Under the pieces are notes generated by a model. That model made no database searches and was not told the origin of the DNA. It was given only the letters and a program-made list of their open reading frames with translations. DNA of 53,798 nucleotides from a virus, in the IMG/VR virus record IMGVR_UViG_3300031576_001304, positions 1 to 53,798 of that record. The stretch is one strand, 5' to 3'. Below are positions 1-53,798 of this stretch, piece after piece; the stretch's first letter is position 1; each line of letters begins with the position of its first letter. Made by a program: the position numbers and the translations under genes.

Positions 1-1089
1 TCACTGCACCTTCTCTCCGGCTGTAACCGGATTTGTAACTACCGAAGGTTGCTGCCCCATGTACGATTCCATCTTCGCGGCGGCGCTTTGCAGATCTCGC
101 CGGCTCACGATGTCGTACCGCCTGTAGACGCTCTCGGTTCTGTGCCCAGTGATCGACATGGCCACGTTGCGTGGAATGCCTGCGCGCTCCATGTTCCTCA
201 CTGCGGATCGTCGGAGGTCGTGGAACAGCAAGCCAGGGACTCCCGCGGCGGCGCAGGCCTTACTCCAGCCCTTCAGGTGTGAGCCGATCTGCCGGCCCAT
301 GTAGCTGAAGACCCACGGGCACGCCGACCACTTCTGGTCTCTCAGAGACCTCTGCATCTCCAGCCACGCTTTCATCTCGCCGTAGACCGGGAGTGTTCGC
401 GGCCGTTTGTTCTTGGTCTGGGATCCGGCCAGGCGGATTTCGCCGGCGGCTAGGTCGACTTGGTCCCATCGGAGCGACCGTAGTTCGCCGAGTCGGTTCC
501 CAAGGTGGAATCCGACCACCAAGAGCGGCTTCAGGTGCTGCGGAAGTGCGTCCCGGAGGGCGAGGTATTGCTCGTGTTCCAGGAACCCTTGGCGCGCGTT
601 GTCTTCTGGTAGGTGGGGTATGTGTGGGACGCGGGAGACGAGCGGCGGGTCCTGAGCGGCCCCAAGATTGAATGCACGCCGCAGTGCCGCGAGCTCCCGG
701 TTGATCGTAGCGTTACTGGTGCCCGCCCGCCGCCGGGCGTCGATATACGCCTGAGCCTTCGTACGGCCGAAGTCTGCGGCTCGGATATTGCCGACAGCCG
801 GTAGCAGGTGTTTCGTCACCCGCCATTGCAGCGACTTCAGGCTCCTGCGCTCGTGGCGCTCGTAGTCCTCGATGAGCAAGTTGAGCAACTGGCGGACGGC
901 GACTCTCTCAATACCGCCAACGAATTGTCCGGTGACGATTTCGCCAAACCGACGCTTCAGCAGCCGCAAGGCTTCTTCGCGAGTGGATCCGCCGCTCTCG
1001 TGGAATGACCTCCCGTTTCGGTGGTACTTGATCCACCAAACAGATCCCCGACGGTAGAGGCAGCCAGTTCCGCTTGGGCGCCGCGTCAT
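1..1089 (-). CDS. int: Tyrosine recombinase (phage integrase)
   Basis: A 362-residue tyrosine recombinase expected to join attP to a chromosomal attB. The N-terminal part is an arm/core-binding region containing GSVWWIKYHRNG and a helical SAM-like segment (AINRELAALRRAF-type). The catalytic domain shows the R box (GNRLGELRSLRW), the HxxR box (FHDLRRSAVRN) and the GH...Y box (ITGHRTESVYRRYD), so the Arg-His-Arg-His-Tyr set appears intact. The reading frame is open upstream to 1473, but the ATG at 1089 overlaps the upstream HTH gene's stop (TAATG) and gives the usual family length, so I chose it. The stop codon is the first three bases of the window. As the last gene of the leftward operon, its attP should lie just outside. 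Confidence 0.96.
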   Translation of the reverse strand: MTRRPSGTGCLYRRGSVWWIKYHRNGRSFHESGGSTREEALRLLKRRFGEIVTGQFVGGIERVAVRQLLNLLIEDYERHERRSLKSLQWRVTKHLLPAVGNIRAADFGRTKAQAYIDARRRAGTSNATINRELAALRRAFNLGAAQDPPLVSRVPHIPHLPEDNARQGFLEHEQYLALRDALPQHLKPLLVVGFHLGNRLGELRSLRWDQVDLAAGEIRLAGSQTKNKRPRTLPVYGEMKAWLEMQRSLRDQKWSACPWVFSYMGRQIGSHLKGWSKACAAAGVPGLLFHDLRRSAVRNMERAGIPRNVAMSITGHRTESVYRRYDIVSRRDLQSAAAKMESYMGQQPSVVTNPVTAGEKVQ

Positions 1090-1367
1090 TACGCTGCCTT
1101 CGCCTCGTCGATGACCCGATCTATGTCTTTTGTGTCCAGAAAGACCCGACCATCGAGCCTGACCGCCGGCAGTTTGCCGGCAGCCACCATGTGGCGCACG
1201 GAATACTCTGACCGCGAGAGGTACTCCGCGGCCTGCGGGACGGTCATTAACCGTGGCTGTCCCGCATCCGGTCGCAGTCTCGCCAGGACTCGCTCGGCGA
1301 CGCGATCCGCCAGGTCGTCGAGCAGCCTGGTCAGGCTGGAATCGCCAAGCCTTGTGCCTTGTGACAC
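1089..1367 (-). CDS. Excisionase-like helix-turn-helix DNA-binding protein
   Basis: A 92-residue protein directly upstream of, and one base overlapping, the integrase. After a helical N-terminus (LLDDLADRVAERVLARL) comes a MerR/excisionase-type winged HTH: MTVPQAAEYLSRSEYSVRHM, then KLPAVRLDGRVF, where a short beta wing carries a basic residue. This is the pattern of the helix_turn_helix_17/Xis group. The position beside int suggests it is the recombination directionality factor (Xis) or a DNA-bending accessory protein; this role is inferred from context. It could also be a small transcription regulator. Confidence 0.8.
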   Translation of the reverse strand: MSQGTRLGDSSLTRLLDDLADRVAERVLARLRPDAGQPRLMTVPQAAEYLSRSEYSVRHMVAAGKLPAVRLDGRVFLDTKDIDRVIDEAKAA

Positions 1368-1606
1368 ATTTCCCCGCTTGCCGGTTTTCGCTTCTTCCCG
1401 TAGTAGCGGTGCTTGATACGCACGCTATCTTGACGGATGGCTCGCGCGATGTCATTGCGACCGTAGACCTCACACAGACGTGCGCACCGCTCGCGCTCTT
1501 CTACGACCTGAAGCACAACGGCCTCAGAAACCAGGGCTCCCAGAACATCAACCAGGAGACTCTTGTCGCCTGTCAAAACACGCGTCTTCAAACCTGCCTT
1601 CTTCAT
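1331..1606 (-). CDS. Small hypothetical protein with charged helix
   Basis: A 91-residue protein that I do not recognise by family. The ATG at 1606 (MKKAGLKTRVLTGDK) is preferred over an in-frame TTG at 1630. The centre is a charged helix (VVEERERCARLCEVYGRND) of a type often seen in short phage proteins, and the C-terminus is basic (RYYGKKRKPASGE). It overlaps the next gene's start by about 36 bases, which is long for this operon, and no clear Shine-Dalgarno sequence is seen. It lies between DnaB and the excisionase-like gene, so it is probably transcribed with them. Confidence 0.6.
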   Translation of the reverse strand: MKKAGLKTRVLTGDKSLLVDVLGALVSEAVVLQVVEERERCARLCEVYGRNDIARAIRQDSVRIKHRYYGKKRKPASGEMCHKAQGLAIPA

Positions 1607-1686
1607 TTGTGAACCCAGGAACCAGGCCAACTGCGATTATTCTATCATCCCAACCACGAATTTGTTAACCCAGAACCGGCAAAAAG

Positions 1687-3042
1687 CTACTCGGCTTCTT
1701 CTGGGACATCCAACTCAGCGCGATTCGCAAACAGCGTGAAGTCGCGCAAGAACACCAGTTTAGCCGTGCCGGTTGGACCGTTCCGTTGCTTTGCCAAGAT
1801 GAGGTCTGCCAAGCCACGCAGGTCTTCCCGGTCTGGCTTGTAGTATTCCTCTCGGAAGATGAACGCCACCACGTCGGCGTCCTGCTCGATGTTCCCCGAC
1901 TCCCTCAAGTCCGAGAGCCTGGGCCGGTGGTCTTCCCTCGTTTCCGGCCCGCGGCTCAACTGCGAAAGGGTGACGATGGGGACGTTCAGGTCCTTCGCCG
2001 CAAGTTTCAGGCCCCTGGTCATGATCCCCAGTTCCTGGTTGCGGTTGTCGGCTCTACGGCCGGTATCCATGAGTTGGAGATAGTCGATGATCGCCAGGTC
2101 CAGGCCCTGCTCCATCTTGAGGCGTCGGAGCTTGGAAAGTATGTCCATCACGGAGCACGTGGCTGAGTCGTCGATATACAACTTCGACTCCACAATGTCC
2201 GTCGCTGCTAGGCTGAGCCGCCTCCTCTCATCCTGGTTCAACATGGCACCCCTCACCTTTTGGGAGTCCACCCGGCCCGCCGCCGTTATCATTCGCACCA
2301 TCAACGTTACGCGTGACATCTCCAGCGAGAAGATCGCAACCGCCTTGCGTTGAGACACTGCGGCGTAGGCGGCGATGTTCAGTGCCATGGCGGTTTTCCC
2401 CGCACCTGGACGCGCTGCAATGATCGACAACTCCCCAGGCTGAAAGCCTCCTGTCAATTCGTCGAACGTGCGGAACCCGGACCGCACTCCATTGGAAACG
2501 GTTCCCTGATCGAGCAAGCCTTGGAGACCGCCGGGGTAGTTCTCGATGATGGACATGGCTGAAAGCAGGTCACTGCCAGGCAATTCCTGACTGATACCCA
2601 GGATTCTGTCGCTCGCCTCCTGGACCAGCACATCTCCCTGCCGCTGGTCCATGAGGGCTTCGTTGAGGATGTTGTTGGCAGCGAATGCCAGGCGCCTCTT
2701 GATGGCCTTGTCCTTAATGAGGCGGATGTAGCTGTCGAGGTTGTACAGGCGCGGTAGGCCGTCGTCGAGCGTAACGAGGTAGGAGAGGCCGCCAACGGTT
2801 TCCAGCTTTCTCTGTGTCAGCAGTTCGTTAGAGACCGTGATACGGTCGATCCTCTCGCCCCGCTCGCAAAGGACCTGCATCACCGAGAAGATTCGCCGGT
2901 GCGCCTCCGTGGTGAAGTCGTCCGGCCCCAGGCCACCGGCGACCACGGGGAAGTTGGTGTCGTCGAGCAGAACCGATCCGAGCACGAGCTTCTCGGCTTC
3001 CAGGTTCGATGGGAGCCCGCGCTCAAGGGCTACATTCTGCAT
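1687..3042 (-). CDS. dnaB: Replicative DNA helicase, DnaB family
   Basis: A 451-residue hexameric 5'-3' helicase for the phage replication fork. The N-terminal domain (SNLEAEKLVLGSVLLD, FTTEAHRRIF) is the DnaB_N helical bundle. The RecA-like C-terminal domain has Walker A ARPGAGKT near residue 210, Walker B LAIIDYLQLM, and the DnaB-typical segments FSLEMSR and LSDLRESGNIEQDADVV. The ATG at 3042 has GGAGA six bases upstream; an in-frame ATG at 3054 would add METT. The start overlaps the end of the nuclease gene by 20 bases. No separate helicase loader was recognised; the winged-helix protein at 49.2-50.2 kb is a candidate initiator or loader partner. Confidence 0.97.
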   Translation of the reverse strand: MQNVALERGLPSNLEAEKLVLGSVLLDDTNFPVVAGGLGPDDFTTEAHRRIFSVMQVLCERGERIDRITVSNELLTQRKLETVGGLSYLVTLDDGLPRLYNLDSYIRLIKDKAIKRRLAFAANNILNEALMDQRQGDVLVQEASDRILGISQELPGSDLLSAMSIIENYPGGLQGLLDQGTVSNGVRSGFRTFDELTGGFQPGELSIIAARPGAGKTAMALNIAAYAAVSQRKAVAIFSLEMSRVTLMVRMITAAGRVDSQKVRGAMLNQDERRRLSLAATDIVESKLYIDDSATCSVMDILSKLRRLKMEQGLDLAIIDYLQLMDTGRRADNRNQELGIMTRGLKLAAKDLNVPIVTLSQLSRGPETREDHRPRLSDLRESGNIEQDADVVAFIFREEYYKPDREDLRGLADLILAKQRNGPTGTAKLVFLRDFTLFANRAELDVPEEAE

Positions 3043-4189
3043 CGTTGTCTCCATTCAGCTTCAGCGTGAAGGCGGGGGTGATCTTGGCGATAACCCGAAG
3101 AGCCTCGGGCATTCCGGCGCGCTTCTTGGCCTTGGCGAACGACTTCAGCTTCGCGCTGCTTACCGTCAGGGAGCCGAGCGGAATATCCCAGTCCGGCGAG
3201 ACGGTTGGCAAATCACCGAACCCGAACAGCCGTAGAACCTTGTCCATTGCGAACTCCGTTCGCTCACCCGGCACGAGCTCAGCCGCCATTCCGCCTCCCA
3301 AGTCCACCTTGCCGGCGTTCTGGAGGTAGGTTCTCAGTGCGTCTTCCGCCTTCGACACCCAGGACTTCCCGGCCTTCAGGCGAAGCGCCAGGGCGCGCGC
3401 GTCTTCGGTCGTCTGCAATGGGCCGATGTCCAGGGTTCCCTTGGCGACGTCGGCCCGCAGCGGGCACGTGAACGTGCAGAAACCGCACAATCCGGCGTTG
3501 GGGTTGACAGGCATCTCTTCGGCGCGTCCGAAGGCATCGATGATCGACCCGATGTGTCGACGTGCGGCAATGACTTGGGCTTGCATCCATTCCATGTCCC
3601 CGCGCTGGAAGCTCACGCTCTTGGGTGCCCTGGCGCGGATGAACTCCCAGTCGAACCGGACGGCTTCCACCCAGGGGAAGTGGGCGAAAACCAACGTGGC
3701 GTAGTGGAGCGCCTCGTACTCGTCCATCGCACCCCACCCAGTCTTGTAGTCGTCTATCACGGCTTCGGCGCCGTGGACCGACAGCAGGTCGATGGTGCCG
3801 TGTGCAAGGGCCGCCTCCGGCCTCTCCCCAGGAGTTCCGCCGATGCGCATGTCCAGTGGACGGAACTGCTCATCGACGGAGAGGAACAACTCGGCGGCGA
3901 AGACCTTCCTCGGGTCGATCGAGAAGGTCTCCATATCGTCGAGCACGAGGGGGAGCGCCCACTCGCCGATCTGCAAGGCTTCGAGCCTGCCCATGATCCA
4001 TTCCTGGTCGGAGTGTTTTCCGGTGGCGATCAGGTGATCGACATAACCACGTCGGTAGCGGTGGAAGTCGGTGCCGGCTTCCGCCGGCCGACTTTGAGTG
4101 GTGAGCGCACCACCGGAAAGATGCGACAGTGCGAAGAACCGCGGACAGCCCGCGGCCTTCGCCAGCGACTTTGAGACAGAGAGATTCAT
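3023..4189 (-). CDS. PD-(D/E)XK nuclease (RecB/Cas4-like)
   Basis: A 388-residue nuclease. The PD-(D/E)XK core is visible as GTIDLLSVHG followed by AVIDDYKTGWG (Asp, then Asp-Tyr-Lys), as in the Cas4/RecB exonuclease group. A C-terminal Cys pair (LCGFCTFTCPL) resembles the metal-binding Cys tail of Cas4/AddB-like nucleases. The frame is open upstream, but ATG 4189 overlaps the stop of the Sak4-like gene (ATGA), which fixes the start. Coupling to a single-strand annealing ATPase suggests a two-part recombination system: the exonuclease resects ends and the ATPase handles the single strand. The pairing of functions is inferred. Confidence 0.88.
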   Translation of the reverse strand: MNLSVSKSLAKAAGCPRFFALSHLSGGALTTQSRPAEAGTDFHRYRRGYVDHLIATGKHSDQEWIMGRLEALQIGEWALPLVLDDMETFSIDPRKVFAAELFLSVDEQFRPLDMRIGGTPGERPEAALAHGTIDLLSVHGAEAVIDDYKTGWGAMDEYEALHYATLVFAHFPWVEAVRFDWEFIRARAPKSVSFQRGDMEWMQAQVIAARRHIGSIIDAFGRAEEMPVNPNAGLCGFCTFTCPLRADVAKGTLDIGPLQTTEDARALALRLKAGKSWVSKAEDALRTYLQNAGKVDLGGGMAAELVPGERTEFAMDKVLRLFGFGDLPTVSPDWDIPLGSLTVSSAKLKSFAKAKKRAGMPEALRVIAKITPAFTLKLNGDNDAECSP

Positions 4190-5442
4190 GCTCCCGCTCC
4201 GTTCTTGTCCGCTGCATCCTTGGCTGCTAGGAGTGCGCCTTCCTTGGTCCCCTGGAAGGTGGCGAGCCACGCCTCCGAGTCCACCGGCTTGATGCCTTGC
4301 CCGCGGAACAAGCACGCCTGAAGCACGCTCAGTTCGAGGGGCGTGAAATCCGCAGGTGTCAGCCCGCGCTTCGGCCCGTTCGATCCGATGATCTCCGGCA
4401 CCCAGTCTTCGCGGTCTTCGTGCGCCGAAGCCTCGGCGATCTTCTCAACCAGATCGCGAACGACCTGCTTCACGTCCTTCCGGTTGAGCAGCAAACAGCC
4501 CGCTACGTTCTCGACGGCGTGCGCCTTGAGAATCTCCGCGCCAGCGTCCTTCGAGCCGGTCAGTTCCTCCAGTTGCCACAGGAGATCCGACAGTACCTCG
4601 GCGGCGGCGTTCCGGTCCGTCATCCGCGCCCAGGCCGCCCTGACGCTCTCGGTGGCGTCGTCGCCGTTCTGCTGGCCGTTCACGGCCCCGTTCTGTTGTG
4701 GCGCCTGGCGCGGTGTCCCCTTGAGCCAGTCCGCGAACACCTGGAAGTCGGTCGCCTTGGGCTGGTCGATCACTTTCGGCATCTGTGGGCACCGGGTCTT
4801 GTCCAGCACGAACTCGTTGTGCTCGGTCATCGTTCCGACGAGATCGAATTCGTACTCCAACCCGTCTCGCTGCACCGGTGCCAGTCCGACCTTGACGCGC
4901 TTCGTCTTCTTCACGCCGTGCTGGTTCACGAACTCCTCGGTGGTGTACTCGTTTTTGGTCCGCATCGTACAGATGACGTGCAACGGCGAAGCCAGCATCC
5001 GATCCACCATCCGGCGCTCGTTGGGCTGCCAGTCCTTCCACCCACCGAATTTGTCGCCGCTTTTCTTGCTGCGGGTGTCGACGAACTCCAGGGCGCCATC
5101 CTTTCCCATCCAGAAGTGGCTCAGCGAGTCGCAGAAGAACACGACATAACCGGCGATCTCGGCGGCGGCCAGGGACTCCAGGAAGACCTCGTGTGAGAAG
5201 CTGTCCGGTTCCAGGACATCGAAATCGAATGTGTACACGTTGTCGGCCAGGCCCCCGTCCGGTGGGGCGTACTTCGACAGGGCGCCGTGCTCGGTGTCCA
5301 CTCCGCAAATACCGCCGTCCTTGCCGGCCAGCAGCCGGGCAATCCTGAGTAGCGTCAGGCTCTTTCCGCTGCCGGCCGGCCCGACCAGCGCAACGCGGGC
5401 GCGGGCATCGTTCTTGACAGCTTTCCTAAATGCAATCTGCAT
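4186..5442 (-). CDS. Sak4-like RecA/RAD51-fold recombination ATPase
   Basis: A 418-residue ATPase. Walker A is VALVGPAGSGKSLTLL near residue 20. A RecA-like core follows with GVDTEHGALSKYA and a Walker B-like VVFFCDSLSHFW. Family features of phage AAA_24/Sak4 proteins continue through VICTMRTKNEY and EFDLVGTMTEHNEFVLDKTR. The 170-residue C-terminal extension (from about residue 250) is Gln/Ala-rich and then helical, with no family recognised. AAGGAG lies correctly before ATG 5442. Sak4 proteins act with phage SSB in single-strand annealing. No SSB was recognised in the window, so a host protein or one of the small genes may serve. Confidence 0.88.
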   Translation of the reverse strand: MQIAFRKAVKNDARARVALVGPAGSGKSLTLLRIARLLAGKDGGICGVDTEHGALSKYAPPDGGLADNVYTFDFDVLEPDSFSHEVFLESLAAAEIAGYVVFFCDSLSHFWMGKDGALEFVDTRSKKSGDKFGGWKDWQPNERRMVDRMLASPLHVICTMRTKNEYTTEEFVNQHGVKKTKRVKVGLAPVQRDGLEYEFDLVGTMTEHNEFVLDKTRCPQMPKVIDQPKATDFQVFADWLKGTPRQAPQQNGAVNGQQNGDDATESVRAAWARMTDRNAAAEVLSDLLWQLEELTGSKDAGAEILKAHAVENVAGCLLLNRKDVKQVVRDLVEKIAEASAHEDREDWVPEIIGSNGPKRGLTPADFTPLELSVLQACLFRGQGIKPVDSEAWLATFQGTKEGALLAAKDAADKNGAGA

Positions 5443-5494
5443 GTTTTGGTTCTCCTTAGCGGGGCAAATTGAATCGTTGGTGGGGGTTGGCGGG

Positions 5495-5809
5495 CTATTT
5501 TAGCCTGGGGCAGCGAGGTTTGTGAACCCGCATTTCGCGGGCGCTGAAGTCTTGCCCGCAGTACGGACACGGACGAAACACTTTCTTCGGGCCAGAATAC
5601 GTTCTTCGTGTCCTAGCCGAGATACTCCCCTTCAAAGACATGGTGAGATCCTTCGGGAAATAGTTCAATACCATTTCCCGGCCATGGGGTGTTCTCCAAA
5701 GCTTCTTGATTACCTTCACGGCTGCGCCGAGGGTCGCGAGCTCCTCTGAAGTGACACGGGGAACGTCGCTTGCTGCTTTCGGTCCTCGCACTGTATGGCA
5801 GGTTGGCAC
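5495..5809 (-). CDS. Small C-terminal zinc-finger protein
   Basis: A 104-residue protein read from a GTG at 5809 with no convincing Shine-Dalgarno; the start is uncertain. The last 30 residues hold a C2HC-like finger (CPYCGQDF...HKPRC). The middle is basic (KVIKKLWRTPHGREMV), so nucleic-acid binding is likely but not shown. It sits between the DUF3150-like gene and the Sak4-like gene in the same direction. I do not recognise the family. Confidence 0.6.
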   Translation of the reverse strand: MPTCHTVRGPKAASDVPRVTSEELATLGAAVKVIKKLWRTPHGREMVLNYFPKDLTMSLKGSISARTRRTYSGPKKVFRPCPYCGQDFSAREMRVHKPRCPRLK

Positions 5810-5863
5810 GACAGGTGCTGCCGTGTCAACCTACCCCAATGGAGTGCCGGGATACGCGCGTCC

Positions 5864-6790
5864 CTACTCCTCGTCGAAGGTGATACAGCGGTTGGCGCCC
5901 TCGACCACCAGCGTGTCCAGGGTGGCCTTGATGTCCGACAGGCTGCTCTGGACTCCCGCGCGAAGGGATTCGTTGCTTCTGAGCTTGTCCGCATCGAGGC
6001 CTTCGAGCAGACTCACCGCTTGGTCAACGAGTCCTTTCAACTGCTGGTCGTCTGTGATGTTTCGGGCGTCGAAGGTTCGCAGGAATTCGGCCAAGTTTTC
6101 GACCGTGGTCTTGTGGAAGGTCTTTTTCTTGCCGTCCGCTCCCGGCTCCAGGCGCTCCACCATGTGGGTAACCAGCTCCTGCATCGTGGCGCGGAGAAGC
6201 TGCTGGATTTCGTTCGTTGCCTCGGCGACCTTCGCGGCCATCTTGTCGCGCTCGGCCTCGAAAAAAGCGGCGCTGATCTCGCGCAGTTTTCCGGGCGTAG
6301 TGAACGTCACGTACTGCCACTCCAGTGTGAACGCCGACCGGACCTTCCCCTCGGACGGATAGTCATCCGGGTTGTACAGATCCTGGAGCTTTGCGGCGGC
6401 TTCCTGCTTCCGCTGCTCGTACGCGGCCAGGAAGTCGTCCACGAGCTTCTGCCGGCTGACGTTGTAGTCGTGCAGGGTGTTCTCCACGTTTGGGACCAGC
6501 GTCATTGGCAGCAGGAAGATTCCCGACTTCATCATCGACGGCAAGCAGAGTTTGTACAGGTACGTGCGGATCTCTCCGTCGAGCTTGCGGATGGCCCTCA
6601 ACTCCGGCGAGTCGAGCAATTGCTTGGACGCCGCGATCCACGCCTTGTCCGCGTCCACATCGACCTGGGACGCCGAGATCTTGCGGCGATTTCCGATGGC
6701 TCCGAATGTGACCGTGAGGCTCACGGCGCGGTCAAAGATGCTGCCTTGGGGTTGGGTGTCCGGGGACACCGGTAGTGTCGTAGCTTCCAT
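5864..6790 (-). CDS. DUF3150-like protein
   Basis: A 308-residue acidic, mostly helical protein. It starts at ATG 6790 after AAGGAG. Segments such as FDRAVSLTVTFGAIGNRRKI near the N-terminus, a central LVDDFLAAYEQRKQEAAAKL and long C-terminal coiled helices resemble the DUF3150 group of phage/plasmid proteins, which commonly lie near MoxR/CobS-like AAA+ ATPases. No catalytic motif is visible. It is in one operon with the AAA+ gene at 9.6-11.0 kb, so a role as partner of that ATPase is a reasonable inference. Assignment to DUF3150 is from memory of the family and not certain. Confidence 0.72.
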   Translation of the reverse strand: MEATTLPVSPDTQPQGSIFDRAVSLTVTFGAIGNRRKISASQVDVDADKAWIAASKQLLDSPELRAIRKLDGEIRTYLYKLCLPSMMKSGIFLLPMTLVPNVENTLHDYNVSRQKLVDDFLAAYEQRKQEAAAKLQDLYNPDDYPSEGKVRSAFTLEWQYVTFTTPGKLREISAAFFEAERDKMAAKVAEATNEIQQLLRATMQELVTHMVERLEPGADGKKKTFHKTTVENLAEFLRTFDARNITDDQQLKGLVDQAVSLLEGLDADKLRSNESLRAGVQSSLSDIKATLDTLVVEGANRCITFDEE

Positions 6791-6816
6791 TGACTCTCCT
6801 TTTCTGGGGTTGGTTT

Positions 6817-7035
6817 TTAGGAATTCGGAAGGCGCTCGTCCCGCGCGGCAATCTGCCGGCGGTAGGCTTCCGGGCTGAGGCCCAGTAATTCAGCAGCGAG
6901 CACGTTGGACAGCGCGCCCATGGCTCCCATGGAAAACTCCATGAGAGACTCGCTATCAACTTTGCGCCAGTAGGCGTACTCGGCGACGAGCAGGTCGCCA
7001 AGCTCGCGCCTGATCCGGGTCTCTTCGGCGCTCAT
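6817..7035 (-). CDS. Small hypothetical protein (72 aa)
   Basis: A 72-residue, mostly helical acidic protein (MSAEETRIRRELGDLL..., ending RQIAARDERLPNS). A hydrophobic, Met-rich middle (LMEFSMGAMGALSNVLAAEL) could be an amphipathic packing helix. ATG 7035 overlaps the stop of the upstream gene (ATGA) and has GGGAGA before it. Longer open frame upstream is a shadow. Family not recognised. Confidence 0.8.
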   Translation of the reverse strand: MSAEETRIRRELGDLLVAEYAYWRKVDSESLMEFSMGAMGALSNVLAAELLGLSPEAYRRQIAARDERLPNS

Positions 7036-7238
7036 TGATTCTCCCTCGCGTGCTCGTGCTGGTGGGTGTGGTGCAGCGCGTACGGCCGCTTCTGGCGCGT
7101 CGTCTGGCCGCCGGCCAGCCGTGCCATGAATTGCAAGAAGGCTTCCGCGTTCTGGTGGTTGGCGGCGCTGACCTTGCCGGTCGTCGTCTTGATTGTCCCG
7201 TCCTCGGTAATCTCGATCTCCAGGGTGTCGTTGTTCAT
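7032..7238 (-). CDS. DUF2997-like small protein
   Basis: A 68-residue protein. Its N-terminus (LEIEITEDGTIKTTTG) is a beta hairpin with the IEI-x-DGT pattern of DUF2997 proteins, followed by a helix (NAEAFLQFMARLAGG) and a His-rich tail (HHTHQHEHARENQ). DUF2997 proteins are found next to Ycf35/DUF1257 and AAA+ genes in cyanobacteria and phages, and both neighbours are present here (8.27-8.61 kb and 9.56-11.03 kb). ATG 7238 overlaps the upstream stop and follows GAGGGAGA. The His-rich tail might bind metal. Confidence 0.75.
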   Translation of the reverse strand: MNNDTLEIEITEDGTIKTTTGKVSAANHQNAEAFLQFMARLAGGQTTRQKRPYALHHTHQHEHARENQ

Positions 7239-7465
7239 GCTCTCCCTCGCTTTTTTGCCAACAACTTCTCTTCTCGCGCAACGCGGGCGGCGATCTTGGC
7301 TCCAGTTTCGAAGATGCAATCGTACGGTACCGTGTAGCCCGTTCGCCTGCCCTTCTCCCGGATGAACAGGGAGTGGGTTCCGAGTTCGATTGAGAGATGG
7401 CGCTCTCGGTAGGTGGCCTCCGTCTCGAAGCGCGCCCGTGTTTTCCGAACGGCGATCCGGCTCAT
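7235..7465 (-). CDS. Small basic hypothetical protein (76 aa)
   Basis: A 76-residue basic protein (MSRIAVRKTRARFETEATYR...KLLAKKRGRA). Predicted beta-rich centre (RHLSIELGTHSLFIREKGRR) and a helical basic C-terminus. ATG 7465 overlaps the preceding stop by four bases, as elsewhere in this operon. The composition suggests nucleic-acid or ribosome contact, but there is no motif. Family not recognised. Confidence 0.75.
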   Translation of the reverse strand: MSRIAVRKTRARFETEATYRERHLSIELGTHSLFIREKGRRTGYTVPYDCIFETGAKIAARVAREEKLLAKKRGRA

Positions 7466-7659
7466 GCCGCTTTCTCCCTCCGGCAGTCGTGGACAACGGC
7501 CCCTAACTTCACTAACCGGCCAACCTGGATGTCCGCGTCTCCGTCGTCCAGGCCTGCCATGATCGGCCGCCAGTCGCCGGTCTTGTTGCTCTCGAACTGG
7601 AAGCAGCCAGGCTCTTTCAGGTCGGGCCGCAACCGGAATGCTCCGCTCGGCGCTTTCAT
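7462..7659 (-). CDS. Small hypothetical protein (65 aa)
   Basis: A 65-residue protein starting MKAPSGAFRLRPDLKEPGC. It has a strong AGGAGG seven bases before ATG 7659 and overlaps the upstream Cys-rich gene by four bases. The sequence looks like a small beta fold (FQFESNKTGDWRPIMAG). No family was recognised and no catalytic residues stand out. Confidence 0.75.
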   Translation of the reverse strand: MKAPSGAFRLRPDLKEPGCFQFESNKTGDWRPIMAGLDDGDADIQVGRLVKLGAVVHDCRREKAA

Positions 7660-7967
7660 GCTGTCCTCCTGAGCGCCTGGTCGATTGACCAAGCCAGCGC
7701 AGCGGCTTGTTTCTCAACCACCGCACACGCCTTGATCTCGGTTGTCGCTTGCTCGTTCGAGCAGGCTGGGCAGAACCACACGTCACCGACTCGCTTGGCG
7801 CAATCCGAACAAAACCACTGCCTGCAACCCCCGCAACGGAACTGAGTGCAGCCGTCACAGAGCCGGGCCCCACAGACCGAGCAGGCCCATGTCTCGTAGC
7901 CGGTTTCCTCGTCCACGGGTTCACCGTAGTGTCGCGCCCCGCAGTCGCACGTTCCGAGGTACATCAT
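7656..7967 (-). CDS. Cysteine-rich multi-zinc-ribbon protein
   Basis: A 103-residue protein with at least four CxxC knuckles in its first 75 residues: CDCG, ACSVCGARLC, CTQF-RCGGC, CSDC and CPAC. The spacing suggests two or three cross-braced zinc sites of the RING/B-box or zinc-ribbon kind. The C-terminal helix (ACAVVEKQAAALAWSIDQAL) is zinc-free. ATG 7967 is preferred because it overlaps the upstream stop (ATGA); an ATG at 7979 is also in frame. It could be an adaptor or inhibitor of a host protein; an E3-like function in bacteria is not implied. Confidence 0.8.
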   Translation of the reverse strand: MMYLGTCDCGARHYGEPVDEETGYETWACSVCGARLCDGCTQFRCGGCRQWFCSDCAKRVGDVWFCPACSNEQATTEIKACAVVEKQAAALAWSIDQALRRTA

Positions 7968-8266
7968 TCCAGAGTCCATTCGGCGACCGCCTCGCGGGCC
8001 TTGAGAATCAGGATGTCCAGGAATTCCTCTGTGTTCCCTGTGAGCTTGGACTTGACGCGCTCGCTAGGCGCGGCGATTCCTGCGACCATCTGAGCGAACT
8101 CCTTGGCCTTGTCCTTGACGCAGAACCGGATGTGGAGCGACGCGACGAATGTGCCGAGTACGGCCACCAAGCTCCACGTCGAGAACAAGACGATGAGCAC
8201 TCCGACCACGAACAGCGCGTGGTTGAGTTTGGTGATCGTGATTCCCGGCGGGTCGGGTTGCATCAT
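7964..8266 (-). CDS. Small two-helix membrane protein
   Basis: A 100-residue protein. After a short cytoplasmic start (MMQPDPPGITITKLNH) there is a hydrophobic segment of about 35 residues (ALFVVGVLIVLFSTWSLVAV...) long enough for one or two membrane passes. A charged helical tail follows. GAGGAGG precedes the start at a good distance. A membrane protein inside a replication operon is unusual; it might anchor the adjoining complex or act in superinfection exclusion. These roles are speculative. Confidence 0.8.
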   Translation of the reverse strand: MMQPDPPGITITKLNHALFVVGVLIVLFSTWSLVAVLGTFVASLHIRFCVKDKAKEFAQMVAGIAAPSERVKSKLTGNTEEFLDILILKAREAVAEWTLE

Positions 8267-8267
8267 T

Positions 8268-8612
8268 TCAGAACCTCCTCTGCGCCATCATCTGGCGCTC
8301 ACTGACCTTCTTGACGTTCCAGCCAAACCGCTTCGATGCGGCCAGGACTATCTGCGTCGAATAGGCCCGCTTGACGGCGTTCACGTGCTCGGGGGCGGCC
8401 CCGTTCGGTCCGCCGATCACTACCGTGCCATCCGTTTTGACCCGGATCGAGACCCGGTTGCCGTAGTGATCCGCCACGAGCGACGCGTCGAACTGTCGCG
8501 CATACTCCGGAGTGCCGACCGCGAACCCCAGGTTTTCCAGCGCAGCCCGGAGCATGTCGAGGTTCGGGTTCTTCAGGTCGAGCGTCGTTTCAATCTTGTT
8601 CCAGCACGGCAT
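8268..8612 (-). CDS. Ycf35/DUF1257-like protein
   Basis: A 114-residue protein that fits the Ycf35 (DUF1257) layout: an N-terminal helix for 'individual residue pairing' (PNLDMLRAALENLGFAV), a central beta hairpin (VSIRVKTDGTVVIGGPNG) and a C-terminal YSTQIVLAASKRFGWNVKKV segment ending in a basic strand. Ycf35, DUF2997 and Ycf46-like AAA+ genes recur together in cyanobacteria and some phages; all three appear in this operon. Molecular function is unknown. Its start overlaps the methyltransferase-like gene's end by 23 bases. Confidence 0.75.
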   Translation of the reverse strand: MPCWNKIETTLDLKNPNLDMLRAALENLGFAVGTPEYARQFDASLVADHYGNRVSIRVKTDGTVVIGGPNGAAPEHVNAVKRAYSTQIVLAASKRFGWNVKKVSERQMMAQRRF

Positions 8613-9363
8613 CGAAGACCTCCTTGGGAAATGAAAAACTCATCCAAGGGGCGTACAGCGCCCCGTTGATCTTGCAGATACTCAACACAAGCGGGTCTAT
8701 GTCCTGACCGTGCAGCCTCAGGCTGTAGTTGCTCGCGTGGAGCAACATCCGACCCGTGCCGATGCACGGATCACAGACCGTCTTCGCGCGGTGGTCGCCG
8801 TCGCCGAACGTCATCTGAACCATGCACTCGACGACGTTGTGGGGCGTTGGGTAGAACCCCGTGTTGTTCCACTTGTTCGACTTACGCTCCGAGAGCATGG
8901 TTCCAAGGTGGTCGTAGGGTGCGACGACGACCGGGCCGACGTTGAACTGCCGGTAGAGCTTCTCTTCGGTGTCATGGTCCATTCCGCGGTCCTCGTCGGA
9001 TACGGCCAGCGCGAAGGCCAACCAATCGACCAGACGGCGGAAACTCTCGAACGAGCCGTAGCGGTGCTCGATGATCGAGACCGCGCCATCGAGTTGCTTC
9101 ATGGCCTCGTGGTCGGGGCCGTCGAGGAACCGAATCTGCGGGATTGGCTCGTCGAGCAGACGGCCGGCTTCGCGTGTACGGAAGTAGTAACCCCACCTGT
9201 CCGGCACGTCCGGGTGCCGAGCGTGAATCTCAATCACGTACCAGAGCAACCACCCGCGGTAACGCCACGGCGCGACGGCGTCACCCAGGCGCGGGAGCCG
9301 GCCTGTTTGGGTGGTGAAGGCGATCAGGTCTGGTGTGGGTGGGGGCGCGGGAAGCGCGCTCAC
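8590..9363 (-). CDS. N6-adenine methyltransferase-like protein lacking the catalytic motif
   Basis: A 257-residue protein. Residues about 165-240 match the SAM-binding half of type I/HsdM-like N6-MTases: GFYPTPHNVVECMVQM, motif I VCDPCIGTGRMLL, and LHGQDIDPLVLSICKIN. The protein ends only about 20 residues later, at FPKEVFDAVLEQD, so the NPPY/NPPF catalytic motif IV expected next is absent. The N-terminal 160 residues are helical and unassigned. The GTG start at 9363 overlaps the upstream stop (GTGA). It may bind SAM or DNA without methylating, or work as a subunit of the neighbouring AAA+ complex. Confidence 0.82.
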   Translation of the reverse strand: MSALPAPPPTPDLIAFTTQTGRLPRLGDAVAPWRYRGWLLWYVIEIHARHPDVPDRWGYYFRTREAGRLLDEPIPQIRFLDGPDHEAMKQLDGAVSIIEHRYGSFESFRRLVDWLAFALAVSDEDRGMDHDTEEKLYRQFNVGPVVVAPYDHLGTMLSERKSNKWNNTGFYPTPHNVVECMVQMTFGDGDHRAKTVCDPCIGTGRMLLHASNYSLRLHGQDIDPLVLSICKINGALYAPWMSFSFPKEVFDAVLEQD

Positions 9364-9560
9364 TCGTCGCGCGGAGACTGCATGCGCCGTTCCTGTATCT
9401 CGGTTTTGGCGATCAGTTCGCCGCGGAATTGAATGGCGAGCTCGCGGATTTCCAGGCAGTCGTCGCGCAAGGCGGCGAGGAACACGTCTTCCGATTCATG
9501 GAAGTGGTGATCCGCGAAGGCGCGCGTGTAGGTCAGCAGGGCACGGACACGATTTCTCAT
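9360..9560 (-). CDS. Small helical protein (66 aa)
   Basis: A 66-residue protein, entirely helical by eye (MRNRVRALLTYTRAFADHHF..., FLAALRDDCLEIRELAIQF). It starts at ATG 9560 with GGAGG in place. It lies between the AAA+ ATPase and the methyltransferase-like protein, with overlaps on the downstream side. Its size and position suggest an adaptor of these two proteins, but there is no family evidence. Confidence 0.75.
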   Translation of the reverse strand: MRNRVRALLTYTRAFADHHFHESEDVFLAALRDDCLEIRELAIQFRGELIAKTEIQERRMQSPRDE

Positions 9561-9563
9561 TCG

Positions 9564-11027
9564 TCAATCCTCCACGCTGATCGTTCTCGCGGTCGTTGAG
9601 ACGCCCGCGGTCTTGTCGTACCGGTAGACTCCCGGATTACTTGCGCTGATGAAGCGCCCGTTCGCCTGCTGGCGCAGCCGGTCGATCTGATCGGCTGCGC
9701 TCCTGGACACCGGGACGATGTAGGTTGCCGCTTCCTGCAAACTGGACTTGAGCCGGTACGCCAGGTCACAGCACTGCCGGATCTCCGCGCCGGTCCATCC
9801 CTCGTCGTTGGGGACCTCGTCGCCGCGGCCGAACTTCTTGCAGTAGATCCGCCAGATCGACTCGCGCTCTTCGGCGGTCGGAAGGTCGAAGAAGAACGTC
9901 CCGAACGTAAAGCGCCTTCTCAGTTCCGGCGGAAGGACGCCAATCGAGTTACACGTCGCGATGAACAGCGACCGCCCCTGACTGACGGCCTGAACGACCT
10001 TCAAGCTCTGCCTGAGACGCGCTCCGGACTCGCCGACCAGGGAGCCCTTCATCCCGGCCAGATCGAAGGCAATCGTCGGAATGCCGGCCGTGTTCCCAGT
10101 GGCTTTCGCGATGGCCGATTTCGCGGCTCCGGGCGGGCCTATGAAGATGACGCCCTTCGCTTCGTTGTCCTGCATCCACGAGAGCAGCGTCCCGGTCATT
10201 TCAGTTGAGACGCCGGATAGGTCAGTACCCGTGCCGGCGAACTGCTTCTCGATCTCATCGAGGAAAACCACGGCCCGCGGCGGCTCCGCGCCGTTCAAGA
10301 TGCGGCCCATGAACGTCTTCGCGTTCTCGCAGCCTCCGATTTGATCGAACGTCTCACCGCCGCGCCAGACCGAGAGGCCAGGAGTCGCCTCGATCATCTT
10401 CCGCTTGCGCTCCCACAGGGCGTCGAAGTCCAGCCCGTCGCGCGTGATCGACATTGCCGCGACCTGCTCGGCCGGGAAAGCTGCGAGACCACAGAGCGCA
10501 TCAACGGCCCGCACCGTTACGTCGTCGGCTGGCGGCTTCAAGTCGGCCGCTTTATACGTTTCCTTGACTATCACGACCAATTCATCGTTCGTCGGAAGCG
10601 GTTCGTCGAGCAGAAGCACGTCCTGGGCGATTTCTGCCGGGAGCGTCAGATCGGGCGCGAGTAGGACCAGGGTCCGCATGTTCTGCTTGAACTCGTCGCG
10701 GAGATTCCAGACGGCCTGGGATACGCCTTGCTCTCCGACCACGCGGTGAATGTTCTCGAAGAACACCAGCGCCTTTCCGGGGAGCTGCCCGCAGAGCCCG
10801 AGTGCCTCGACCGGGTTCGTGGTCGTCGTCGGATCGACGTTGAGGTTGGAGACCGCCTGTTGTCCGGCCGTGTTCATCCCGGCCAATCCGGTGACGATGT
10901 TCCAGCGCAGCATGGGCGTACCGTTGAAGCTCTTGGCGATGGTTGCGATGGTCGCCGCGGGATCGGCTGTGCGCACCGCGATCAGTGGAGTGCTCACCCG
11001 GCGGGCGGCTTTGAATTGTTGAATCAT
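9564..11027 (-). CDS. Ycf46-like AAA+ ATPase with permuted Walker motifs
   Basis: A 487-residue ATPase. The N-terminal 210 residues match the degenerate domain of Ycf46 proteins (KALVFFENIHRVV; APDLTLPAEIAQDV; LDEPLP). The second domain begins FDQIGGCENAK. Unlike ordinary AAA+ proteins, the Walker B block (AVVFLDEIEKQF, residues 252-263, through LLSWMQD at 281-287) comes before Walker A (IGPPGAAKS, 296-304). Then follow the VGESGARLRQ helix (331-340) and, directly, sensor 1 (LFIATCNS, 354-361) and the Arg finger (PPELRRRF). In canonical Ycf46 the order is Walker A, GES, Walker B, SWMQ, sensor 1. All motifs look intact, so an active but rearranged ATPase is likely. GGAGG precedes ATG 11027. 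Confidence 0.9.
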   Translation of the reverse strand: MIQQFKAARRVSTPLIAVRTADPAATIATIAKSFNGTPMLRWNIVTGLAGMNTAGQQAVSNLNVDPTTTTNPVEALGLCGQLPGKALVFFENIHRVVGEQGVSQAVWNLRDEFKQNMRTLVLLAPDLTLPAEIAQDVLLLDEPLPTNDELVVIVKETYKAADLKPPADDVTVRAVDALCGLAAFPAEQVAAMSITRDGLDFDALWERKRKMIEATPGLSVWRGGETFDQIGGCENAKTFMGRILNGAEPPRAVVFLDEIEKQFAGTGTDLSGVSTEMTGTLLSWMQDNEAKGVIFIGPPGAAKSAIAKATGNTAGIPTIAFDLAGMKGSLVGESGARLRQSLKVVQAVSQGRSLFIATCNSIGVLPPELRRRFTFGTFFFDLPTAEERESIWRIYCKKFGRGDEVPNDEGWTGAEIRQCCDLAYRLKSSLQEAATYIVPVSRSAADQIDRLRQQANGRFISASNPGVYRYDKTAGVSTTARTISVED

Positions 11028-11179
11028 CTCGCCTCCTTCTCCGAGAACTCAACCCAGGCCCGCGCGAGCTCGACAGCTTCTTTGTGTGGGCACGGCCCGG
11101 TGATCGTGATGGCCCTCCGGTACACGCCGTGAACGATGGTCAGGTTCAGGACGGCGTCGTAGGTCACGGTGATCTTCAC
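11024..11179 (-). CDS. Very small protein (51 aa)
   Basis: A 51-residue protein from a GTG at 11179 (VKITVTYDAVLNLTIVHGVY...), ending LARAWVEFSEKEAR. It is a beta-beta-alpha arrangement by eye. Both ends overlap neighbours by four bases (GTGA at the start, ATGA at the stop), which supports translation as part of the chain of coupled genes. The longer open frame upstream is a shadow. Family not recognised. Confidence 0.7.
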   Translation of the reverse strand: MKITVTYDAVLNLTIVHGVYRRAITITGPCPHKEAVELARAWVEFSEKEAR

Positions 11180-11325
11180 GCGACCACCTTCTCGACCGTG
11201 AGCCAATATCTCCACCGGCGACCTTCGATGAATGGCTCGACGGCCGTCACGCGCCAGAGAGAACCATCTACCGCGGTAAGCACATCGCCGATTGCCTTCG
11301 GAGCCGAGTGGACTATCTTTCTCAC
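11176..11325 (-). CDS. Very small protein (49 aa)
   Basis: A 49-residue protein from GTG 11325: it starts MRKIVHSAPKAIGDVL, continues with VDGSLWRVTAVEPF and ends YWLTVEKVVA. It fills the gap between two GTG-start genes and overlaps both by four bases (GTGA). This tight coupling, plus the mixed hydrophobic and charged pattern of a small beta barrel, is the reason to call it. No family known to me. Confidence 0.65.
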   Translation of the reverse strand: MRKIVHSAPKAIGDVLTAVDGSLWRVTAVEPFIEGRRWRYWLTVEKVVA

Positions 11326-11501
11326 GCGACCACCTCAACGACGCTCAGGTCCGGCGCTTGGATGACACCGGCAATGAGTAGATCAAGTACAGTCTCGTGC
11401 GCGAGCGCCTCGGCCTCGGCTGGCGAGTCGGCATCGAACACTTCCGCGTAGCGCTGAGCGCCGTCGTCTTCGTAGACCCCAATGACCAGATACTTGTTCA
11501 C
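11322..11501 (-). CDS. Very small protein (59 aa)
   Basis: A 59-residue acidic protein from GTG 11501 (VNKYLVIGVYEDDGAQRY...), with a helical DSPAEAEALAHETVLDLL and a C-terminal strand. It has a strong AAGGAGG ribosome site. The ribosome site and start (GGAGGCGCTGTGAAC) are the same 15 bases as those before the papain-like gene at 11932. Layout is that of a DUF-type beta-alpha-beta small phage protein; function unknown. Confidence 0.7.
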   Translation of the reverse strand: MNKYLVIGVYEDDGAQRYAEVFDADSPAEAEALAHETVLDLLIAGVIQAPDLSVVEVVA

Positions 11502-11932
11502 AGCGCCTCCTTGAAATACCCGTACACGCACCGCGTGCCGCCTCTCGATGGATCATGGGTGTCCCGGATCACTCCGTCGATCACGACGGTAAGGTGACGC
11601 GAGAGCGCGACGATCAAGCGGCCCGTGGGAAGCTCGTCGCCTCGAAGGTGTACCTGGCAGCCGGTTCCGATGCCCATGGTCGGAGTGAATCGCCAACCGA
11701 TCCGATCCAAATACCGCCGATAGGTCTGCTTGAAGACGCCGTTCCGGGCTGAGGAGCGCCGGCCACGCCGTTGCCTGCTGCTGCGCTCGTTCGCAGCGAG
11801 ACCGTTGATTGCGTCGTAGACTTCCCGGTAGGGCTTGCCTGTTGCTATGGCGATCGCTCTCGTGACGCAATCGCCAGCTTTTCCGGCGTGCCCGGCCTCT
11901 GCTCTACCGCCGTCGTCGCAAACGAAGTTCAC
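11498..11932 (-). CDS. Papain-like fold protein (putative cysteine protease or inhibitor)
   Basis: A 144-residue protein from GTG 11932. It contains GDCVTRAIAIATGKPYREVY near residue 23, where Cys starts a helix as in C39/papain folds. Later it has LSRHLTVVIDGVIRDTHDP, with His in a strand and Asp/Asn-like partners, and ends GTRCVYGYF. This Cys...His...Asp order fits a papain-like catalytic triad, and the arrangement recurs in uncharacterised phage and actinobacterial proteins. Protease, transglutaminase or peptide-amidase activity are all possible; none is shown. The longer open frame to 12169 is ignored because GGAGG sits before the GTG. Confidence 0.75.
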   Translation of the reverse strand: MNFVCDDGGRAEAGHAGKAGDCVTRAIAIATGKPYREVYDAINGLAANERSSRQRRGRRSSARNGVFKQTYRRYLDRIGWRFTPTMGIGTGCQVHLRGDELPTGRLIVALSRHLTVVIDGVIRDTHDPSRGGTRCVYGYFKEAL

Positions 11933-12111
11933 AGCGCCTCCGCGACGAACCGAACCGACATCCGCATTCCGCGGAACGTGCCGAACATCTCCGTGTCGAG
12001 GATTTCCAGGATTCGCCAGCGGCGCTTCTGACCGTCGATCCAGACATCCGTTTGGTGCGGAATATGGTCGTCCATCTTCCGGGTGACCGTGAAAACCTTG
12101 GTCTGTGACAT
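11929..12111 (-). CDS. Small beta-rich protein (60 aa)
   Basis: A 60-residue basic, strand-rich protein (MSQTKVFTVTRKMDDH..., IDGQKRRWRILEILDT). It starts at ATG 12111 with GGGAG upstream and overlaps the papain-like gene by four bases. It is the first gene after the 0.5-kb non-coding stretch, so any regulation by that stretch would act here first. Family not recognised. Confidence 0.7.
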   Translation of the reverse strand: MSQTKVFTVTRKMDDHIPHQTDVWIDGQKRRWRILEILDTEMFGTFRGMRMSVRFVAEAL

Positions 12112-12641
12112 TGATGTACTCCCAGGTTGGTGATTCCCTCTGTGTTTTGTCCGGGCTTGGGACCGGCACCGTCAGGTGGCCACATTAAGGGGCGGGATTT
12201 GTGCCGCCCCCAATTTCCGATGCTCCAGGTGGTCACTGTCCGATTCCTCAACGCCTGCTGCGATTCCCCGGTTCATGACTCTCGTACTCCGGTCCTCCCA
12301 CGGTTCGGGCGGTTAGCCCATCCGAGCGGCGCCTTCATGCGGCTCCGACCTTCCCTGGTTGCTGCCGCGCGTGGAGCGCGGAGGGACTTCCCGTTCGTGG
12401 TACTCTCCCTGTCCCCTGGTGTCTGCGTCAGCCGCTCCTCTAATCCGGCTCTGGCTCTCGCCGTCATCGCCTTCATCGCCCGTTCAGCCTTGGCCGTCGT
12501 GCTTTCAGCCGATTGCAGGGGCCGGTCTTGCGGTCCGCCCGATCTTGTTCGACCAGGTCCAGCTATTCAGTTGTAAAACCTCTCTGCGTTTACCTGGGCT
12601 TGAGACCAGCACCCCGGAGGGTGGCCGCATTACTGGAGCCC
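12112..12641 (-). ncRNA. Non-coding stretch with duplicated hairpin motif (candidate structured RNA)
   Basis: About 530 bases with no convincing gene inside a packed operon. Read on the minus strand, it is bracketed by two related motifs: GTGCTGGTCTCAAGCCCAGG (about 12593-12612) and GTGCCGGTCCCAAGCCCGGA (about 12150-12169). Each is preceded by GGCCACC and followed by an AAA run and CAGAG-AGG. In each copy a four-base stem flanks the loop: CTGG/CCAG in one and CCGG/CCGG in the other, a compensatory change that supports an RNA hairpin. The interior (12200-12580) is purine-rich on the minus strand with several possible helices. A 7-bp hairpin is at 12189-12210. It could be a large structured RNA of the HEARO/OMEGA or GOLLD kind, or a decayed element. 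Confidence 0.45.
12189..12210 (-). other. GC-rich hairpin within non-coding stretch
   Basis: On the minus strand GGGGCGG (12210-12204), an eight-base loop and CCGCCCC (12195-12189) make a seven-pair stem followed by TTAAT. It lacks a run of Ts, so it is a weak terminator at most; it may be a helix of the surrounding RNA. Confidence 0.45.
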
Positions 12642-13064
12642 TTAGGCTCCGAAAACCTGGAAGGTGAGGCCCTTGCCCGTGACTGCCTGCCGAACCTTGG
12701 CGGCCAGTGTGGTCGGGGTGGCCTGGATCTCCGCGACCTCAAGTGGTCGTGCCAACCGCTTCCGGTACACCCGCACTCGGTAGTCCGAGAGGATCTCTAT
12801 GTCGTTCTCCCTCCCCTTCGGGTTCACGCAATCGTCGCCCTCGACGAACTCGATTTCGGCGGCCAGGAGGCGCGCCCGAACTTCCGATAGCTCGTCGCCG
12901 CCGATTCGTCGGGCTGCCTGGTAGAGGCCTGCGCAGGACGGGCAGGACTTCATGTGGTTGGAAATTGCCTGTAGTGTGTTCGGGTGAAACCCACGTTGGC
13001 CGGTAGCGGCCAAGTGATGGATTAGGACGGCGCTTACGTGCCGCCCGACCGTTTTCTTTTCCAT
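12642..13064 (-). CDS. Zinc-finger (zf-HC2-like) regulator, first gene of leftward operon
   Basis: A 140-residue protein from ATG 13064 (a GTG at 13079 is also in frame). Residues about 35-55 carry AISNHMKSCPSCAGLYQAAR, the H-x3-C-x2-C of anti-sigma-type zf-HC2/ZAS domains. The rest has no transmembrane segment, unlike membrane anti-sigma factors. A soluble ZAS-like protein at the head of the early operon might bind host RNA polymerase or a sigma factor. The stop lies in a six-pair hairpin (GGAGCC/GGCTCC, about 12637-12652). No Shine-Dalgarno sequence is seen. Function is inferred only from the metal-site pattern. Confidence 0.65.
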   Translation of the reverse strand: MEKKTVGRHVSAVLIHHLAATGQRGFHPNTLQAISNHMKSCPSCAGLYQAARRIGGDELSEVRARLLAAEIEFVEGDDCVNPKGRENDIEILSDYRVRVYRKRLARPLEVAEIQATPTTLAAKVRQAVTGKGLTFQVFGA

Positions 13065-13310
13065 GATTGATTGTGACACATATACTGCTGTTGTGCACGA
13101 GTGTTTATGGAAAAAATAATCAGTTTGTTTTAAGTGGTTTACGGAGACTGTTTCGCTGTTTACTTGGCTTTCCGTTGATTCCTGGTTGCGGCCTTATAAG
13201 TATATTTGTTGTTAGTGGTTTACAGAGGACGAAAAAACTCTTGAAACTCGCCGTTGACCAACAGCTACAGACGTGTATAGAATGATTATGGGTCGCCACA
13301 GACCGGACGT
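13065..13310. promoter_or_regulatory. AT-richer divergent control region
   Basis: A 246-base intergenic stretch, distinctly richer in A/T than its surroundings, separating the leftward early operon from the rightward operon. It holds two direct copies of AGTGGTTTAC(G/A)GAG (13133-13146 and 13214-13227, 81 bases apart) and a partial copy (GTTTACTTGG near 13158). They are likely operators for a phage regulator. A leftward -10-like TATATG is at 13084-13079 without a good -35. No CI/Cro-like repressor gene flanks the region, which is odd for a temperate phage switch. Confidence 0.6.
13254..13281 (+). promoter_or_regulatory. Rightward sigma70-like promoter
   Basis: TTGACC (13254-13259), a 16-base gap and TATAGA (13276-13281) form a good housekeeping-type promoter pointing at the 13.3-14.4 kb genes. 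Predicted transcription start is about 13288, which is also an ATG opening a 38-codon frame (MGRHRPDVWRFRNTW...) that stops at 13404. Whether that short frame is a leader peptide is unknown. Confidence 0.6.
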
Positions 13311-13766
13311 TTGGCGGTTCAGAAATACTTGGTTCCGGGGCCAATCAAACCCCGGTCCGGCAACTGTTGGGGGTGGAGTCTGCAACCAGGCGGGATTCAG
13401 GTAAAGAACGTGGACGGTACGCCGGCGTTTGAGGCTGACGACGATCTCGCGCGGCAGATTCTTCGCTCAAAGCACGGCCGGATTCGCAGGGACGGCCGCA
13501 ACGGTCGGCACATCCAGCTTCTGGTAAACGTCGGCGAAGTCACCGATGGGGAGGCGCCGGTCAAGCCGCTCACCATGTCAGACCTTCGCCGCGGGATGAA
13601 GTACGTGTTCCGTCAATCGCTCGGAGACGGCAGGTACGTGTATACCCTGCGTGATCTGCCGGGTATCGGCATTCGCTTTGTCGGCGAGCCGATGCGGGCA
13701 ACAGAGCGCGCCGCTGATGCGCGGGGCATCTTCACGGAAGTTCTCCGGTCGGTCTGCGCGGCTTGA
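13311..13766 (+). CDS. Hypothetical protein (first gene of rightward operon)
   Basis: An open frame of 151 codons from a TTG at 13311; a GTG at 13410 (VDGTPAFEADDDLARQIL) is an equally possible start giving 118 residues. The reliable part is basic and mixed alpha/beta: LRSKHGRIRRDGRNGRH, LTMSDLRRGMKYVF, and YTLRDLPGIGIRFVGEPM. No family recognised. It ends by overlapping the next gene's TTG start (TTGA). A DNA-binding role is plausible because of its position beside the control region, but no HTH is visible. Confidence 0.6.
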   Translation: MAVQKYLVPGPIKPRSGNCWGWSLQPGGIQVKNVDGTPAFEADDDLARQILRSKHGRIRRDGRNGRHIQLLVNVGEVTDGEAPVKPLTMSDLRRGMKYVFRQSLGDGRYVYTLRDLPGIGIRFVGEPMRATERAADARGIFTEVLRSVCAA

Positions 13767-14137
13767 AGCCAGCACGAGACCGGCTTTACTTGGCCTGGAT
13801 CAGAACGCTGCCGTGCGTCGCGTGTCGCCGGTGGCCGACAGAGTACAACCCGACTGAGGCGGCACACACGGGACCGCATGGCCTCGGTCAGAAGTCTTCC
13901 GACTACAGCGCCATTCCGCTGTGCGCTGAGTGTCACCGGACCGGGCCCCATGCGTACCACCGCAGCCTGCGGCGGTTCAACGAACACTTCGGCCTGGACG
14001 TACAAGGCATCGTCGGTTTCCTGGGCGCGGCCTACCGCGATCCAGCAAGGAGGTCACAGATTGCGTATTGTCCTTCCTCTGTTTTCTGTGGGCGAGTCGG
14101 CGCTAGCTGCGATGGCCGACCCGTCGCCGTCGCCTGA
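13763..14137 (+). CDS. HNH-type nuclease, DUF968-like
   Basis: A 124-residue protein from a TTG overlapping the previous stop. It shows PCVACRRWPTEYNPTEAAHTG, then SDYSAIPLCAECHRTGPHAYH. These are the paired Cys residues, the His of AAH and the CHR...H typical of small phage HNH/DUF968 proteins that act in recombination or packaging. The C-terminal 30 residues are less ordered and overlap the next gene by 77 bases. A true end a little earlier in evolution is possible, but the stop here is clear. Confidence 0.78.
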   Translation: MKPARDRLYLAWIRTLPCVACRRWPTEYNPTEAAHTGPHGLGQKSSDYSAIPLCAECHRTGPHAYHRSLRRFNEHFGLDVQGIVGFLGAAYRDPARRSQIAYCPSSVFCGRVGASCDGRPVAVA

Positions 14138-14378
14138 GGACGTTGCGATAACAGCCGAGCGCATCCGACTGGTTCGCGAGAGCCTGAACGCCCTGACGCG
14201 GGTTCAGCGGGCAACCGTCACGGCTTTTTACATAGACGAGCTTTCACCCGACAGCGTGTGTGATCGCATGGGGTTCAGTAAGACGCGCCTGTATCGTGTG
14301 CTCGCAGAATCCCGATTTCGCATCGAGGCGCGCCTTCGAGCGCGTGGTATCAGTTCGGCCTGGTGCCTGGCGGCGTAA
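14061..14378 (+). CDS. Sigma-70 region 4-like transcription regulator (RinA/ArpU type)
   Basis: A 105-residue protein. AAGGAGG at 14048-14054 fixes TTG 14061 as the start. The core (VRESLNALTRVQRATVTAFYIDELSPDSVCDRMGFSKTRLYRVL, in pieces) has the region-4 pattern: LTRVQRATVTAFYIDEL, then SPDSVCDRMGFSKTRLYR as the HTH, and a basic C-terminus. Proteins of this kind placed before terminase genes act as late-gene activators in many siphophages. The likely target is the repeat-bearing region upstream of 15718. Stop is one base before the stop of the convergent DUF488 gene. Confidence 0.8.
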   Translation: MRIVLPLFSVGESALAAMADPSPSPEDVAITAERIRLVRESLNALTRVQRATVTAFYIDELSPDSVCDRMGFSKTRLYRVLAESRFRIEARLRARGISSAWCLAA

Positions 14379-14870
14379 TCACCACAGGCTGAGGTTTTGT
14401 GGGGCCCGAGCCGGTGGAGTGTTGCCCCTGTCTTCGATGGTGTCCCCGTCCTGTGTGATCTGGAGTACGCGGTAGCCCATCAGTACAACGACCGGCGCCA
14501 GCAGGTAATGCCGGTGGCACCCATGGAAGTCGCCTTCTGAGCACATCATGGCGGTCAGGGTCGTCGGTGGTAGCACGTAGCGCAGGAAGTCGCGCACGCC
14601 GGCCGGCGGCAGTGGATCTTTACCGCCGAGCTTTCCCATGTGCAGGTAGTCGATGTCCGCCGACTGGCAGGACAGCCTTAGTGCGTCTCTGTCGAACCAG
14701 GGGAATCGGTAGCTGCGTGGTGACGTGCGAACGTCCCAAAGCGCTTTGATCTCATGGCGCTTCAGGAGACCCAGAAACTTCTCGACCCGGTGGTTAGAGT
14801 GACCGATCATCCAGAGCGTCTTCCCCGGACTCCCCAGGATTTCCCCGTTTTGCGTTGACAGCGGGTGCAT
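14379..14870 (-). CDS. DUF488 family protein
   Basis: A 163-residue protein (or 143 from Met at 14810, where the typical DUF488 start MIGHSNHRVEKFL begins). Family marks are WMIGHSN, LWDVRTSPRSYRFPWFD, IDYLHMGKLGGK and the Cys-His C-terminal box MMCSEGDFHGCHRHYLL. DUF488 proteins are common in bacteria and genome-defence neighbourhoods, with unknown biochemistry. It has its own strong promoter and a palindromic operator, and it is antisense to its neighbours, so it behaves like a lysogenic-conversion (moron) gene. If ATG 14870 is used, the transcript is leaderless. Confidence 0.88.
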   Translation of the reverse strand: MHPLSTQNGEILGSPGKTLWMIGHSNHRVEKFLGLLKRHEIKALWDVRTSPRSYRFPWFDRDALRLSCQSADIDYLHMGKLGGKDPLPPAGVRDFLRYVLPPTTLTAMMCSEGDFHGCHRHYLLAPVVVLMGYRVLQITQDGDTIEDRGNTPPARAPQNLSLW

Positions 14871-14876
14871 AACTTC

Positions 14877-14905
14877 AGTGTACACTACAACTGGTGTAGT
14901 GTCAA
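14877..14905 (-). promoter_or_regulatory. Consensus promoter with overlapping palindrome for DUF488 gene
   Basis: On the minus strand TTGACA (14905-14900), exactly 17 bases, TACACT (14882-14877). An inverted repeat ACACTACA (14882-14889) / TGTAGTGT (14895-14902) with a five-base centre spans the spacer and touches both elements, as a repressor operator would. Predicted start of transcription is about 14870, the A of the gene's first ATG. Confidence 0.75.
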
Positions 14906-15039
14906 TCAAATAGCCGCGATGGTTCAAGTGGGTTTTCTCTCGCGGCTCGGTTGTGTATTGAGACAACCGCGGTTATGGAAAACGGCGTTTCGGGCTCCGT
15001 CGGGTGATAATCGGTGGATAATGCACCCCAAGAATTTTA

Positions 15040-15288
15040 TCAAGAATGTTTTGCTGAGCAGTGGTCGGTCTTGAGTCCCATCCGCGCGTCCTCGACCAAA
15101 TGTTGGATGATCTGGGCGGTGATCATGCCGGGCGACGAAATCTTGTCGGCCCTGACGACTTCTTCGTAGCCGCACTCTCTCGCGGCCGGCTCGACGATGT
15201 GGTGCAGGAGTTGATCGGCCTGCTTGCGCGTGGGTGTCCCTTCGTCTCCAATTGGGCTGATAACGAAGCAGGTTTTCAAGTTTATCAC
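15040..15288 (-). pseudogene. Truncated nucleoside deoxyribosyltransferase-like (defence-type) protein
   Basis: An 82-residue frame whose first 65 residues read as the N-terminus of a familiar larger family: TCFVISPIGDEGTPTRKQAD, then VEPAARECGYEEVVRADKIS and SPGMITAQIIQHLVEDA. In full proteins this is followed by ADLVIADLTGxNPNVFYEL and a Rossmann-like core. Here the match stops abruptly and 17 unrelated residues lead to a stop. The family (2-deoxyribosyltransferase/TIR-like fold) occurs in antiphage defence proteins. I read it as a decayed gene cut by recombination; a functional short protein is possible. Confidence 0.6.
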
Positions 15289-15317
15289 CCCCAGGCGTTT
15301 ATTCTACAACGAGTTTC

Positions 15318-15386
15318 GCGGTGAAGCACGTGGGTGCGCCCCGGCGTCCAACCGGGGAGGCCGGTTCGACTCCGGTAGCCGCTCCA
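15318..15386 (+). tRNA. Compact tRNA-Gly(TCC)-like cloverleaf
   Basis: A 69-base cloverleaf ending in CCA. Acceptor GCGGTGA (15318-15324) faces TAGCCGC (15376-15382), with one mismatch and one wobble. D arm: GCAC/GTGC with a four-base loop GTGG. Anticodon arm: CCCCGG/CCGGGG with loop CGTCCAA (15345-15351), anticodon TCC. T arm: CCGG/CCGG with loop TTCGACT. Discriminator T383. G1-C72, C2-G71, G3-C70, U73, C35 and C36 are the known glycine identity elements. Odd points are G in place of U33 and a very small D loop. It could be a phage tRNA, a tRNA used outside translation, or a decayed tRNA segment. Confidence 0.5.
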
Positions 15387-15415
15387 ACGATTCGTGAAAT
15401 CCAGCCACGCCGAAG

Positions 15416-15708
15416 GTTTGGCGCTTGGATTGACGGGCGTCGCGAATCCAGCAATCACCATGCCGGAGTTTGGCACGTGAATTGACGGCGCCGTGCGCGA
15501 AAAAAATCTGTGGAAAAGTCAAAGCGATACAAAGACCTGGGCGTTTTCGGGTTTTTCGGCGCTAAGCTATTGAAAGTAAGGGGGCGTGGTCGGTGGGTGA
15601 TTGTATTGACCAGTGCTCTGTAATCGCGCTACGGGGCAATACGCGAGAAATGCCCTAAGTGATTTGTGTTGAATTGGTTACGTGGCAACAGTTTGGCACT
15701 TGGCGTGA
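15416..15708 (+). repeat. Three GTTTGGC boxes upstream of late operon
   Basis: GTTTGGCGCTTGGATTGACGG (about 15417-15437, with 18 of 21 bases matched by the next copy), GTTTGGCACGTGAATTGACGG (about 15469-15489) and a shorter GTTTGGCACTTGGCGTGA (15691-15708) just before the first late gene. They look like binding sites for a late activator. The second also resembles a sigma54 site (TGGCACG, then TTGA where TTGC is expected), so that reading is weak. Between copies, 15500-15660 holds nothing I recognise apart from a TTGACC (15606-15611) with no matching -10. Confidence 0.5.
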
Positions 15709-15717
15709 TTACCTGTC

Positions 15718-17025
15718 ATGTTCGTCGGCGCAATCGAGTCTGAGTTCCGCCAGTGGTTCGCGCTCAACCGCCAGGCCTTCGCTGGCCGGACGTTGTTCGT
15801 CGGCTGCTCGGGCAACTTCACTATTGAGCAGCTTCTGGGGCCGGTCGCCGGCGCCGTTCACTCGAACGATGTCTCGATCTACTCGCATTTCCTGGGCAAC
15901 CACCTGGCCGGGCAGCCGTTCAACTGCCGGATCAAGGACCCGGCCTGGGAGTGGCTCTCGGTCTTCCTCGACGAGAACCCCGGCGCCTGCATCGTCCTGC
16001 TGTTCGAGCTTCTGAAGTGGGAGCGCCAGAAGACGCTCTTTGAGCAGCGCATCTATCGGGAGATCCTCGATACCTGGGAGTGCCGGTTTGAAAAGACCGC
16101 CGAGCGCGTCGAGCAGGCGAAGGCGCTGTGCCGGGTGAGCAGTTACCGTAGCTCGGACATCTTCGACTTCGCGGAGGCCGCCCGGGAGATCAACCCCGCC
16201 GGCGTGTTCCTGGCGTTCTTGCCGTTCTACAGGGGCGGGTACGAGCGGCTGTATAAACGCCTCGACCAAATCCTGGATTGGGACCGGCCGCGCTACGAGG
16301 TCATTGACGCGGTGCGCAAGGCCGCCATCGTCGAGCGCGTTCGGCGCTTCGATCACGTCGTTATCGACGACGTGGAACACGCTGGCGACCCGGCGGTCAT
16401 GCTCAAGCGGAAGTCGCCGACGAAGTCGATGTGGCTGTACTCAAACCTAGATCTGGACCGGGTTCTGGTTCAGCGGCATGCCAACTCAGAGCCGACATAC
16501 TATCCGATCCTGACGGACGACGACGCGGACCGGTTAACGCCGGAGTCGGTCGTCACGATCAAGCGAGTCAAGGCCGCTGAGATCAACTACTACCGCAACC
16601 GCTACCTGGCGAAGGGGATCGAGTTCGCGGACGGCCAGTGGAGCCTCCTGTTTTTCGCTGACGGCAAACTGTTCGGGTTCGCGATCGCGTCGCTATCAAA
16701 GTTTGGCGGCGCGGGGTTGTACGTCATGAGCGACTTCGTGGTTCCATTGACGAAGACGAAGCGCCTGTCGAAATTGCTGCTCCTGCTCATGCAGGGCTCG
16801 CACTTCCGCGACGTGTGCCAGGAGTTTACGTTGTCGCGCGTTCCGGTGCTCAGTACCACGGCGTTTACGGACAAACCGATCAGCATGAAGTACCGGGGCA
16901 TCTGGGAGTTGGCGAAGCGCGGCAGTGACGCCTCGGGCAAGAAGTTCCTGAACTATCAGACGGCCACTGGCCTGCACGATGACGCGGAGGCGATTCGACG
17001 GTGGATGACGCAGTACCGACGGTAG
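15718..17025 (+). CDS. Putative antirestriction adenine methyltransferase-like protein
   Basis: A 435-residue protein, first of the late operon. The N-terminal part has TLFVGCSGNFTIEQLL, a motif I-like glycine-poor SAM loop, then AVHSNDVSIYSHFLGNHL. This pattern is typical of phage proteins annotated as putative antirestriction adenine methyltransferases. The C-terminal half (FFADGKLFGFAIASL, LYVMSDFVVPL, RLSKLLLLLM, PISMKYRGIWELAKRG) resembles a GNAT-like fold seen in the same family. No NPPY motif was found, so true methylation is doubtful. No clear Shine-Dalgarno precedes ATG 15718. Confidence 0.62.
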   Translation: MFVGAIESEFRQWFALNRQAFAGRTLFVGCSGNFTIEQLLGPVAGAVHSNDVSIYSHFLGNHLAGQPFNCRIKDPAWEWLSVFLDENPGACIVLLFELLKWERQKTLFEQRIYREILDTWECRFEKTAERVEQAKALCRVSSYRSSDIFDFAEAAREINPAGVFLAFLPFYRGGYERLYKRLDQILDWDRPRYEVIDAVRKAAIVERVRRFDHVVIDDVEHAGDPAVMLKRKSPTKSMWLYSNLDLDRVLVQRHANSEPTYYPILTDDDADRLTPESVVTIKRVKAAEINYYRNRYLAKGIEFADGQWSLLFFADGKLFGFAIASLSKFGGAGLYVMSDFVVPLTKTKRLSKLLLLLMQGSHFRDVCQEFTLSRVPVLSTTAFTDKPISMKYRGIWELAKRGSDASGKKFLNYQTATGLHDDAEAIRRWMTQYRR

Positions 17026-17813
17026 GCGAGATCCAGGAGCGGCTGGAGGCCCTGAACGCGGCACTGGCCGGCGTTATGCCGTTCCGCCTGGCGCTGTTCG
17101 CGCCCGGCGACCTTACACTGCTGGAGAAGAACGCCCGGTTCATGCGGAACGACACCTTCGCGCAGCTCGTGTCGAACGTGAAGCGCGACGGCGCACTGGC
17201 GAGCGTCCCGCTGGTCTACGCGCCGCCCGGCGGGAAGCCCGTAGTGCTATCTGGCAATAACCGGGTCATGGCGGCCAAGTCAGCCGGGCTCGCTCAGATC
17301 CTGTGCCTGGTCGTCGACCGCGAGATGGACCCACAGGAGCTTGTGTCCGTGCAGCTCTCGCACAACTCCCTGGTGGGGCAGGACGATCTCCCGACCCTGA
17401 AGGAACTGTACGACTCAATCGACGACCTGGCGCTGAAGGCCTACAGCGGCCTCGACGAGGATGTTCGCAGACAGCTTGAGGCGATCAAGTTCGAGGCAAT
17501 CGGGGAGCCGCGGCTCCTGTTCCGGAGGGTCACGTTCCTGTTTCTACCGGCCGAGGCGGACGAGATCCGCCGGCTGGTCAAGGAGGTTGAGAAAGCCCTC
17601 GATGACGAAGACGCCTTTCTGTTCCAACTGCGAGACTACGAGGAATTCTTCAACCTGGTCGCCGACTGTAAAGAGAAACTGAACATCAGGAACAGCGCCG
17701 TGGCTCTTCTGGAGTTGCTGCGTCGAGGCCGACAGACCTTGGGCGACGAGGCCGCGCCCGCCGGAGGAGAAGCAATGAAATGGCCCGCCCCTCCAAGCTC
17801 GACGAGCGACTGA
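17001..17813 (+). CDS. ParB/sulfiredoxin-fold protein
   Basis: A 270-residue protein from GTG 17001, overlapping the preceding gene by 25 bases. The ParB-N-like domain covers residues about 30-125: LEKNARFMRNDTFAQLVSNV (helix for box I), then VPLVYAPPGGKPVVLSGNNR with the box II GNNRVMAAKSAG. The C-terminal half is helical and unassigned. Such ParB-like proteins next to terminase genes often pair with a methyltransferase-like protein, as here. Nuclease, CTPase or DNA-binding activity cannot be told apart from sequence alone. Confidence 0.78.
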   Translation: MDDAVPTVGEIQERLEALNAALAGVMPFRLALFAPGDLTLLEKNARFMRNDTFAQLVSNVKRDGALASVPLVYAPPGGKPVVLSGNNRVMAAKSAGLAQILCLVVDREMDPQELVSVQLSHNSLVGQDDLPTLKELYDSIDDLALKAYSGLDEDVRRQLEAIKFEAIGEPRLLFRRVTFLFLPAEADEIRRLVKEVEKALDDEDAFLFQLRDYEEFFNLVADCKEKLNIRNSAVALLELLRRGRQTLGDEAAPAGGEAMKWPAPPSSTSD

Positions 17814-18286
17814 TACAGGAGTTTGTTCACCACGTTCGCCTGGGTACGGAGATCGACACTTGCTGCACGTTGGCCGGGATTGGACGCGAGACGTTCTACC
17901 GCTGGAAACGTCGAGTCGCCGCGGGCAAAGGCGACAACCTCCAGCGCAAACTATTCAGCGAGCTTGAACTCGCCATCGCAGACTACGAGGCGCTTCTTCA
18001 GCGCCTTATTCTCAAGGCCGGCGAGAAACAGTGGTATGCGCTGGCTTGGCTTGCCGAGAGGCGGTTCCCAAAGAAGTACGGCAGAAAACGGCCATACGCC
18101 GATGATCCTGACGGATCGCAGCAGCGCGTCGTGGGTGCCAGGTTCTCGCTGTTCGGTCAGCCCGCATGGGATACACCTACACGCCAACCCGATCCGGGCT
18201 CGTCTACGACCGATGGATTGACGGCTACAGACCGTACCCCGGCCAGCGACGATTCCACGAGCTCCGGTCCAGGTACAAGGGGCTGA
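17780..18286 (+). CDS. terS: Terminase small subunit
   Basis: A 168-residue protein. The N-terminal HTH (MARPSKLDERLIQEFVHHV, CTLAGIGRETFYRWKRR) is the DNA-recognition domain of phage TerS. The middle (YEALLQRLILKAGEKQWYAL, RRFPKKYGR) is the oligomerisation helix and the usual end of the fold. The last 45 residues are Ser/Thr/Pro-rich and overlap TerL by 121 bases in another frame. GGAGGAG precedes ATG 17780. It recognises pac/cos and loads TerL. Confidence 0.9.
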   Translation: MARPSKLDERLIQEFVHHVRLGTEIDTCCTLAGIGRETFYRWKRRVAAGKGDNLQRKLFSELELAIADYEALLQRLILKAGEKQWYALAWLAERRFPKKYGRKRPYADDPDGSQQRVVGARFSLFGQPAWDTPTRQPDPGSSTTDGLTATDRTPASDDSTSSGPGTRG

Positions 18287-19542
18287 GTGGACCAATCGGG
18301 ACCGGGAAGACCAAGGCTGCCTGCTACGAGGGGATCAAGCTCTCTTACGCGAACTCCGGTTGCGTCGGTCTGATCGGTGCACGGACGTACCGGATGCTGG
18401 CCGACGTCACGAAGCGGACGTTCCTGGAGATTCTCCGGGAAGAGCAGATACCTTACGACGACCGGCCGTCCGACAACAAGGTGACCTTGACCGAGCCGGG
18501 GTCCGAAGTCGTCTTCCGGTCCCTTGAGAACCCGGACTCGCTGCGTGGTCCGAACCTGGCATGGTTCGGGTGCGACGAGCTCAGCTACGCCAGCAAGGAC
18601 GCCTGGAGAGTGCTTGAGGGTCGCCTGAGAGAGCCGAAGGCGGTGTTGCTCTGCGGCTTCGGGGGGTGGACTCCGAAGGGCTTCAACTGGGTCTACGACA
18701 AGTTCGTCAGCCCAGAGAAGCCAGCCGGCTACGAAGCGGTGATTGCTTCGCCGGCCGAGAACCGGGCGATCCTCGACAAAGACCCGGACTTCTACGAGCG
18801 ACTGAAGGGCTCGTACGACGAGCGGTTCTACCGCCAGGAGGTCCTGGGTGAGTACCTGTCGCTTACGAGCGGTACCGCGTATTACGCCTTCGAACGTACG
18901 GGCAACTGCGCCGAGGTAGGGTTTGATCGGCGAGCGCCGCTCTGCTGGTCCATGGACTTCAACGTCAACCCGATGTGCTCCGTGCTGTCCCAGGTTGTCG
19001 ATGGCCGGGTGCTGGTTCTGGATGAGATCGTTCTGCCGGACTCCAACACACACGAGGCGTGCGAAGAGTTCCTGGTGCGCGCTGAGCAGTATCGCGTGAT
19101 CCTGCGTGGCGATCAGTTCGGCAGCGTTAAGCTGACCGTCCACGTCTACGGCGATGCCAGCGGGTCTTCTCGGAGCACCGCGGGCCGGTCTGACTGGCAG
19201 ATCGTGCGCGAGTTCTTCGGTCGGCACTCTGACAAGTTCCAGGCCGTGTTTCGCGTTACATCGTCGAATCCCATGGTGCGGGATCGTGTGAACGCGGTTA
19301 ACGCGATGCTTCGGAACTACGCCGGTAAACGGCGGCTGCTGGTCGGGACCAGGTGCAAGGAGTTAGTCCGGGATCTGGAGCGCGTCCTGTGGCGGCAAGA
19401 CACGAGCGGCAACGTGCTGTCACAGCTTGACAAGTCCGATCCGGCTCGAACCCACATATCGGACGGCTTGGGTTACATGATTGACCGCGAGTTCGGGCTG
19501 CGGGTTAAGGGCGGGCCGCGAACAGAAAGTTTGGGGGTGTGA
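18166..19542 (+). CDS. terL: Terminase large subunit
   Basis: A 458-residue packaging motor. ATPase domain: adenine-contact PYPGQRRFHE, Walker A LSGPIGTGKT near residue 42, Walker B LAWFGCDELSY, and coupling motif LLCGFGGWTP. RNase H-like nuclease domain: CWSMDFNVNPM (first Asp), VHVYGDASGSS (second Asp) and THISDGLGYMI (third Asp). All catalytic residues appear present. The start at 18166 lies inside TerS; later starts would lose the adenine motif. The family resembles P22/Sf6-type headful or cos terminases; the type is not decided here. Confidence 0.96.
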   Translation: MGYTYTPTRSGLVYDRWIDGYRPYPGQRRFHELRSRYKGLSGPIGTGKTKAACYEGIKLSYANSGCVGLIGARTYRMLADVTKRTFLEILREEQIPYDDRPSDNKVTLTEPGSEVVFRSLENPDSLRGPNLAWFGCDELSYASKDAWRVLEGRLREPKAVLLCGFGGWTPKGFNWVYDKFVSPEKPAGYEAVIASPAENRAILDKDPDFYERLKGSYDERFYRQEVLGEYLSLTSGTAYYAFERTGNCAEVGFDRRAPLCWSMDFNVNPMCSVLSQVVDGRVLVLDEIVLPDSNTHEACEEFLVRAEQYRVILRGDQFGSVKLTVHVYGDASGSSRSTAGRSDWQIVREFFGRHSDKFQAVFRVTSSNPMVRDRVNAVNAMLRNYAGKRRLLVGTRCKELVRDLERVLWRQDTSGNVLSQLDKSDPARTHISDGLGYMIDREFGLRVKGGPRTESLGV

Positions 19543-19546
19543 GTCC

Positions 19547-20077
19547 ATGCAAGCGAAGTCACTTGGCAAAATCACGCCGAAAAACGGTAGCATCACCGGA
19601 GCCACAAACGCCACTCCCATCGTCATCACGTCAACGGCCCACGGCCTGGCGACCGGCGACTACGTGGATGTGTCTAGTGTCGGCGGAAACACTGCCGCAA
19701 ATGGCTTCTGGCCGATCACGGTCGTTGACGCAAACAGTTTCAGTCTGAACGGCTCGGTCGGGAACGGCGCGTACACGTCTGGCGGGACATTCATCCGCGT
19801 CGAGCGCATCACGACAGACGCCACGATCAAGGCTACCTCGATTCGCTTCCAGGTTGTGATAGGAGAAGCCGGACGCGCCTTCGTTGGTCTGGTCGGCATG
19901 AACAAGACCACCCATGCTGGCGTGCTGAAGCAGCTCTGGCCCACGGGTGGCGGTGGTGGAGTAGCGGACATGTTCGAGATCGACGACAGCGACGGCAACT
20001 CTCTAACCCTCGCCGACTTCTACGTTGCGGTGAACACCGCCTCCGAGGGCGTGATCGTGGCGTACATGCAACGGTGA
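19547..20077 (+). CDS. Virion-associated protein with FCCH-type beta domain
   Basis: A 176-residue protein. Residues about 14-85 are a small beta domain (ITGATNATPIVITSTAHGL, NTAANGFWPITVV, NGAYTSGG) of the kind annotated as E1-FCCH-like in many tail proteins. The rest (RFQVVIGEAGRAFVGLVGMN...) is a beta sandwich, perhaps a decoration or fibre head. The domain recurs in the tail tube and twice in the tip protein, in places with near-identical DNA. It is placed straight after TerL, before the portal. Start chosen at ATG 19547; the open frame extends upstream into terL. Confidence 0.75.
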   Translation: MQAKSLGKITPKNGSITGATNATPIVITSTAHGLATGDYVDVSSVGGNTAANGFWPITVVDANSFSLNGSVGNGAYTSGGTFIRVERITTDATIKATSIRFQVVIGEAGRAFVGLVGMNKTTHAGVLKQLWPTGGGGGVADMFEIDDSDGNSLTLADFYVAVNTASEGVIVAYMQR

Positions 20078-20081
20078 TATC

Positions 20082-20645
20082 ATGGCGGCGCAGTGCCCGG
20101 CAGTTCCAAGAGTCACTCCGATCTGGCCTAAGGCTACTCCGGCCATTTCGGTTGGCTACAAACGTCAGACTCGGTGGTGGCCGAGAGGCGAGTTGGCCGT
20201 CAACGCCTTGCCTGCCTGCACCCGGTGCGACGGTCGCGGCGAACTTCGATACTCGCGTCCGTGTAATTGCGTCGCCAGATACTCATTCCGTAAGTGCCTG
20301 GAGCGGTTCAGGGAGGCCGCCTGGTCTGTAGAGTCACCTGATCGCAAAATCTCCCGGATACGCCCCGGCAGGGGGTGGGGCAGGCCAAACGAGGAATACA
20401 GTGCCGATTTTCTGTTGGTGGCACGTCGTCACCTTGACGACACGCACTACCAGGTGTTCCTGTTGCACTTCATCATGGAACTGCCGTGGAGCGTCTGTTG
20501 CCAGAAGGTTCTCCTGAGCAGGGGCCGGTTCTTCCACGCCATTTACAAGATTGAGCAGCTCCTCGGGCGAGCGTTTTTCGATCTTCGTCCCTATCGGGTC
20601 TACCCTGTCTGGGATTACTTCGGCTCGTCGAGGCCCGTTTCGTGA
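20082..20645 (+). CDS. Zinc-knuckle plus HTH protein
   Basis: A 187-residue protein. Residues about 46-63 form a DnaJ-like or zinc-knuckle site (CTRCDGRGELRYSRPCNC). Residues about 120-165 resemble a sigma region 4/HTH (THYQVFLLHFIMELPWSVCC, then LLSRGRFFHAIYKIEQLL). It may be a DNA-binding regulator of packaging or late transcription. Weak Shine-Dalgarno. It ends in a GTGA overlap with the next gene. The function is inferred from motifs only. Confidence 0.72.
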   Translation: MAAQCPAVPRVTPIWPKATPAISVGYKRQTRWWPRGELAVNALPACTRCDGRGELRYSRPCNCVARYSFRKCLERFREAAWSVESPDRKISRIRPGRGWGRPNEEYSADFLLVARRHLDDTHYQVFLLHFIMELPWSVCCQKVLLSRGRFFHAIYKIEQLLGRAFFDLRPYRVYPVWDYFGSSRPVS

Positions 20646-20899
20646 GCCACGTTCCGATTGTGCTCCAACTTGTCCTCTCAATCGGCGGGGCGGTGGCGGC
20701 CGTGTTATCCGCATTCTTGACCATGCGGGTCAAGCTGGAAATTGCGAGCCTGCGCGCGGATCTGGCCGAGCGCCGAGAGCGAGACCGAGAGGAGCTACGG
20801 AACTGGATCAACGGGTCGTTTCTTCGGTCAGCCGTTGCCGAGGCGCAACTTCAAGCCTTGGGGGAGCGCCTGAAAGCAGTGGAGGATTCCATTGCCTGA
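20642..20899 (+). CDS. Small membrane-anchored coiled-coil protein
   Basis: An 85-residue protein from GTG 20642. One N-terminal membrane segment (IVLQLVLSIGGAVAAVLSAF) is followed by a charged coiled coil (LRADLAERRERDREELRNW, ALGERLKAVEDSIA). This design is seen in spanin-like or superinfection-control proteins and in some holin accessory proteins. No dual-start or second membrane segment is seen, so it is not a classical holin. It lies between a regulator-like protein and the portal. Confidence 0.7.
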   Translation: MSHVPIVLQLVLSIGGAVAAVLSAFLTMRVKLEIASLRADLAERRERDREELRNWINGSFLRSAVAEAQLQALGERLKAVEDSIA

Positions 20900-22367
20900 T
20901 GTCTCTTTGCCCATCAATCAGCTCGACGCACGCCACCCGTCGCTCACCGAGGGCCTACTGGAAGCCTGGGACTCAATTGATCTTCTGGCGTCTGGCGGTC
21001 ACCAGATCAAGGCGGCGGCATCGCGCTTTCTCTGGAAGCGTGAAAAGGAACTGTCCGAGGTCTACCAGGCACGTCTGTCGGCCTTCACGTACCAGGACAT
21101 TCTCGGGACGGCGACCGGCTGGTATGAGGCCGCAATGTTTGCGGACGACCCGGATATATTCATCAAACCCGACACCGAAGAGTTCTACGTAGCTTTTCTC
21201 GAAAACTGCGACCGTGCCAGAACGAGCCTGGCGCACCTGTTCCGCAAGGTGTTCCTGGATCTTATGCGTTTCGGGTGCTCGTGGATTCTGACCGATCTGC
21301 CAAGGCCGGACGGGGCCCCCGTGACCTTGGCAGAGCAGAGGGCGGCGGGGGCGCTGGACCCGTACCTGGTGCTCTACGATCCGAGGCAAGTCATCAACTG
21401 GGACACGGACCAGCACGGCAACATCACATGGGTGGTTGCCGCTGCGTCTACCGAGCAGCGCGGCTTTGCCGCTGAGCCGGTTGTTGTGGATCGCTGGTAC
21501 TACTTCGACCGTAACGAGTACAGGGTGTACGAGGCGCGGCGCGAGAAGCGAGACGAGAAGGCGACAACAGCAACGCTGGTTGATTCCGGTCGTCATGCCC
21601 TGTCCCGTGTTGGCCGAGTCCCGCTACGCCGGCTGTGTGTGCCATCAGAATTGTGGATCGGCAACCGAGCTCTGTTGCCGGCCGTGGCGCACCTGAATTT
21701 ACAGAACGCTCACAACTGGGGGCTGCATCGGTCGTGCCTTCCGGTCTTGTACGTCAAGGGCGATTTCGAGCATCCGCCATCTATCTCGGAAGTGTCGTAC
21801 CTGCACATCTCGGAGAAAGGCGAGATCGGATACGTCGAGCCGTCCGGTTCCACCTATCAGGTTGCGGCTGATGAGATTGGCCGGCTCCGCGAGGAAACCT
21901 ACCGGCAGATGTACCTCCAGGCGCAGGGCCGTTCAACGGAGGCCACGCCTGCGGCGCAAAGCGGAGTGTCGAAGGAATTGGACATGGCGCCAGCCCGCGA
22001 CATCCTGAACGGGTTCGGCGACATCCTTCTGGCCGGAATGCGGCAGGTGCTCGAAGACGTAGCCGCCGCCCGCGGCGATAACCTGACGTTCGACCTGCGC
22101 GGGTTCACGTTCGACGATCAGAACGTGGACACCGAGATTCGGAGCGCCCAACACGCCCTGGACCTGGCCATTCCGAGCGAGACGCTGGAGCGCGAGATCC
22201 AAAAACGGGCGGCGCGTTGCTTGCTCAAAGATGCCCGGCCCGAGCTCGTCGAGAAAGTGGAGGCCGAGATCGACGGTGCATTGACACGCCGGGAGACACA
22301 GATTGAGGACGAGGAGCGCCAAGCAGGGCGGTTCCGGGAATCGCTCGGACAAGGGGTGAACGAATGA
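20892..22367 (+). CDS. Portal protein (DUF4055-like)
   Basis: A 491-residue portal forming the dodecameric vertex for DNA entry and tail attachment. Support: its place after terminase, its length, and the portal-type segments DPYLVLYDPRQVINWDTDQH, GRVPLRRLCVPSEL, and LNLQNAHNWGLHRSCLPVLY. A long C-terminal helix (EKVEAEIDGALTRRETQIED) matches the stem/crown helices. It resembles the DUF4055 portal group. Read from a TTG at 20892 overlapping the previous gene by eight bases. Confidence 0.86.
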   Translation: MPDVSLPINQLDARHPSLTEGLLEAWDSIDLLASGGHQIKAAASRFLWKREKELSEVYQARLSAFTYQDILGTATGWYEAAMFADDPDIFIKPDTEEFYVAFLENCDRARTSLAHLFRKVFLDLMRFGCSWILTDLPRPDGAPVTLAEQRAAGALDPYLVLYDPRQVINWDTDQHGNITWVVAAASTEQRGFAAEPVVVDRWYYFDRNEYRVYEARREKRDEKATTATLVDSGRHALSRVGRVPLRRLCVPSELWIGNRALLPAVAHLNLQNAHNWGLHRSCLPVLYVKGDFEHPPSISEVSYLHISEKGEIGYVEPSGSTYQVAADEIGRLREETYRQMYLQAQGRSTEATPAAQSGVSKELDMAPARDILNGFGDILLAGMRQVLEDVAAARGDNLTFDLRGFTFDDQNVDTEIRSAQHALDLAIPSETLEREIQKRAARCLLKDARPELVEKVEAEIDGALTRRETQIEDEERQAGRFRESLGQGVNE

Positions 22368-22525
22368 AAGAAGCAGTTCTGTTTCTATTGCGGTACGTCG
22401 AGAGGTTTGGTGATACGCCACACAGCGCACAGGCCACAAGGTTTCTCGATGGCTTGGCCTTGGATGAAGGGCAGCCGGAAGAACCAGTGAGGTTCGGCGC
22501 CGGGGAGATCGGACCAAATGCCTGA
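22364..22525 (+). CDS. Small hypothetical protein (53 aa)
   Basis: A 53-residue acidic protein (MKEAVLFLLRYVERFGDTPH..., ending RFGAGEIGPNA). It starts in an ATGA overlap with the portal stop and itself overlaps the next gene's start by eight bases. Too short to assign; the tight overlaps on both sides are the evidence. Confidence 0.65.
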   Translation: MKEAVLFLLRYVERFGDTPHSAQATRFLDGLALDEGQPEEPVRFGAGEIGPNA

Positions 22526-23165
22526 GCCCAACCAGGATGACAAAGCGGCGGCGGAAGCCGCGTCGCAGGCCGCCATTCTGAAACTCATCACCGACACGGT
22601 CGCCACGGCCATAGGTGCCGCCGAAAAGCGCTACGCCAAACAGATAAAGGCTATCGAAGACAAGCTGCCGTTGCCAACTTCTGCGCCAGCGCCGGATCCC
22701 GAGTCTGGCGACAAGACCAAGCCAGACCCGCAGACGGCCAAGCTACTCAAGCAGGTCGAGGCACTGACGACAAAGCTGGAGGCGACCGAGAAGGCGCGCG
22801 TCGACACTGAGCTCAAGGCCGAAGAGAAAGACCGGCACTCGCAGATCCGCAGCGCCCTGTCGCGGTTCCAGTTTGCCGGCGAACGGGCAGCCGAGGCCGC
22901 GTTCCTGATCTTCCGGGATCAGGTCCGCCGCTCCGATGACGGTTCTCTTGTCGGCGGCGATGATGCTCCACTCTCACAGTTCTTCGACGAGGCGATGAAG
23001 TCGCACGAGTACCTTCTGGCTCCAAAGCAGACCGGTGGAGCCGGAGCTGTCGGCGGGTCTTCATCGAGAAGCAAGAGCATCACACTTGATGAGATCAAGC
23101 CTGGTATGACCAAGGAGCAAGAGGCGGCCGCCGTTGCTTCGATCAGCCATGTGCTCGGACGTTAA
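22518..23165 (+). CDS. Scaffolding-like protein
   Basis: A 215-residue, highly charged, helical protein directly before the coat gene. Two coiled-coil stretches (KLITDTVATAIGAAEKRYAK; LLKQVEALTTKLEATEKARV) flank a Pro-rich linker (LPTSAPAPDPESG). The C-terminus (ITLDEIKPGMTKEQEAAAV) is a helix that could bind the coat. Position and composition are those of a scaffold that guides procapsid assembly. No protease motif is seen. Confidence 0.75.
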   Translation: MPEPNQDDKAAAEAASQAAILKLITDTVATAIGAAEKRYAKQIKAIEDKLPLPTSAPAPDPESGDKTKPDPQTAKLLKQVEALTTKLEATEKARVDTELKAEEKDRHSQIRSALSRFQFAGERAAEAAFLIFRDQVRRSDDGSLVGGDDAPLSQFFDEAMKSHEYLLAPKQTGGAGAVGGSSSRSKSITLDEIKPGMTKEQEAAAVASISHVLGR

Positions 23166-23190
23166 TTAAGGCGGCCAAAAGGAGAAACTC

Positions 23191-24090
23191 ATGGCGAATG
23201 AAATTACTTCCGCGAACGTCGCCCAGGCCATTGTCAAACTGGTCGCAGCGCGCGCGCTCCCCGCCCTTGTCAACAACCTGGTCATGGGCAACCTGGTCAA
23301 TCGGGACTTCGAGGCGACACTGGCGCAGGCCGGCGACACCGTGAACGTGCCGATTGCTCCGGCGATGACCGCCAACAACATCGCCGAGGCGGGAACGGTC
23401 ACAAACCAGAACCCAAGCTTGGGCAACGCGCAGATCGTGCTGAACACGCACGCCGAAGCGACGTTCCAGATTCCCGACGTGACAAAGATCCTGGCGCTCC
23501 CCGATCTGATGGCGATTTACATGCGCCCGGCGATCAACGCCTTGGCCGAGAAAGTCGAGGGTGACCTGCTCGGCTTGTACGCGAACCTGACGGCGAACGC
23601 GGCGGTCGGTACCGGCAATACGGCGCTGACCGAAGCCGTTATCGACAACGCGGAGACGGCCTTGTTCAAGGCCAAAGTTCCGGCGCCGGAACCAAAATTC
23701 CTGGTGCTGAGTTCGGACGCCTACGCACAGGTGCGTCAACTCGCGCGCTTCACCGAGTCGCAGACCCTCGGCAGTGGAGCCGCGATTGCCAGCGGCGCGG
23801 TCGGAACGCTGAAGGGCTTCAGCGTGTTCCGTTCTCAGGGGGTGAAGAAGGTTTCGACCACGACCTACAACCTGGCGTTCGCTCGTGACTCCTTTGGTTT
23901 GGTCATCCGGCGCCTGCCGCAGCCCCTTCCCGGAACTGGCGCCATCGCCGAGTATGCCGAAGAGGGCGGGTTTGGCGTGCGCGTCATCATGAGCTACCAG
24001 CCCAACACGTTGGCACAGCAGTTCACGGTGGACGTGCTTTATGGAGCCGCCGTGTTGCGTAACGTGTTCGGGGTCCAGGTTCTCAACTAG
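23191..24090 (+). CDS. Major capsid protein (P22-like coat)
   Basis: A 299-residue coat protein. N-terminal NLVMGNLVNRDFEATLAQAG and DTVNVPIAPAM match the P22 gp5-like coat family. The HK97-like core follows: LADLMAIYMRPAINALAEK-type spine helix, FLVLSSDAYAQV, LKGFSVFRSQG, and the C-terminal LPGTGAIAEYAEEGGFGVRV. AAAGGAG lies before ATG 23191. It is smaller than P22 coat (430), and the extra insertion domain of P22 appears absent. Confidence 0.9.
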   Translation: MANEITSANVAQAIVKLVAARALPALVNNLVMGNLVNRDFEATLAQAGDTVNVPIAPAMTANNIAEAGTVTNQNPSLGNAQIVLNTHAEATFQIPDVTKILALPDLMAIYMRPAINALAEKVEGDLLGLYANLTANAAVGTGNTALTEAVIDNAETALFKAKVPAPEPKFLVLSSDAYAQVRQLARFTESQTLGSGAAIASGAVGTLKGFSVFRSQGVKKVSTTTYNLAFARDSFGLVIRRLPQPLPGTGAIAEYAEEGGFGVRVIMSYQPNTLAQQFTVDVLYGAAVLRNVFGVQVLN

Positions 24091-24105
24091 GCAGGGGGGC
24101 CCTCT

Positions 24106-24441
24106 GTGACCATATCTGAGTACTGGGCCGGCGTCCGCGAATCGGCCGTCGGCCTACCAGAAGAAACCTGGCTCATCTCGCTAGACAACAGGGAGAAAGG
24201 TTCCACGTCTGGTCGGGTCGTTCAAGCTACCCGCGACACGGCGGCGAAGCTCATCTTCGAGCGTACGCATCGTGTTGCAACCGAAAACGAGATCCGCGCG
24301 TACCTGTCCGAGCAGGAAAAGGTTCGCGAGGGGATCCTGGAGGCGGAATACCAGAGGAAGCAGCACTTCGCGCTTCCGAAGGAATTGGCCGGCTTGGTTG
24401 AGGCGGTGGTCCGCCAATCCCAGACCGAGAGAAAGAAATAG
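24106..24441 (+). CDS. Small structural or connector-associated protein
   Basis: A 111-residue protein from GTG 24106 with a GGGGGG-rich upstream region. Helical, charged: AAKLIFERTHRVATENEIRA, LSEQEKVREGILEAEYQRK. No signature. It is placed between coat and a possible decoration protein, which suits a head-completion or assembly role. Confidence 0.65.
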   Translation: MTISEYWAGVRESAVGLPEETWLISLDNREKGSTSGRVVQATRDTAAKLIFERTHRVATENEIRAYLSEQEKVREGILEAEYQRKQHFALPKELAGLVEAVVRQSQTERKK

Positions 24442-24456
24442 GGGCAAAAAAAACAA

Positions 24457-24819
24457 ATGGCTGCCATCACAGCGGTTCAAGCCAAGGTCACCAAGACTGC
24501 GGCTTTCAATGGAGCGAGTTTGGACATCTCCGGCATCACCGGCGATTGGACGCTGGTCCTCAAAGTGGACAAGCTTACCGCCGGCAAGAAGGCGCGGTTC
24601 ACGTTCGAGGATTCGGTCGATGCGTTCACCGCCAAGATCGCCGGCCCGTCGTTCAGCGTCAAGGGCGAGGTCGCACCCGAGGCGGACAGGACGTTCAGTG
24701 TCAAGAAGGCGGACTTCCCGTCGCTACGGTTCGGGACCGGTAGCGCCGTGCTGCGGTTGGCGTTGACCGAAATCGACGCGAGCTCGTCTGTCGATTACGA
24801 GGCTTGGCTGGAGCAGTAG
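24457..24819 (+). CDS. Possible head decoration protein
   Basis: A 120-residue beta-rich protein (AAFNGASLDISGITGDWTLV, FTAKIAGPSFSVKGEVAPEA). It has no Cys and regular strand alternation, and it lies right after the coat operon. An A-rich leader, not a Shine-Dalgarno sequence, precedes ATG 24457. Small beta barrels here are often cement proteins. Confidence 0.65.
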   Translation: MAAITAVQAKVTKTAAFNGASLDISGITGDWTLVLKVDKLTAGKKARFTFEDSVDAFTAKIAGPSFSVKGEVAPEADRTFSVKKADFPSLRFGTGSAVLRLALTEIDASSSVDYEAWLEQ

Positions 24820-24859
24820 ACACGGCGGGACGACAAATCCCGCCCAAAAAGCTCACACG

Positions 24860-25969
24860 ATGGCGCTTCAGTCTGTTACCGGGGCCTTCTACCCGGACTT
24901 CCCGAACCTGAACGTGACAATGGGAGCGGCGGCGTCCTCTTCTCTTCTTCTGGACGCCGCCGGCGAGAAGGTCGCCTTCATATTTCGTGCTCCCAAGACC
25001 GGCACGCTGAGTGCAGTTACGTTCTTGACTGGCACGGTTACCACCGGCCAGACAATGAAGGTGTCATTCCAGGACGTTAGCGCGGCGGACGGAAACCCGG
25101 ACGGAGTTGTCGATCAGTTTCGCACCGTTTCCATTGCAGATACGGATGATGACGTCGCAAAGACCACCGGGATTATATCCAGCGACGGAACTGACGGCGG
25201 CACCAAGAGGAGCGTGACCAAGGGTGATCTCCTCGCCGTAGTAGTCGAGTTCGATTCCACGCCGGGGAACCTCAATCTTAAATTGTGGCGCACGGTTTCG
25301 ACACAACAATACGATCTCCACCAATGCTACGTGCGCCACTTCACTGCATCATGGGCATCGGCGGGCGGGCTCCTGCCGGCATTCGCTGTCCAGTACGACG
25401 ACAGCAGCTACGGCTACATCGCCGGGTCAATGCCCGCTGTTACCGTGGGAGATGCGTCGGCATTCCTCGTTAACACCGGCTCAAACCCTGACGAAATATC
25501 GCTCCTTTTCTCGCTCCCGTTTCCTTGTAAAGCGGACGGCGTGCGATGCTCCCTGGACGCGGACGGGGACGCGGACGTGGTGCTGTACGATTCAGACGGC
25601 TCAACCGTTCTTGCGAGCGTGACGCTAGACAAGGACATCCGGGCGTCTACGTCGGCCGATGTTTGTGTTGTCCCGTTTTCAGCGGAGGTCAGCCTGGCGA
25701 AGGATACCAACTACCGCTTGGCGATCAAGCCAACCACCACAACAAATGTCGGCATACCCAGGATTACCTTCTTCAGTAACGCTGCAATGGCGCAGGCCGG
25801 TGGAGGCGTGAACATCAACTGGTCGCAGCGTGTCGACGCAGGTTCCTGGTCCAACAACAACACCATTCGACCCTGTATCTCGCTGCGCATATCCGCGCTC
25901 GATGATGGCGTGGGCGGTGGCGGTGGCCTGCTGGTGCACCCCGGCATGGCCGGTGGCATGAGGGGGTGA
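24860..25969 (+). CDS. Virion beta-sandwich protein with Gly-rich tail
   Basis: A 369-residue beta-rich protein. Two similar-looking lobes (about residues 20-150 and 170-330) end with VGGGGGLLVHPGMAGGMRG, a Gly-rich terminus commonly found on phage fibre or head-fibre proteins of this type. Segments such as DADGDADVVLYDSDGSTV and KDTNYRLAIKPTTTTNVGIP look like jelly-roll or carbohydrate-binding strands. A head fibre or decoration role is inferred from position. Confidence 0.7.
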   Translation: MALQSVTGAFYPDFPNLNVTMGAAASSSLLLDAAGEKVAFIFRAPKTGTLSAVTFLTGTVTTGQTMKVSFQDVSAADGNPDGVVDQFRTVSIADTDDDVAKTTGIISSDGTDGGTKRSVTKGDLLAVVVEFDSTPGNLNLKLWRTVSTQQYDLHQCYVRHFTASWASAGGLLPAFAVQYDDSSYGYIAGSMPAVTVGDASAFLVNTGSNPDEISLLFSLPFPCKADGVRCSLDADGDADVVLYDSDGSTVLASVTLDKDIRASTSADVCVVPFSAEVSLAKDTNYRLAIKPTTTTNVGIPRITFFSNAAMAQAGGGVNINWSQRVDAGSWSNNNTIRPCISLRISALDDGVGGGGGLLVHPGMAGGMRG

Positions 25970-25970
25970 C

Positions 25971-26729
25971 GTGAAAGAGATCGTCAAGAAGGGGGCAACC
26001 TCTCATACGCTCCTGTTGTTCATTCAGGACAGTTCGTCTGCCACGGGAGCCGGCAAGACTGGGATTGTGTTCAATTCCGCTGGCCTGACTTGCTACTACG
26101 TGCGCCCGGCGGCTAACCCGGTAGCCGTGACCCTCGCCACGCAGACCGTTACTGGAGCGTACTCCTCGGGCGGGTTTGTCGAGATCGACGCAACGAACAT
26201 GCCAGGGTTCTACAGATTCGACATTCCAGATGCGGCCGTGGCTGCCGGGGCCTCAAAGGTGGGCGTCTTGTTCAAGGGCGCAACCAACATGGCTCCGCTG
26301 CCCCTGGAGATTCAGCTTGTGGACTTCGACCCGAACGACGCTGCCGGGCTTGGGTTGAGCCGTCTGGATGCGGCAATCACGACCCGCAGCTCGCACTCAG
26401 CCGCTGACGTGTGGACATCAGCGACACGAACGCTCACGGCGTTCGGGTTCTCTGTGACAGTCGGTACAAACAACGACAAGACCGGCTACTCTCTAACGGC
26501 GGCGGAAGAGACGGCCATCGCCGACGCACTCTTGAAGCGGGATATGTCTGTTGTGTCGGGCGAGGCTTCGCGTTCGCCGCTGAATGCCCTGAGAGCCTTG
26601 CGGAACAAGGCCAGCATCTCCGGAACCACTTTGACGGTGACCAAAGAGGATGATACGGCGTCTGCGTGGACGGCGACAATAACAACTGACGCCGCCGCGC
26701 AACCGATCACCGCGGTTGACCCGGCATGA
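25971..26729 (+). CDS. Virion protein, head-proximal fibre type
   Basis: A 252-residue protein from GTG 25971. The repeated module GFYRFDIPDAAVAAGASKVG followed by FKGATNMAPLPLEIQLVDFD is familiar from uncharacterised virion proteins of siphophages and podophages. The second half (LSRLDAAITTRSSHSAADVW, LTVTKEDDTASAWTATI) is beta-rich. It lies within the head-to-tail joining set. I cannot say whether it is a fibre or a connector. Confidence 0.7.
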   Translation: MKEIVKKGATSHTLLLFIQDSSSATGAGKTGIVFNSAGLTCYYVRPAANPVAVTLATQTVTGAYSSGGFVEIDATNMPGFYRFDIPDAAVAAGASKVGVLFKGATNMAPLPLEIQLVDFDPNDAAGLGLSRLDAAITTRSSHSAADVWTSATRTLTAFGFSVTVGTNNDKTGYSLTAAEETAIADALLKRDMSVVSGEASRSPLNALRALRNKASISGTTLTVTKEDDTASAWTATITTDAAAQPITAVDPA

Positions 26730-26860
26730 GGTTCTTCCGGTTCTTGTTCCGGTGGGGCAGCGTTCAAATTGTTGCCACATCGGAAGAGCGCACGGCGAGG
26801 GTGCCGGCCGAGTCGAGGGCTGCGTTCGTTTCCGTTGAATCGAGGACCGCGAAAGCATGA
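26726..26860 (+). CDS. Very small basic protein (44 aa)
   Basis: A 44-residue protein (MRFFRFLFRWGSVQIVATS..., then AESRAAFVSVESRTAKA). It is linked by ATGA overlaps at both ends. The C-terminal VPAESRAAFVSVESR resembles a small beta repeat that often precedes fibre-tail adaptor genes. Short, but the overlaps make it likely real. Confidence 0.6.
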   Translation: MRFFRFLFRWGSVQIVATSEERTARVPAESRAAFVSVESRTAKA

Positions 26861-27132
26861 GCGTGCTTGCGAAATATTCCAAAGATCCGGACAGCACGCT
26901 CGATTTCTCGATTGACTGGGCTGATTGGATCGGGACAGACACGATCTCGCTCAGCAAGTGGATCATTCCTGGCGACCTGACCATCACCAATCAGTCCAAC
27001 AGTTCGACCAAGGCCACGGTTTGGCTCAAAGGCGGCGTTGCCGGCAAGACCTACTACGTGGTGAACCGCATCACGACATCCGGCGGGCGCGTCGACGACC
27101 GGACTCTCGAAATCCGCGCGGAGCACAAATGA
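26857..27132 (+). CDS. Phage fibre-tail adaptor-like protein
   Basis: A 91-residue protein: KDPDSTLDFSIDWADWIGTD, ISLSKWIIPGDLTITNQSN, KATVWLKGGVAGKTYYVVNR, TTSGGRVDDRTLEIRAEHK. The whole matches the small Ig-like fold known as phage fibre-tail adaptor, which links capsid or head proteins. It is ATGA-coupled to the next gene. Good family fit from memory of the conserved pattern. Confidence 0.82.
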   Translation: MSVLAKYSKDPDSTLDFSIDWADWIGTDTISLSKWIIPGDLTITNQSNSSTKATVWLKGGVAGKTYYVVNRITTSGGRVDDRTLEIRAEHK

Positions 27133-28058
27133 GCCTTTTCACGGATAACGACGTGGTAACTCGCGCCTCCCTGGTCACCATTGACCCAGAACTGCCTGAC
27201 GTGTCGACCGCCGAGGACATCTCGATTGAGGGCGGCGCAATCAGTACAGCCTGGAACGAGGCCGCCAGCGCATTGTCTGCCGCTGTCCAGCGGTTCGGCG
27301 AACCAGCAGTGCCCGTGTACCCATACGCCTCGTTCGGCGTCAACCAGCCGCGCGTTCGGTTGTCGCAGCTCGTCACCACATCGTTCAATCGGGGGCGCGT
27401 GACTCCGCTGGTCTCGTGGATGCAGGCCGTCGCAATCGAGGCGTTCTATGCCGCGGCGGTGAACCGACGTGTGTCAGATCGGTACAGCGGAAAACTGTCG
27501 CATTTTTCCGTCCTTCGAAAACGTCGATGGCTGGACCTGTGGGCCGCCGGCCTGCCCGTGGTCGAGCGTCCGCTGCCGTGCCCCGGCGCAATTCACGAGC
27601 CGCTGCTCGGGACATTCTCGGCGTCCAACGTCTCTGACGTTTCCGGCGGCGCAACGGCCGAGACCGCCTACGACGTTGCGATTACCTGGGTGGACGGGTC
27701 AAAGTACGCCTCGGCGACATCAAAGGGAAACGCGGAGTCGGGGCCGGGTGCTGTTGTCAACTTCACGGTCCCATTAAACAGGCTTCTAAGTGTCAGCATC
27801 GCCGGATTGACCGCGCCGGATGGGACCCTGAAGGGCGGCACGGCAGAGGGGACATACTCGCCACTCAAAGCAACGGCATGGAACGTCTACGTGGGCACGC
27901 CAGGCGGCGTGCTCTACCTCCAGAACTCCTCGCCGGTGGCGGTCGCCACGACCAGCTACACGTTGACTGGGGCCCCGACTCTCAGCGGTGCCGCTCTTGA
28001 GCCGGGCCAGTATCCGGACAGCAACATCGCCCTCCAGGTCCACCTGAACCGTGCCTGA
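27129..28058 (+). CDS. Head-tail joining/virion structural protein
   Basis: A 309-residue protein starting MSLFTDNDVVTRASLVTIDP. The N-terminal 150 residues are helical (AWNEAASALSAAVQRFGE, LVSWMQAVAIEAFYAAAVNR, SDRYSGKLSHFSVLRKRRW) in the manner of gp6-like connectors. The C-terminal part is Ig-like (AETAYDVAITWVDGSKYASA; GVLYLQNSSPVAVATTSYTL). A connector with a surface domain is my best reading. The start overlaps the adaptor stop (ATGA). Confidence 0.7.
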   Translation: MSLFTDNDVVTRASLVTIDPELPDVSTAEDISIEGGAISTAWNEAASALSAAVQRFGEPAVPVYPYASFGVNQPRVRLSQLVTTSFNRGRVTPLVSWMQAVAIEAFYAAAVNRRVSDRYSGKLSHFSVLRKRRWLDLWAAGLPVVERPLPCPGAIHEPLLGTFSASNVSDVSGGATAETAYDVAITWVDGSKYASATSKGNAESGPGAVVNFTVPLNRLLSVSIAGLTAPDGTLKGGTAEGTYSPLKATAWNVYVGTPGGVLYLQNSSPVAVATTSYTLTGAPTLSGAALEPGQYPDSNIALQVHLNRA

Positions 28059-28890
28059 TGAGCGCCGTGTAATCACAGAACAGATCGCGCGTATCGTTAA
28101 CCTGACGGGCAAGTTCGAGCGGCAGGTTGAGGGGATACTCGCCTCCGCTCAGGCGCGCGTGGTAGGCCAACTACAGCGGCGACTGGTCATCGAGGACGGG
28201 CAGATCCAGCGCACGCCTGGCAACCAGCAGGTACTACGCCGGATCGACCGGATGTTCAGCGACTCCATGGAGCGGGCCGGCTACGGCCGGTTGACTGAAG
28301 AGTTCGTCCAGACGTTCGATGGGGCGCTACCGCAGTTCCAGGAGATGCTGGAGGCGATCAGCGTCCGGCTGAAGACGCCGCTTCAGGTTCAGTTCGCCCC
28401 TCGGGACATTGACCTGTTCACGACACAGAAGATCAGCGCAGCTTCGCAGCTCGAAACCGTGGTAGACGGCATAGCGGCGGCAGCCAAGAGAAGGGCGCTG
28501 TTCTCTGTCGGGGCGCTGGAGTTCGGCGACATGGTAGAGCAAATAGCGACGGCCTTCGGCCGAACTGTTTCCGAGGCGTCCGGCCTGGCGGCGACCTCTC
28601 AGTCGATGTTCTTTCGGACCGTGGCCGACAGGGGCTACCAACAGATCGAAAAGGGCCTGAAGCCCGGCTCGGTGAAGTACAGCTACGAGGGGCCGCGCGA
28701 CAAGCTGACGCGTCCATTCTGCCGGCGGTTGCTTGAACGCACCAGCAAAGAGCCGATGACCCGCTCTCAGATCGACGCACTGGACAACGGCAGCCTGCCC
28801 AATGCGTTCATCACCGGTGGCGGGTGGAGCTGCCGCCACCAGTGGGTCGTTGCGGAGATGACGCAGGCGGGACAGGGATTGGCAACTTAA
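28051..28890 (+). CDS. Minor head protein, Mu gpF-like
   Basis: A 279-residue protein from GTG 28051. The C-terminal region SYEGPRDKLTRPFCRRLLER, with PMTRSQIDALDNGSLPN and GGGWSCRHQW, is the conserved Cys/His-bearing end of phage Mu F-like/SPP1 gp7-like head morphogenesis proteins. The N-terminal helices would bind the portal. Cys-Cys-His could bind zinc. Such proteins are ejected or cap the portal. Confidence 0.82.
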   Translation: MPDERRVITEQIARIVNLTGKFERQVEGILASAQARVVGQLQRRLVIEDGQIQRTPGNQQVLRRIDRMFSDSMERAGYGRLTEEFVQTFDGALPQFQEMLEAISVRLKTPLQVQFAPRDIDLFTTQKISAASQLETVVDGIAAAAKRRALFSVGALEFGDMVEQIATAFGRTVSEASGLAATSQSMFFRTVADRGYQQIEKGLKPGSVKYSYEGPRDKLTRPFCRRLLERTSKEPMTRSQIDALDNGSLPNAFITGGGWSCRHQWVVAEMTQAGQGLAT

Positions 28891-28978
28891 TCGAATCGGC
28901 CTGCCCTGGAGGAAATGAACCGCCGCTGTTCGTGCTGCACGAGCGCCGGGTAACCGGCGAAAAGGAGGGTTTCCTAAA

Positions 28979-29188
28979 ATGACCGACCTAAAGCTCACTC
29001 TCGGGGCGAAACTGCCAGGCGAAGACCTGGTTGTCGCGGTTCTCGGATTCGTTGCCCGCTTTCGGGAAACGATGGATCCGGACGTCCGCACCGAATGGGA
29101 CCGGATTGCGTTGGCCGACTACAAGGCATGGCGCAAGCTCTGGGTGAACGCCGGGCTGCTTCCCGATGTGGACGTTCCGGACAAGTAA
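28979..29188 (+). CDS. Small hypothetical protein (69 aa)
   Basis: A 69-residue protein (MTDLKLTLGAKLPGEDLVVA..., WDRIALADYKAWRKLWVN) with AAGGAGG upstream. The 88-base space before it has only a 12-codon frame at 28915. Helical C-terminus. No family. Confidence 0.75.
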   Translation: MTDLKLTLGAKLPGEDLVVAVLGFVARFRETMDPDVRTEWDRIALADYKAWRKLWVNAGLLPDVDVPDK

Positions 29189-29621
29189 GGGCGGCGACCC
29201 GGCGGCGAACATTATCCGCCTGCGTGCTTCTGTCGAGCCGACACGCGAGGACAAACTTTACGCCGGCGAGCGCCAGAAGGCTCGAATCCTCGGGCGGACA
29301 TCCATGGGAGTAGACGTGGACGGGAATGCGTTTGCTCCCTACTCCAAGAAGTACGCCGCGAAGAAGCGCGCTCTCGGCCGGCCTGGTGTTGTGGATCTCA
29401 GGGGGCGGAACGCTCCGCACCTGCTTCAGTCCATCGTGGCAAAAGCCCGTAGTGATGATCTCGTTCTTGGGGTCTATGGCGACAAGGCGCGCATCGGACA
29501 GATCCACAACGAGGGCGCCGGCCGGCTCCCGAAGAGGCGATGGTTCGCGGCTTCGCGGAGCGACTTGTCTGCAATGATCCGTGACGTTGGTGCTCGAATC
29601 AAAGCGAGGTTGAAGACTTGA
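29166..29621 (+). CDS. Phage virion morphogenesis / tail completion protein (gpG/HK97 gp10-like)
   Basis: A 151-residue protein overlapping the previous gene by 23 bases. Its pattern (DGNAFAPYSKKYAAKKRALG, LRGRNAPHLLQSIVAKA, GDKARIGQIHNEGAGRLPKR, RWFAASRSDLSAMIRD) is that of the phage virion morphogenesis/HK97-gp10 group, with the IHN-EG box and a RxWFA motif. It acts in head-tail joining. Confidence 0.82.
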   Translation: MWTFRTSKGGDPAANIIRLRASVEPTREDKLYAGERQKARILGRTSMGVDVDGNAFAPYSKKYAAKKRALGRPGVVDLRGRNAPHLLQSIVAKARSDDLVLGVYGDKARIGQIHNEGAGRLPKRRWFAASRSDLSAMIRDVGARIKARLKT

Positions 29622-30151
29622 GCCAGATATCCAAGAAAGTCCGCGACGCAGTGCGCTCTCGGCTGTCGGATTCTACTAACGGGTTCAACGCGAAGCTCTC
29701 TGCCGTAGCAAGCCAATACGGACTCACGCCGTTCACTGTTGACTGGACGACCAGCAGCAAGCAGCTTTTCGAGGCCCGCGCGCACCCGTCCGATCTGGAG
29801 AAGTCCACTCCTTCGAAGTACCCGCTGGTGACGCTGTACGTCTTGCGCGCGCGGAACACCCGCGAGAACAAGCCGCAACTTTTCAGCGGGTTTATCGACG
29901 TGGTGCTCGACTTCCACGTCACCGCCAGAGGCGTCGTGGCGTCAGCGTTGAAAACGCTCCAGGACACCGCCGACGCAATCGAGGACGCGGTGTTCGCGTC
30001 ACTGGATCCGTTCAGCTGGACCGGGGCCTACACTCCGCCCGTGGCGCTGGTCGGCGGCCCGGACCTGGAGCGCGAGCCGGTCGAGATGGACGGCGAGAAC
30101 TGGCGCCAGACGTTGAGTTTTATGTTGACCTTCCAGGTCGATACGAACTGA
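29618..30151 (+). CDS. Tail terminator-like protein
   Basis: A 177-residue protein from a TTG coupled to the previous stop (TTGA). KKVRDAVRSRLSDSTNGFN at the N-terminus, beta strands in the middle (YPLVTLYVLRARNTRENKPQ), helix LKTLQDTADAIEDAVFA and a final strand (TLSFMLTFQVDTN) suit the gpU/gp6-like terminator fold. Position before the tail tube supports this. Assignment by pattern and place. Confidence 0.7.
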   Translation: MSQISKKVRDAVRSRLSDSTNGFNAKLSAVASQYGLTPFTVDWTTSSKQLFEARAHPSDLEKSTPSKYPLVTLYVLRARNTRENKPQLFSGFIDVVLDFHVTARGVVASALKTLQDTADAIEDAVFASLDPFSWTGAYTPPVALVGGPDLEREPVEMDGENWRQTLSFMLTFQVDTN

Positions 30152-30162
30152 GGGTGTCCCCA

Positions 30163-30453
30163 ATGGAATCTGCTGTTTATCGTTTTGTGGGTGTGTCAAG
30201 CGAGGTCGGCGCTCATCGTCTTGACCGCTTCGGCCAGCGCGTGACACTATCTGCGTCCGAAGCCGATAACGCCATCGCCGGCGGCGCGGCGCTGATCCCA
30301 GAGGGCGATTTCGAAGAGATCGGGCTCACCGATCAAGAGATCGACCTGTACGCCTATGTGGGCCAGCAGATGACGGCGCCGGAGGTCTTTCGGCGGAAGC
30401 TGGAGGCGGCCCGCGACGCCTTCCGACAGGCGCACTACGCGGGGAAGGAGTGA
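30163..30453 (+). CDS. Small protein between tail terminator and tail tube
   Basis: A 96-residue protein from ATG 30163 (GTG 30154 is also in frame). An FVGVSSEVGAHRLDRFG and GQRVTLSASEADNAIAGGAA-like beta part is followed by a helix (APEVFRRKLEAARDAFRQAH). It resembles short phage assembly proteins with one Ala-rich helix. No defined function. Confidence 0.7.
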   Translation: MESAVYRFVGVSSEVGAHRLDRFGQRVTLSASEADNAIAGGAALIPEGDFEEIGLTDQEIDLYAYVGQQMTAPEVFRRKLEAARDAFRQAHYAGKE

Positions 30454-30456
30454 CGC

Positions 30457-31692
30457 ATGGCTTTCTCTCTCTCGCGCAATGAGCGCATCTTTCTTCAGAT
30501 CCAGAGCGCCTTCGGAACAATCCCGAACACGAGCGGGACCGCGACTGTGGCGGGGGCGAACGCCTGCCGCTTCATTAAGGCCGGGCTGAACCCGGCCGTG
30601 GTGTTGTTGACTCGTCCCGACAAGACCGGCGTTCGGACGCCAACCCAGGGCATCGCCGGACGCAAAAACGGGTCATGGGCGGTCGAGATGTCCCTGGCAG
30701 CCAACGGCGCTGCCGGCGTGAAACCAGACTGCGACCCGATCCTTCAGGCGCTCATCGGCCAAGCGGCAACTATCGGATCGGGGACAATCCCGGCGATTAC
30801 GGGCGCGTCAAACGCGACGCCGATTGTCGTCACGTCGACCGCGCACGGCCTGGCGAACGGCGACCTCATCACCATCACTGGCGTCGTAGGAAACACCGCG
30901 GCGAACGGTGTTTGGGTGGTCGCAAACGTCGCGGCCAACACGTTCGAGTTGGTGGGCTCGGTCGGGAACGGCGCGTACACGTCTGGCGGCACGGGTTCTA
31001 AGGTCAATGTCAAGTACGCCATCAGTGACGCCATTCTGAGCTTCTGCCTGTGGGCCTTCCGCACGCCAGCGGCACTACAGCAGCGCGTCGGCTTCGGCTG
31101 CGTCGCTCAAGAGGCGACCTTCAATCTCGGCCAGGATGTCGCAACGTGGACAGCAAACGGTGAGGGCCTGTGGGTGCTCGACTCCGACAACTTCTCCTCG
31201 GCCGATTCCACGCAGAAGGGTGGGCTGACGACGTTCCCGGTCGAGCCGGCGTCCCCGGTGACCAACGGCGGCATCATCGCAGGCTTCACCGGTCGAGCCG
31301 TTCTCGACGGCAAGACGCTGGCGAACATCAAGAACGCAACGTTGCGCATCCAGACCGGCAACGTGACCGTGAAGGACAGCTTCGGCAGCTACTACCCGGA
31401 CTCGGCCGAGGGCGACGAGCGCAACGTCACGGTCGATTTCACGGTGGACGATCAGGACGACACGGCAACGAAGAACCTCTACACAAAGGCGCTGGACAAA
31501 ACCGCTATCGAGATTATCCTCAACATCGGAACCGTTGTGGGAAGCGTGTTCGTGTTCTACCTGAAGGGCGTCCAGCTCCCCGTGGGCACTCTCGACGACG
31601 GACAACGCCGCTTCCAGCGGTCGTATTCAGGCGCGAAGGCGCACGGTTCCTCACTTACATCGCTTGACGAAGTCGCCCTCTGGGTGGCCTAA
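30457..31692 (+). CDS. Major tail tube protein with inserted FCCH-type domain
   Basis: A 411-residue tail tube protein. The tube fold is seen at FSLSRNERIFLQIQSAFGTI, ANACRFIKAGLNPAVVLLTR and KNGSWAVEMSLAANG. It resumes at VKYAISDAILSFCLWAF and runs to DKTAIEIILNIGTVVG near the C-terminus. Residues about 110-185 are an extra FCCH-like beta domain (ITGASNATPIVVTSTAHGLA...NGAYTSGGTGSK) grafted in a surface loop. Thirty-five bases near its end (30955-30989) are identical to 19751-19785. A terminator follows. Confidence 0.86.
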   Translation: MAFSLSRNERIFLQIQSAFGTIPNTSGTATVAGANACRFIKAGLNPAVVLLTRPDKTGVRTPTQGIAGRKNGSWAVEMSLAANGAAGVKPDCDPILQALIGQAATIGSGTIPAITGASNATPIVVTSTAHGLANGDLITITGVVGNTAANGVWVVANVAANTFELVGSVGNGAYTSGGTGSKVNVKYAISDAILSFCLWAFRTPAALQQRVGFGCVAQEATFNLGQDVATWTANGEGLWVLDSDNFSSADSTQKGGLTTFPVEPASPVTNGGIIAGFTGRAVLDGKTLANIKNATLRIQTGNVTVKDSFGSYYPDSAEGDERNVTVDFTVDDQDDTATKNLYTKALDKTAIEIILNIGTVVGSVFVFYLKGVQLPVGTLDDGQRRFQRSYSGAKAHGSSLTSLDEVALWVA

Positions 31693-31747
31693 AAACTCTG
31701 CCTCCTGTGCAAATTGGTGGTGGTTTAACCTCCCGCTACCAACCCCT

Positions 31748-31788
31748 CGGGCCGCGCGTTGGCCACACTTCACGCGGCCCGCTTTTTT
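31748..31788 (+). terminator. Rho-independent terminator (copy 1)
   Basis: CGGGCCGCG (31748-31756) pairs with CGCGGCCCG (31773-31781) over a 16-base loop and is followed by TTTTTT (31783-31788). It lies after the tail tube stop and would lower expression of downstream genes relative to head and tube proteins. Confidence 0.9.
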
Positions 31789-31812
31789 CCCAACGAAACA
31801 AAAGGAACCTCC

Positions 31813-31953
31813 ATGAAAACCATGAAACGAATCGTCCTGTTTCTCGTAGTGATTTGCTGTGCCCTGCCGGCCGATCCTCTGGGTGGCCTAAAATTCTGCC
31901 CGAGCTGTGACGTGCCGATCATAATTTGGCCCATACCTCCGTCCTTCGGGTAA
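31813..31953 (+). CDS. Short exported peptide from duplicated leader
   Basis: A 46-residue frame. It starts with the signal peptide MKTMKRIVLFLVVICCAL shared with the gene at 32046. It then reads through a copied piece of the tail-tube end in another frame (LPADPLGGLKFCPSCDVPI...) to a TAA. The C-terminus has a CPSC pair and a Pro-rich end. Probably an accidental product of the tandem duplication, but it keeps a strong ribosome site. Confidence 0.5.
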   Translation: MKTMKRIVLFLVVICCALPADPLGGLKFCPSCDVPIIIWPIPPSFG

Positions 31954-31980
31954 GCCTGCCTCCTGTGCAAATTGGTCCTT

Positions 31981-32021
31981 CGGGCCGCGCGTTGGCCACA
32001 CTTCACGCGGCCCGCTTTTTT
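31981..32021 (+). terminator. Rho-independent terminator (copy 2)
   Basis: Same hairpin as copy 1: CGGGCCGCG (31981-31989), CGCGGCCCG (32006-32014), TTTTTT (32016-32021). Two terminators in series before the exported protein and tail chaperone genes. Confidence 0.9.
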
Positions 32022-32045
32022 CCCAACGAAACAAAAGGAACCTCC

Positions 32046-32630
32046 ATGAAAACCATGAAACGAATCGTCCTGTTTCTCGTAGTGATTTGCTGCGCCCTGG
32101 CACAAACCGATCAAGTGTTCGATGTTGCGTATTGGGCGAGCCACCCGCCGGAGGTTCGAGCCCTCAAGGACTCGGGCAGCGAGGCAGCCTGTCAGGATCT
32201 CGCAGTGCGCGGCTTCACCGTTGACGTACCAATCATGTGTTGGGGCTGGTCGCCGTATCTCGTCATGAAGATGCGCGATCTCTACGGCTACACATGGGTT
32301 CCGAGCGCACTTCAGCCGAACATCAAGATAGCACCTGGCCTGTCTATGCCTGGCGTCGAGCCTTATGACCCGCGCAACCCACCGCCAGGCTCGATCAAAG
32401 TCTCAACGCGCACCGAGGACTACCCGCCGTTTGATCCTCCCAAGCCGCCGGCCACGCCGATCGCTTCTGCGCCAGTGGGAGCGCATTCTTTCGGCAGCAT
32501 CTACCTGGCGAACCGAGGCGACGACCTGCCGGACGGCTCCACGTGGAAGGACGAGCGCGGCGAGTTTCGTAAGCGGATAATTCAGACTCCGTTCGGTCGC
32601 AGCCAGTACTGGGAGAAGGTGCAGAACTGA
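32046..32630 (+). CDS. Exported protein of unknown function
   Basis: A 194-residue protein with a clear signal peptide (KRIVLFLVVICCALAQTD, likely cut after ALA). The mature part has four regularly placed Cys/Trp-rich segments (SGSEAACQDLAVRGFTV; VPIMCWGWSPYLVMKM) and a Pro-rich middle (YDPRNPPPGSIKV; FDPPKPPATPIASAP). An exported protein in the tail operon is unusual. It could be a periplasmic exclusion factor, a lysis accessory or a receptor mask. No family recognised. Confidence 0.75.
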   Translation: MKTMKRIVLFLVVICCALAQTDQVFDVAYWASHPPEVRALKDSGSEAACQDLAVRGFTVDVPIMCWGWSPYLVMKMRDLYGYTWVPSALQPNIKIAPGLSMPGVEPYDPRNPPPGSIKVSTRTEDYPPFDPPKPPATPIASAPVGAHSFGSIYLANRGDDLPDGSTWKDERGEFRKRIIQTPFGRSQYWEKVQN

Positions 32631-32670
32631 TGCTTCTTTGGGCCGTGATTCTCAACCCGCGGAGGCCGCT

Positions 32671-33201
32671 ATGAAGTTTTTCTCACGTGTTCGGATCAAT
32701 TCCGCCCTGCCCGGCTTCGAAGACGTGTTTTTCACGTTGAACAAGATGACAGAGGGGCGCCGGATTAACCTGCGCCTATCTGTGGCCGATGGCACGGCAG
32801 GAGTTCGGCAAATCCTTGCCGAGAAGCAGGCGCTCAACACAGAGTCGGACGTAGCCAAGATCGCCGACCTTCTGGATCGCCTGACGCGGATCATCGAAGA
32901 CGAGATCAACCCTGCGTGGGTGCGGTGGGGCCTTCATGCCGTTGATGGCCTGGAGATCGACGGCGAGCCGGCCACGGTTGAGTCGCTGATCCAGACCGGG
33001 CCGCCGGAACTCTACGCCGAGATCCTGACAGCGATCCGACACGCGGCCGGCCTGTCGGAGGACGACCAGGGAAACTCCGCATCGCCTACCACTTCTGGCG
33101 CACGGGTGGATGGGCGAACGAGCGCTACCAGTGCACCACCTGCCGACGCTCCGGGTTCTACCTTGCCAGAAACTGCCGCAAGTACTACCCAGAACTCGTA
33201 G
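32671..33201 (+). CDS. Tail assembly chaperone, upstream (G-like) product
   Basis: A 176-residue protein from ATG 32671 with GGAGG upstream. Helical core: FVFFTLNKMTEGRRINLR-like segment, then DVAKIADLLDRLTRIIEDEI and WVRWGLHAVDGLEIDGEPA. After residue 134 the zero-frame tail is low-complexity (SPTTSGARVDGRTSATSAPP), typical of sequence whose other frame is the conserved one. The position directly before the tape measure fits gpG of lambda. Confidence 0.85.
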   Translation: MKFFSRVRINSALPGFEDVFFTLNKMTEGRRINLRLSVADGTAGVRQILAEKQALNTESDVAKIADLLDRLTRIIEDEINPAWVRWGLHAVDGLEIDGEPATVESLIQTGPPELYAEILTAIRHAAGLSEDDQGNSASPTTSGARVDGRTSATSAPPADAPGSTLPETAASTTQNS

Positions 33202-33509
33202 ACGAGCGGCGCAAAATCTGCTGGAGCGCCGAGTACCGGACACACAAGGGTACGGTCTACAGCGTCGAGTCGGTTTCTTCGTCCGAGTGTCCGGTGTCGC
33301 TCATCACGCCGCGATCAATCGAGATCGTGCACGTCTTTTCTCGCGCGCGGCGCGCGCATGAAGCCTCGGGCGCGGCGCTGTTCGGTCCTGACCTGAGCCG
33401 GTGGCCGGGGTGGGCCGCTGACGCCGCGGTCGTGATCGAAGAGGAGAGGATCCGAGAGCATAATGCCAGAGTCGAAGCCGAGCTTGCCGAACTCGACGCC
33501 GCAAGATAA
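32671..33509 (+). CDS. Frameshifted tail assembly chaperone (GT-like, with Cys-rich extension)
   Basis: A -1 slip at GGGAAAC (33069-33075; zero-frame codons GGA AAC after CAG) joins 32671-33075 to 33075-33509, a 279-residue product. The added 144 residues begin KLRIAYHFWRTGGWANERYQ. They hold a Cys cluster (CTTCRRSGFYLARNC, then KICW) and end in a charged helix (EEERIREHNARVEAELAEL). The open -1 frame has no good start of its own and no stops across the overlap, which strongly supports programmed frameshifting. Confidence 0.8.
33069..33075 (+). promoter_or_regulatory. Programmed -1 ribosomal frameshift site GGGAAAC
   Basis: An X-XXY-YYZ heptamer in the correct phase (G GGA AAC) inside the tail chaperone gene, as in lambda G/GT. 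Both frames stay open for 126 bases past it. The downstream GC-rich sequence could form a stimulator; none was proved by eye. Confidence 0.8.
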
Positions 33510-33536
33510 ATCTGCCGGCTGCACCAGTGAATACTA

Positions 33537-36500
33537 ATGCCAGGTAACTCATACGAGCTCGTCTTCAAGATCCAGACCACGGGCCAGAAAGAACTGGACC
33601 GCGTGGCGGGTGCGGTTTCACGCATCGGCTCCGAGGTCAAAAGTCAACTGCCTGGAGTCACTGGGCTGGAGGCGCAGTTCCGTAAAGTCTCCAGCGAGGC
33701 CAACAACACCAGCGCTGCCCTGTCGGGCGTCGGTGCGTCTGTGCGTAGATCGCTACAAGACCCGATTGGTGCGGCAACGGCATCCATCGAGGGCTTGCTG
33801 GCTGGCTTCGGTAAGGTCGGGATTGTTGGTGCCGCGCTCGGCATCGGTCTTGGCTTCATCGGAAAGAAGGCATTCGATCTCGTATCTGCGTTTGGGACAG
33901 CGGCAGAAGAGGCGGTCAACCTTGCCGACCGACTCGGTATTTCAGTCCGAGAGGCCGAGCAGCTTCATGCAGCCGCCCACATCGCCAACGTCAATATCGG
34001 TGTCCTGGAAAGCTCTACCAGGCTTCTCGCCGAGGCGCTGTCGGATACCGCTGGCGGTGGAGAGAAGACCAGCCGCGCACTTGAGCGGCTCGGTATCAGC
34101 ACGACGACCGCGACCGGAGGGCAGCGCGAGATGGGCGCCGTTCTGCTGGAGGCGCTGTCTCGGTTGTCGCAGGTTGAGAACACCGCTGATCGCGTGCGCT
34201 TGGCGAACGAGTCCCTGGGGCGGGCAGCGAAAGAACTCCTGCCACTCATCAAAAACTACAAGGAACTCCGTGCGGCGGTTGCTTCTCTGGGTGTTGGGCT
34301 GGACGAAGACCTGACGCGTAGACTGGCCGGCCTTGACGACCAGATCGACAAACTCGAAATCGCCTGGGGGCAGTTCAAAAAATCGCTGGCCGGAAAGATT
34401 GCGCCTATCGTCCTTCCGGTAGTTGTCAGCATGACCGAGAGCCTGTCCGGGAAAAAGGGCCAGCCAACCAAGGGCCCGCCCCAGGGCCAGCTTAGCTCTG
34501 GTGAGGGGATGGGTCGTGCCGTTAACATCGGCGGCATTCTCCGTGCTCTTGCCGGCCAGCGAGGGGATGGGGGTGGTCGGGGCGCAATCGTATCTGGCGA
34601 TATTGCGGCGCTTCGAGCCTGGGACGCGGCATCCGAGCTTGACACTAGCAGTATTCTGTCCTCCAGTATCAGCGCCGCAACTCGGCCTGCGTTAGACGCG
34701 GCGAACGCTCAGATCCGCGCAGACTTGGACCGCGGCAAGAAATTGGCCGCGGCGTTTAAGCTGGCGCGGGCCTCGACCGATGACGCGCTCAAGAAGCGTC
34801 TTGAGGTCGTCAAGGGCCAACTCGCAGAGCTCGATACTGTCCTCTCTGGGGATCTGGGCGCTTCGGCGTTCGGCAGGAAGAAGGCAGAGTTCGACCAGTT
34901 GACGGTAGAGGCCGCCAAGATCGAGGCCCAAATCAAGGCCGCCTCGGAGCGTCAGTCTCTCATTGCGCGCCTTCCTGACATGGTGAAGCAGTCGCGACAG
35001 GCCGGATTGACTGCCCTGGAGCGCCTGAACGATGAGCACCTGGCGCTCATCGAAAAGCTCGGTCCCGGCTTTGACAAGCGCGTTGCTGACATCTTCCGCA
35101 ACATGCGACAGGTCGAGATCCAGAAGATTATCACGGACGGACGAAAACAACTCGCCAACACGGTAAAGGAGTCCGAGCAGGAGGCAAATAAACTCCTGGA
35201 GTGGAGCGCGAAGCAGTTCAGCGAGCGCCTCGGCAAGGGGGTTGAGGAAGACCTGCGGGCGGTTCAGTCTCTCTCCGCGACACTGGATGTTTTCGCCAAT
35301 GCCGAGCGTGATCGGCTTACGCGGCGTGCGGGTCTGGCTATTCGCGCCGGTGAACTGACGGCGGCTCCCGGTGGAGAACAGGCGGCGGCAGAGCAGGTTT
35401 ACCGCATCCGCCTTCAACTCGCCGAGGATCTGTACCAGGCGGCTAAACGGCAATCCGATCTTGAAGTAGACGCCGCGCAGCGCAACTTGGAATTGACGAC
35501 CGCACGCGCGCAGTACGAGCAAAACATCGACGAGGCACGGATCGACAATGAGCTTAAGCTCCTGGAGATCAGGCGTAAGTATCTCGACGAGTACCGCGAA
35601 ACCGCTGGTCGGGTATTCGACGCGTTGACGGCGCGCGGCGGTGGCGGGTTGCGCGACTTCCTTGGCGGCCAACTGAAGATCCTGGAGCGCCAGATCTTCG
35701 TCAACGCTTCTGCCGGCATCTTCCAAATGGCGGGCGGTGCGCTCGGCAAGATCGGCGCCGCAAGCGGTTTGGGCGGGCTTCTGTCGGGCACAATCTTCGA
35801 CCCGAAGAACGCCGCGCCGGTGGACCGTAACACCGCGTCCCTGAACCGGAACCGCACCAGTCTGGACAAACTGACTGGTGTCATCGCCGGCTTCGGGATT
35901 CCCGGCCAGGCGTTCTCCGGCTCTGGTCCAGGCGGCCTGATCTTCGGTGACCTGCCGCTAAACTCCGGCCTGGCCGGAACAAACAACCGCAGGTTGATGG
36001 GGTTGCTCGGGATTACTCCATCCGGCGGGTCAACGCAGCGTGGCGCGTTCCAGCAATTCCTGGGCGGACTGTCTGCGCCTCTTGGTGGTAACCCTCTCGG
36101 AGCGATCTTCTCGCCAAGCGGAACGTCAGTTCAGACCGGGCCTGGCCGGGCGACCACATACACCGGGGCCGAGCGGGTTGGGGCGGCGGTCGGAACCGGA
36201 GCTACGGTAGCCGCTGGCACCTTAGGCGTGATCGGCGGTATCCGGCAGGGCGGCGCACGTGGAACCACCCAGGCCATCGGGAGCGCCGCGGCTACCGCCG
36301 CTGCTCTTGATCAAGAGCCAGTCAGCAAGGCCGTTCTCACGGCCGTTGCGTTTGGCGCGAGCCTCGTTAGCGCACTGCTCGGCGATCCGAAGCAGGAGCG
36401 CGACGAGGCAATCGCCATGGCGCTCCAGCGCGCCAGATTCCAGGACCCTACCACTATCAACAGGTTCGCTGACCTTTCCGGTGTCGAGCTTGACTACGAT

Positions 36501-36674
36501 TACCGAGGCCGGCTTCGACCGATCGAGCGCCCGTTGGTGGTCAACATCTCGGCGATGGACGCCAAGAGTTTCATGGACCGCAGGGTTGATATTGCCGATG
36601 CCGTCAATGCGGCGGTGCGTGGCGGTGGTCACCCGATGCTGGACACGATGAAGGAAGTTGTCATAGGCGCGTGA
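33537..36674 (+). CDS. Tape measure protein
   Basis: A 1045-residue tape measure that sets tail length. N-terminal YELVFKIQTTGQKELDRVAG and SRIGSEVKSQLP are standard. A hydrophobic span follows (VGIVGAALGIGLGFIGKKAF, residues about 95-120), then a helical, Ala/Glu/Arg-rich middle (LAAAFKLARASTDDALKKRL; EAAKIEAQIKAASERQSL). Near the C-terminus there is a second glycine-rich hydrophobic span (VGAAVGTGATVAAGTLGVIG). By the usual 1.5 angstrom per residue, the tail would be roughly 150 nm. Confidence 0.93.
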   Translation: MPGNSYELVFKIQTTGQKELDRVAGAVSRIGSEVKSQLPGVTGLEAQFRKVSSEANNTSAALSGVGASVRRSLQDPIGAATASIEGLLAGFGKVGIVGAALGIGLGFIGKKAFDLVSAFGTAAEEAVNLADRLGISVREAEQLHAAAHIANVNIGVLESSTRLLAEALSDTAGGGEKTSRALERLGISTTTATGGQREMGAVLLEALSRLSQVENTADRVRLANESLGRAAKELLPLIKNYKELRAAVASLGVGLDEDLTRRLAGLDDQIDKLEIAWGQFKKSLAGKIAPIVLPVVVSMTESLSGKKGQPTKGPPQGQLSSGEGMGRAVNIGGILRALAGQRGDGGGRGAIVSGDIAALRAWDAASELDTSSILSSSISAATRPALDAANAQIRADLDRGKKLAAAFKLARASTDDALKKRLEVVKGQLAELDTVLSGDLGASAFGRKKAEFDQLTVEAAKIEAQIKAASERQSLIARLPDMVKQSRQAGLTALERLNDEHLALIEKLGPGFDKRVADIFRNMRQVEIQKIITDGRKQLANTVKESEQEANKLLEWSAKQFSERLGKGVEEDLRAVQSLSATLDVFANAERDRLTRRAGLAIRAGELTAAPGGEQAAAEQVYRIRLQLAEDLYQAAKRQSDLEVDAAQRNLELTTARAQYEQNIDEARIDNELKLLEIRRKYLDEYRETAGRVFDALTARGGGGLRDFLGGQLKILERQIFVNASAGIFQMAGGALGKIGAASGLGGLLSGTIFDPKNAAPVDRNTASLNRNRTSLDKLTGVIAGFGIPGQAFSGSGPGGLIFGDLPLNSGLAGTNNRRLMGLLGITPSGGSTQRGAFQQFLGGLSAPLGGNPLGAIFSPSGTSVQTGPGRATTYTGAERVGAAVGTGATVAAGTLGVIGGIRQGGARGTTQAIGSAAATAAALDQEPVSKAVLTAVAFGASLVSALLGDPKQERDEAIAMALQRARFQDPTTINRFADLSGVELDYDYRGRLRPIERPLVVNISAMDAKSFMDRRVDIADAVNAAVRGGGHPMLDTMKEVVIGA

Positions 36675-36693
36675 CGCCTTAAGGAGCACGGCA

Positions 36694-37131
36694 ATGGTTA
36701 TTGCACGAATCGTCTGTGTGCTGTTTGTTTCGGCGCTGGCATTCGGTCAGCAGACCCGCGTTCGAGAAGGCAACATCGAGGGCCGTCCGTCACAGCGCGG
36801 CAAGGTGTGGGTCGTAGTACCCAACGGCTTCGTGATGATGGCCGACCTCGACACCAGCTTGGTGTTGGACCTGTCGGGTCCGGTGCCGATTTTGCGCGCC
36901 ACGTTGGGAAAACAGGCTCGGTTCGTGGCGCAGGCCTTCAGTCCGACTGCCGCGACCGCCAGCTTCACGCTGTCCGATACTGTGATCGCTGGCAGCCTGC
37001 ACGTCTACCGCAACGGCCTACTCATGGCAGATGGGATCGACTACTCGGCGGCGGGCGCAGTGGTAACGTTCCTGCCTGTTCAGCTTCCGCAAGGTGGGGA
37101 CGTGATTCAGTTTCGCTACTCAAGCCCGTAA
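36694..37131 (+). CDS. Exported or tail-associated beta protein
   Basis: A 145-residue protein with an apparent signal peptide (VIARIVCVLFVSALAFGQQT). The C-terminal half has a motif common in fibre proteins: LHVYRNGLLMADGIDYSAAG, then FLPVQLPQGGDVIQFRYSS. AAGGAG precedes ATG 36694. The mix of an export signal with a fibre motif is odd; it may be displayed outside the infected cell, or the hydrophobic start may insert in the tail. Confidence 0.7.
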   Translation: MVIARIVCVLFVSALAFGQQTRVREGNIEGRPSQRGKVWVVVPNGFVMMADLDTSLVLDLSGPVPILRATLGKQARFVAQAFSPTAATASFTLSDTVIAGSLHVYRNGLLMADGIDYSAAGAVVTFLPVQLPQGGDVIQFRYSSP

Positions 37132-37134
37132 GCC

Positions 37135-37491
37135 ATGGCCAGCTTCCCGACTCTCCAGAGCGGCAAGGTAACGATGCTTCCCGCAGTGCGCGAGAAGCGC
37201 CACGGTACGGAGGTCGTGCGGTTCGTCAACGACACCGAACAGCGCTGGAAGCGCCACGTAGCGCTGTCATCGTTCGAGCTTCGCTTTCGGGACATCGACG
37301 GCTACGACCTGGGAAACATCCTGGACTTCTACAGGTCGATGAAGGGCCGCTTCGACTCTACCTGGGACTTGACCCTGGCCGCCGTCACGTACCAGTACAT
37401 GGTGTTTGACCAGGACGAACTTGCCTGGACCGAGGCGAAGCCTGACAGGTTTTCGCTGACCGTGCGCTGCAAGCAGGTTCGCCAGAACTAA
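37135..37491 (+). CDS. Distal tail protein, DUF2460-like
   Basis: A 118-residue protein. FPTLQSGKVTMLPAVREKRH, VVRFVNDTEQRWKRHVALSS, YDLGNILDFYRSMKGRFDST and the last strand (FSLTVRCKQVRQN) follow the DUF2460/minor tail M-like outline. A second, larger relative is at 37912. It forms the ring between tube and tip. Confidence 0.75.
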   Translation: MASFPTLQSGKVTMLPAVREKRHGTEVVRFVNDTEQRWKRHVALSSFELRFRDIDGYDLGNILDFYRSMKGRFDSTWDLTLAAVTYQYMVFDQDELAWTEAKPDRFSLTVRCKQVRQN

Positions 37492-37501
37492 CGGGGGTCC
37501 A

Positions 37502-37912
37502 ATGAGACAACTTCTGTTGCTGTGCTCTGTTGCTGTGCTCTGTGGCGCGGCGCTGTCCGCGCAAGAAGCGTTTCGTTTCGCCGGTCCGATCATGTACGAC
37601 CCGGAAAACTGCATCCTCACATGGAAGGTCGAGCGTGGGACGATGAGCGGCGAGAAGTTCAGGCGTGTCGGCAAGCCTGTCAAGCTGTCTGTGCGGTTGC
37701 ACGACGCCACTATGACGGACGGCAAGCAAACCCACAGACTCAGCGATTCCGAACAACAGGAGAGGCACGCTATCCTGAAGCAGGTCCTTTCAGGGTACGC
37801 GGCCGAGTCCACGCAGTGGTTCTTCGACCCGAAGGTCCGCGAACGATACTGGGACCATGAGCGTGAGAAGGACGCGGCGCCTGCGGCCGTGAAGTCCGGC
37901 CGCGCGGACTGA
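37502..37912 (+). CDS. Exported protein of unknown function
   Basis: A 136-residue protein with a signal peptide (LLLLCSVAVLCGAALSAQEA). The mature part has one Cys and a charged helical C-terminus (SEQQERHAILKQVLSGYAAE; RERYWDHEREKDAAPAA). It lies between two DUF2460-like tail genes. No family recognised. Confidence 0.7.
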   Translation: MRQLLLLCSVAVLCGAALSAQEAFRFAGPIMYDPENCILTWKVERGTMSGEKFRRVGKPVKLSVRLHDATMTDGKQTHRLSDSEQQERHAILKQVLSGYAAESTQWFFDPKVRERYWDHEREKDAAPAAVKSGRAD

Positions 37913-38703
37913 TGCCCTACTTCCCTCAACTGAACAGCACCGGTCTGATCGCGCAGCGGCCGTACGCGATCACCCAGGAAACGCTGACCACGCTTCAGGA
38001 CCAGCCAACCGGCCGGCGCTACGCTAAGGCCTGGCGGACAAACCCGCTGGCGCGGTGGACGCTGAACAACTCCCACCTGACGGACGCCGAGCTTGTCACG
38101 CTTGAAGCGTTCTTCGACCAGCAGGCCGGGCGCTACGGCGAGTGGTCGTACCTGGACCCTGGTGGGAACCTGGTTCAGTACAGTGGGGACTTCGCGCAGG
38201 CAGCCTGGGTCAAGTCGAACGTCACCGTGGGGGCGGCGCAAACAGATCCATTTGGAGGCACCCGCGCCACGGCACTGACTGGATCAGTTGCCGGGGCCTA
38301 CATCGACACAGCGCTAACACCAACTGCCGTCAACGGGTTTGTTATGTGCGCGTCCGTTTGGGTCAAAGCGCCAAGCGGCTCGCCGGTGGCAAGCATCGGC
38401 TTCGATGACGGTGGGAACATCTTCACGGAGTTTACGCTCACAGCGGGTGAGTGGCGGCGCATTCACCACCCCCGCACGATCACGTCAGCGGGCACGATCC
38501 GGGTCCGAATCGGTATTGGCGCAACCACGCTGCACGTCTTCGGTGCGCAGTGCGTCCCTATGCGCGGGCCGGGAGCGTATGCGCGGAGCCCGCAGAACTA
38601 CGGCTATCACGCGAAGTGCCGGTTCGACATGGACTCGCTCGGTGTCCGATACCTTGGGCCGAACCAGAACGCCGTTGCGGTGTCCATCCTTGAGTACGCA
38701 TGA
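37912..38703 (+). CDS. Distal tail protein (DUF2460-like) with carbohydrate-binding-type domain
   Basis: A 263-residue protein starting in a TGATG overlap. Residues 1-80 have the DUF2460-like core (SHLTDAELVTLEAFFDQQAG, RYGEWSYLDPGGN). Residues about 85-220 are a jelly-roll typical of CBM-like tail modules (YSGDFAQAAWVKSNVTVGAA; GFVMCASVWVKAPSGSPVA; EWRRIHHPRTITSAGTIRV; LHVFGAQCVPMRGPGAY). The last part (AKCRFDMDSLGVRYLGPN) returns to the tail fold, so the carbohydrate-type domain is inserted. It may help adsorption. Confidence 0.78.
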   Translation: MPYFPQLNSTGLIAQRPYAITQETLTTLQDQPTGRRYAKAWRTNPLARWTLNNSHLTDAELVTLEAFFDQQAGRYGEWSYLDPGGNLVQYSGDFAQAAWVKSNVTVGAAQTDPFGGTRATALTGSVAGAYIDTALTPTAVNGFVMCASVWVKAPSGSPVASIGFDDGGNIFTEFTLTAGEWRRIHHPRTITSAGTIRVRIGIGATTLHVFGAQCVPMRGPGAYARSPQNYGYHAKCRFDMDSLGVRYLGPNQNAVAVSILEYA

Positions 38704-38851
38704 ACAAGATGGCCCGGTCGAGCATCTCGCGGGTGGCTGTCACGTATCGACGCTCGCCCGATTCGTGCCATCCATGGGGAAAGTGGTCTCCGGGTCTATA
38801 GTTCAGGCCAGCAGACAACAAGGCGGCCAGTTGGATCACACCTGTATCCAT
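38558..38851 (-). CDS. Possible minus-strand gene in tail operon
   Basis: A 97-codon frame from ATG 38851, with AAAGGG upstream. The first 57 residues look protein-like (MDTGVIQLAALLSAGLNYRP; GERRYVTATREMLDRAILFM). The rest is Ser/Arg-rich and antisense to the distal tail gene, so the real protein may be only partly conserved. Together with the 29-residue membrane peptide upstream on the same strand, it could be a moron. Evidence is modest. Confidence 0.4.
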   Translation of the reverse strand: MDTGVIQLAALLSAGLNYRPGDHFPHGWHESGERRYVTATREMLDRAILFMRTQGWTPQRRSGSAQGIGHRASPCRTGTSRDSRSSAGSAHTLPARA

Positions 38852-38955
38852 ATCTAACCCTTTCGTTTTTAGGGAATCTACCGACCCCGCAAGACTGAGG
38901 GCCAACCGGAACCAACGGATCAACGCCCTGGCTCCGTTCTAAGCCTTTGAAAACT

Positions 38956-39045
38956 CTACCTTTTGGCGATCCCGTAGATCGTGAACGCCAGTATGAGCGT
39001 GAGCATGACTAATCCGATGCTGTACCAGACAGTCATGTACCTCAT
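38956..39045 (-). CDS. 29-residue single-pass membrane peptide
   Basis: MRYMTVWYSIGLVMLTLILA followed by FTIYGIAKR and TAG: one membrane helix with a basic end, too short for most gene callers. A second ATG (39036) has GAGGT just upstream. Small hydrophobic peptides of this kind serve as holin-like, toxin-like or superinfection-exclusion factors. It sits in the 377-base gap between plus-strand tail genes. Confidence 0.5.
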   Translation of the reverse strand: MRYMTVWYSIGLVMLTLILAFTIYGIAKR

Positions 39046-39080
39046 AGTACTACGGTAAACACCTTAGACGCAACCGAAAA

Positions 39081-42000
39081 ATGCCAGTCGGAACAGTCAA
39101 CACCGCAAAAGAGCTCGCTCAAACCTACCAACCCCTCCTGTTGGCCGTGTTCACCTTCACGGATGGGACCGTTCTGCGGCTCTCCACCCATGGCCTTCGC
39201 ACGACTGACGGTGGCTTCCAGTACGCTGGCAACGACTACCTGCCTCGAATCCTCAATCACGACATCGCCGCGATCCAGGCACTATCTGACGGCGGTATCG
39301 ACACCCCACCAACAGTCACACTCCGACTCAACGATGGCGATCAATTCCTCTGGACAAACTACGAGAAGACCGTCGGCTTCAAGGGCGCAAAGCTCACGCT
39401 GACGTTCGTGTTCTGGAATGTCGGGGCGAACGACTTCAGTAGCGATTCCGTCACGAAATTCCTTGGGACGTGTTCCGCTCCACAAATAGACGAGACAACA
39501 ATCACTGTTGCCGCCGCATCGCTGATGCAGATGCAGCAGGTAATGCTGCCGACCGTCCGGGTGCAGAAGCGCTGCACCTGGGTGTACCCGACGAAGAAGG
39601 CCCAGAGGGTTGCCGGTGCCGTCGACGAGGACTCCTGGTTCTGGGAATGTGGACACTCTCCCGACGTGACCGACGCGGACGGTGCCGGCGGGACTGCCGC
39701 GGCGCGAGGCAACTACGACGGCGCCGCGAAGACAATCACCGGAGCCACAAACGCCTCACCCATCGTCATCACGTCAACGGCCCACGGCTACTCCACCGGC
39801 GATCAGGTTTATATCGCCGGCGTGACCGGGAACACCGCAGCAAATGGCACGTGGGTCATCACCGTGACAGCCGCGACAACCTTCACGCTCAACGGCTCTA
39901 CGGGGAACGGGGCTTACATCAGCGGCGGGACATCCGACAAGCTGTTCGTCGCCTGCAACTACACGAAAGATCACTGCATCTCGCGCGGCATGTACGAGAA
40001 GGACTCTGCGCTACGCGTGACCGGGCGCTTCGGTGGCATCCAGTGGGACCCTCCTAAGAGCTTCAGAAGCCGGGGCTACGTCTCCGGCAAGTGGGAGGAG
40101 GGGTTCAACTCCTCGAATGAGGCCAAGTACAGCGATGTTGTTCCGTTTGTCTACGGGACCTCGTGGGTCGAGCCCATTGCTGCAAACGTCACTGGCGACG
40201 CCAACTCGACCAGGTTCGAGTGTGTTCTCTGCTACGGCGAGGTCGATGACGTTCTGCGGGTGGTCGTCAACGATGTCGAGATCCCGTCGGCAACCACGAT
40301 GACCCACGGATCCCTGTCGGTCACCGACCCGCTCTTTGCATGGTATCTGGTGAATCGTGGGGACCGTGACGGAGCGCCCAACACTCTGCCGATGTACGAC
40401 TCCAAGGGTGACCCATACGGCTCACTGGCAACCATCGTTTGTGTTGTCCCGCGGCGATTGTCTGATTCACAGAACGTCCCGCGTGTCAGGGTGTTGGTCA
40501 AGGGGCCCAAGATCCGCAAGTACACGGCTCCGAGCACGTATTCGAAGGTCGGCGCCCCGGACAACCTGAATCCCGCCTGGATTCTCATGGACGTTCTGAT
40601 CTGGTCGGGCTGGACCTACGCGGACCTGGACATTCAGAGTTTCATCGACGCGGCGGCGAAGTGCGACGCCACGGTGACGTTCAAGGACCAGGACGCGGCG
40701 AACAACACCCACGCCCGCTATATGGCGTCCCTGGTGCTGCGTCAGCGCCGGCCAGCCGCCGAGCTCATCCGCGGCTTGCGGAATGCGATGAAAGGCGTGC
40801 TGGTGCCGAACTCCGACGCCAGCGGCAAGCTGAAGCTGGTCATCAAAGAGACACTGGCGAGCCAGCAGCCGGCGACCATCTCCGGCTCGAATTACAGCAC
40901 GGCGGTTTCATCGAAACTGGTCACCGCCGGGGCAGCCAACGGCTACGTCGCCTACAAGTTCGACGAGTCGAACATCATCCGGCGCGACAGCCTCTCCACT
41001 CTCAAGGTTTCTCAGCGCCCAAACACAGACACGCCGAACCGTGTCGCGCTGACGTTCCAGGACTTCCATAACAACTTCGCCTTCGACTCGCTCACTGTAG
41101 TTGACACCGAGGCGTTGACCAGGGCCAACAACCAGGACATTTCTGGTAGCTTCCCGCTGGAGGGGATCAACAACTTCGACCAGGCGCGACGGGTGATCGG
41201 CACATGGCTTGCCGAGTCACTCAGGGGAAACGCGCGCAACAACCCCCTGGGGGACGCCGGCGGGACGCTGCATTTCGAGTTCGAGACGACTTTCAAGGCC
41301 GTGCATCTCCAGGTCGGGCAGCTCTGCCTGCTGGATTACCCGGCCTACGGGATCTCGAATCAACTGGTCCGCCTCCAGCGCCTTCAGCCGGCGGCCAACT
41401 TCGAGACTTGCCGCGTCACGGCCACATGGCACAGCGACGACTGGTATGTGGATACCTACGGCCAGGAGGATGCTCCGCGGTACTCTGGATTTCACCGCAA
41501 CCGCCTTGCCCGGCCGCCCATGGCGCTACGCGGCCAGACCGGTACAGGTGGACTTGCAAAGACCGATCCGCTGTGGGGCCGCGAAAGGTTCTATGCGCTT
41601 GCGTCTTCCAAGGATGACGAAGGCGTCTTCCGCTTCACGGCTTCGGTGAACCCGCCGGTCAACGTGTTCCCGTCGTCGTTCCGCCCGCCTTTCGTTCCGA
41701 ACGAAGGAACCAGCGCCAGCACGGGCGGGCAGCTTGCGGGCAACCAGGACTACTGGCTGGCCCTGTGCGCACTCAACTCCGGCGGTGAGATCACGGTGCC
41801 GTCCACCACCTGCCGGATTCGTGTTCCGGCAGGAACCAGCACGAACACGATCACCGTTTCCGATTTGGACTGGGATGCGGCCACGACGCAGTACGCGCTG
41901 TACGCCGGGACAGACCCGTACAGACTCCACTACCAGAGCACGATCGCCGGAACGCCGGCATCCATCACGTTCAACGGTCCCGTTGCGCTGGACCTTGGCA

Positions 42001-43343
42001 AGCCCATTCCCGACCCGGAGTTCGACACGCTGGTACTGAGAGTCAAGCGCGCTCGCAACCTGGGCGTGTTCGGAATCGAGATGACCGGGGCTGGCGCTGC
42101 GACAATCACCGTGGCAAACGCCTACTGGGACACGAACCAATGGGCGGGGTTCGACTGTTCCGTGATCGGTTACGATACCGGCTCGGGCGATGCGCCGCCG
42201 GTGTGGAATTTCCGCGTGTCATCGAACACGTCGGATACCCTGACGGTGGACACGACGAACTATGACCCGGCGCCCAACGCGGTGATGACGTTCGGAGCCG
42301 GGATGCGCTACTTGCTTGTAATGCGAACCAAGCCAGACACGTTCAGCGCGAACACCATCGGAGACTCCCGATTCGATAACTCCCTGGCGCTGTACGGAGC
42401 CTTCTATGTGACGGCCGCGACGAACGCCACGCCGATTCAGATCACCACGTCCGCCGCTCACGGATTCTCGACCAACGACAAGGTGAGAATCGACTACGTG
42501 GAGGGCAACGCTGCGGCCAATGGGGTTTGGACGGTCACTGTCGTAAACACGACCCAGTTCACCCTGAACGGTTCGGTTGGAAATGGCGCGTACACCGACT
42601 TTGGCACGGCGCGGAAGCTCACTCGTGGACTGGAAGCGAATGACGCTGTGGGCAAGTTGGCCCGAATTATTGCCGGCAAGGGTGCGGGCCAGATTCGAAA
42701 GATCGAATCTCACACGCCAACCGTTCTCACGATCGAGGGGACCTGGGATGTGACGCCGGATGCGACCTCGCGCTTCGTCACCGAGGAGCCGGACTGGTTG
42801 ACAGAGGCGTACTCGACCGCCATGAACATTGACAATTTCTCGCCGGCCTCCGTCCCGTCTTTCCCAGTGGATCTGACCGGGTTCGGGGAAATCCCGCTGT
42901 TAATGCAGGTGTTACCGATTGACGGCGGCGGCAACGAGACGCCGGAGAGCGCCTGCCAGATCCGAGAATTCTACCTGTTCCGGCAGGTCGGCCTCGCAAC
43001 CGACGATTTTCAAAGCGCGCTCAAGCTCGACGTTGAGGGCACACTGGCAATCGCCAGTGATGTAGCACCGCGACTGGAAATCAACACCGCATCGGTGGCC
43101 AGGAAGGTCAAGGCCATCGTGAAACAGGCACCCACAGGCGCCGCCCTGGTCGTCAAGATCCTGCTCGGATCAACCGAATGGATCAGCCTCACGATTCCAG
43201 CCGCGTCCTTGTCCGTGACCGCGACGGCGGGTCAACTGAGCTCATCGCCGGAGATCCCGGCCGGAACCAATGTCCGTTTGGATATCACGGCCGTTGGCAC
43301 GACGTTCCCTGGTTCCGACCTCTCGGTAATGGTGTATCTGTGA
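39081..43343 (+). CDS. Tail tip / host-specificity protein (DUF2163-like N-terminus, two FCCH domains)
   Basis: A 1420-residue protein. Residues 1-210 are DUF2163-like (LLLAVFTFTDGTVLRLSTHG; NDYLPRILNHDIAAIQALSD). An FCCH-type domain (about 219-290, ITGATNASPIVITSTAHGYS...) interrupts a Cys cluster (RCTWV...FWECGHSP | FVACNYTKDHCISRG). The centre (about 300-830) resembles the gpJ-like/BR0599 tail-hub region (LIWSGWTYADLDIQSFIDAA; RQRRPAAELIRGLRNAMKGV). A second FCCH copy is at about 1110-1175 and a beta C-terminus ends GSDLSVMVYL. It forms the hub/baseplate that meets the receptor. Confidence 0.85.
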   Translation: MPVGTVNTAKELAQTYQPLLLAVFTFTDGTVLRLSTHGLRTTDGGFQYAGNDYLPRILNHDIAAIQALSDGGIDTPPTVTLRLNDGDQFLWTNYEKTVGFKGAKLTLTFVFWNVGANDFSSDSVTKFLGTCSAPQIDETTITVAAASLMQMQQVMLPTVRVQKRCTWVYPTKKAQRVAGAVDEDSWFWECGHSPDVTDADGAGGTAAARGNYDGAAKTITGATNASPIVITSTAHGYSTGDQVYIAGVTGNTAANGTWVITVTAATTFTLNGSTGNGAYISGGTSDKLFVACNYTKDHCISRGMYEKDSALRVTGRFGGIQWDPPKSFRSRGYVSGKWEEGFNSSNEAKYSDVVPFVYGTSWVEPIAANVTGDANSTRFECVLCYGEVDDVLRVVVNDVEIPSATTMTHGSLSVTDPLFAWYLVNRGDRDGAPNTLPMYDSKGDPYGSLATIVCVVPRRLSDSQNVPRVRVLVKGPKIRKYTAPSTYSKVGAPDNLNPAWILMDVLIWSGWTYADLDIQSFIDAAAKCDATVTFKDQDAANNTHARYMASLVLRQRRPAAELIRGLRNAMKGVLVPNSDASGKLKLVIKETLASQQPATISGSNYSTAVSSKLVTAGAANGYVAYKFDESNIIRRDSLSTLKVSQRPNTDTPNRVALTFQDFHNNFAFDSLTVVDTEALTRANNQDISGSFPLEGINNFDQARRVIGTWLAESLRGNARNNPLGDAGGTLHFEFETTFKAVHLQVGQLCLLDYPAYGISNQLVRLQRLQPAANFETCRVTATWHSDDWYVDTYGQEDAPRYSGFHRNRLARPPMALRGQTGTGGLAKTDPLWGRERFYALASSKDDEGVFRFTASVNPPVNVFPSSFRPPFVPNEGTSASTGGQLAGNQDYWLALCALNSGGEITVPSTTCRIRVPAGTSTNTITVSDLDWDAATTQYALYAGTDPYRLHYQSTIAGTPASITFNGPVALDLGKPIPDPEFDTLVLRVKRARNLGVFGIEMTGAGAATITVANAYWDTNQWAGFDCSVIGYDTGSGDAPPVWNFRVSSNTSDTLTVDTTNYDPAPNAVMTFGAGMRYLLVMRTKPDTFSANTIGDSRFDNSLALYGAFYVTAATNATPIQITTSAAHGFSTNDKVRIDYVEGNAAANGVWTVTVVNTTQFTLNGSVGNGAYTDFGTARKLTRGLEANDAVGKLARIIAGKGAGQIRKIESHTPTVLTIEGTWDVTPDATSRFVTEEPDWLTEAYSTAMNIDNFSPASVPSFPVDLTGFGEIPLLMQVLPIDGGGNETPESACQIREFYLFRQVGLATDDFQSALKLDVEGTLAIASDVAPRLEINTASVARKVKAIVKQAPTGAALVVKILLGSTEWISLTIPAASLSVTATAGQLSSSPEIPAGTNVRLDITAVGTTFPGSDLSVMVYL

Positions 43344-43543
43344 CGCGACGCAAGCTGATGTTGGCGCTTCCCGCCGTGGCCGCTGCCCGCGCAACCAACG
43401 AACGTGTCCCAATAGACGCTCGCGATCTTAACGACTTCAGCAAAGAGTACAACCTGTACATAACAGCCATGAACCGGTTCGTTGTAGACCAGCGCCAGTG
43501 GCGTCGTGTCGCGAGGGCCTGGCGGGTGCTTGTCGGTGGATGA
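43340..43543 (+). CDS. Small protein with Tat-like/export start
   Basis: A 67-residue protein from a GTG overlapping the tip gene stop (GTGA). MTRRKLMLALPAVAAARATN reads as a short RR-type signal. The remainder is a helix of amphipathic, aromatic/basic type (YITAMNRFVVDQRQWRRVAR, AWRVLVGG). It may be exported or membrane-attached. No family known; a role in lysis is possible because no holin was found. Confidence 0.6.
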   Translation: MTRRKLMLALPAVAAARATNERVPIDARDLNDFSKEYNLYITAMNRFVVDQRQWRRVARAWRVLVGG

Positions 43544-43609
43544 CTTTTCTTTAATAACGGCCTGATTCTTCAGGTTTTAGCCTAACCAAACGGAGATACA
43601 CAAACAAAA

Positions 43610-44278
43610 ATGAGACAAGTCCTTTCTGTTTTCCTCGCGCTTCTGGCCATGCCTGGGCTCGCCTTTGGCAGTACCACGTACGTCCAGAGCATCAACAACC
43701 AGTCCTCGGTGACCATCACCGGGAGCACGCACAACCTGGGGAGCGACAAATTCGGCGTCCGGGTGTACGACTCGAACGGCGTCCTCAAGGCGACCGACTT
43801 CTTCGAATACACGATCAATTCCTCGACGTACGATGTCTCGATCACCTTCGACTCGTCACACACTGGCGAAGTGAAGCTGACCGGAAACTTCGCTTCGGAT
43901 ACCAGCAACGTGTGGGACTGGAAGGTCACCAAGACCACCGGAAGCGGCGTTGACAAGGCGTTTGTGTGCGGAAGTTGCACCGATTCGGACTTCGCCCGAC
44001 GCACGGTCAGCTCAAAGGCATACGTTGCCTTGGGCATGTACACCTACACACACAACTCCAGTACCGCGGAAGGCACACTACGTGTATACCTGCTGGACAA
44101 CAAGCTGGTGTTCGGACTCAGCGGATCCTCGTCTCAAGTGGATGGCTCGACCAGCGGGGCACACGCGAAGGTCGAGTACAGCGTGAGCAGCTTCCCAACT
44201 GGCGCAGTTCAGTTGGCCTCCGTGACCTACGACGCGCAGAACCGCCTCGGCACAGTGACCGACCTGCGGCCCTGGTAA
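43610..44278 (+). CDS. Exported beta-rich protein
   Basis: A 222-residue protein with a signal peptide (VLSVFLALLAMPGLAFGSTT). The mature sequence is Ser/Thr-rich strands (TYVQSINNQSSVTITGSTHN; FFEYTINSSTYDVSITFDSS; GTLRVYLLDNKLVFGLSGSS). One CGSC motif (FVCGSCTDSDF) could form a disulfide. It looks like a secreted or surface host-type protein embedded in the tail operon; no known family. A GC-rich hairpin follows. Confidence 0.7.
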   Translation: MRQVLSVFLALLAMPGLAFGSTTYVQSINNQSSVTITGSTHNLGSDKFGVRVYDSNGVLKATDFFEYTINSSTYDVSITFDSSHTGEVKLTGNFASDTSNVWDWKVTKTTGSGVDKAFVCGSCTDSDFARRTVSSKAYVALGMYTYTHNSSTAEGTLRVYLLDNKLVFGLSGSSSQVDGSTSGAHAKVEYSVSSFPTGAVQLASVTYDAQNRLGTVTDLRPW

Positions 44279-44288
44279 CCTCTGCTTC

Positions 44289-44312
44289 GGGGCCCTCCCA
44301 AGCGAGGGCCCC
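44289..44312 (+). terminator. Perfect GC hairpin without T-run
   Basis: GGGGCCCTC (44289-44297), a six-base loop and GAGGGCCCC (44304-44312) form nine pairs, followed by ACATTC. With no T-run it may be a processing site or a weak terminator between two tail genes. Confidence 0.55.
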
Positions 44313-44320
44313 ACATTCGC

Positions 44321-47293
44321 GTGTCAGAGACGATCTACAAGCTCCAACCGCACCGCACGATCCAACTGCGCGGGTTCGACCGCCGGGGTGCGTCGGCAGC
44401 GATCTGCGAAGCCAGCGCGACCGGCTTCAAAACCTACGGCGTGTTCCGCGACATGGCCGATTTCGCCGTTGTTGTTCTCTGGGACGCCGACAATTTCTTC
44501 GAGCACTACTCGATGGAGTACCTGCCCGACTTCGACTTCGGCGGCATCGTGCTGGAGTTTGACCTGGCCTACGGGACCGGGCTTCAGCCAATCGACTCGC
44601 CGAAATACAACTGGATCGACTGGGCAACGTTGGATGTCATCAAGAGCGATGGCTCGACAGCACAGGTGAAGCTGTGGGACTACGCGACGCTCCAGGCAGG
44701 GACGTTCTCTGTTGCCTCTGGCACTATCACGGTTCAGGACAACGGCCTGGTGGCATTTGACCGGGTCACGCTGTGGCTTCAGAACATCGCCTTCGACTAC
44801 ATCGTGCCCGACCCGCCCACCGGAGTCACGGCGACCACGGTCGCCGAGAACATCCGTGACCAGATAAACACGGCGAACTGGCCGAGCCTGGGTCCGACGC
44901 TGGCGGTCATGGCGTCAACGTCGGGCGCGGCGATCACGCTGAAGGCCGCCCGGTACGGCACCGTCAACACCAGCGGGACCACGGTGACGTGGGTGAGCGG
45001 TGACAAGTTTACGGGGGTGGCGGCAAGCTCGACGATCTACATCAACGGAGTGGCGTACACCGTCTCGACGCTCGACTCGCAAACGCAGATCACGTTGACG
45101 GCAACCGCAGGCACGCAGACCGGGGTGAAGTATCTCGCCGAGCGCGGCGGCGACGACGGCAACATGGTCACGCTGTACGGGATATGGAAAAACAACAACC
45201 TCAAGTTCGACGCGGCGACGCTGGCGCTGGCCGGCGGAAGCTCAAACGTGACCTGGCGCGTCAAGATCGACTTCACGGCGCGGGGGATCGACTCTATCCG
45301 GCAGTGCTGGCTGACTCTTGCGCCGAGGCTCGCGGACTCAACCGTTTACGCCGACACCGAATGGACAGCCACGTTCTCCAACTGGAGCGTCACTGATCCC
45401 AACACAAAGCGGCCGCTGAAGGTCGCCGAGCCTGGCTCAACGTGGATCGGTAACCGAGACGCCTGGGCCGCCTACACGGGTTCGGGCTGGACGGAAGAGA
45501 GCGGGTTCTACTGGCGCGGCTTCTCGCGCCGGAGCAAGACTGCCAACGATAAAGTCACCGTGGAGTACCACTGCCAGTACTCACACGACCTGTACGTCGG
45601 AACCAGCCTGTACACGGATCGTGGAATTGTTGGCGTGAAGCTCGACGGTGACTCAGAGACGGATCTTGACTGCTACCTGAGCGCCGAGCCCGCTGTTGTG
45701 ACGCGGCGCAAGGTGCGCTCAGCCGTGGCGGCCGGGAAGCACACGGTAGAGCTTCGTGTCAAGGGAACCAAGCACGCCTCCAGCACGGATTACTACTTCT
45801 ACTTCGATCACCTGGTGGCGGCAAAGACCGGCGATGTCCCGGACCCGACGGCGACGACAACGACCGTTTCCCCGGCGACGGACTATGACACAGACCACAG
45901 CTACAAGCTGACGCCTCAGCGTTTGGTCTGGAACCTGGACCGCCTCGGACTACGCGGGACCGTGAACCACTACGTGGGCGTCTTCTGGTGGAATCAGCGG
46001 AAACGCGTCGGGGGTTCTTGGAACACATGGACAATCACGTTTGGTGGAACCTGGGTGGACGGGGATTCGGCCTTCGTGACCATCGGCGGAACCACGATGG
46101 GAAAGAGTGTCTTTCCGGCTGACACTATAGACACCATCGCCGACCATTTCGTTTACTTCATCAACGAGACGTTCATCGGTGTGTGGGCCGAGCGGGATGG
46201 TGCCGGGAAGCTCAAGGTCAACGTCCGCACGCCGATGTGGACATTCACGAAATCCACCAGTAAGACCAGCACGAACGGGACGATCAGCGAGTCGGGAAGC
46301 CTGGCGGCAGGGACCGAGGGAACGTGGGAGATCGACACGGCGGCGTCGAACCCGATCAACTTCCCGACGCGCAAGTGGCACGCTGACTTCTTCGCCGAGA
46401 TCGACGTGAAAAACTGGGGCTGCGTGGCCGCGCTTTCGATGGAGCTTGTAGACCCGCCTGACTCTGCCGGCTCGCCGATGATCGCCAGATTCAATGATGG
46501 CACCCGTGTTCTCACGGCTACCGGGTTCGGTGGTCTGAACAGCGCGCACTGTGCGTTCATCTCGCGCGTGGCCGACTTTCAGAAGGCGGCCTACAAGGAA
46601 CTGGCGAAGCTGATGAACGACGCGACGCTTACGCCGTGGCTTCAGTTTGGCGAGTTCGTCTGGTGGTTCTTCGCTGGTGGTTCGCCGGCGTCGATGGCCT
46701 TCTATGACGCGGACACGAAGGCGGCTGCAAACACCGCCCTGGGCCGGGACCTGTACGTGTTCGCGGCGCCGACCAGCGACCCGAGCGTGAACAGCTACGC
46801 GGACGCGAACTGGCTCCGCGGCCGAATCAAAACGCATATCGACACGATCAGGAACCACGTTCTGGCGACCTACTCGGGCGCGAAGTTCGAGTTGCTCTGG
46901 CCCTACGATGTCAACTACCCGACGCAGAACAGCTTCGGGATCGGCGGGCAACTGAACCGCTACGTCAATCTGCCGAGCGAGTTCGAGACAAAAAGCGGCT
47001 CCGGCCTGGACCGAATGAAGATGGAGGCCCTGAGCTTCGGCAGCCAGGAGCGCAACCACAACAAGACGCGGGAGACGGTGACGTTTCCTTACACGTCTCC
47101 TCTGACCTGGCCCAAGGCGGACACGGCGTTCCTGGTGGCGATCTTCAACGGCGGCTGTCCATGGGAGAGAGATTACCTGTATGCTGTGGCGCAGTCGGCG
47201 CCGCTCGTCAATCTGTGGGCGTTTGACCACACCTGCCTGATGTCCTGGCCGCTGCCGTTACCCGTGGCGTTGTCTCGGGCCACATTCATCTGA
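44321..47293 (+). CDS. Large tail/collar protein (non-contractile tail sheath-like)
   Basis: A 990-residue protein from GTG 44321. N-terminus YKLQPHRTIQLRGFDRRGAS, FKTYGVFRDMADFAVVVLWD and FEHYSMEYLPDFDFGGIVLE match a conserved phage family of about 1000 residues, some members of which are annotated as non-contractile tail sheath. The middle is Ig/jelly-roll-like (KVTVEYHCQYSHDLYVGTSL). The C-terminal third resembles a TIM-barrel glycosidase-like fold (EFVWWFFAGGSPASMAFYDA; TLIDTIRNHVL-type helix; FELLWPYDVNYPTQNSFGIG). It may bind or degrade surface glycans. The sheath name is only a label. Confidence 0.75.
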   Translation: MSETIYKLQPHRTIQLRGFDRRGASAAICEASATGFKTYGVFRDMADFAVVVLWDADNFFEHYSMEYLPDFDFGGIVLEFDLAYGTGLQPIDSPKYNWIDWATLDVIKSDGSTAQVKLWDYATLQAGTFSVASGTITVQDNGLVAFDRVTLWLQNIAFDYIVPDPPTGVTATTVAENIRDQINTANWPSLGPTLAVMASTSGAAITLKAARYGTVNTSGTTVTWVSGDKFTGVAASSTIYINGVAYTVSTLDSQTQITLTATAGTQTGVKYLAERGGDDGNMVTLYGIWKNNNLKFDAATLALAGGSSNVTWRVKIDFTARGIDSIRQCWLTLAPRLADSTVYADTEWTATFSNWSVTDPNTKRPLKVAEPGSTWIGNRDAWAAYTGSGWTEESGFYWRGFSRRSKTANDKVTVEYHCQYSHDLYVGTSLYTDRGIVGVKLDGDSETDLDCYLSAEPAVVTRRKVRSAVAAGKHTVELRVKGTKHASSTDYYFYFDHLVAAKTGDVPDPTATTTTVSPATDYDTDHSYKLTPQRLVWNLDRLGLRGTVNHYVGVFWWNQRKRVGGSWNTWTITFGGTWVDGDSAFVTIGGTTMGKSVFPADTIDTIADHFVYFINETFIGVWAERDGAGKLKVNVRTPMWTFTKSTSKTSTNGTISESGSLAAGTEGTWEIDTAASNPINFPTRKWHADFFAEIDVKNWGCVAALSMELVDPPDSAGSPMIARFNDGTRVLTATGFGGLNSAHCAFISRVADFQKAAYKELAKLMNDATLTPWLQFGEFVWWFFAGGSPASMAFYDADTKAAANTALGRDLYVFAAPTSDPSVNSYADANWLRGRIKTHIDTIRNHVLATYSGAKFELLWPYDVNYPTQNSFGIGGQLNRYVNLPSEFETKSGSGLDRMKMEALSFGSQERNHNKTRETVTFPYTSPLTWPKADTAFLVAIFNGGCPWERDYLYAVAQSAPLVNLWAFDHTCLMSWPLPLPVALSRATFI

Positions 47294-47308
47294 TTCTGGG
47301 AGGAAGCC

Positions 47309-48442
47309 TTGCGCAAAGGAAAACAGACCTGTCCGGTGTGTGGAAAAGAAGGCGTCTGGAGGCTCGACTACCGTTGCTGTTCGAGCGAGTGCAGCCAGGT
47401 GCTCCGCTCGAGGCCTGCACGTGGCGCCAACCCGCACCCACGCCTCCGAACGCTCCTGGCCCGCGCGAAGCAACGTCTGACCGTGCGCAACATCTCCGAG
47501 CGCCTGGACTGCTCCGAGAAAACCGTCCGAAAAGATCTGGCAGCCCTGAAATCCGTGGGCTACAGCGTCAACGTCGCCGAAGACTTGGCCGAGTTCGCTC
47601 CTGTTCGGCCCGGAAGCTCCGAGCCGCTCATTGTCCACTCGATGGCCGACTACAAGACCGGGATGCGCGTCTTCGGCGCCTGTGGAGACAATCACCTGGG
47701 CAGCAAACACGAGCGCCGCGACGTGCTCAACGCGATCTACGACGTATACGCCGACGAGGGCGTGACAGAAGTCTTCAACACCGGCAACTGGATCGAAGGC
47801 GAAGCCGGAAGGCTGAACTTCCACGACATCAAAGTCTTCGGAATGGACGATCAGCTCGACTATTGGATCGAGAACTACCCTCAGCGGCCGGGTATCACAA
47901 CGCACTTCGTTGCCGGTGACGATCATGAGGGCTGGTATCAGAAGCGCGAGCGCGTCGAGATCGGCCGGTACGCCATGCTCCGTGCTCGGGCCGCCGGCCG
48001 GAACGACCTGGTTTACCTCGGCTACATGGAGGCCGACGTAGAACTCAAAGCCAAGCGCGGCTCCCGAATGATGAAAGTCATGCACCCCGGAGGCGGGAGC
48101 GCCTACGCGCTCAGCTACGCACCGCAGAAGATCGTCGAAGCGCTCCAGGGGGGCGAGAAGCCGAACATAATCCTGATCGGGCACTATCACAAGTTCGACC
48201 TGTGCTTCCCGCGAGAGGTCTGGTGCCTTCAGACCGGCTGTACGGTCGACCAGAGCGTCTTCATGCGGAAGTGCAAGATCCAGGCGCACGTGGGCGGCTG
48301 CCTGGTGTGGATCAACCAGGCCGAAGACGGGCGGATCACCCGGTTCCGTGCGGAGTTCCTGCCGTTCTACGACCGCGGGTTCTACCGGACGCCGCAGCGC
48401 CGGGAGTTCACGCCTGTCGTGAGCCTGCCAGTGGCCGCCTGA
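47309..48442 (+). CDS. Metallophosphoesterase with N-terminal zinc ribbon and HTH
   Basis: A 377-residue protein from TTG 47309 after GGAGGA. Order: zinc ribbon (TCPVCGKEGVWRLDYRCCSS), winged HTH (LTVRNISERLDCSEKTVRKD), then a calcineurin-like phosphoesterase. The last shows FGACGDNHLGSKH (GD-x-H), FNTGNWIEGE (GN-x2-E), VAGDDHEGW (GDDH for GNHD) and ILIGHYHKF (GHYH for GHTH). Metal ligands appear complete. The fusion of a regulator-type DNA-binding part to a phosphoesterase in a late operon is unusual. It may be a DNA nuclease/phosphatase or a nucleotide phosphoesterase. Confidence 0.85.
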   Translation: MRKGKQTCPVCGKEGVWRLDYRCCSSECSQVLRSRPARGANPHPRLRTLLARAKQRLTVRNISERLDCSEKTVRKDLAALKSVGYSVNVAEDLAEFAPVRPGSSEPLIVHSMADYKTGMRVFGACGDNHLGSKHERRDVLNAIYDVYADEGVTEVFNTGNWIEGEAGRLNFHDIKVFGMDDQLDYWIENYPQRPGITTHFVAGDDHEGWYQKRERVEIGRYAMLRARAAGRNDLVYLGYMEADVELKAKRGSRMMKVMHPGGGSAYALSYAPQKIVEALQGGEKPNIILIGHYHKFDLCFPREVWCLQTGCTVDQSVFMRKCKIQAHVGGCLVWINQAEDGRITRFRAEFLPFYDRGFYRTPQRREFTPVVSLPVAA

Positions 48443-48882
48443 TGCGCTCTATTCGTGTCGAGGTCTCCCGAAAACTTCTCGACCAGTTCAAGCGGGAGGC
48501 GAAACTCGCCTTCCCGCGGGAGAAGTTTGCCTACCTGGTTGGGCACGACTGCTGCTCGGACGTCTATGTCGAGGATCTGTACTTCCCCGATGGTGTCGAT
48601 GCCTGCTGCACAGAGGACACGGTCAACGTTAGGCCGCACTGGATCATCGAGGCCCGCGCCCATGCCAGCGACATCGAAGCCGAAGTCCTCGGCGACATCC
48701 ACAGCCACCCCTTCAGGCACGGTACCGGGGATCCGGACCGCTCGCCGAGCGAGCACGACATCGACCGCGCCTGGGGGAGCATCTACGGAATCTGCCTGGT
48801 CCACCAGGACAGGAACAAGCGGCTGCGCTCCAGCATCAGGTTCTGGGCTGCGCAGCCGCCAGTTGAGGTGATGGTGAAATGA
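48442..48882 (+). CDS. JAB/JAMM metallopeptidase
   Basis: A 146-residue protein from ATG 48442 in a TGATG overlap. Catalytic pattern: E27 (PREKFAYLVG), H87-S-H89-P (LGDIHSHPF), then S103-x2-D106 (SPSEHDID), the JAMM zinc site with a longer loop than usual. Related domains occur in phage tail-tip proteins of the gpK type and in RadC-like proteins. Here it is the last late gene, beside the phosphoesterase, so tail maturation or peptide/isopeptide cleavage are both possible. Confidence 0.85.
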   Translation: MRSIRVEVSRKLLDQFKREAKLAFPREKFAYLVGHDCCSDVYVEDLYFPDGVDACCTEDTVNVRPHWIIEARAHASDIEAEVLGDIHSHPFRHGTGDPDRSPSEHDIDRAWGSIYGICLVHQDRNKRLRSSIRFWAAQPPVEVMVK

Positions 48883-48917
48883 AGAAACCGAAAGCACGAT
48901 TCCAGTTGAAAGATTAA
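48879..48917 (+). CDS. Tiny frame at end of late operon
   Basis: ATGA-coupled 12-codon frame (MKKPKARFQLKD) ending in TAA just before the terminator hairpin. The coupling is suggestive, but it is too short to support. Confidence 0.2.
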   Translation: MKKPKARFQLKD

Positions 48918-48925
48918 GTAAACGC

Positions 48926-48946
48926 GGGGCCGGCAACTCCGGCCCC
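48926..48946. terminator. Hairpin between convergent operons
   Basis: GGGGCCGG (48926-48933), loop CAACT, CCGGCCCC (48939-48946). It has eight G-C pairs and works on both strands, though T-runs are weak. It separates the late operon from the minus-strand early cluster. Confidence 0.65.
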
Positions 48947-48957
48947 AACCCTCCGAA

Positions 48958-49152
48958 CTATTCTCTCCTCATTACGAGTCCCCACAAAGCCGCCTTCATC
49001 ACCGCGACGTATTCCGCCATTTCTAACAGCCTTCTTCTGCAATTCAGGCACGTGACCACGTGGCGCTCCAGCCTCTCCCCGTCATTCACCCGCACCCTCC
49101 CCAGGCAATATATCGCCATCTCGTCATCCGTGAAGTGGTCAGCGCTCCCCAT
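48958..49152 (-). CDS. zf-HC2 (anti-sigma-like) zinc-finger protein
   Basis: A 64-residue protein: FTDDEMAIYCLGRVRVNDGE, then LERHVVTCLNCRRRLLEMAE. This is the ZAS/zf-HC2 layout with H-x3-C-x2-C in a helix pair, here without a membrane segment (the end ALWGLVMRRE is short). It is the second such protein in the phage (see 12642-13064). It may bind a host sigma factor. Last gene of the right-hand early cluster. Confidence 0.75.
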   Translation of the reverse strand: MGSADHFTDDEMAIYCLGRVRVNDGERLERHVVTCLNCRRRLLEMAEYVAVMKAALWGLVMRRE

Positions 49153-49218
49153 GAAAAGAGCGGTGTTTAGATTCCAGAAAACCTCTCGTGGAAAAGGGAG
49201 TACCGCGAGTACCGTTTT

Positions 49219-50220
49219 TCATCCAGACCCGCCGATGATTTTGTCCATGTCGGAGCGCGTAACCCTCGCCATTTCGCCGTGGCGCGCCGTGGCGCGGTCT
49301 GGCGGCTTCGCGAGGATGTCGAGGGAGTTGGAACGTGGCTTGGCTTCGCCTGAACGATTTGCGCGCTGCTGGAAGTGGTTCTTCGCTACCGTGACGAACC
49401 AGGGCCAGCCCTTCGGACCGTTCGTCTTCCCCGGCTTGTAGCCGTCGAAGTACTTTCGCCGGAAGAGTTCGACGATTTCGCTCACTGGCGCTCCAGCCGC
49501 CGACGTTTCAATTGCGTGGAGGACTCCAGCAGGCGGATCTCCGAACTCTGAGTTCGAGAATTTCCGCAACGCTTCCGCCAATTCTTTCCGGTCAGAGTCA
49601 ATCAATCCGGCCTCCCTCTCGCGCCCTGAAGTACCTAGCTTTACGTTGACTGATTGATCTACGCCTTCGACTACGCCTACGCCTTCGATTAGGGACTGAC
49701 TTTGGCGCGCCGTGGCGGACTTTGGCGGGCTATGGCGCGCCGTGGTCTGACCAAGGACCGACGAGGTCTGTCCGTGGGCAGCCTCGGGACCGTCTTCGGA
49801 CCGACCGTGGACATACTTCTGGCCGTCCTCGATCTCCGGCTGGCCTTCTGGTTGACCATGGATAGACGCCGGCGGCCTTTCGACGGACACCGGCCTGTCT
49901 CCGGGCGGCGGGAACTTGCTGCTGTACCTGGCCCGCTGGTTGAAGTCGGTGTATTCCAGGTATCGTTTCCCGTTGTGGGTGTAAACCAAGAGAAGCCCCT
50001 GCTGCGCGCACTCGTTCAGGAACTCCCCGATCTGTTCCCCGGAGTACAGGTCTGGCCGTAAGGGATAAACCTGCGTCCTGAGCAGGGTGGTGTTGGCGAA
50101 GTACCGCCCGTAGTCGTCGACCACCGACATCAGGCGGCGGTAGAACAGTTCCGCCTCCATCGAGAGCCCGTTGACGCGCTCCGATGTTAGGATCCCTTCC
50201 CTCAAAATTCTGTTCGGCAT
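49219..50220 (-). CDS. Replication initiator / DnaD-like winged-helix protein
   Basis: A 333-residue protein. The N-terminal winged helix (MPNRILREGILTSERVNGLS, AELFYRRLMSVVDDYGRYFA, LLRTQVYPLRPDLYSGEQIG) is that of phage replisome organisers. A charged, Gln/Ser-rich linker (residues about 110-210) leads to a helical DnaD-like C-terminal region (DRKELAEALRKFSNSEFGDP, VSEIVELFRRKYFDGYKPGK). It would bind the origin and recruit DnaB (1.7-3.0 kb). GGAGAAG precedes ATG 50220. Confidence 0.82.
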   Translation of the reverse strand: MPNRILREGILTSERVNGLSMEAELFYRRLMSVVDDYGRYFANTTLLRTQVYPLRPDLYSGEQIGEFLNECAQQGLLLVYTHNGKRYLEYTDFNQRARYSSKFPPPGDRPVSVERPPASIHGQPEGQPEIEDGQKYVHGRSEDGPEAAHGQTSSVLGQTTARHSPPKSATARQSQSLIEGVGVVEGVDQSVNVKLGTSGREREAGLIDSDRKELAEALRKFSNSEFGDPPAGVLHAIETSAAGAPVSEIVELFRRKYFDGYKPGKTNGPKGWPWFVTVAKNHFQQRANRSGEAKPRSNSLDILAKPPDRATARHGEMARVTRSDMDKIIGGSG

Positions 50221-50223
50221 TAG

Positions 50224-50349
50224 TTAGTCTTCTCCAACTCTTCGGCGTAGACTCGTATAGGCGCCTTCAAAGCCGGTGTTCGCATCCGCGCACGTTGTTG
50301 ACGCGGGTAGGCAAGCGTTGCCGTGCTGTTGAAGGCGCCAGGTAACCAT
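50224..50349 (-). CDS. Very small protein (41 aa)
   Basis: A 41-residue frame from ATG 50349 (MVTWRLQQHGNACLPASTTC...) with GGAGGAG before it. Two Cys, no family. Its ribosome site is part of a 14-base tandem repeat that also carries the stop of the DUF1064 gene. Translation is likely, function unknown. Confidence 0.5.
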   Translation of the reverse strand: MVTWRLQQHGNACLPASTTCADANTGFEGAYTSLRRRVGED

Positions 50350-50374
50350 CAAAACTCCTCCATCAAAACTCCTC
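50346..50374 (-). repeat. 14-base tandem repeat at a stop/start junction
   Basis: CCATCAAAACTCCT (plus strand) occurs twice in tandem (50346-50359, 50360-50373). Each unit gives a ribosome site, a TGA and an ATG on the minus strand, so the duplication moved the downstream start by 14 bases and left a four-codon frame. Confidence 0.8.
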
Positions 50375-50731
50375 GAAGTTCCACCCGCCGCCGTCGCGCT
50401 TCGGGCGTGGGCTGGCTGCAATGAACCGAAACGGGAACTGCTCGGCTGCGACCTTGATCTTCACCCTGGCGTCGTCTTCCCAAAAGCCCTTCACCTCGTG
50501 GACCTCCAGGGACCCATCCGCCGCCACTACCAGAAAATCGGGCGTGTAGAACGTCGCCTTCGCCAGCCGCAGCTTGATCCCCTCAAAGTCGAACCATTGG
50601 ATCTCTCCACATCGGCGCCTGACCTCCAGGTGCTCGGCATACGCTCGCTCCGTCCCGTTCATCACGCCCGGCTCGTGTCGCGGACGGGCCTTGGCGATCA
50701 GCTTCCCGTTTCCGTCGAGAGCGAGGATCAT
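50363..50731 (-). CDS. PD-(D/E)XK nuclease, DUF1064-like
   Basis: A 122-residue protein. NGTERAYAEHLEVRR (Glu), ATFYTPDFLVVAADGSLEVH (PD) and EVKGFWEDDARVKIKVAAEQ (E-x-K) form a PD-(D/E)XK site as in DUF1064/T7 endonuclease I-like proteins. It acts probably as a Holliday-junction or flap nuclease in replication/recombination. The start is ATGA-coupled to the methyltransferase gene's end. Confidence 0.85.
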   Translation of the reverse strand: MILALDGNGKLIAKARPRHEPGVMNGTERAYAEHLEVRRRCGEIQWFDFEGIKLRLAKATFYTPDFLVVAADGSLEVHEVKGFWEDDARVKIKVAAEQFPFRFIAASPRPKRDGGGWNFEEF

Positions 50732-51417
50732 GCGGCGTTCTCCGATCCGAACAGAACGCCTTGAGCCAAGCGCTTAACCGCAAGTTCGCAGTAACGCTCC
50801 TCAATCTCGACGCCGACGACGGGCACACCGAGAGCCTTGCAGGCGACCAGCGTAGTGCCGGACCCCGCGAAAGGATCGAGTACGGACGATCCGCCGAACC
50901 ACTTTACAAGCCAGCGCACGTGCTCAAGTTTTCGCACCGATGGGTGCCGGAGCGCCCTTACGTTCTTCACGTTCTCGGTGCCCCTTAAGTGGCCGCGCTT
51001 AAAATCGGTGCGCGTGGCAATAACACGGCCAGGCATAACTCTGGCGCCCGGCAAGGACTTCGGCGGCTCTCCGAAGACGTAGGCGACATCGGCGTCGCGC
51101 AACACGCGGCCGGCGTAACCGACCAGCGCATACTCCAGGTAACAGGTGCGCAAGTATGGCCAGACCGACGGGACAGCACGAAGGAATCGCGGATCTGACA
51201 TACACCCCAAGTGGACCACTGCGCGCTTCGCCTGGTGAAGTTGTTCGAGCACGCTGGCCAGTAGACCATGGGCGTCGATGCCTGGAAACACGTGCTCGCA
51301 GTTCGGCCAGACCGGATCGGTGATGATCGATTCGCACGGATCGAGTGCCGGGCAAACCTCCCGAGCATCCCCGTGGAACAGCGTAATTCCGGGCTCCCTG
51401 TAGTATGCCTGGATCAT
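50728..51417 (-). CDS. DNA methyltransferase (beta class, DPVW variant)
   Basis: A 229-residue protein from ATG 51417. Motif IV comes first (SIITDPVWPNCEHV) and motif I last (GGSSVLDPFAGSGTTLVACK), with VPVVGVEIEERYCELAVKR after it, so it is a beta-type N6A/N4C methyltransferase. The catalytic tetrapeptide is DPVW where DPPY/DPPW is usual, so specificity or activity may differ. No partner restriction enzyme is present; the likely role is protection from host restriction. It is in an operon with HNH and DUF1064 nucleases. Confidence 0.85.
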   Translation of the reverse strand: MIQAYYREPGITLFHGDAREVCPALDPCESIITDPVWPNCEHVFPGIDAHGLLASVLEQLHQAKRAVVHLGCMSDPRFLRAVPSVWPYLRTCYLEYALVGYAGRVLRDADVAYVFGEPPKSLPGARVMPGRVIATRTDFKRGHLRGTENVKNVRALRHPSVRKLEHVRWLVKWFGGSSVLDPFAGSGTTLVACKALGVPVVGVEIEERYCELAVKRLAQGVLFGSENAA

Positions 51418-51791
51418 TTCAGCACATCCGGCATCTGCCGCCATGCGACGCCATCGAGCATGGCGCCTGATGCTTTCTTGCCGACGAACCGCCCGGTTTT
51501 GGGGTCGGTCTCTTTGTCCTGGTTGTGAAGCCGATTGTGCTCCGCTCTGGTTATGGCCTCAAGATTCTCCAGCCGGTTGTCACGCTTGTCTTCATTCTTG
51601 TGGTGAAGGACGTAGCCACTTGGAACTGTCCGGCCGGCAGCCCACCAGATCAAGCGGTGAAGATAGGTCCATCCATTGCGGTCGGATAGCGGGTGAAGTT
51701 TGCCGACGCGAACTTTCACGTAGCCCTCGCGGTGCTCGCCAACGCCTGAAGACCACCGATAGTGGAGCGATCCAGGGTTACCTTTGGGCAC
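51414..51791 (-). CDS. HNH endonuclease (homing type)
   Basis: A 125-residue protein. N-terminal GYVKVRVGKLHPLSDRNGWT and YLHRLIWWAAGRTVPSGYV lead to the HNH core VLHHKNEDKRDNRLENLEAI and HNRLHNQD. This is the HNH_3 type. The C-terminus (GRFVGKKASGAMLDGVAWRQ) may be a NUMOD-like DNA-binding strand. It overlaps both neighbours (14 and 4 bases), suggesting insertion into the operon as a mobile nuclease. Confidence 0.85.
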   Translation of the reverse strand: MPKGNPGSLHYRWSSGVGEHREGYVKVRVGKLHPLSDRNGWTYLHRLIWWAAGRTVPSGYVLHHKNEDKRDNRLENLEAITRAEHNRLHNQDKETDPKTGRFVGKKASGAMLDGVAWRQMPDVLK

Positions 51792-52626
51792 GCGGCATCT
51801 CCCTAACTTGCAGGTCGCCTGGCCATTGTCCGAACGGAAGCTTGCGACCGCGGTCTGTGATCTGTTTCATGAAGAACGCGGTCCCCGCCGTCTGGCAGGC
51901 ATCGCGGGCAGCACGGAACCAATCGGGATGCGATGGCTTCGCCCCGGCCCCACTCTCGCCGCCGGCGATGAGCCAGCTCAGGTACGGCCACTCTACGCCT
52001 CCTTGGGCTAACGGTGATCCCGCCACCGGCAGCCACGGCCTGAAGTCCACCGGCCCCCACGCTGGCTCGTAGCTCACCCCGAGCACCCGCGCCCCGAGCG
52101 CCCGCAGCCTCAGAAGCTCACGGATGCGCCAGATATTCTCGATGCGCCCGATATTCTCGGGGCCGGTTACGCTGGTGAGAAGCCAGAAGTTGTTTGGAAT
52201 CCACGTGTACCGACGCCAGAACTCAACCATACGCGCCGGACGCTTCGTCAGGATGATATAGACATGCGGGGAATCTATCATGCCTGGCAGGAACTCAGTG
52301 AGCCACATCAGCGGCAGGCTCGCCGTAAACGTGTCCCCCATGTCGTTCAGGAAGATCACGCGAGGGTAACCATTCAGCCACGGCTTGTCGGGGCGATCCG
52401 TGCCGGTGAGATCCGGCCAGCGAAGAGCTTCTTGTAAGCGCTCGGGGAAGACCGCGGGCTGCTCGAAGGTGACGGGCCAGCCCTTCTTTCCGCCCCATCG
52501 TTCAGTGAGTCTTCCGGCGTAGCAGCGCTTCACTCCGGCTTTCGGGTTCCACAACTCACAGCCGTCGCAGCCCATCTGGAGATTCAGCGTCGAGTCACAC
52601 CATTCAATCTCAGTCTTGATTGCCAT
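51778..52626 (-). CDS. DUF5131 (phage Gp37/Gp68) family protein
   Basis: A 282-residue protein from ATG 52626 with GAGGAG upstream. IEWCDSTLNLQMGCDGCELW and NPKAGVKRCYAGRL show the Cys cluster. NGYPRVIFLNDMGDTFTASL and IILTKRPARMVEFWRR, then GARVLGVSYEPAWGPVDF and LIAGGESGAGAKPSHPDWFR, are the family's hallmarks. The fold is thought to be radical-SAM-like. These proteins are frequent in phages with unknown activity. The open frame extends further upstream but overlaps the next gene. Confidence 0.88.
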   Translation of the reverse strand: MAIKTEIEWCDSTLNLQMGCDGCELWNPKAGVKRCYAGRLTERWGGKKGWPVTFEQPAVFPERLQEALRWPDLTGTDRPDKPWLNGYPRVIFLNDMGDTFTASLPLMWLTEFLPGMIDSPHVYIILTKRPARMVEFWRRYTWIPNNFWLLTSVTGPENIGRIENIWRIRELLRLRALGARVLGVSYEPAWGPVDFRPWLPVAGSPLAQGGVEWPYLSWLIAGGESGAGAKPSHPDWFRAARDACQTAGTAFFMKQITDRGRKLPFGQWPGDLQVREMPRAQR

Positions 52627-52834
52627 GTAGCTCCTCTTCCGGGCAGAGCACAGCCGCGCCGAAGATTCGACGGAAACACGCGCAGCAGACCGGAGCCGTG
52701 AAGTTGTGCCGGTCCAGGAAGACGCCTGGTCGCGGTTCGTCGGGTGGAATTTCCTCACCGACTTGGTGGGTCGCCCGCCCACCGCATATCGAGCATGGTC
52801 CGCCTGCTGATCTTGAAACGAAGTGGCCGTTCAT
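52610..52834 (-). CDS. Small zinc-binding protein (74 aa)
   Basis: A 74-residue protein from ATG 52834 (ATGA overlap with the upstream stop). CSICGGRATHQVGEE and APVCCACFRRIFGAAVLC give two Cys pairs and a His, so one zinc site is likely. It ends just inside the DUF5131 gene start. No family. Confidence 0.75.
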   Translation of the reverse strand: MNGHFVSRSAGGPCSICGGRATHQVGEEIPPDEPRPGVFLDRHNFTAPVCCACFRRIFGAAVLCPEEELHGNQD

Positions 52835-53178
52835 TGGCCGCCCTTGTCTTGTAACGGCCTGCCTCCGTAACGCTCCTCTTTGACCATCGCTCGGAGGAAC
52901 ACCAGGTAGTTGATCGCGTCCGTGATCCGGCCCTCGATCGGTTCGCTGGTGACGACGCCCGTCCGACAGAACTTCTCGATCGCCATGCCGTGCTTGCGAA
53001 AGAACACGAGCCAAGCCTGGAACTTCGTGACGCCGGCGGTCTCGGCCGCGTTCTTGAAATTCCCGAGCGTGTCCCCGCTCTGGTCCTCGCCGGAGTAATC
53101 CGGCACCTTGCGCATCATCTCCGTCAAGCAGTCGGAGAACTGTCCATCGGCGACCTGCTGTAGTTGAAAGCTGTTCAC
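52831..53178 (-). CDS. Small hypothetical protein (115 aa)
   Basis: A 115-residue protein from GTG 53178 (GTGA overlap, GGAGGCGG upstream). Parts: DCLTEMMRKVPDYSGEDQSG, LGNFKNAAETAGVTKFQAWL, FFRKHGMAIEKFCRTGVVTS, EGRITDAINYLVFLRAMVKE. The last resembles the helix pattern of phage nucleotide pyrophosphohydrolase-like or DUF1599-type proteins (an 'I-D-x-x-N-Y' box), which suits its neighbour, an HD-type hydrolase. This likeness is tentative. Confidence 0.72.
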   Translation of the reverse strand: MNSFQLQQVADGQFSDCLTEMMRKVPDYSGEDQSGDTLGNFKNAAETAGVTKFQAWLVFFRKHGMAIEKFCRTGVVTSEPIEGRITDAINYLVFLRAMVKEERYGGRPLQDKGGQ

Positions 53179-53798
53179 GCCGCCTCCGTTCGCTTCGTCC
53201 ACTGATCCTCGCGGCCGTCCTTGTGCGTCTCGACCCACCGAAGCATGTACTGCTGGAGACCCTTGAACCACAGCCTTTTGTCATCCGAGGTCAAGCCGTG
53301 CCGCTCGGCCTTGCTGACGTGCTCTTTCGTCTGCGAACGCTTCCCATTGCCCATGTACTCGTCGATTTCTCCGGTGAGTGTCACCATGGGAAGGTAGATC
53401 CACCAGGGCGTCAGGGCGATGGCCAGCTTGTCGGCGACGCAGAGCTTCGAGTAATGCGTGTTGTACTTCTTTGCCAGATAACGCGAATGGCACAGGGTGA
53501 ACCAGAGCCACCCACGGCTGTCCGGGCACGTCTCAAAGCGCCGATCGAGCAGGCGGCCAATCCTTGTGCCGTCGAACAGCTTGTGCATGATCCTGGCGCC
53601 GGTCCAGGGGTGCTCTTCACCCTCCGGGCCGTCCATGTTGGGCTTGCCGAGGTAGCCGATATCGTGGACGAAGAACGCCACCCACAGCCGCGGGTCCGAG
53701 GGAAAGACGTACAGTTTCCACCACGCCCGCGCCACGAACCAGGGATGGATAGCGAACTGGTGCGCGCCAAACAGCACACTTCGGGTTCCCATCTTCAT
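53175..53798 (-). CDS. HD-domain phosphohydrolase-like protein (edge of window)
   Basis: A 207-residue protein whose first ATG is the last three bases of the window, so it may be complete or extend further. WVAFFVHDIGYLGKPNMDGP carries the HD pair, with GARIMHKLFDGTRIGRLLDR, FTLCHSRYLAKKYNTHYSKL and CVADKLAIALTPWW giving the later His and Asp of an HD site. It probably acts on nucleotides or small phosphates. Known in phages as an uncharacterised HD family. Confidence 0.8.
   Translation of the reverse strand: MKMGTRSVLFGAHQFAIHPWFVARAWWKLYVFPSDPRLWVAFFVHDIGYLGKPNMDGPEGEEHPWTGARIMHKLFDGTRIGRLLDRRFETCPDSRGWLWFTLCHSRYLAKKYNTHYSKLCVADKLAIALTPWWIYLPMVTLTGEIDEYMGNGKRSQTKEHVSKAERHGLTSDDKRLWFKGLQQYMLRWVETHKDGREDQWTKRTEAA

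Follow-up and report, generated by a model that had tools for sequence, protein, structure and literature searches.

AAA+ modules are among the commonest motor domains of life, and profiles, annotation and models of force transmission assume a fixed order of their motifs. This canonical order, with Walker A before Walker B, is found in the tandem AAA+ proteins p97/CDC48, NVL and Rix7, in Ycf46-type ATPases of Planctomycetes and their phages (Blastopirellula marina, locus L176; locus L180), and in the AAA-ATPases of the phages Rhizobium L338C/RHph_I4, Mycobacterium corndog and Aeromonas HJ05. Natural reordering of motifs with retention of function is known from the circularly permuted P-loop GTPases YjeQ/RsgA and YlqF, in which G4 lies ahead of G1. 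Those proteins are of the GTPase class; the protein described here belongs to the AAA+ ATPases, and in its chain of two domains it is Walker B that precedes Walker A. In the open-access literature that was searched, natural permutation of an AAA+ core was not described, and the nearest reports concerned permuted methylases or GTPases. The sequence-only reading of this DNA, which preceded our analysis, had likewise known of no permuted AAA+ module.

The protein is encoded in a virus record of 53,798 bases, the whole of which is referred to below as the window (Table 1). A tyrosine integrase gene is present at the window edge (1-1473, minus strand), so the phage is probably temperate. The window protein shares its tandem AAA+ layout with p97/CDC48, NVL and Rix7, and its Walker A/pore-loop block matches the AAA family; those proteins differ in having canonical order and no DUF1257 cassette. 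Likeness was also seen to the canonical Ycf46-type ATPases of Planctomycetes and their phages. They have in common with the permuted form the degenerate N-domain, the block sequences, the DUF1257/DUF2997/DUF3150 gene cassette and the C-terminal signatures WTGAEI..CC, IVPV and LR..A.GRCLSA..GIY. The Planctomycetes proteins (L156-L179) show about 32% identity to the permuted proteins along the entire chain, but differ in the order of Walker A and Walker B and in an arginine-finger loop that is approximately one residue longer. The Rhizobium, Mycobacterium and Aeromonas phage ATPases are homologous across both domains; they differ in canonical order and have 22-30% identity. The Rhizobium phage locus contains DUF1257 and DUF2997 genes, as do most permuted loci.

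Table 1. Coordinates of the permuted ATPase gene, its parts and the accompanying genes in the window
Feature	Position	Strand	Basis
Permuted tandem AAA+ ATPase (Ycf46-like), 487 aa, ATG start	9564..11027	(-)	
Residues 1-225: degenerate first AAA+-like domain, canonical order	10353..11027	(-)	secondary structure and Foldseek
Residues 226-251: GGCEN linker, α0, PPR	10275..10352	(-)	
Block B, residues 252-290: β3-α3, Walker B VVFLDEIEK (D257, E258)	10158..10274	(-)	
Block A, residues 291-352: β1-α1-β2-α2, Walker A GPPGAAKS 297-304, pore-loop region KGSLVGES	9972..10157	(-)	
Block C, residues 353-487: β4 with sensor 1 ATCN 357-360, arginine fingers R371/R372, β5, helical lid, tail	9567..9971	(-)	
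N6-methyltransferase-like protein, SAM-binding part only, next main gene downstream	8590..9363	(-)	PF02384, E 7.2e-8
DUF1257 (Ycf35)-like protein	8268..8612	(-)	family c6, E 7.3e-28
DUF2997-like small protein	7032..7238	(-)	family c7, E 5.1e-33
DUF3150-like protein	5864..6790	(-)	PF11348, E 3.7e-4, under curated cut-off; family c0, E 1.5e-126

The window protein is a Ycf46-type tandem ATPase with a degenerate N-terminal AAA+-like domain and a second domain predicted to be active. Its best BFVD matches are named Ycf46. The N-domain has no P-loop and carries ALVFFENIHR at the Walker B position; its secondary-structure elements (E15-19, H23-32, E39-43, E87-91, H100-116, E119-124, E138-141) follow the canonical order, which identifies the chain as a tandem AAA+ protein whose first domain is degenerate. 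The counterpart of the linker in canonical relatives runs into β1. Pfam AAA (PF00004) matched the window protein with an E-value of 7.3e-14 in two separate stretches, the best of which covered only 293-347; a split match is as expected from a reordered domain. Membership of the IetA anti-phage ATPases was rejected, since the matches were weak and partial: PADLOC gave 29 bits over 75 residues and the NCBIfam score was 23.8 bits against a cut-off of 510.

The order of the core blocks was analyzed with two profiles. One was made from 11 canonical Planctomycetes proteins, and the second consisted of the same columns with two core blocks exchanged. The canonical profile matched the window protein in four out-of-order pieces: residues 27-246 to model positions 32-245 (the N-domain, 86.9 bits), 252-290 to 315-356 (25.8 bits), 288-349 to 252-313 (52.5 bits) and 354-483 to 359-490 (126.1 bits). 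The exchanged profile gave a single match over residues 27-483 with 341.2 bits. Of 179 proteins compared in this way, 31 scored better with the native profile and 148 with the exchanged one, the latter group gaining 190 bits on average. The Walker B strand-helix unit (β3-α3) is thus ahead of the P-loop and each block aligns with its canonical counterpart, as the sequence-only reading had claimed; the motif positions given there proved right within one residue (AVVFLDE 252-258, LLSWMQD ending at 287, IGPPGAAKS 296-304, VGESGARLRQ 331-340, ATCN 357-360). An acidic pair is not conserved after residue 304: the pattern hhxD(D/E) was found there in only 7 of 160 permuted homologues, always as (A/T)(V/I)(A/S)DD.

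The breakpoints are located at strand starts. Marked by slashes, they read RPR/GVLLLG...DAMAP/AILFLDE...LNDHTSD/VFVVATCN in a canonical sequence and PPR/AVVFLDE...SWMQDNEA/KGVIFIGPPG...VSQGR/SLFIATCN in the window protein. Together with the block matches, this demonstrates that two adjacent internal segments were exchanged; the domain as a whole is not circularly permuted. The window protein departs from AAA+ proteins in motif order, and agrees with them in possessing both Walker motifs, sensor 1 and an arginine finger.

Conservation of the active site was examined in 160 aligned permuted sequences. E258, G297, K303, G332, N360 and R372 are invariant, and the Walker A serine position is S or T in all 160. 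Position 257 is D in 158 sequences and E in two; R371 is R in 143. The motifs are therefore intact, as had been noted from the window alone, with DE, K, S/T and N all present in 158 of the 160. R371 and R372 align with the arginine fingers of p97. The near-invariance of Walker A, Walker B, sensor 1 and the arginine finger indicates that selection maintains an ATPase, from which hydrolysis itself may be inferred.

One could nevertheless imagine that the permuted family binds ATP but works as a slow switch, or has a structural role without activity, with hydrolysis uncoupled from motion. Three core connections are altered, the arginine-finger loop is shortened (RRRF versus RRGRF in canonical relatives), and the first AAA+ domain is degenerate already. 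A dead subunit would, however, be expected to lose E258, N360 and R372, which are invariant in the 160 sequences; in the 95-sequence set, overall identity with the window protein is roughly 39-66%. We regard this explanation as improbable and favor a working ATPase.

Intervening elements were observed within the ATPase genes. In one permuted member, on a 164-kb viral contig, a mini-intein (L011:5992-7929; Pfam Intein_splicing E 5.3e-6, under the curated cut-off) splits sensor 1 as ATC/N; sites of this kind are commonly occupied by inteins in active ATPases. Three canonical-order phage relatives contain group I introns (L246:4939-5726, L252:4939-5721 and L258:4954-5741; Rfam RF00028, 69-72 bits) at the Walker B aspartate (CVLFVD/), and that of L246 carries an HNH-like ORF.

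The fold was predicted with AlphaFold2 from 95 permuted sequences (mean pLDDT 93.9, pTM 0.86). The core blocks were mostly at pLDDT 90-97, with a weaker loop at 261-270 (79), and the elements followed in the order E252-256, H273-287, E291-296, H303-314, E318-321, H331-349, E353-359 and E376-379. A canonical relative modelled from 11 sequences for comparison reached a pLDDT of only 65.5. Foldseek with the whole chain matched the double AAA+ PDB proteins Rix7, NVL and p97 with probability 1.0, and phage models named Ycf46 with TM up to 0.70. The best matches had rmsd of about 8-18, and such superposition is of limited use because the method follows chain order and the orientation of the two domains differs.

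Covariation was analyzed in 160 permuted sequences (about 123 effective). The strongest DCA signals between strands (mean of the top five) were those of β3-β4, β1-β5 and β1-β4, all of them neighbors in the 5-1-4-3-2 sheet. Against random windows, p was about 0.01-0.03 for β3-β4, 0.01-0.03 for α3-α2 and 0.005-0.02 for the former α2/β3 junction (R251-Q350, A252-S349), whose residues are now approximately 98 positions apart; these values are uncorrected and the windows were picked with the model in mind, so that covariation should be taken as support and not as proof. In the same 160 sequences β1-β4 and β2-β3 did not differ significantly from random windows, non-neighboring strand pairs were not elevated, and the former α3/β4 and linker/β1 junctions gave no significant covariation. 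The predicted model and the β3-β4 signal both support the suggestion of the sequence-only reading that strand 3 keeps its canonical place in the sheet, beside β4.

It might be supposed instead that the strands are exchanged in space as well, with the Walker B strand at the β1 site, the P-loop strand elsewhere and a new sheet order, in which case the loop connections would remain canonical. The β3-β4 and β1-β5 covariation is that of the 5-1-4-3-2 order and does not include β3-β5, and the intact catalytic motifs need canonical geometry, which makes this arrangement very improbable. A sheet of canonical strand order with altered connections is the preferred description.

The first search found ten viral loci at 39-60% identity, all in permuted order. 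The permuted order was also present in gp103 of the isolated Acidobacteria phage Tunturi_3 (PP885686; 43% identity over 97%), described in PMC11924767. In alignment searches, viral contigs yielded 217 relatives and bacterial genomes 190; 80 of each were retained. Permuted loci L100-L155 belong to Acidobacteria, Armatimonadota, Nitrospira and a few other phyla, and the family as a whole is carried by phages from soil and water as well as by some bacteria. Canonical phage relatives were recovered by further search. The final set comprised 168 distinct sequences in permuted and 108 in canonical order, 276 in all. Among these 276 no duplicated Walker A or Walker B block and no intermediate between the two orders was found; the sole near-tie was L011, which its intein splits. 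The window is a virus record obtained from a metagenome, yet faulty assembly, a frameshift or a chance resemblance of motifs can be practically dismissed as the source of the order: the gene is one open frame, the same order recurs in the 168 distinct sequences, in independent records from many metagenomes, in an isolated phage and in a finished bacterial chromosome, and a chance match is ruled out by the one-piece match to the exchanged profile.

The finished chromosome is that of Nitrospira moscoviensis. It holds two permuted copies and one distant canonical homologue, so both orders coexist within one genome. Two near-duplicate islands with the permuted ATPase cassette were seen at 1,447,501-1,467,000 and 2,946,501-2,966,000 (L451, L452). 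They also hold genes for ribonucleotide reductase, a DNA clamp, a CHC2 primase-like protein and a helicase, and look like an integrated replicon.

A tree was built from the colinear parts only, namely the N-domain and the stretch from sensor 1 to the C-terminal end (92 rows of 383 columns). All 55 permuted rows were united by a branch with an SH-aLRT of 100, and the clade they form is surrounded by canonical rows, close to the group of Planctomycetes and phages. The simplest reading of a single permuted clade is one origin, so the change of order would be a single ancient event, fixed throughout a large family. Either one transposition or a duplication with two deletions could have produced it, and the data favor neither route.

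Overall, we put at about 0.8 the probability that the window protein is a working Ycf46-type tandem AAA+ ATPase whose active core was changed by one ancient exchange of two segments. The exchange would have converted (β1-α1-β2-α2)(β3-α3) into (β3-α3)(β1-α1-β2-α2), with every strand staying in its 5-1-4-3-2 position. Rewiring would then be limited to three loops, from the linker to β3, from α3 to β1 and from α2 to β4. Judging from known AAA+ topology, each of these should be located where a strand begins, at the edge of the sheet opposite the nucleotide. The canonical crossovers 2 to 3 and 3 to 4 would be replaced by 2 to 4 and 3 to 1. Since the new crossovers keep the canonical direction along the sheet, the right-handedness and helix face of each can be retained. 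The pore-loop region would still be found between β2 and α2, within a moved block. With strand positions kept, both Walker motifs, sensor 1 and the arginine fingers would still meet at ATP. The window protein is probably a hexameric protein remodeller, in which hexamer formation and ATPase activity are inferred. The exchange joins α3 to the P-loop strand and α2, the pore-loop helix, to the sensor 1 strand. That this alters transmission from hydrolysis to the pore, making the exchange non-neutral, seems rather unlikely.

The gene neighborhood bears on the function. The DUF1257, DUF2997 and DUF3150 genes lie downstream of the ATPase; the window copies are divergent members, with the N6-methyltransferase-like gene in between. 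The latter contains the SAM-binding DPCIGTGRML and ends before any NPPY/F catalytic motif. Compared with the DUF1257 and DUF2997 sets, families c6 and c7 gave hhalign probabilities of 96 and 94, respectively. Among permuted loci with enough flank, DUF3150 was present in 62 of 65, DUF2997 in 61 and DUF1257 in 61; the counts for canonical loci were 19, 21 and 20 of 24. A small protein without a Pfam match (family c3, e.g. L176:8180-8434) also goes with the cassette; roughly half of the permuted loci and most of the canonical ones have it. As the cassette does not differ between the two orders, the permuted enzyme most likely shares the remodelling job of its canonical relatives, and it would act on the DUF1257, DUF2997 and DUF3150 partners.

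No open-access literature on the function of the DUF1257/DUF2997/DUF3150 set was found. In cyanobacteria DUF2997 and Ycf35 flank ferredoxin 7 (PMC4284462); this Synechocystis cluster has the same two partner families adjacent, with no permuted ATPase described. The window cassette adjoins a DnaB helicase, an exonuclease-like protein and an AAA_24 protein related to Sak4, and that of N. moscoviensis adjoins the DNA clamp, CHC2 primase-like and ribonucleotide reductase genes. From these replication-type neighbors we tentatively propose that the permuted ATPase may act during phage DNA replication, on a replication protein complex.

A large natural clade with exchanged order indicates that AAA+ topology is changeable while the active site is preserved: a common motor domain has been rewired in nature and is apparently still used. 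Colinear profile searches would overlook or fragment such genuine AAA+ proteins. The canonical sister proteins in the same cassette provide a matched comparison set, and the permuted/canonical pair allows a direct test of which covalent links in the core the motor needs. Should the exchange be non-neutral after all, the family would represent an AAA+ motor whose mechanics are distinct and have become fixed in a single large clade carried by phages.
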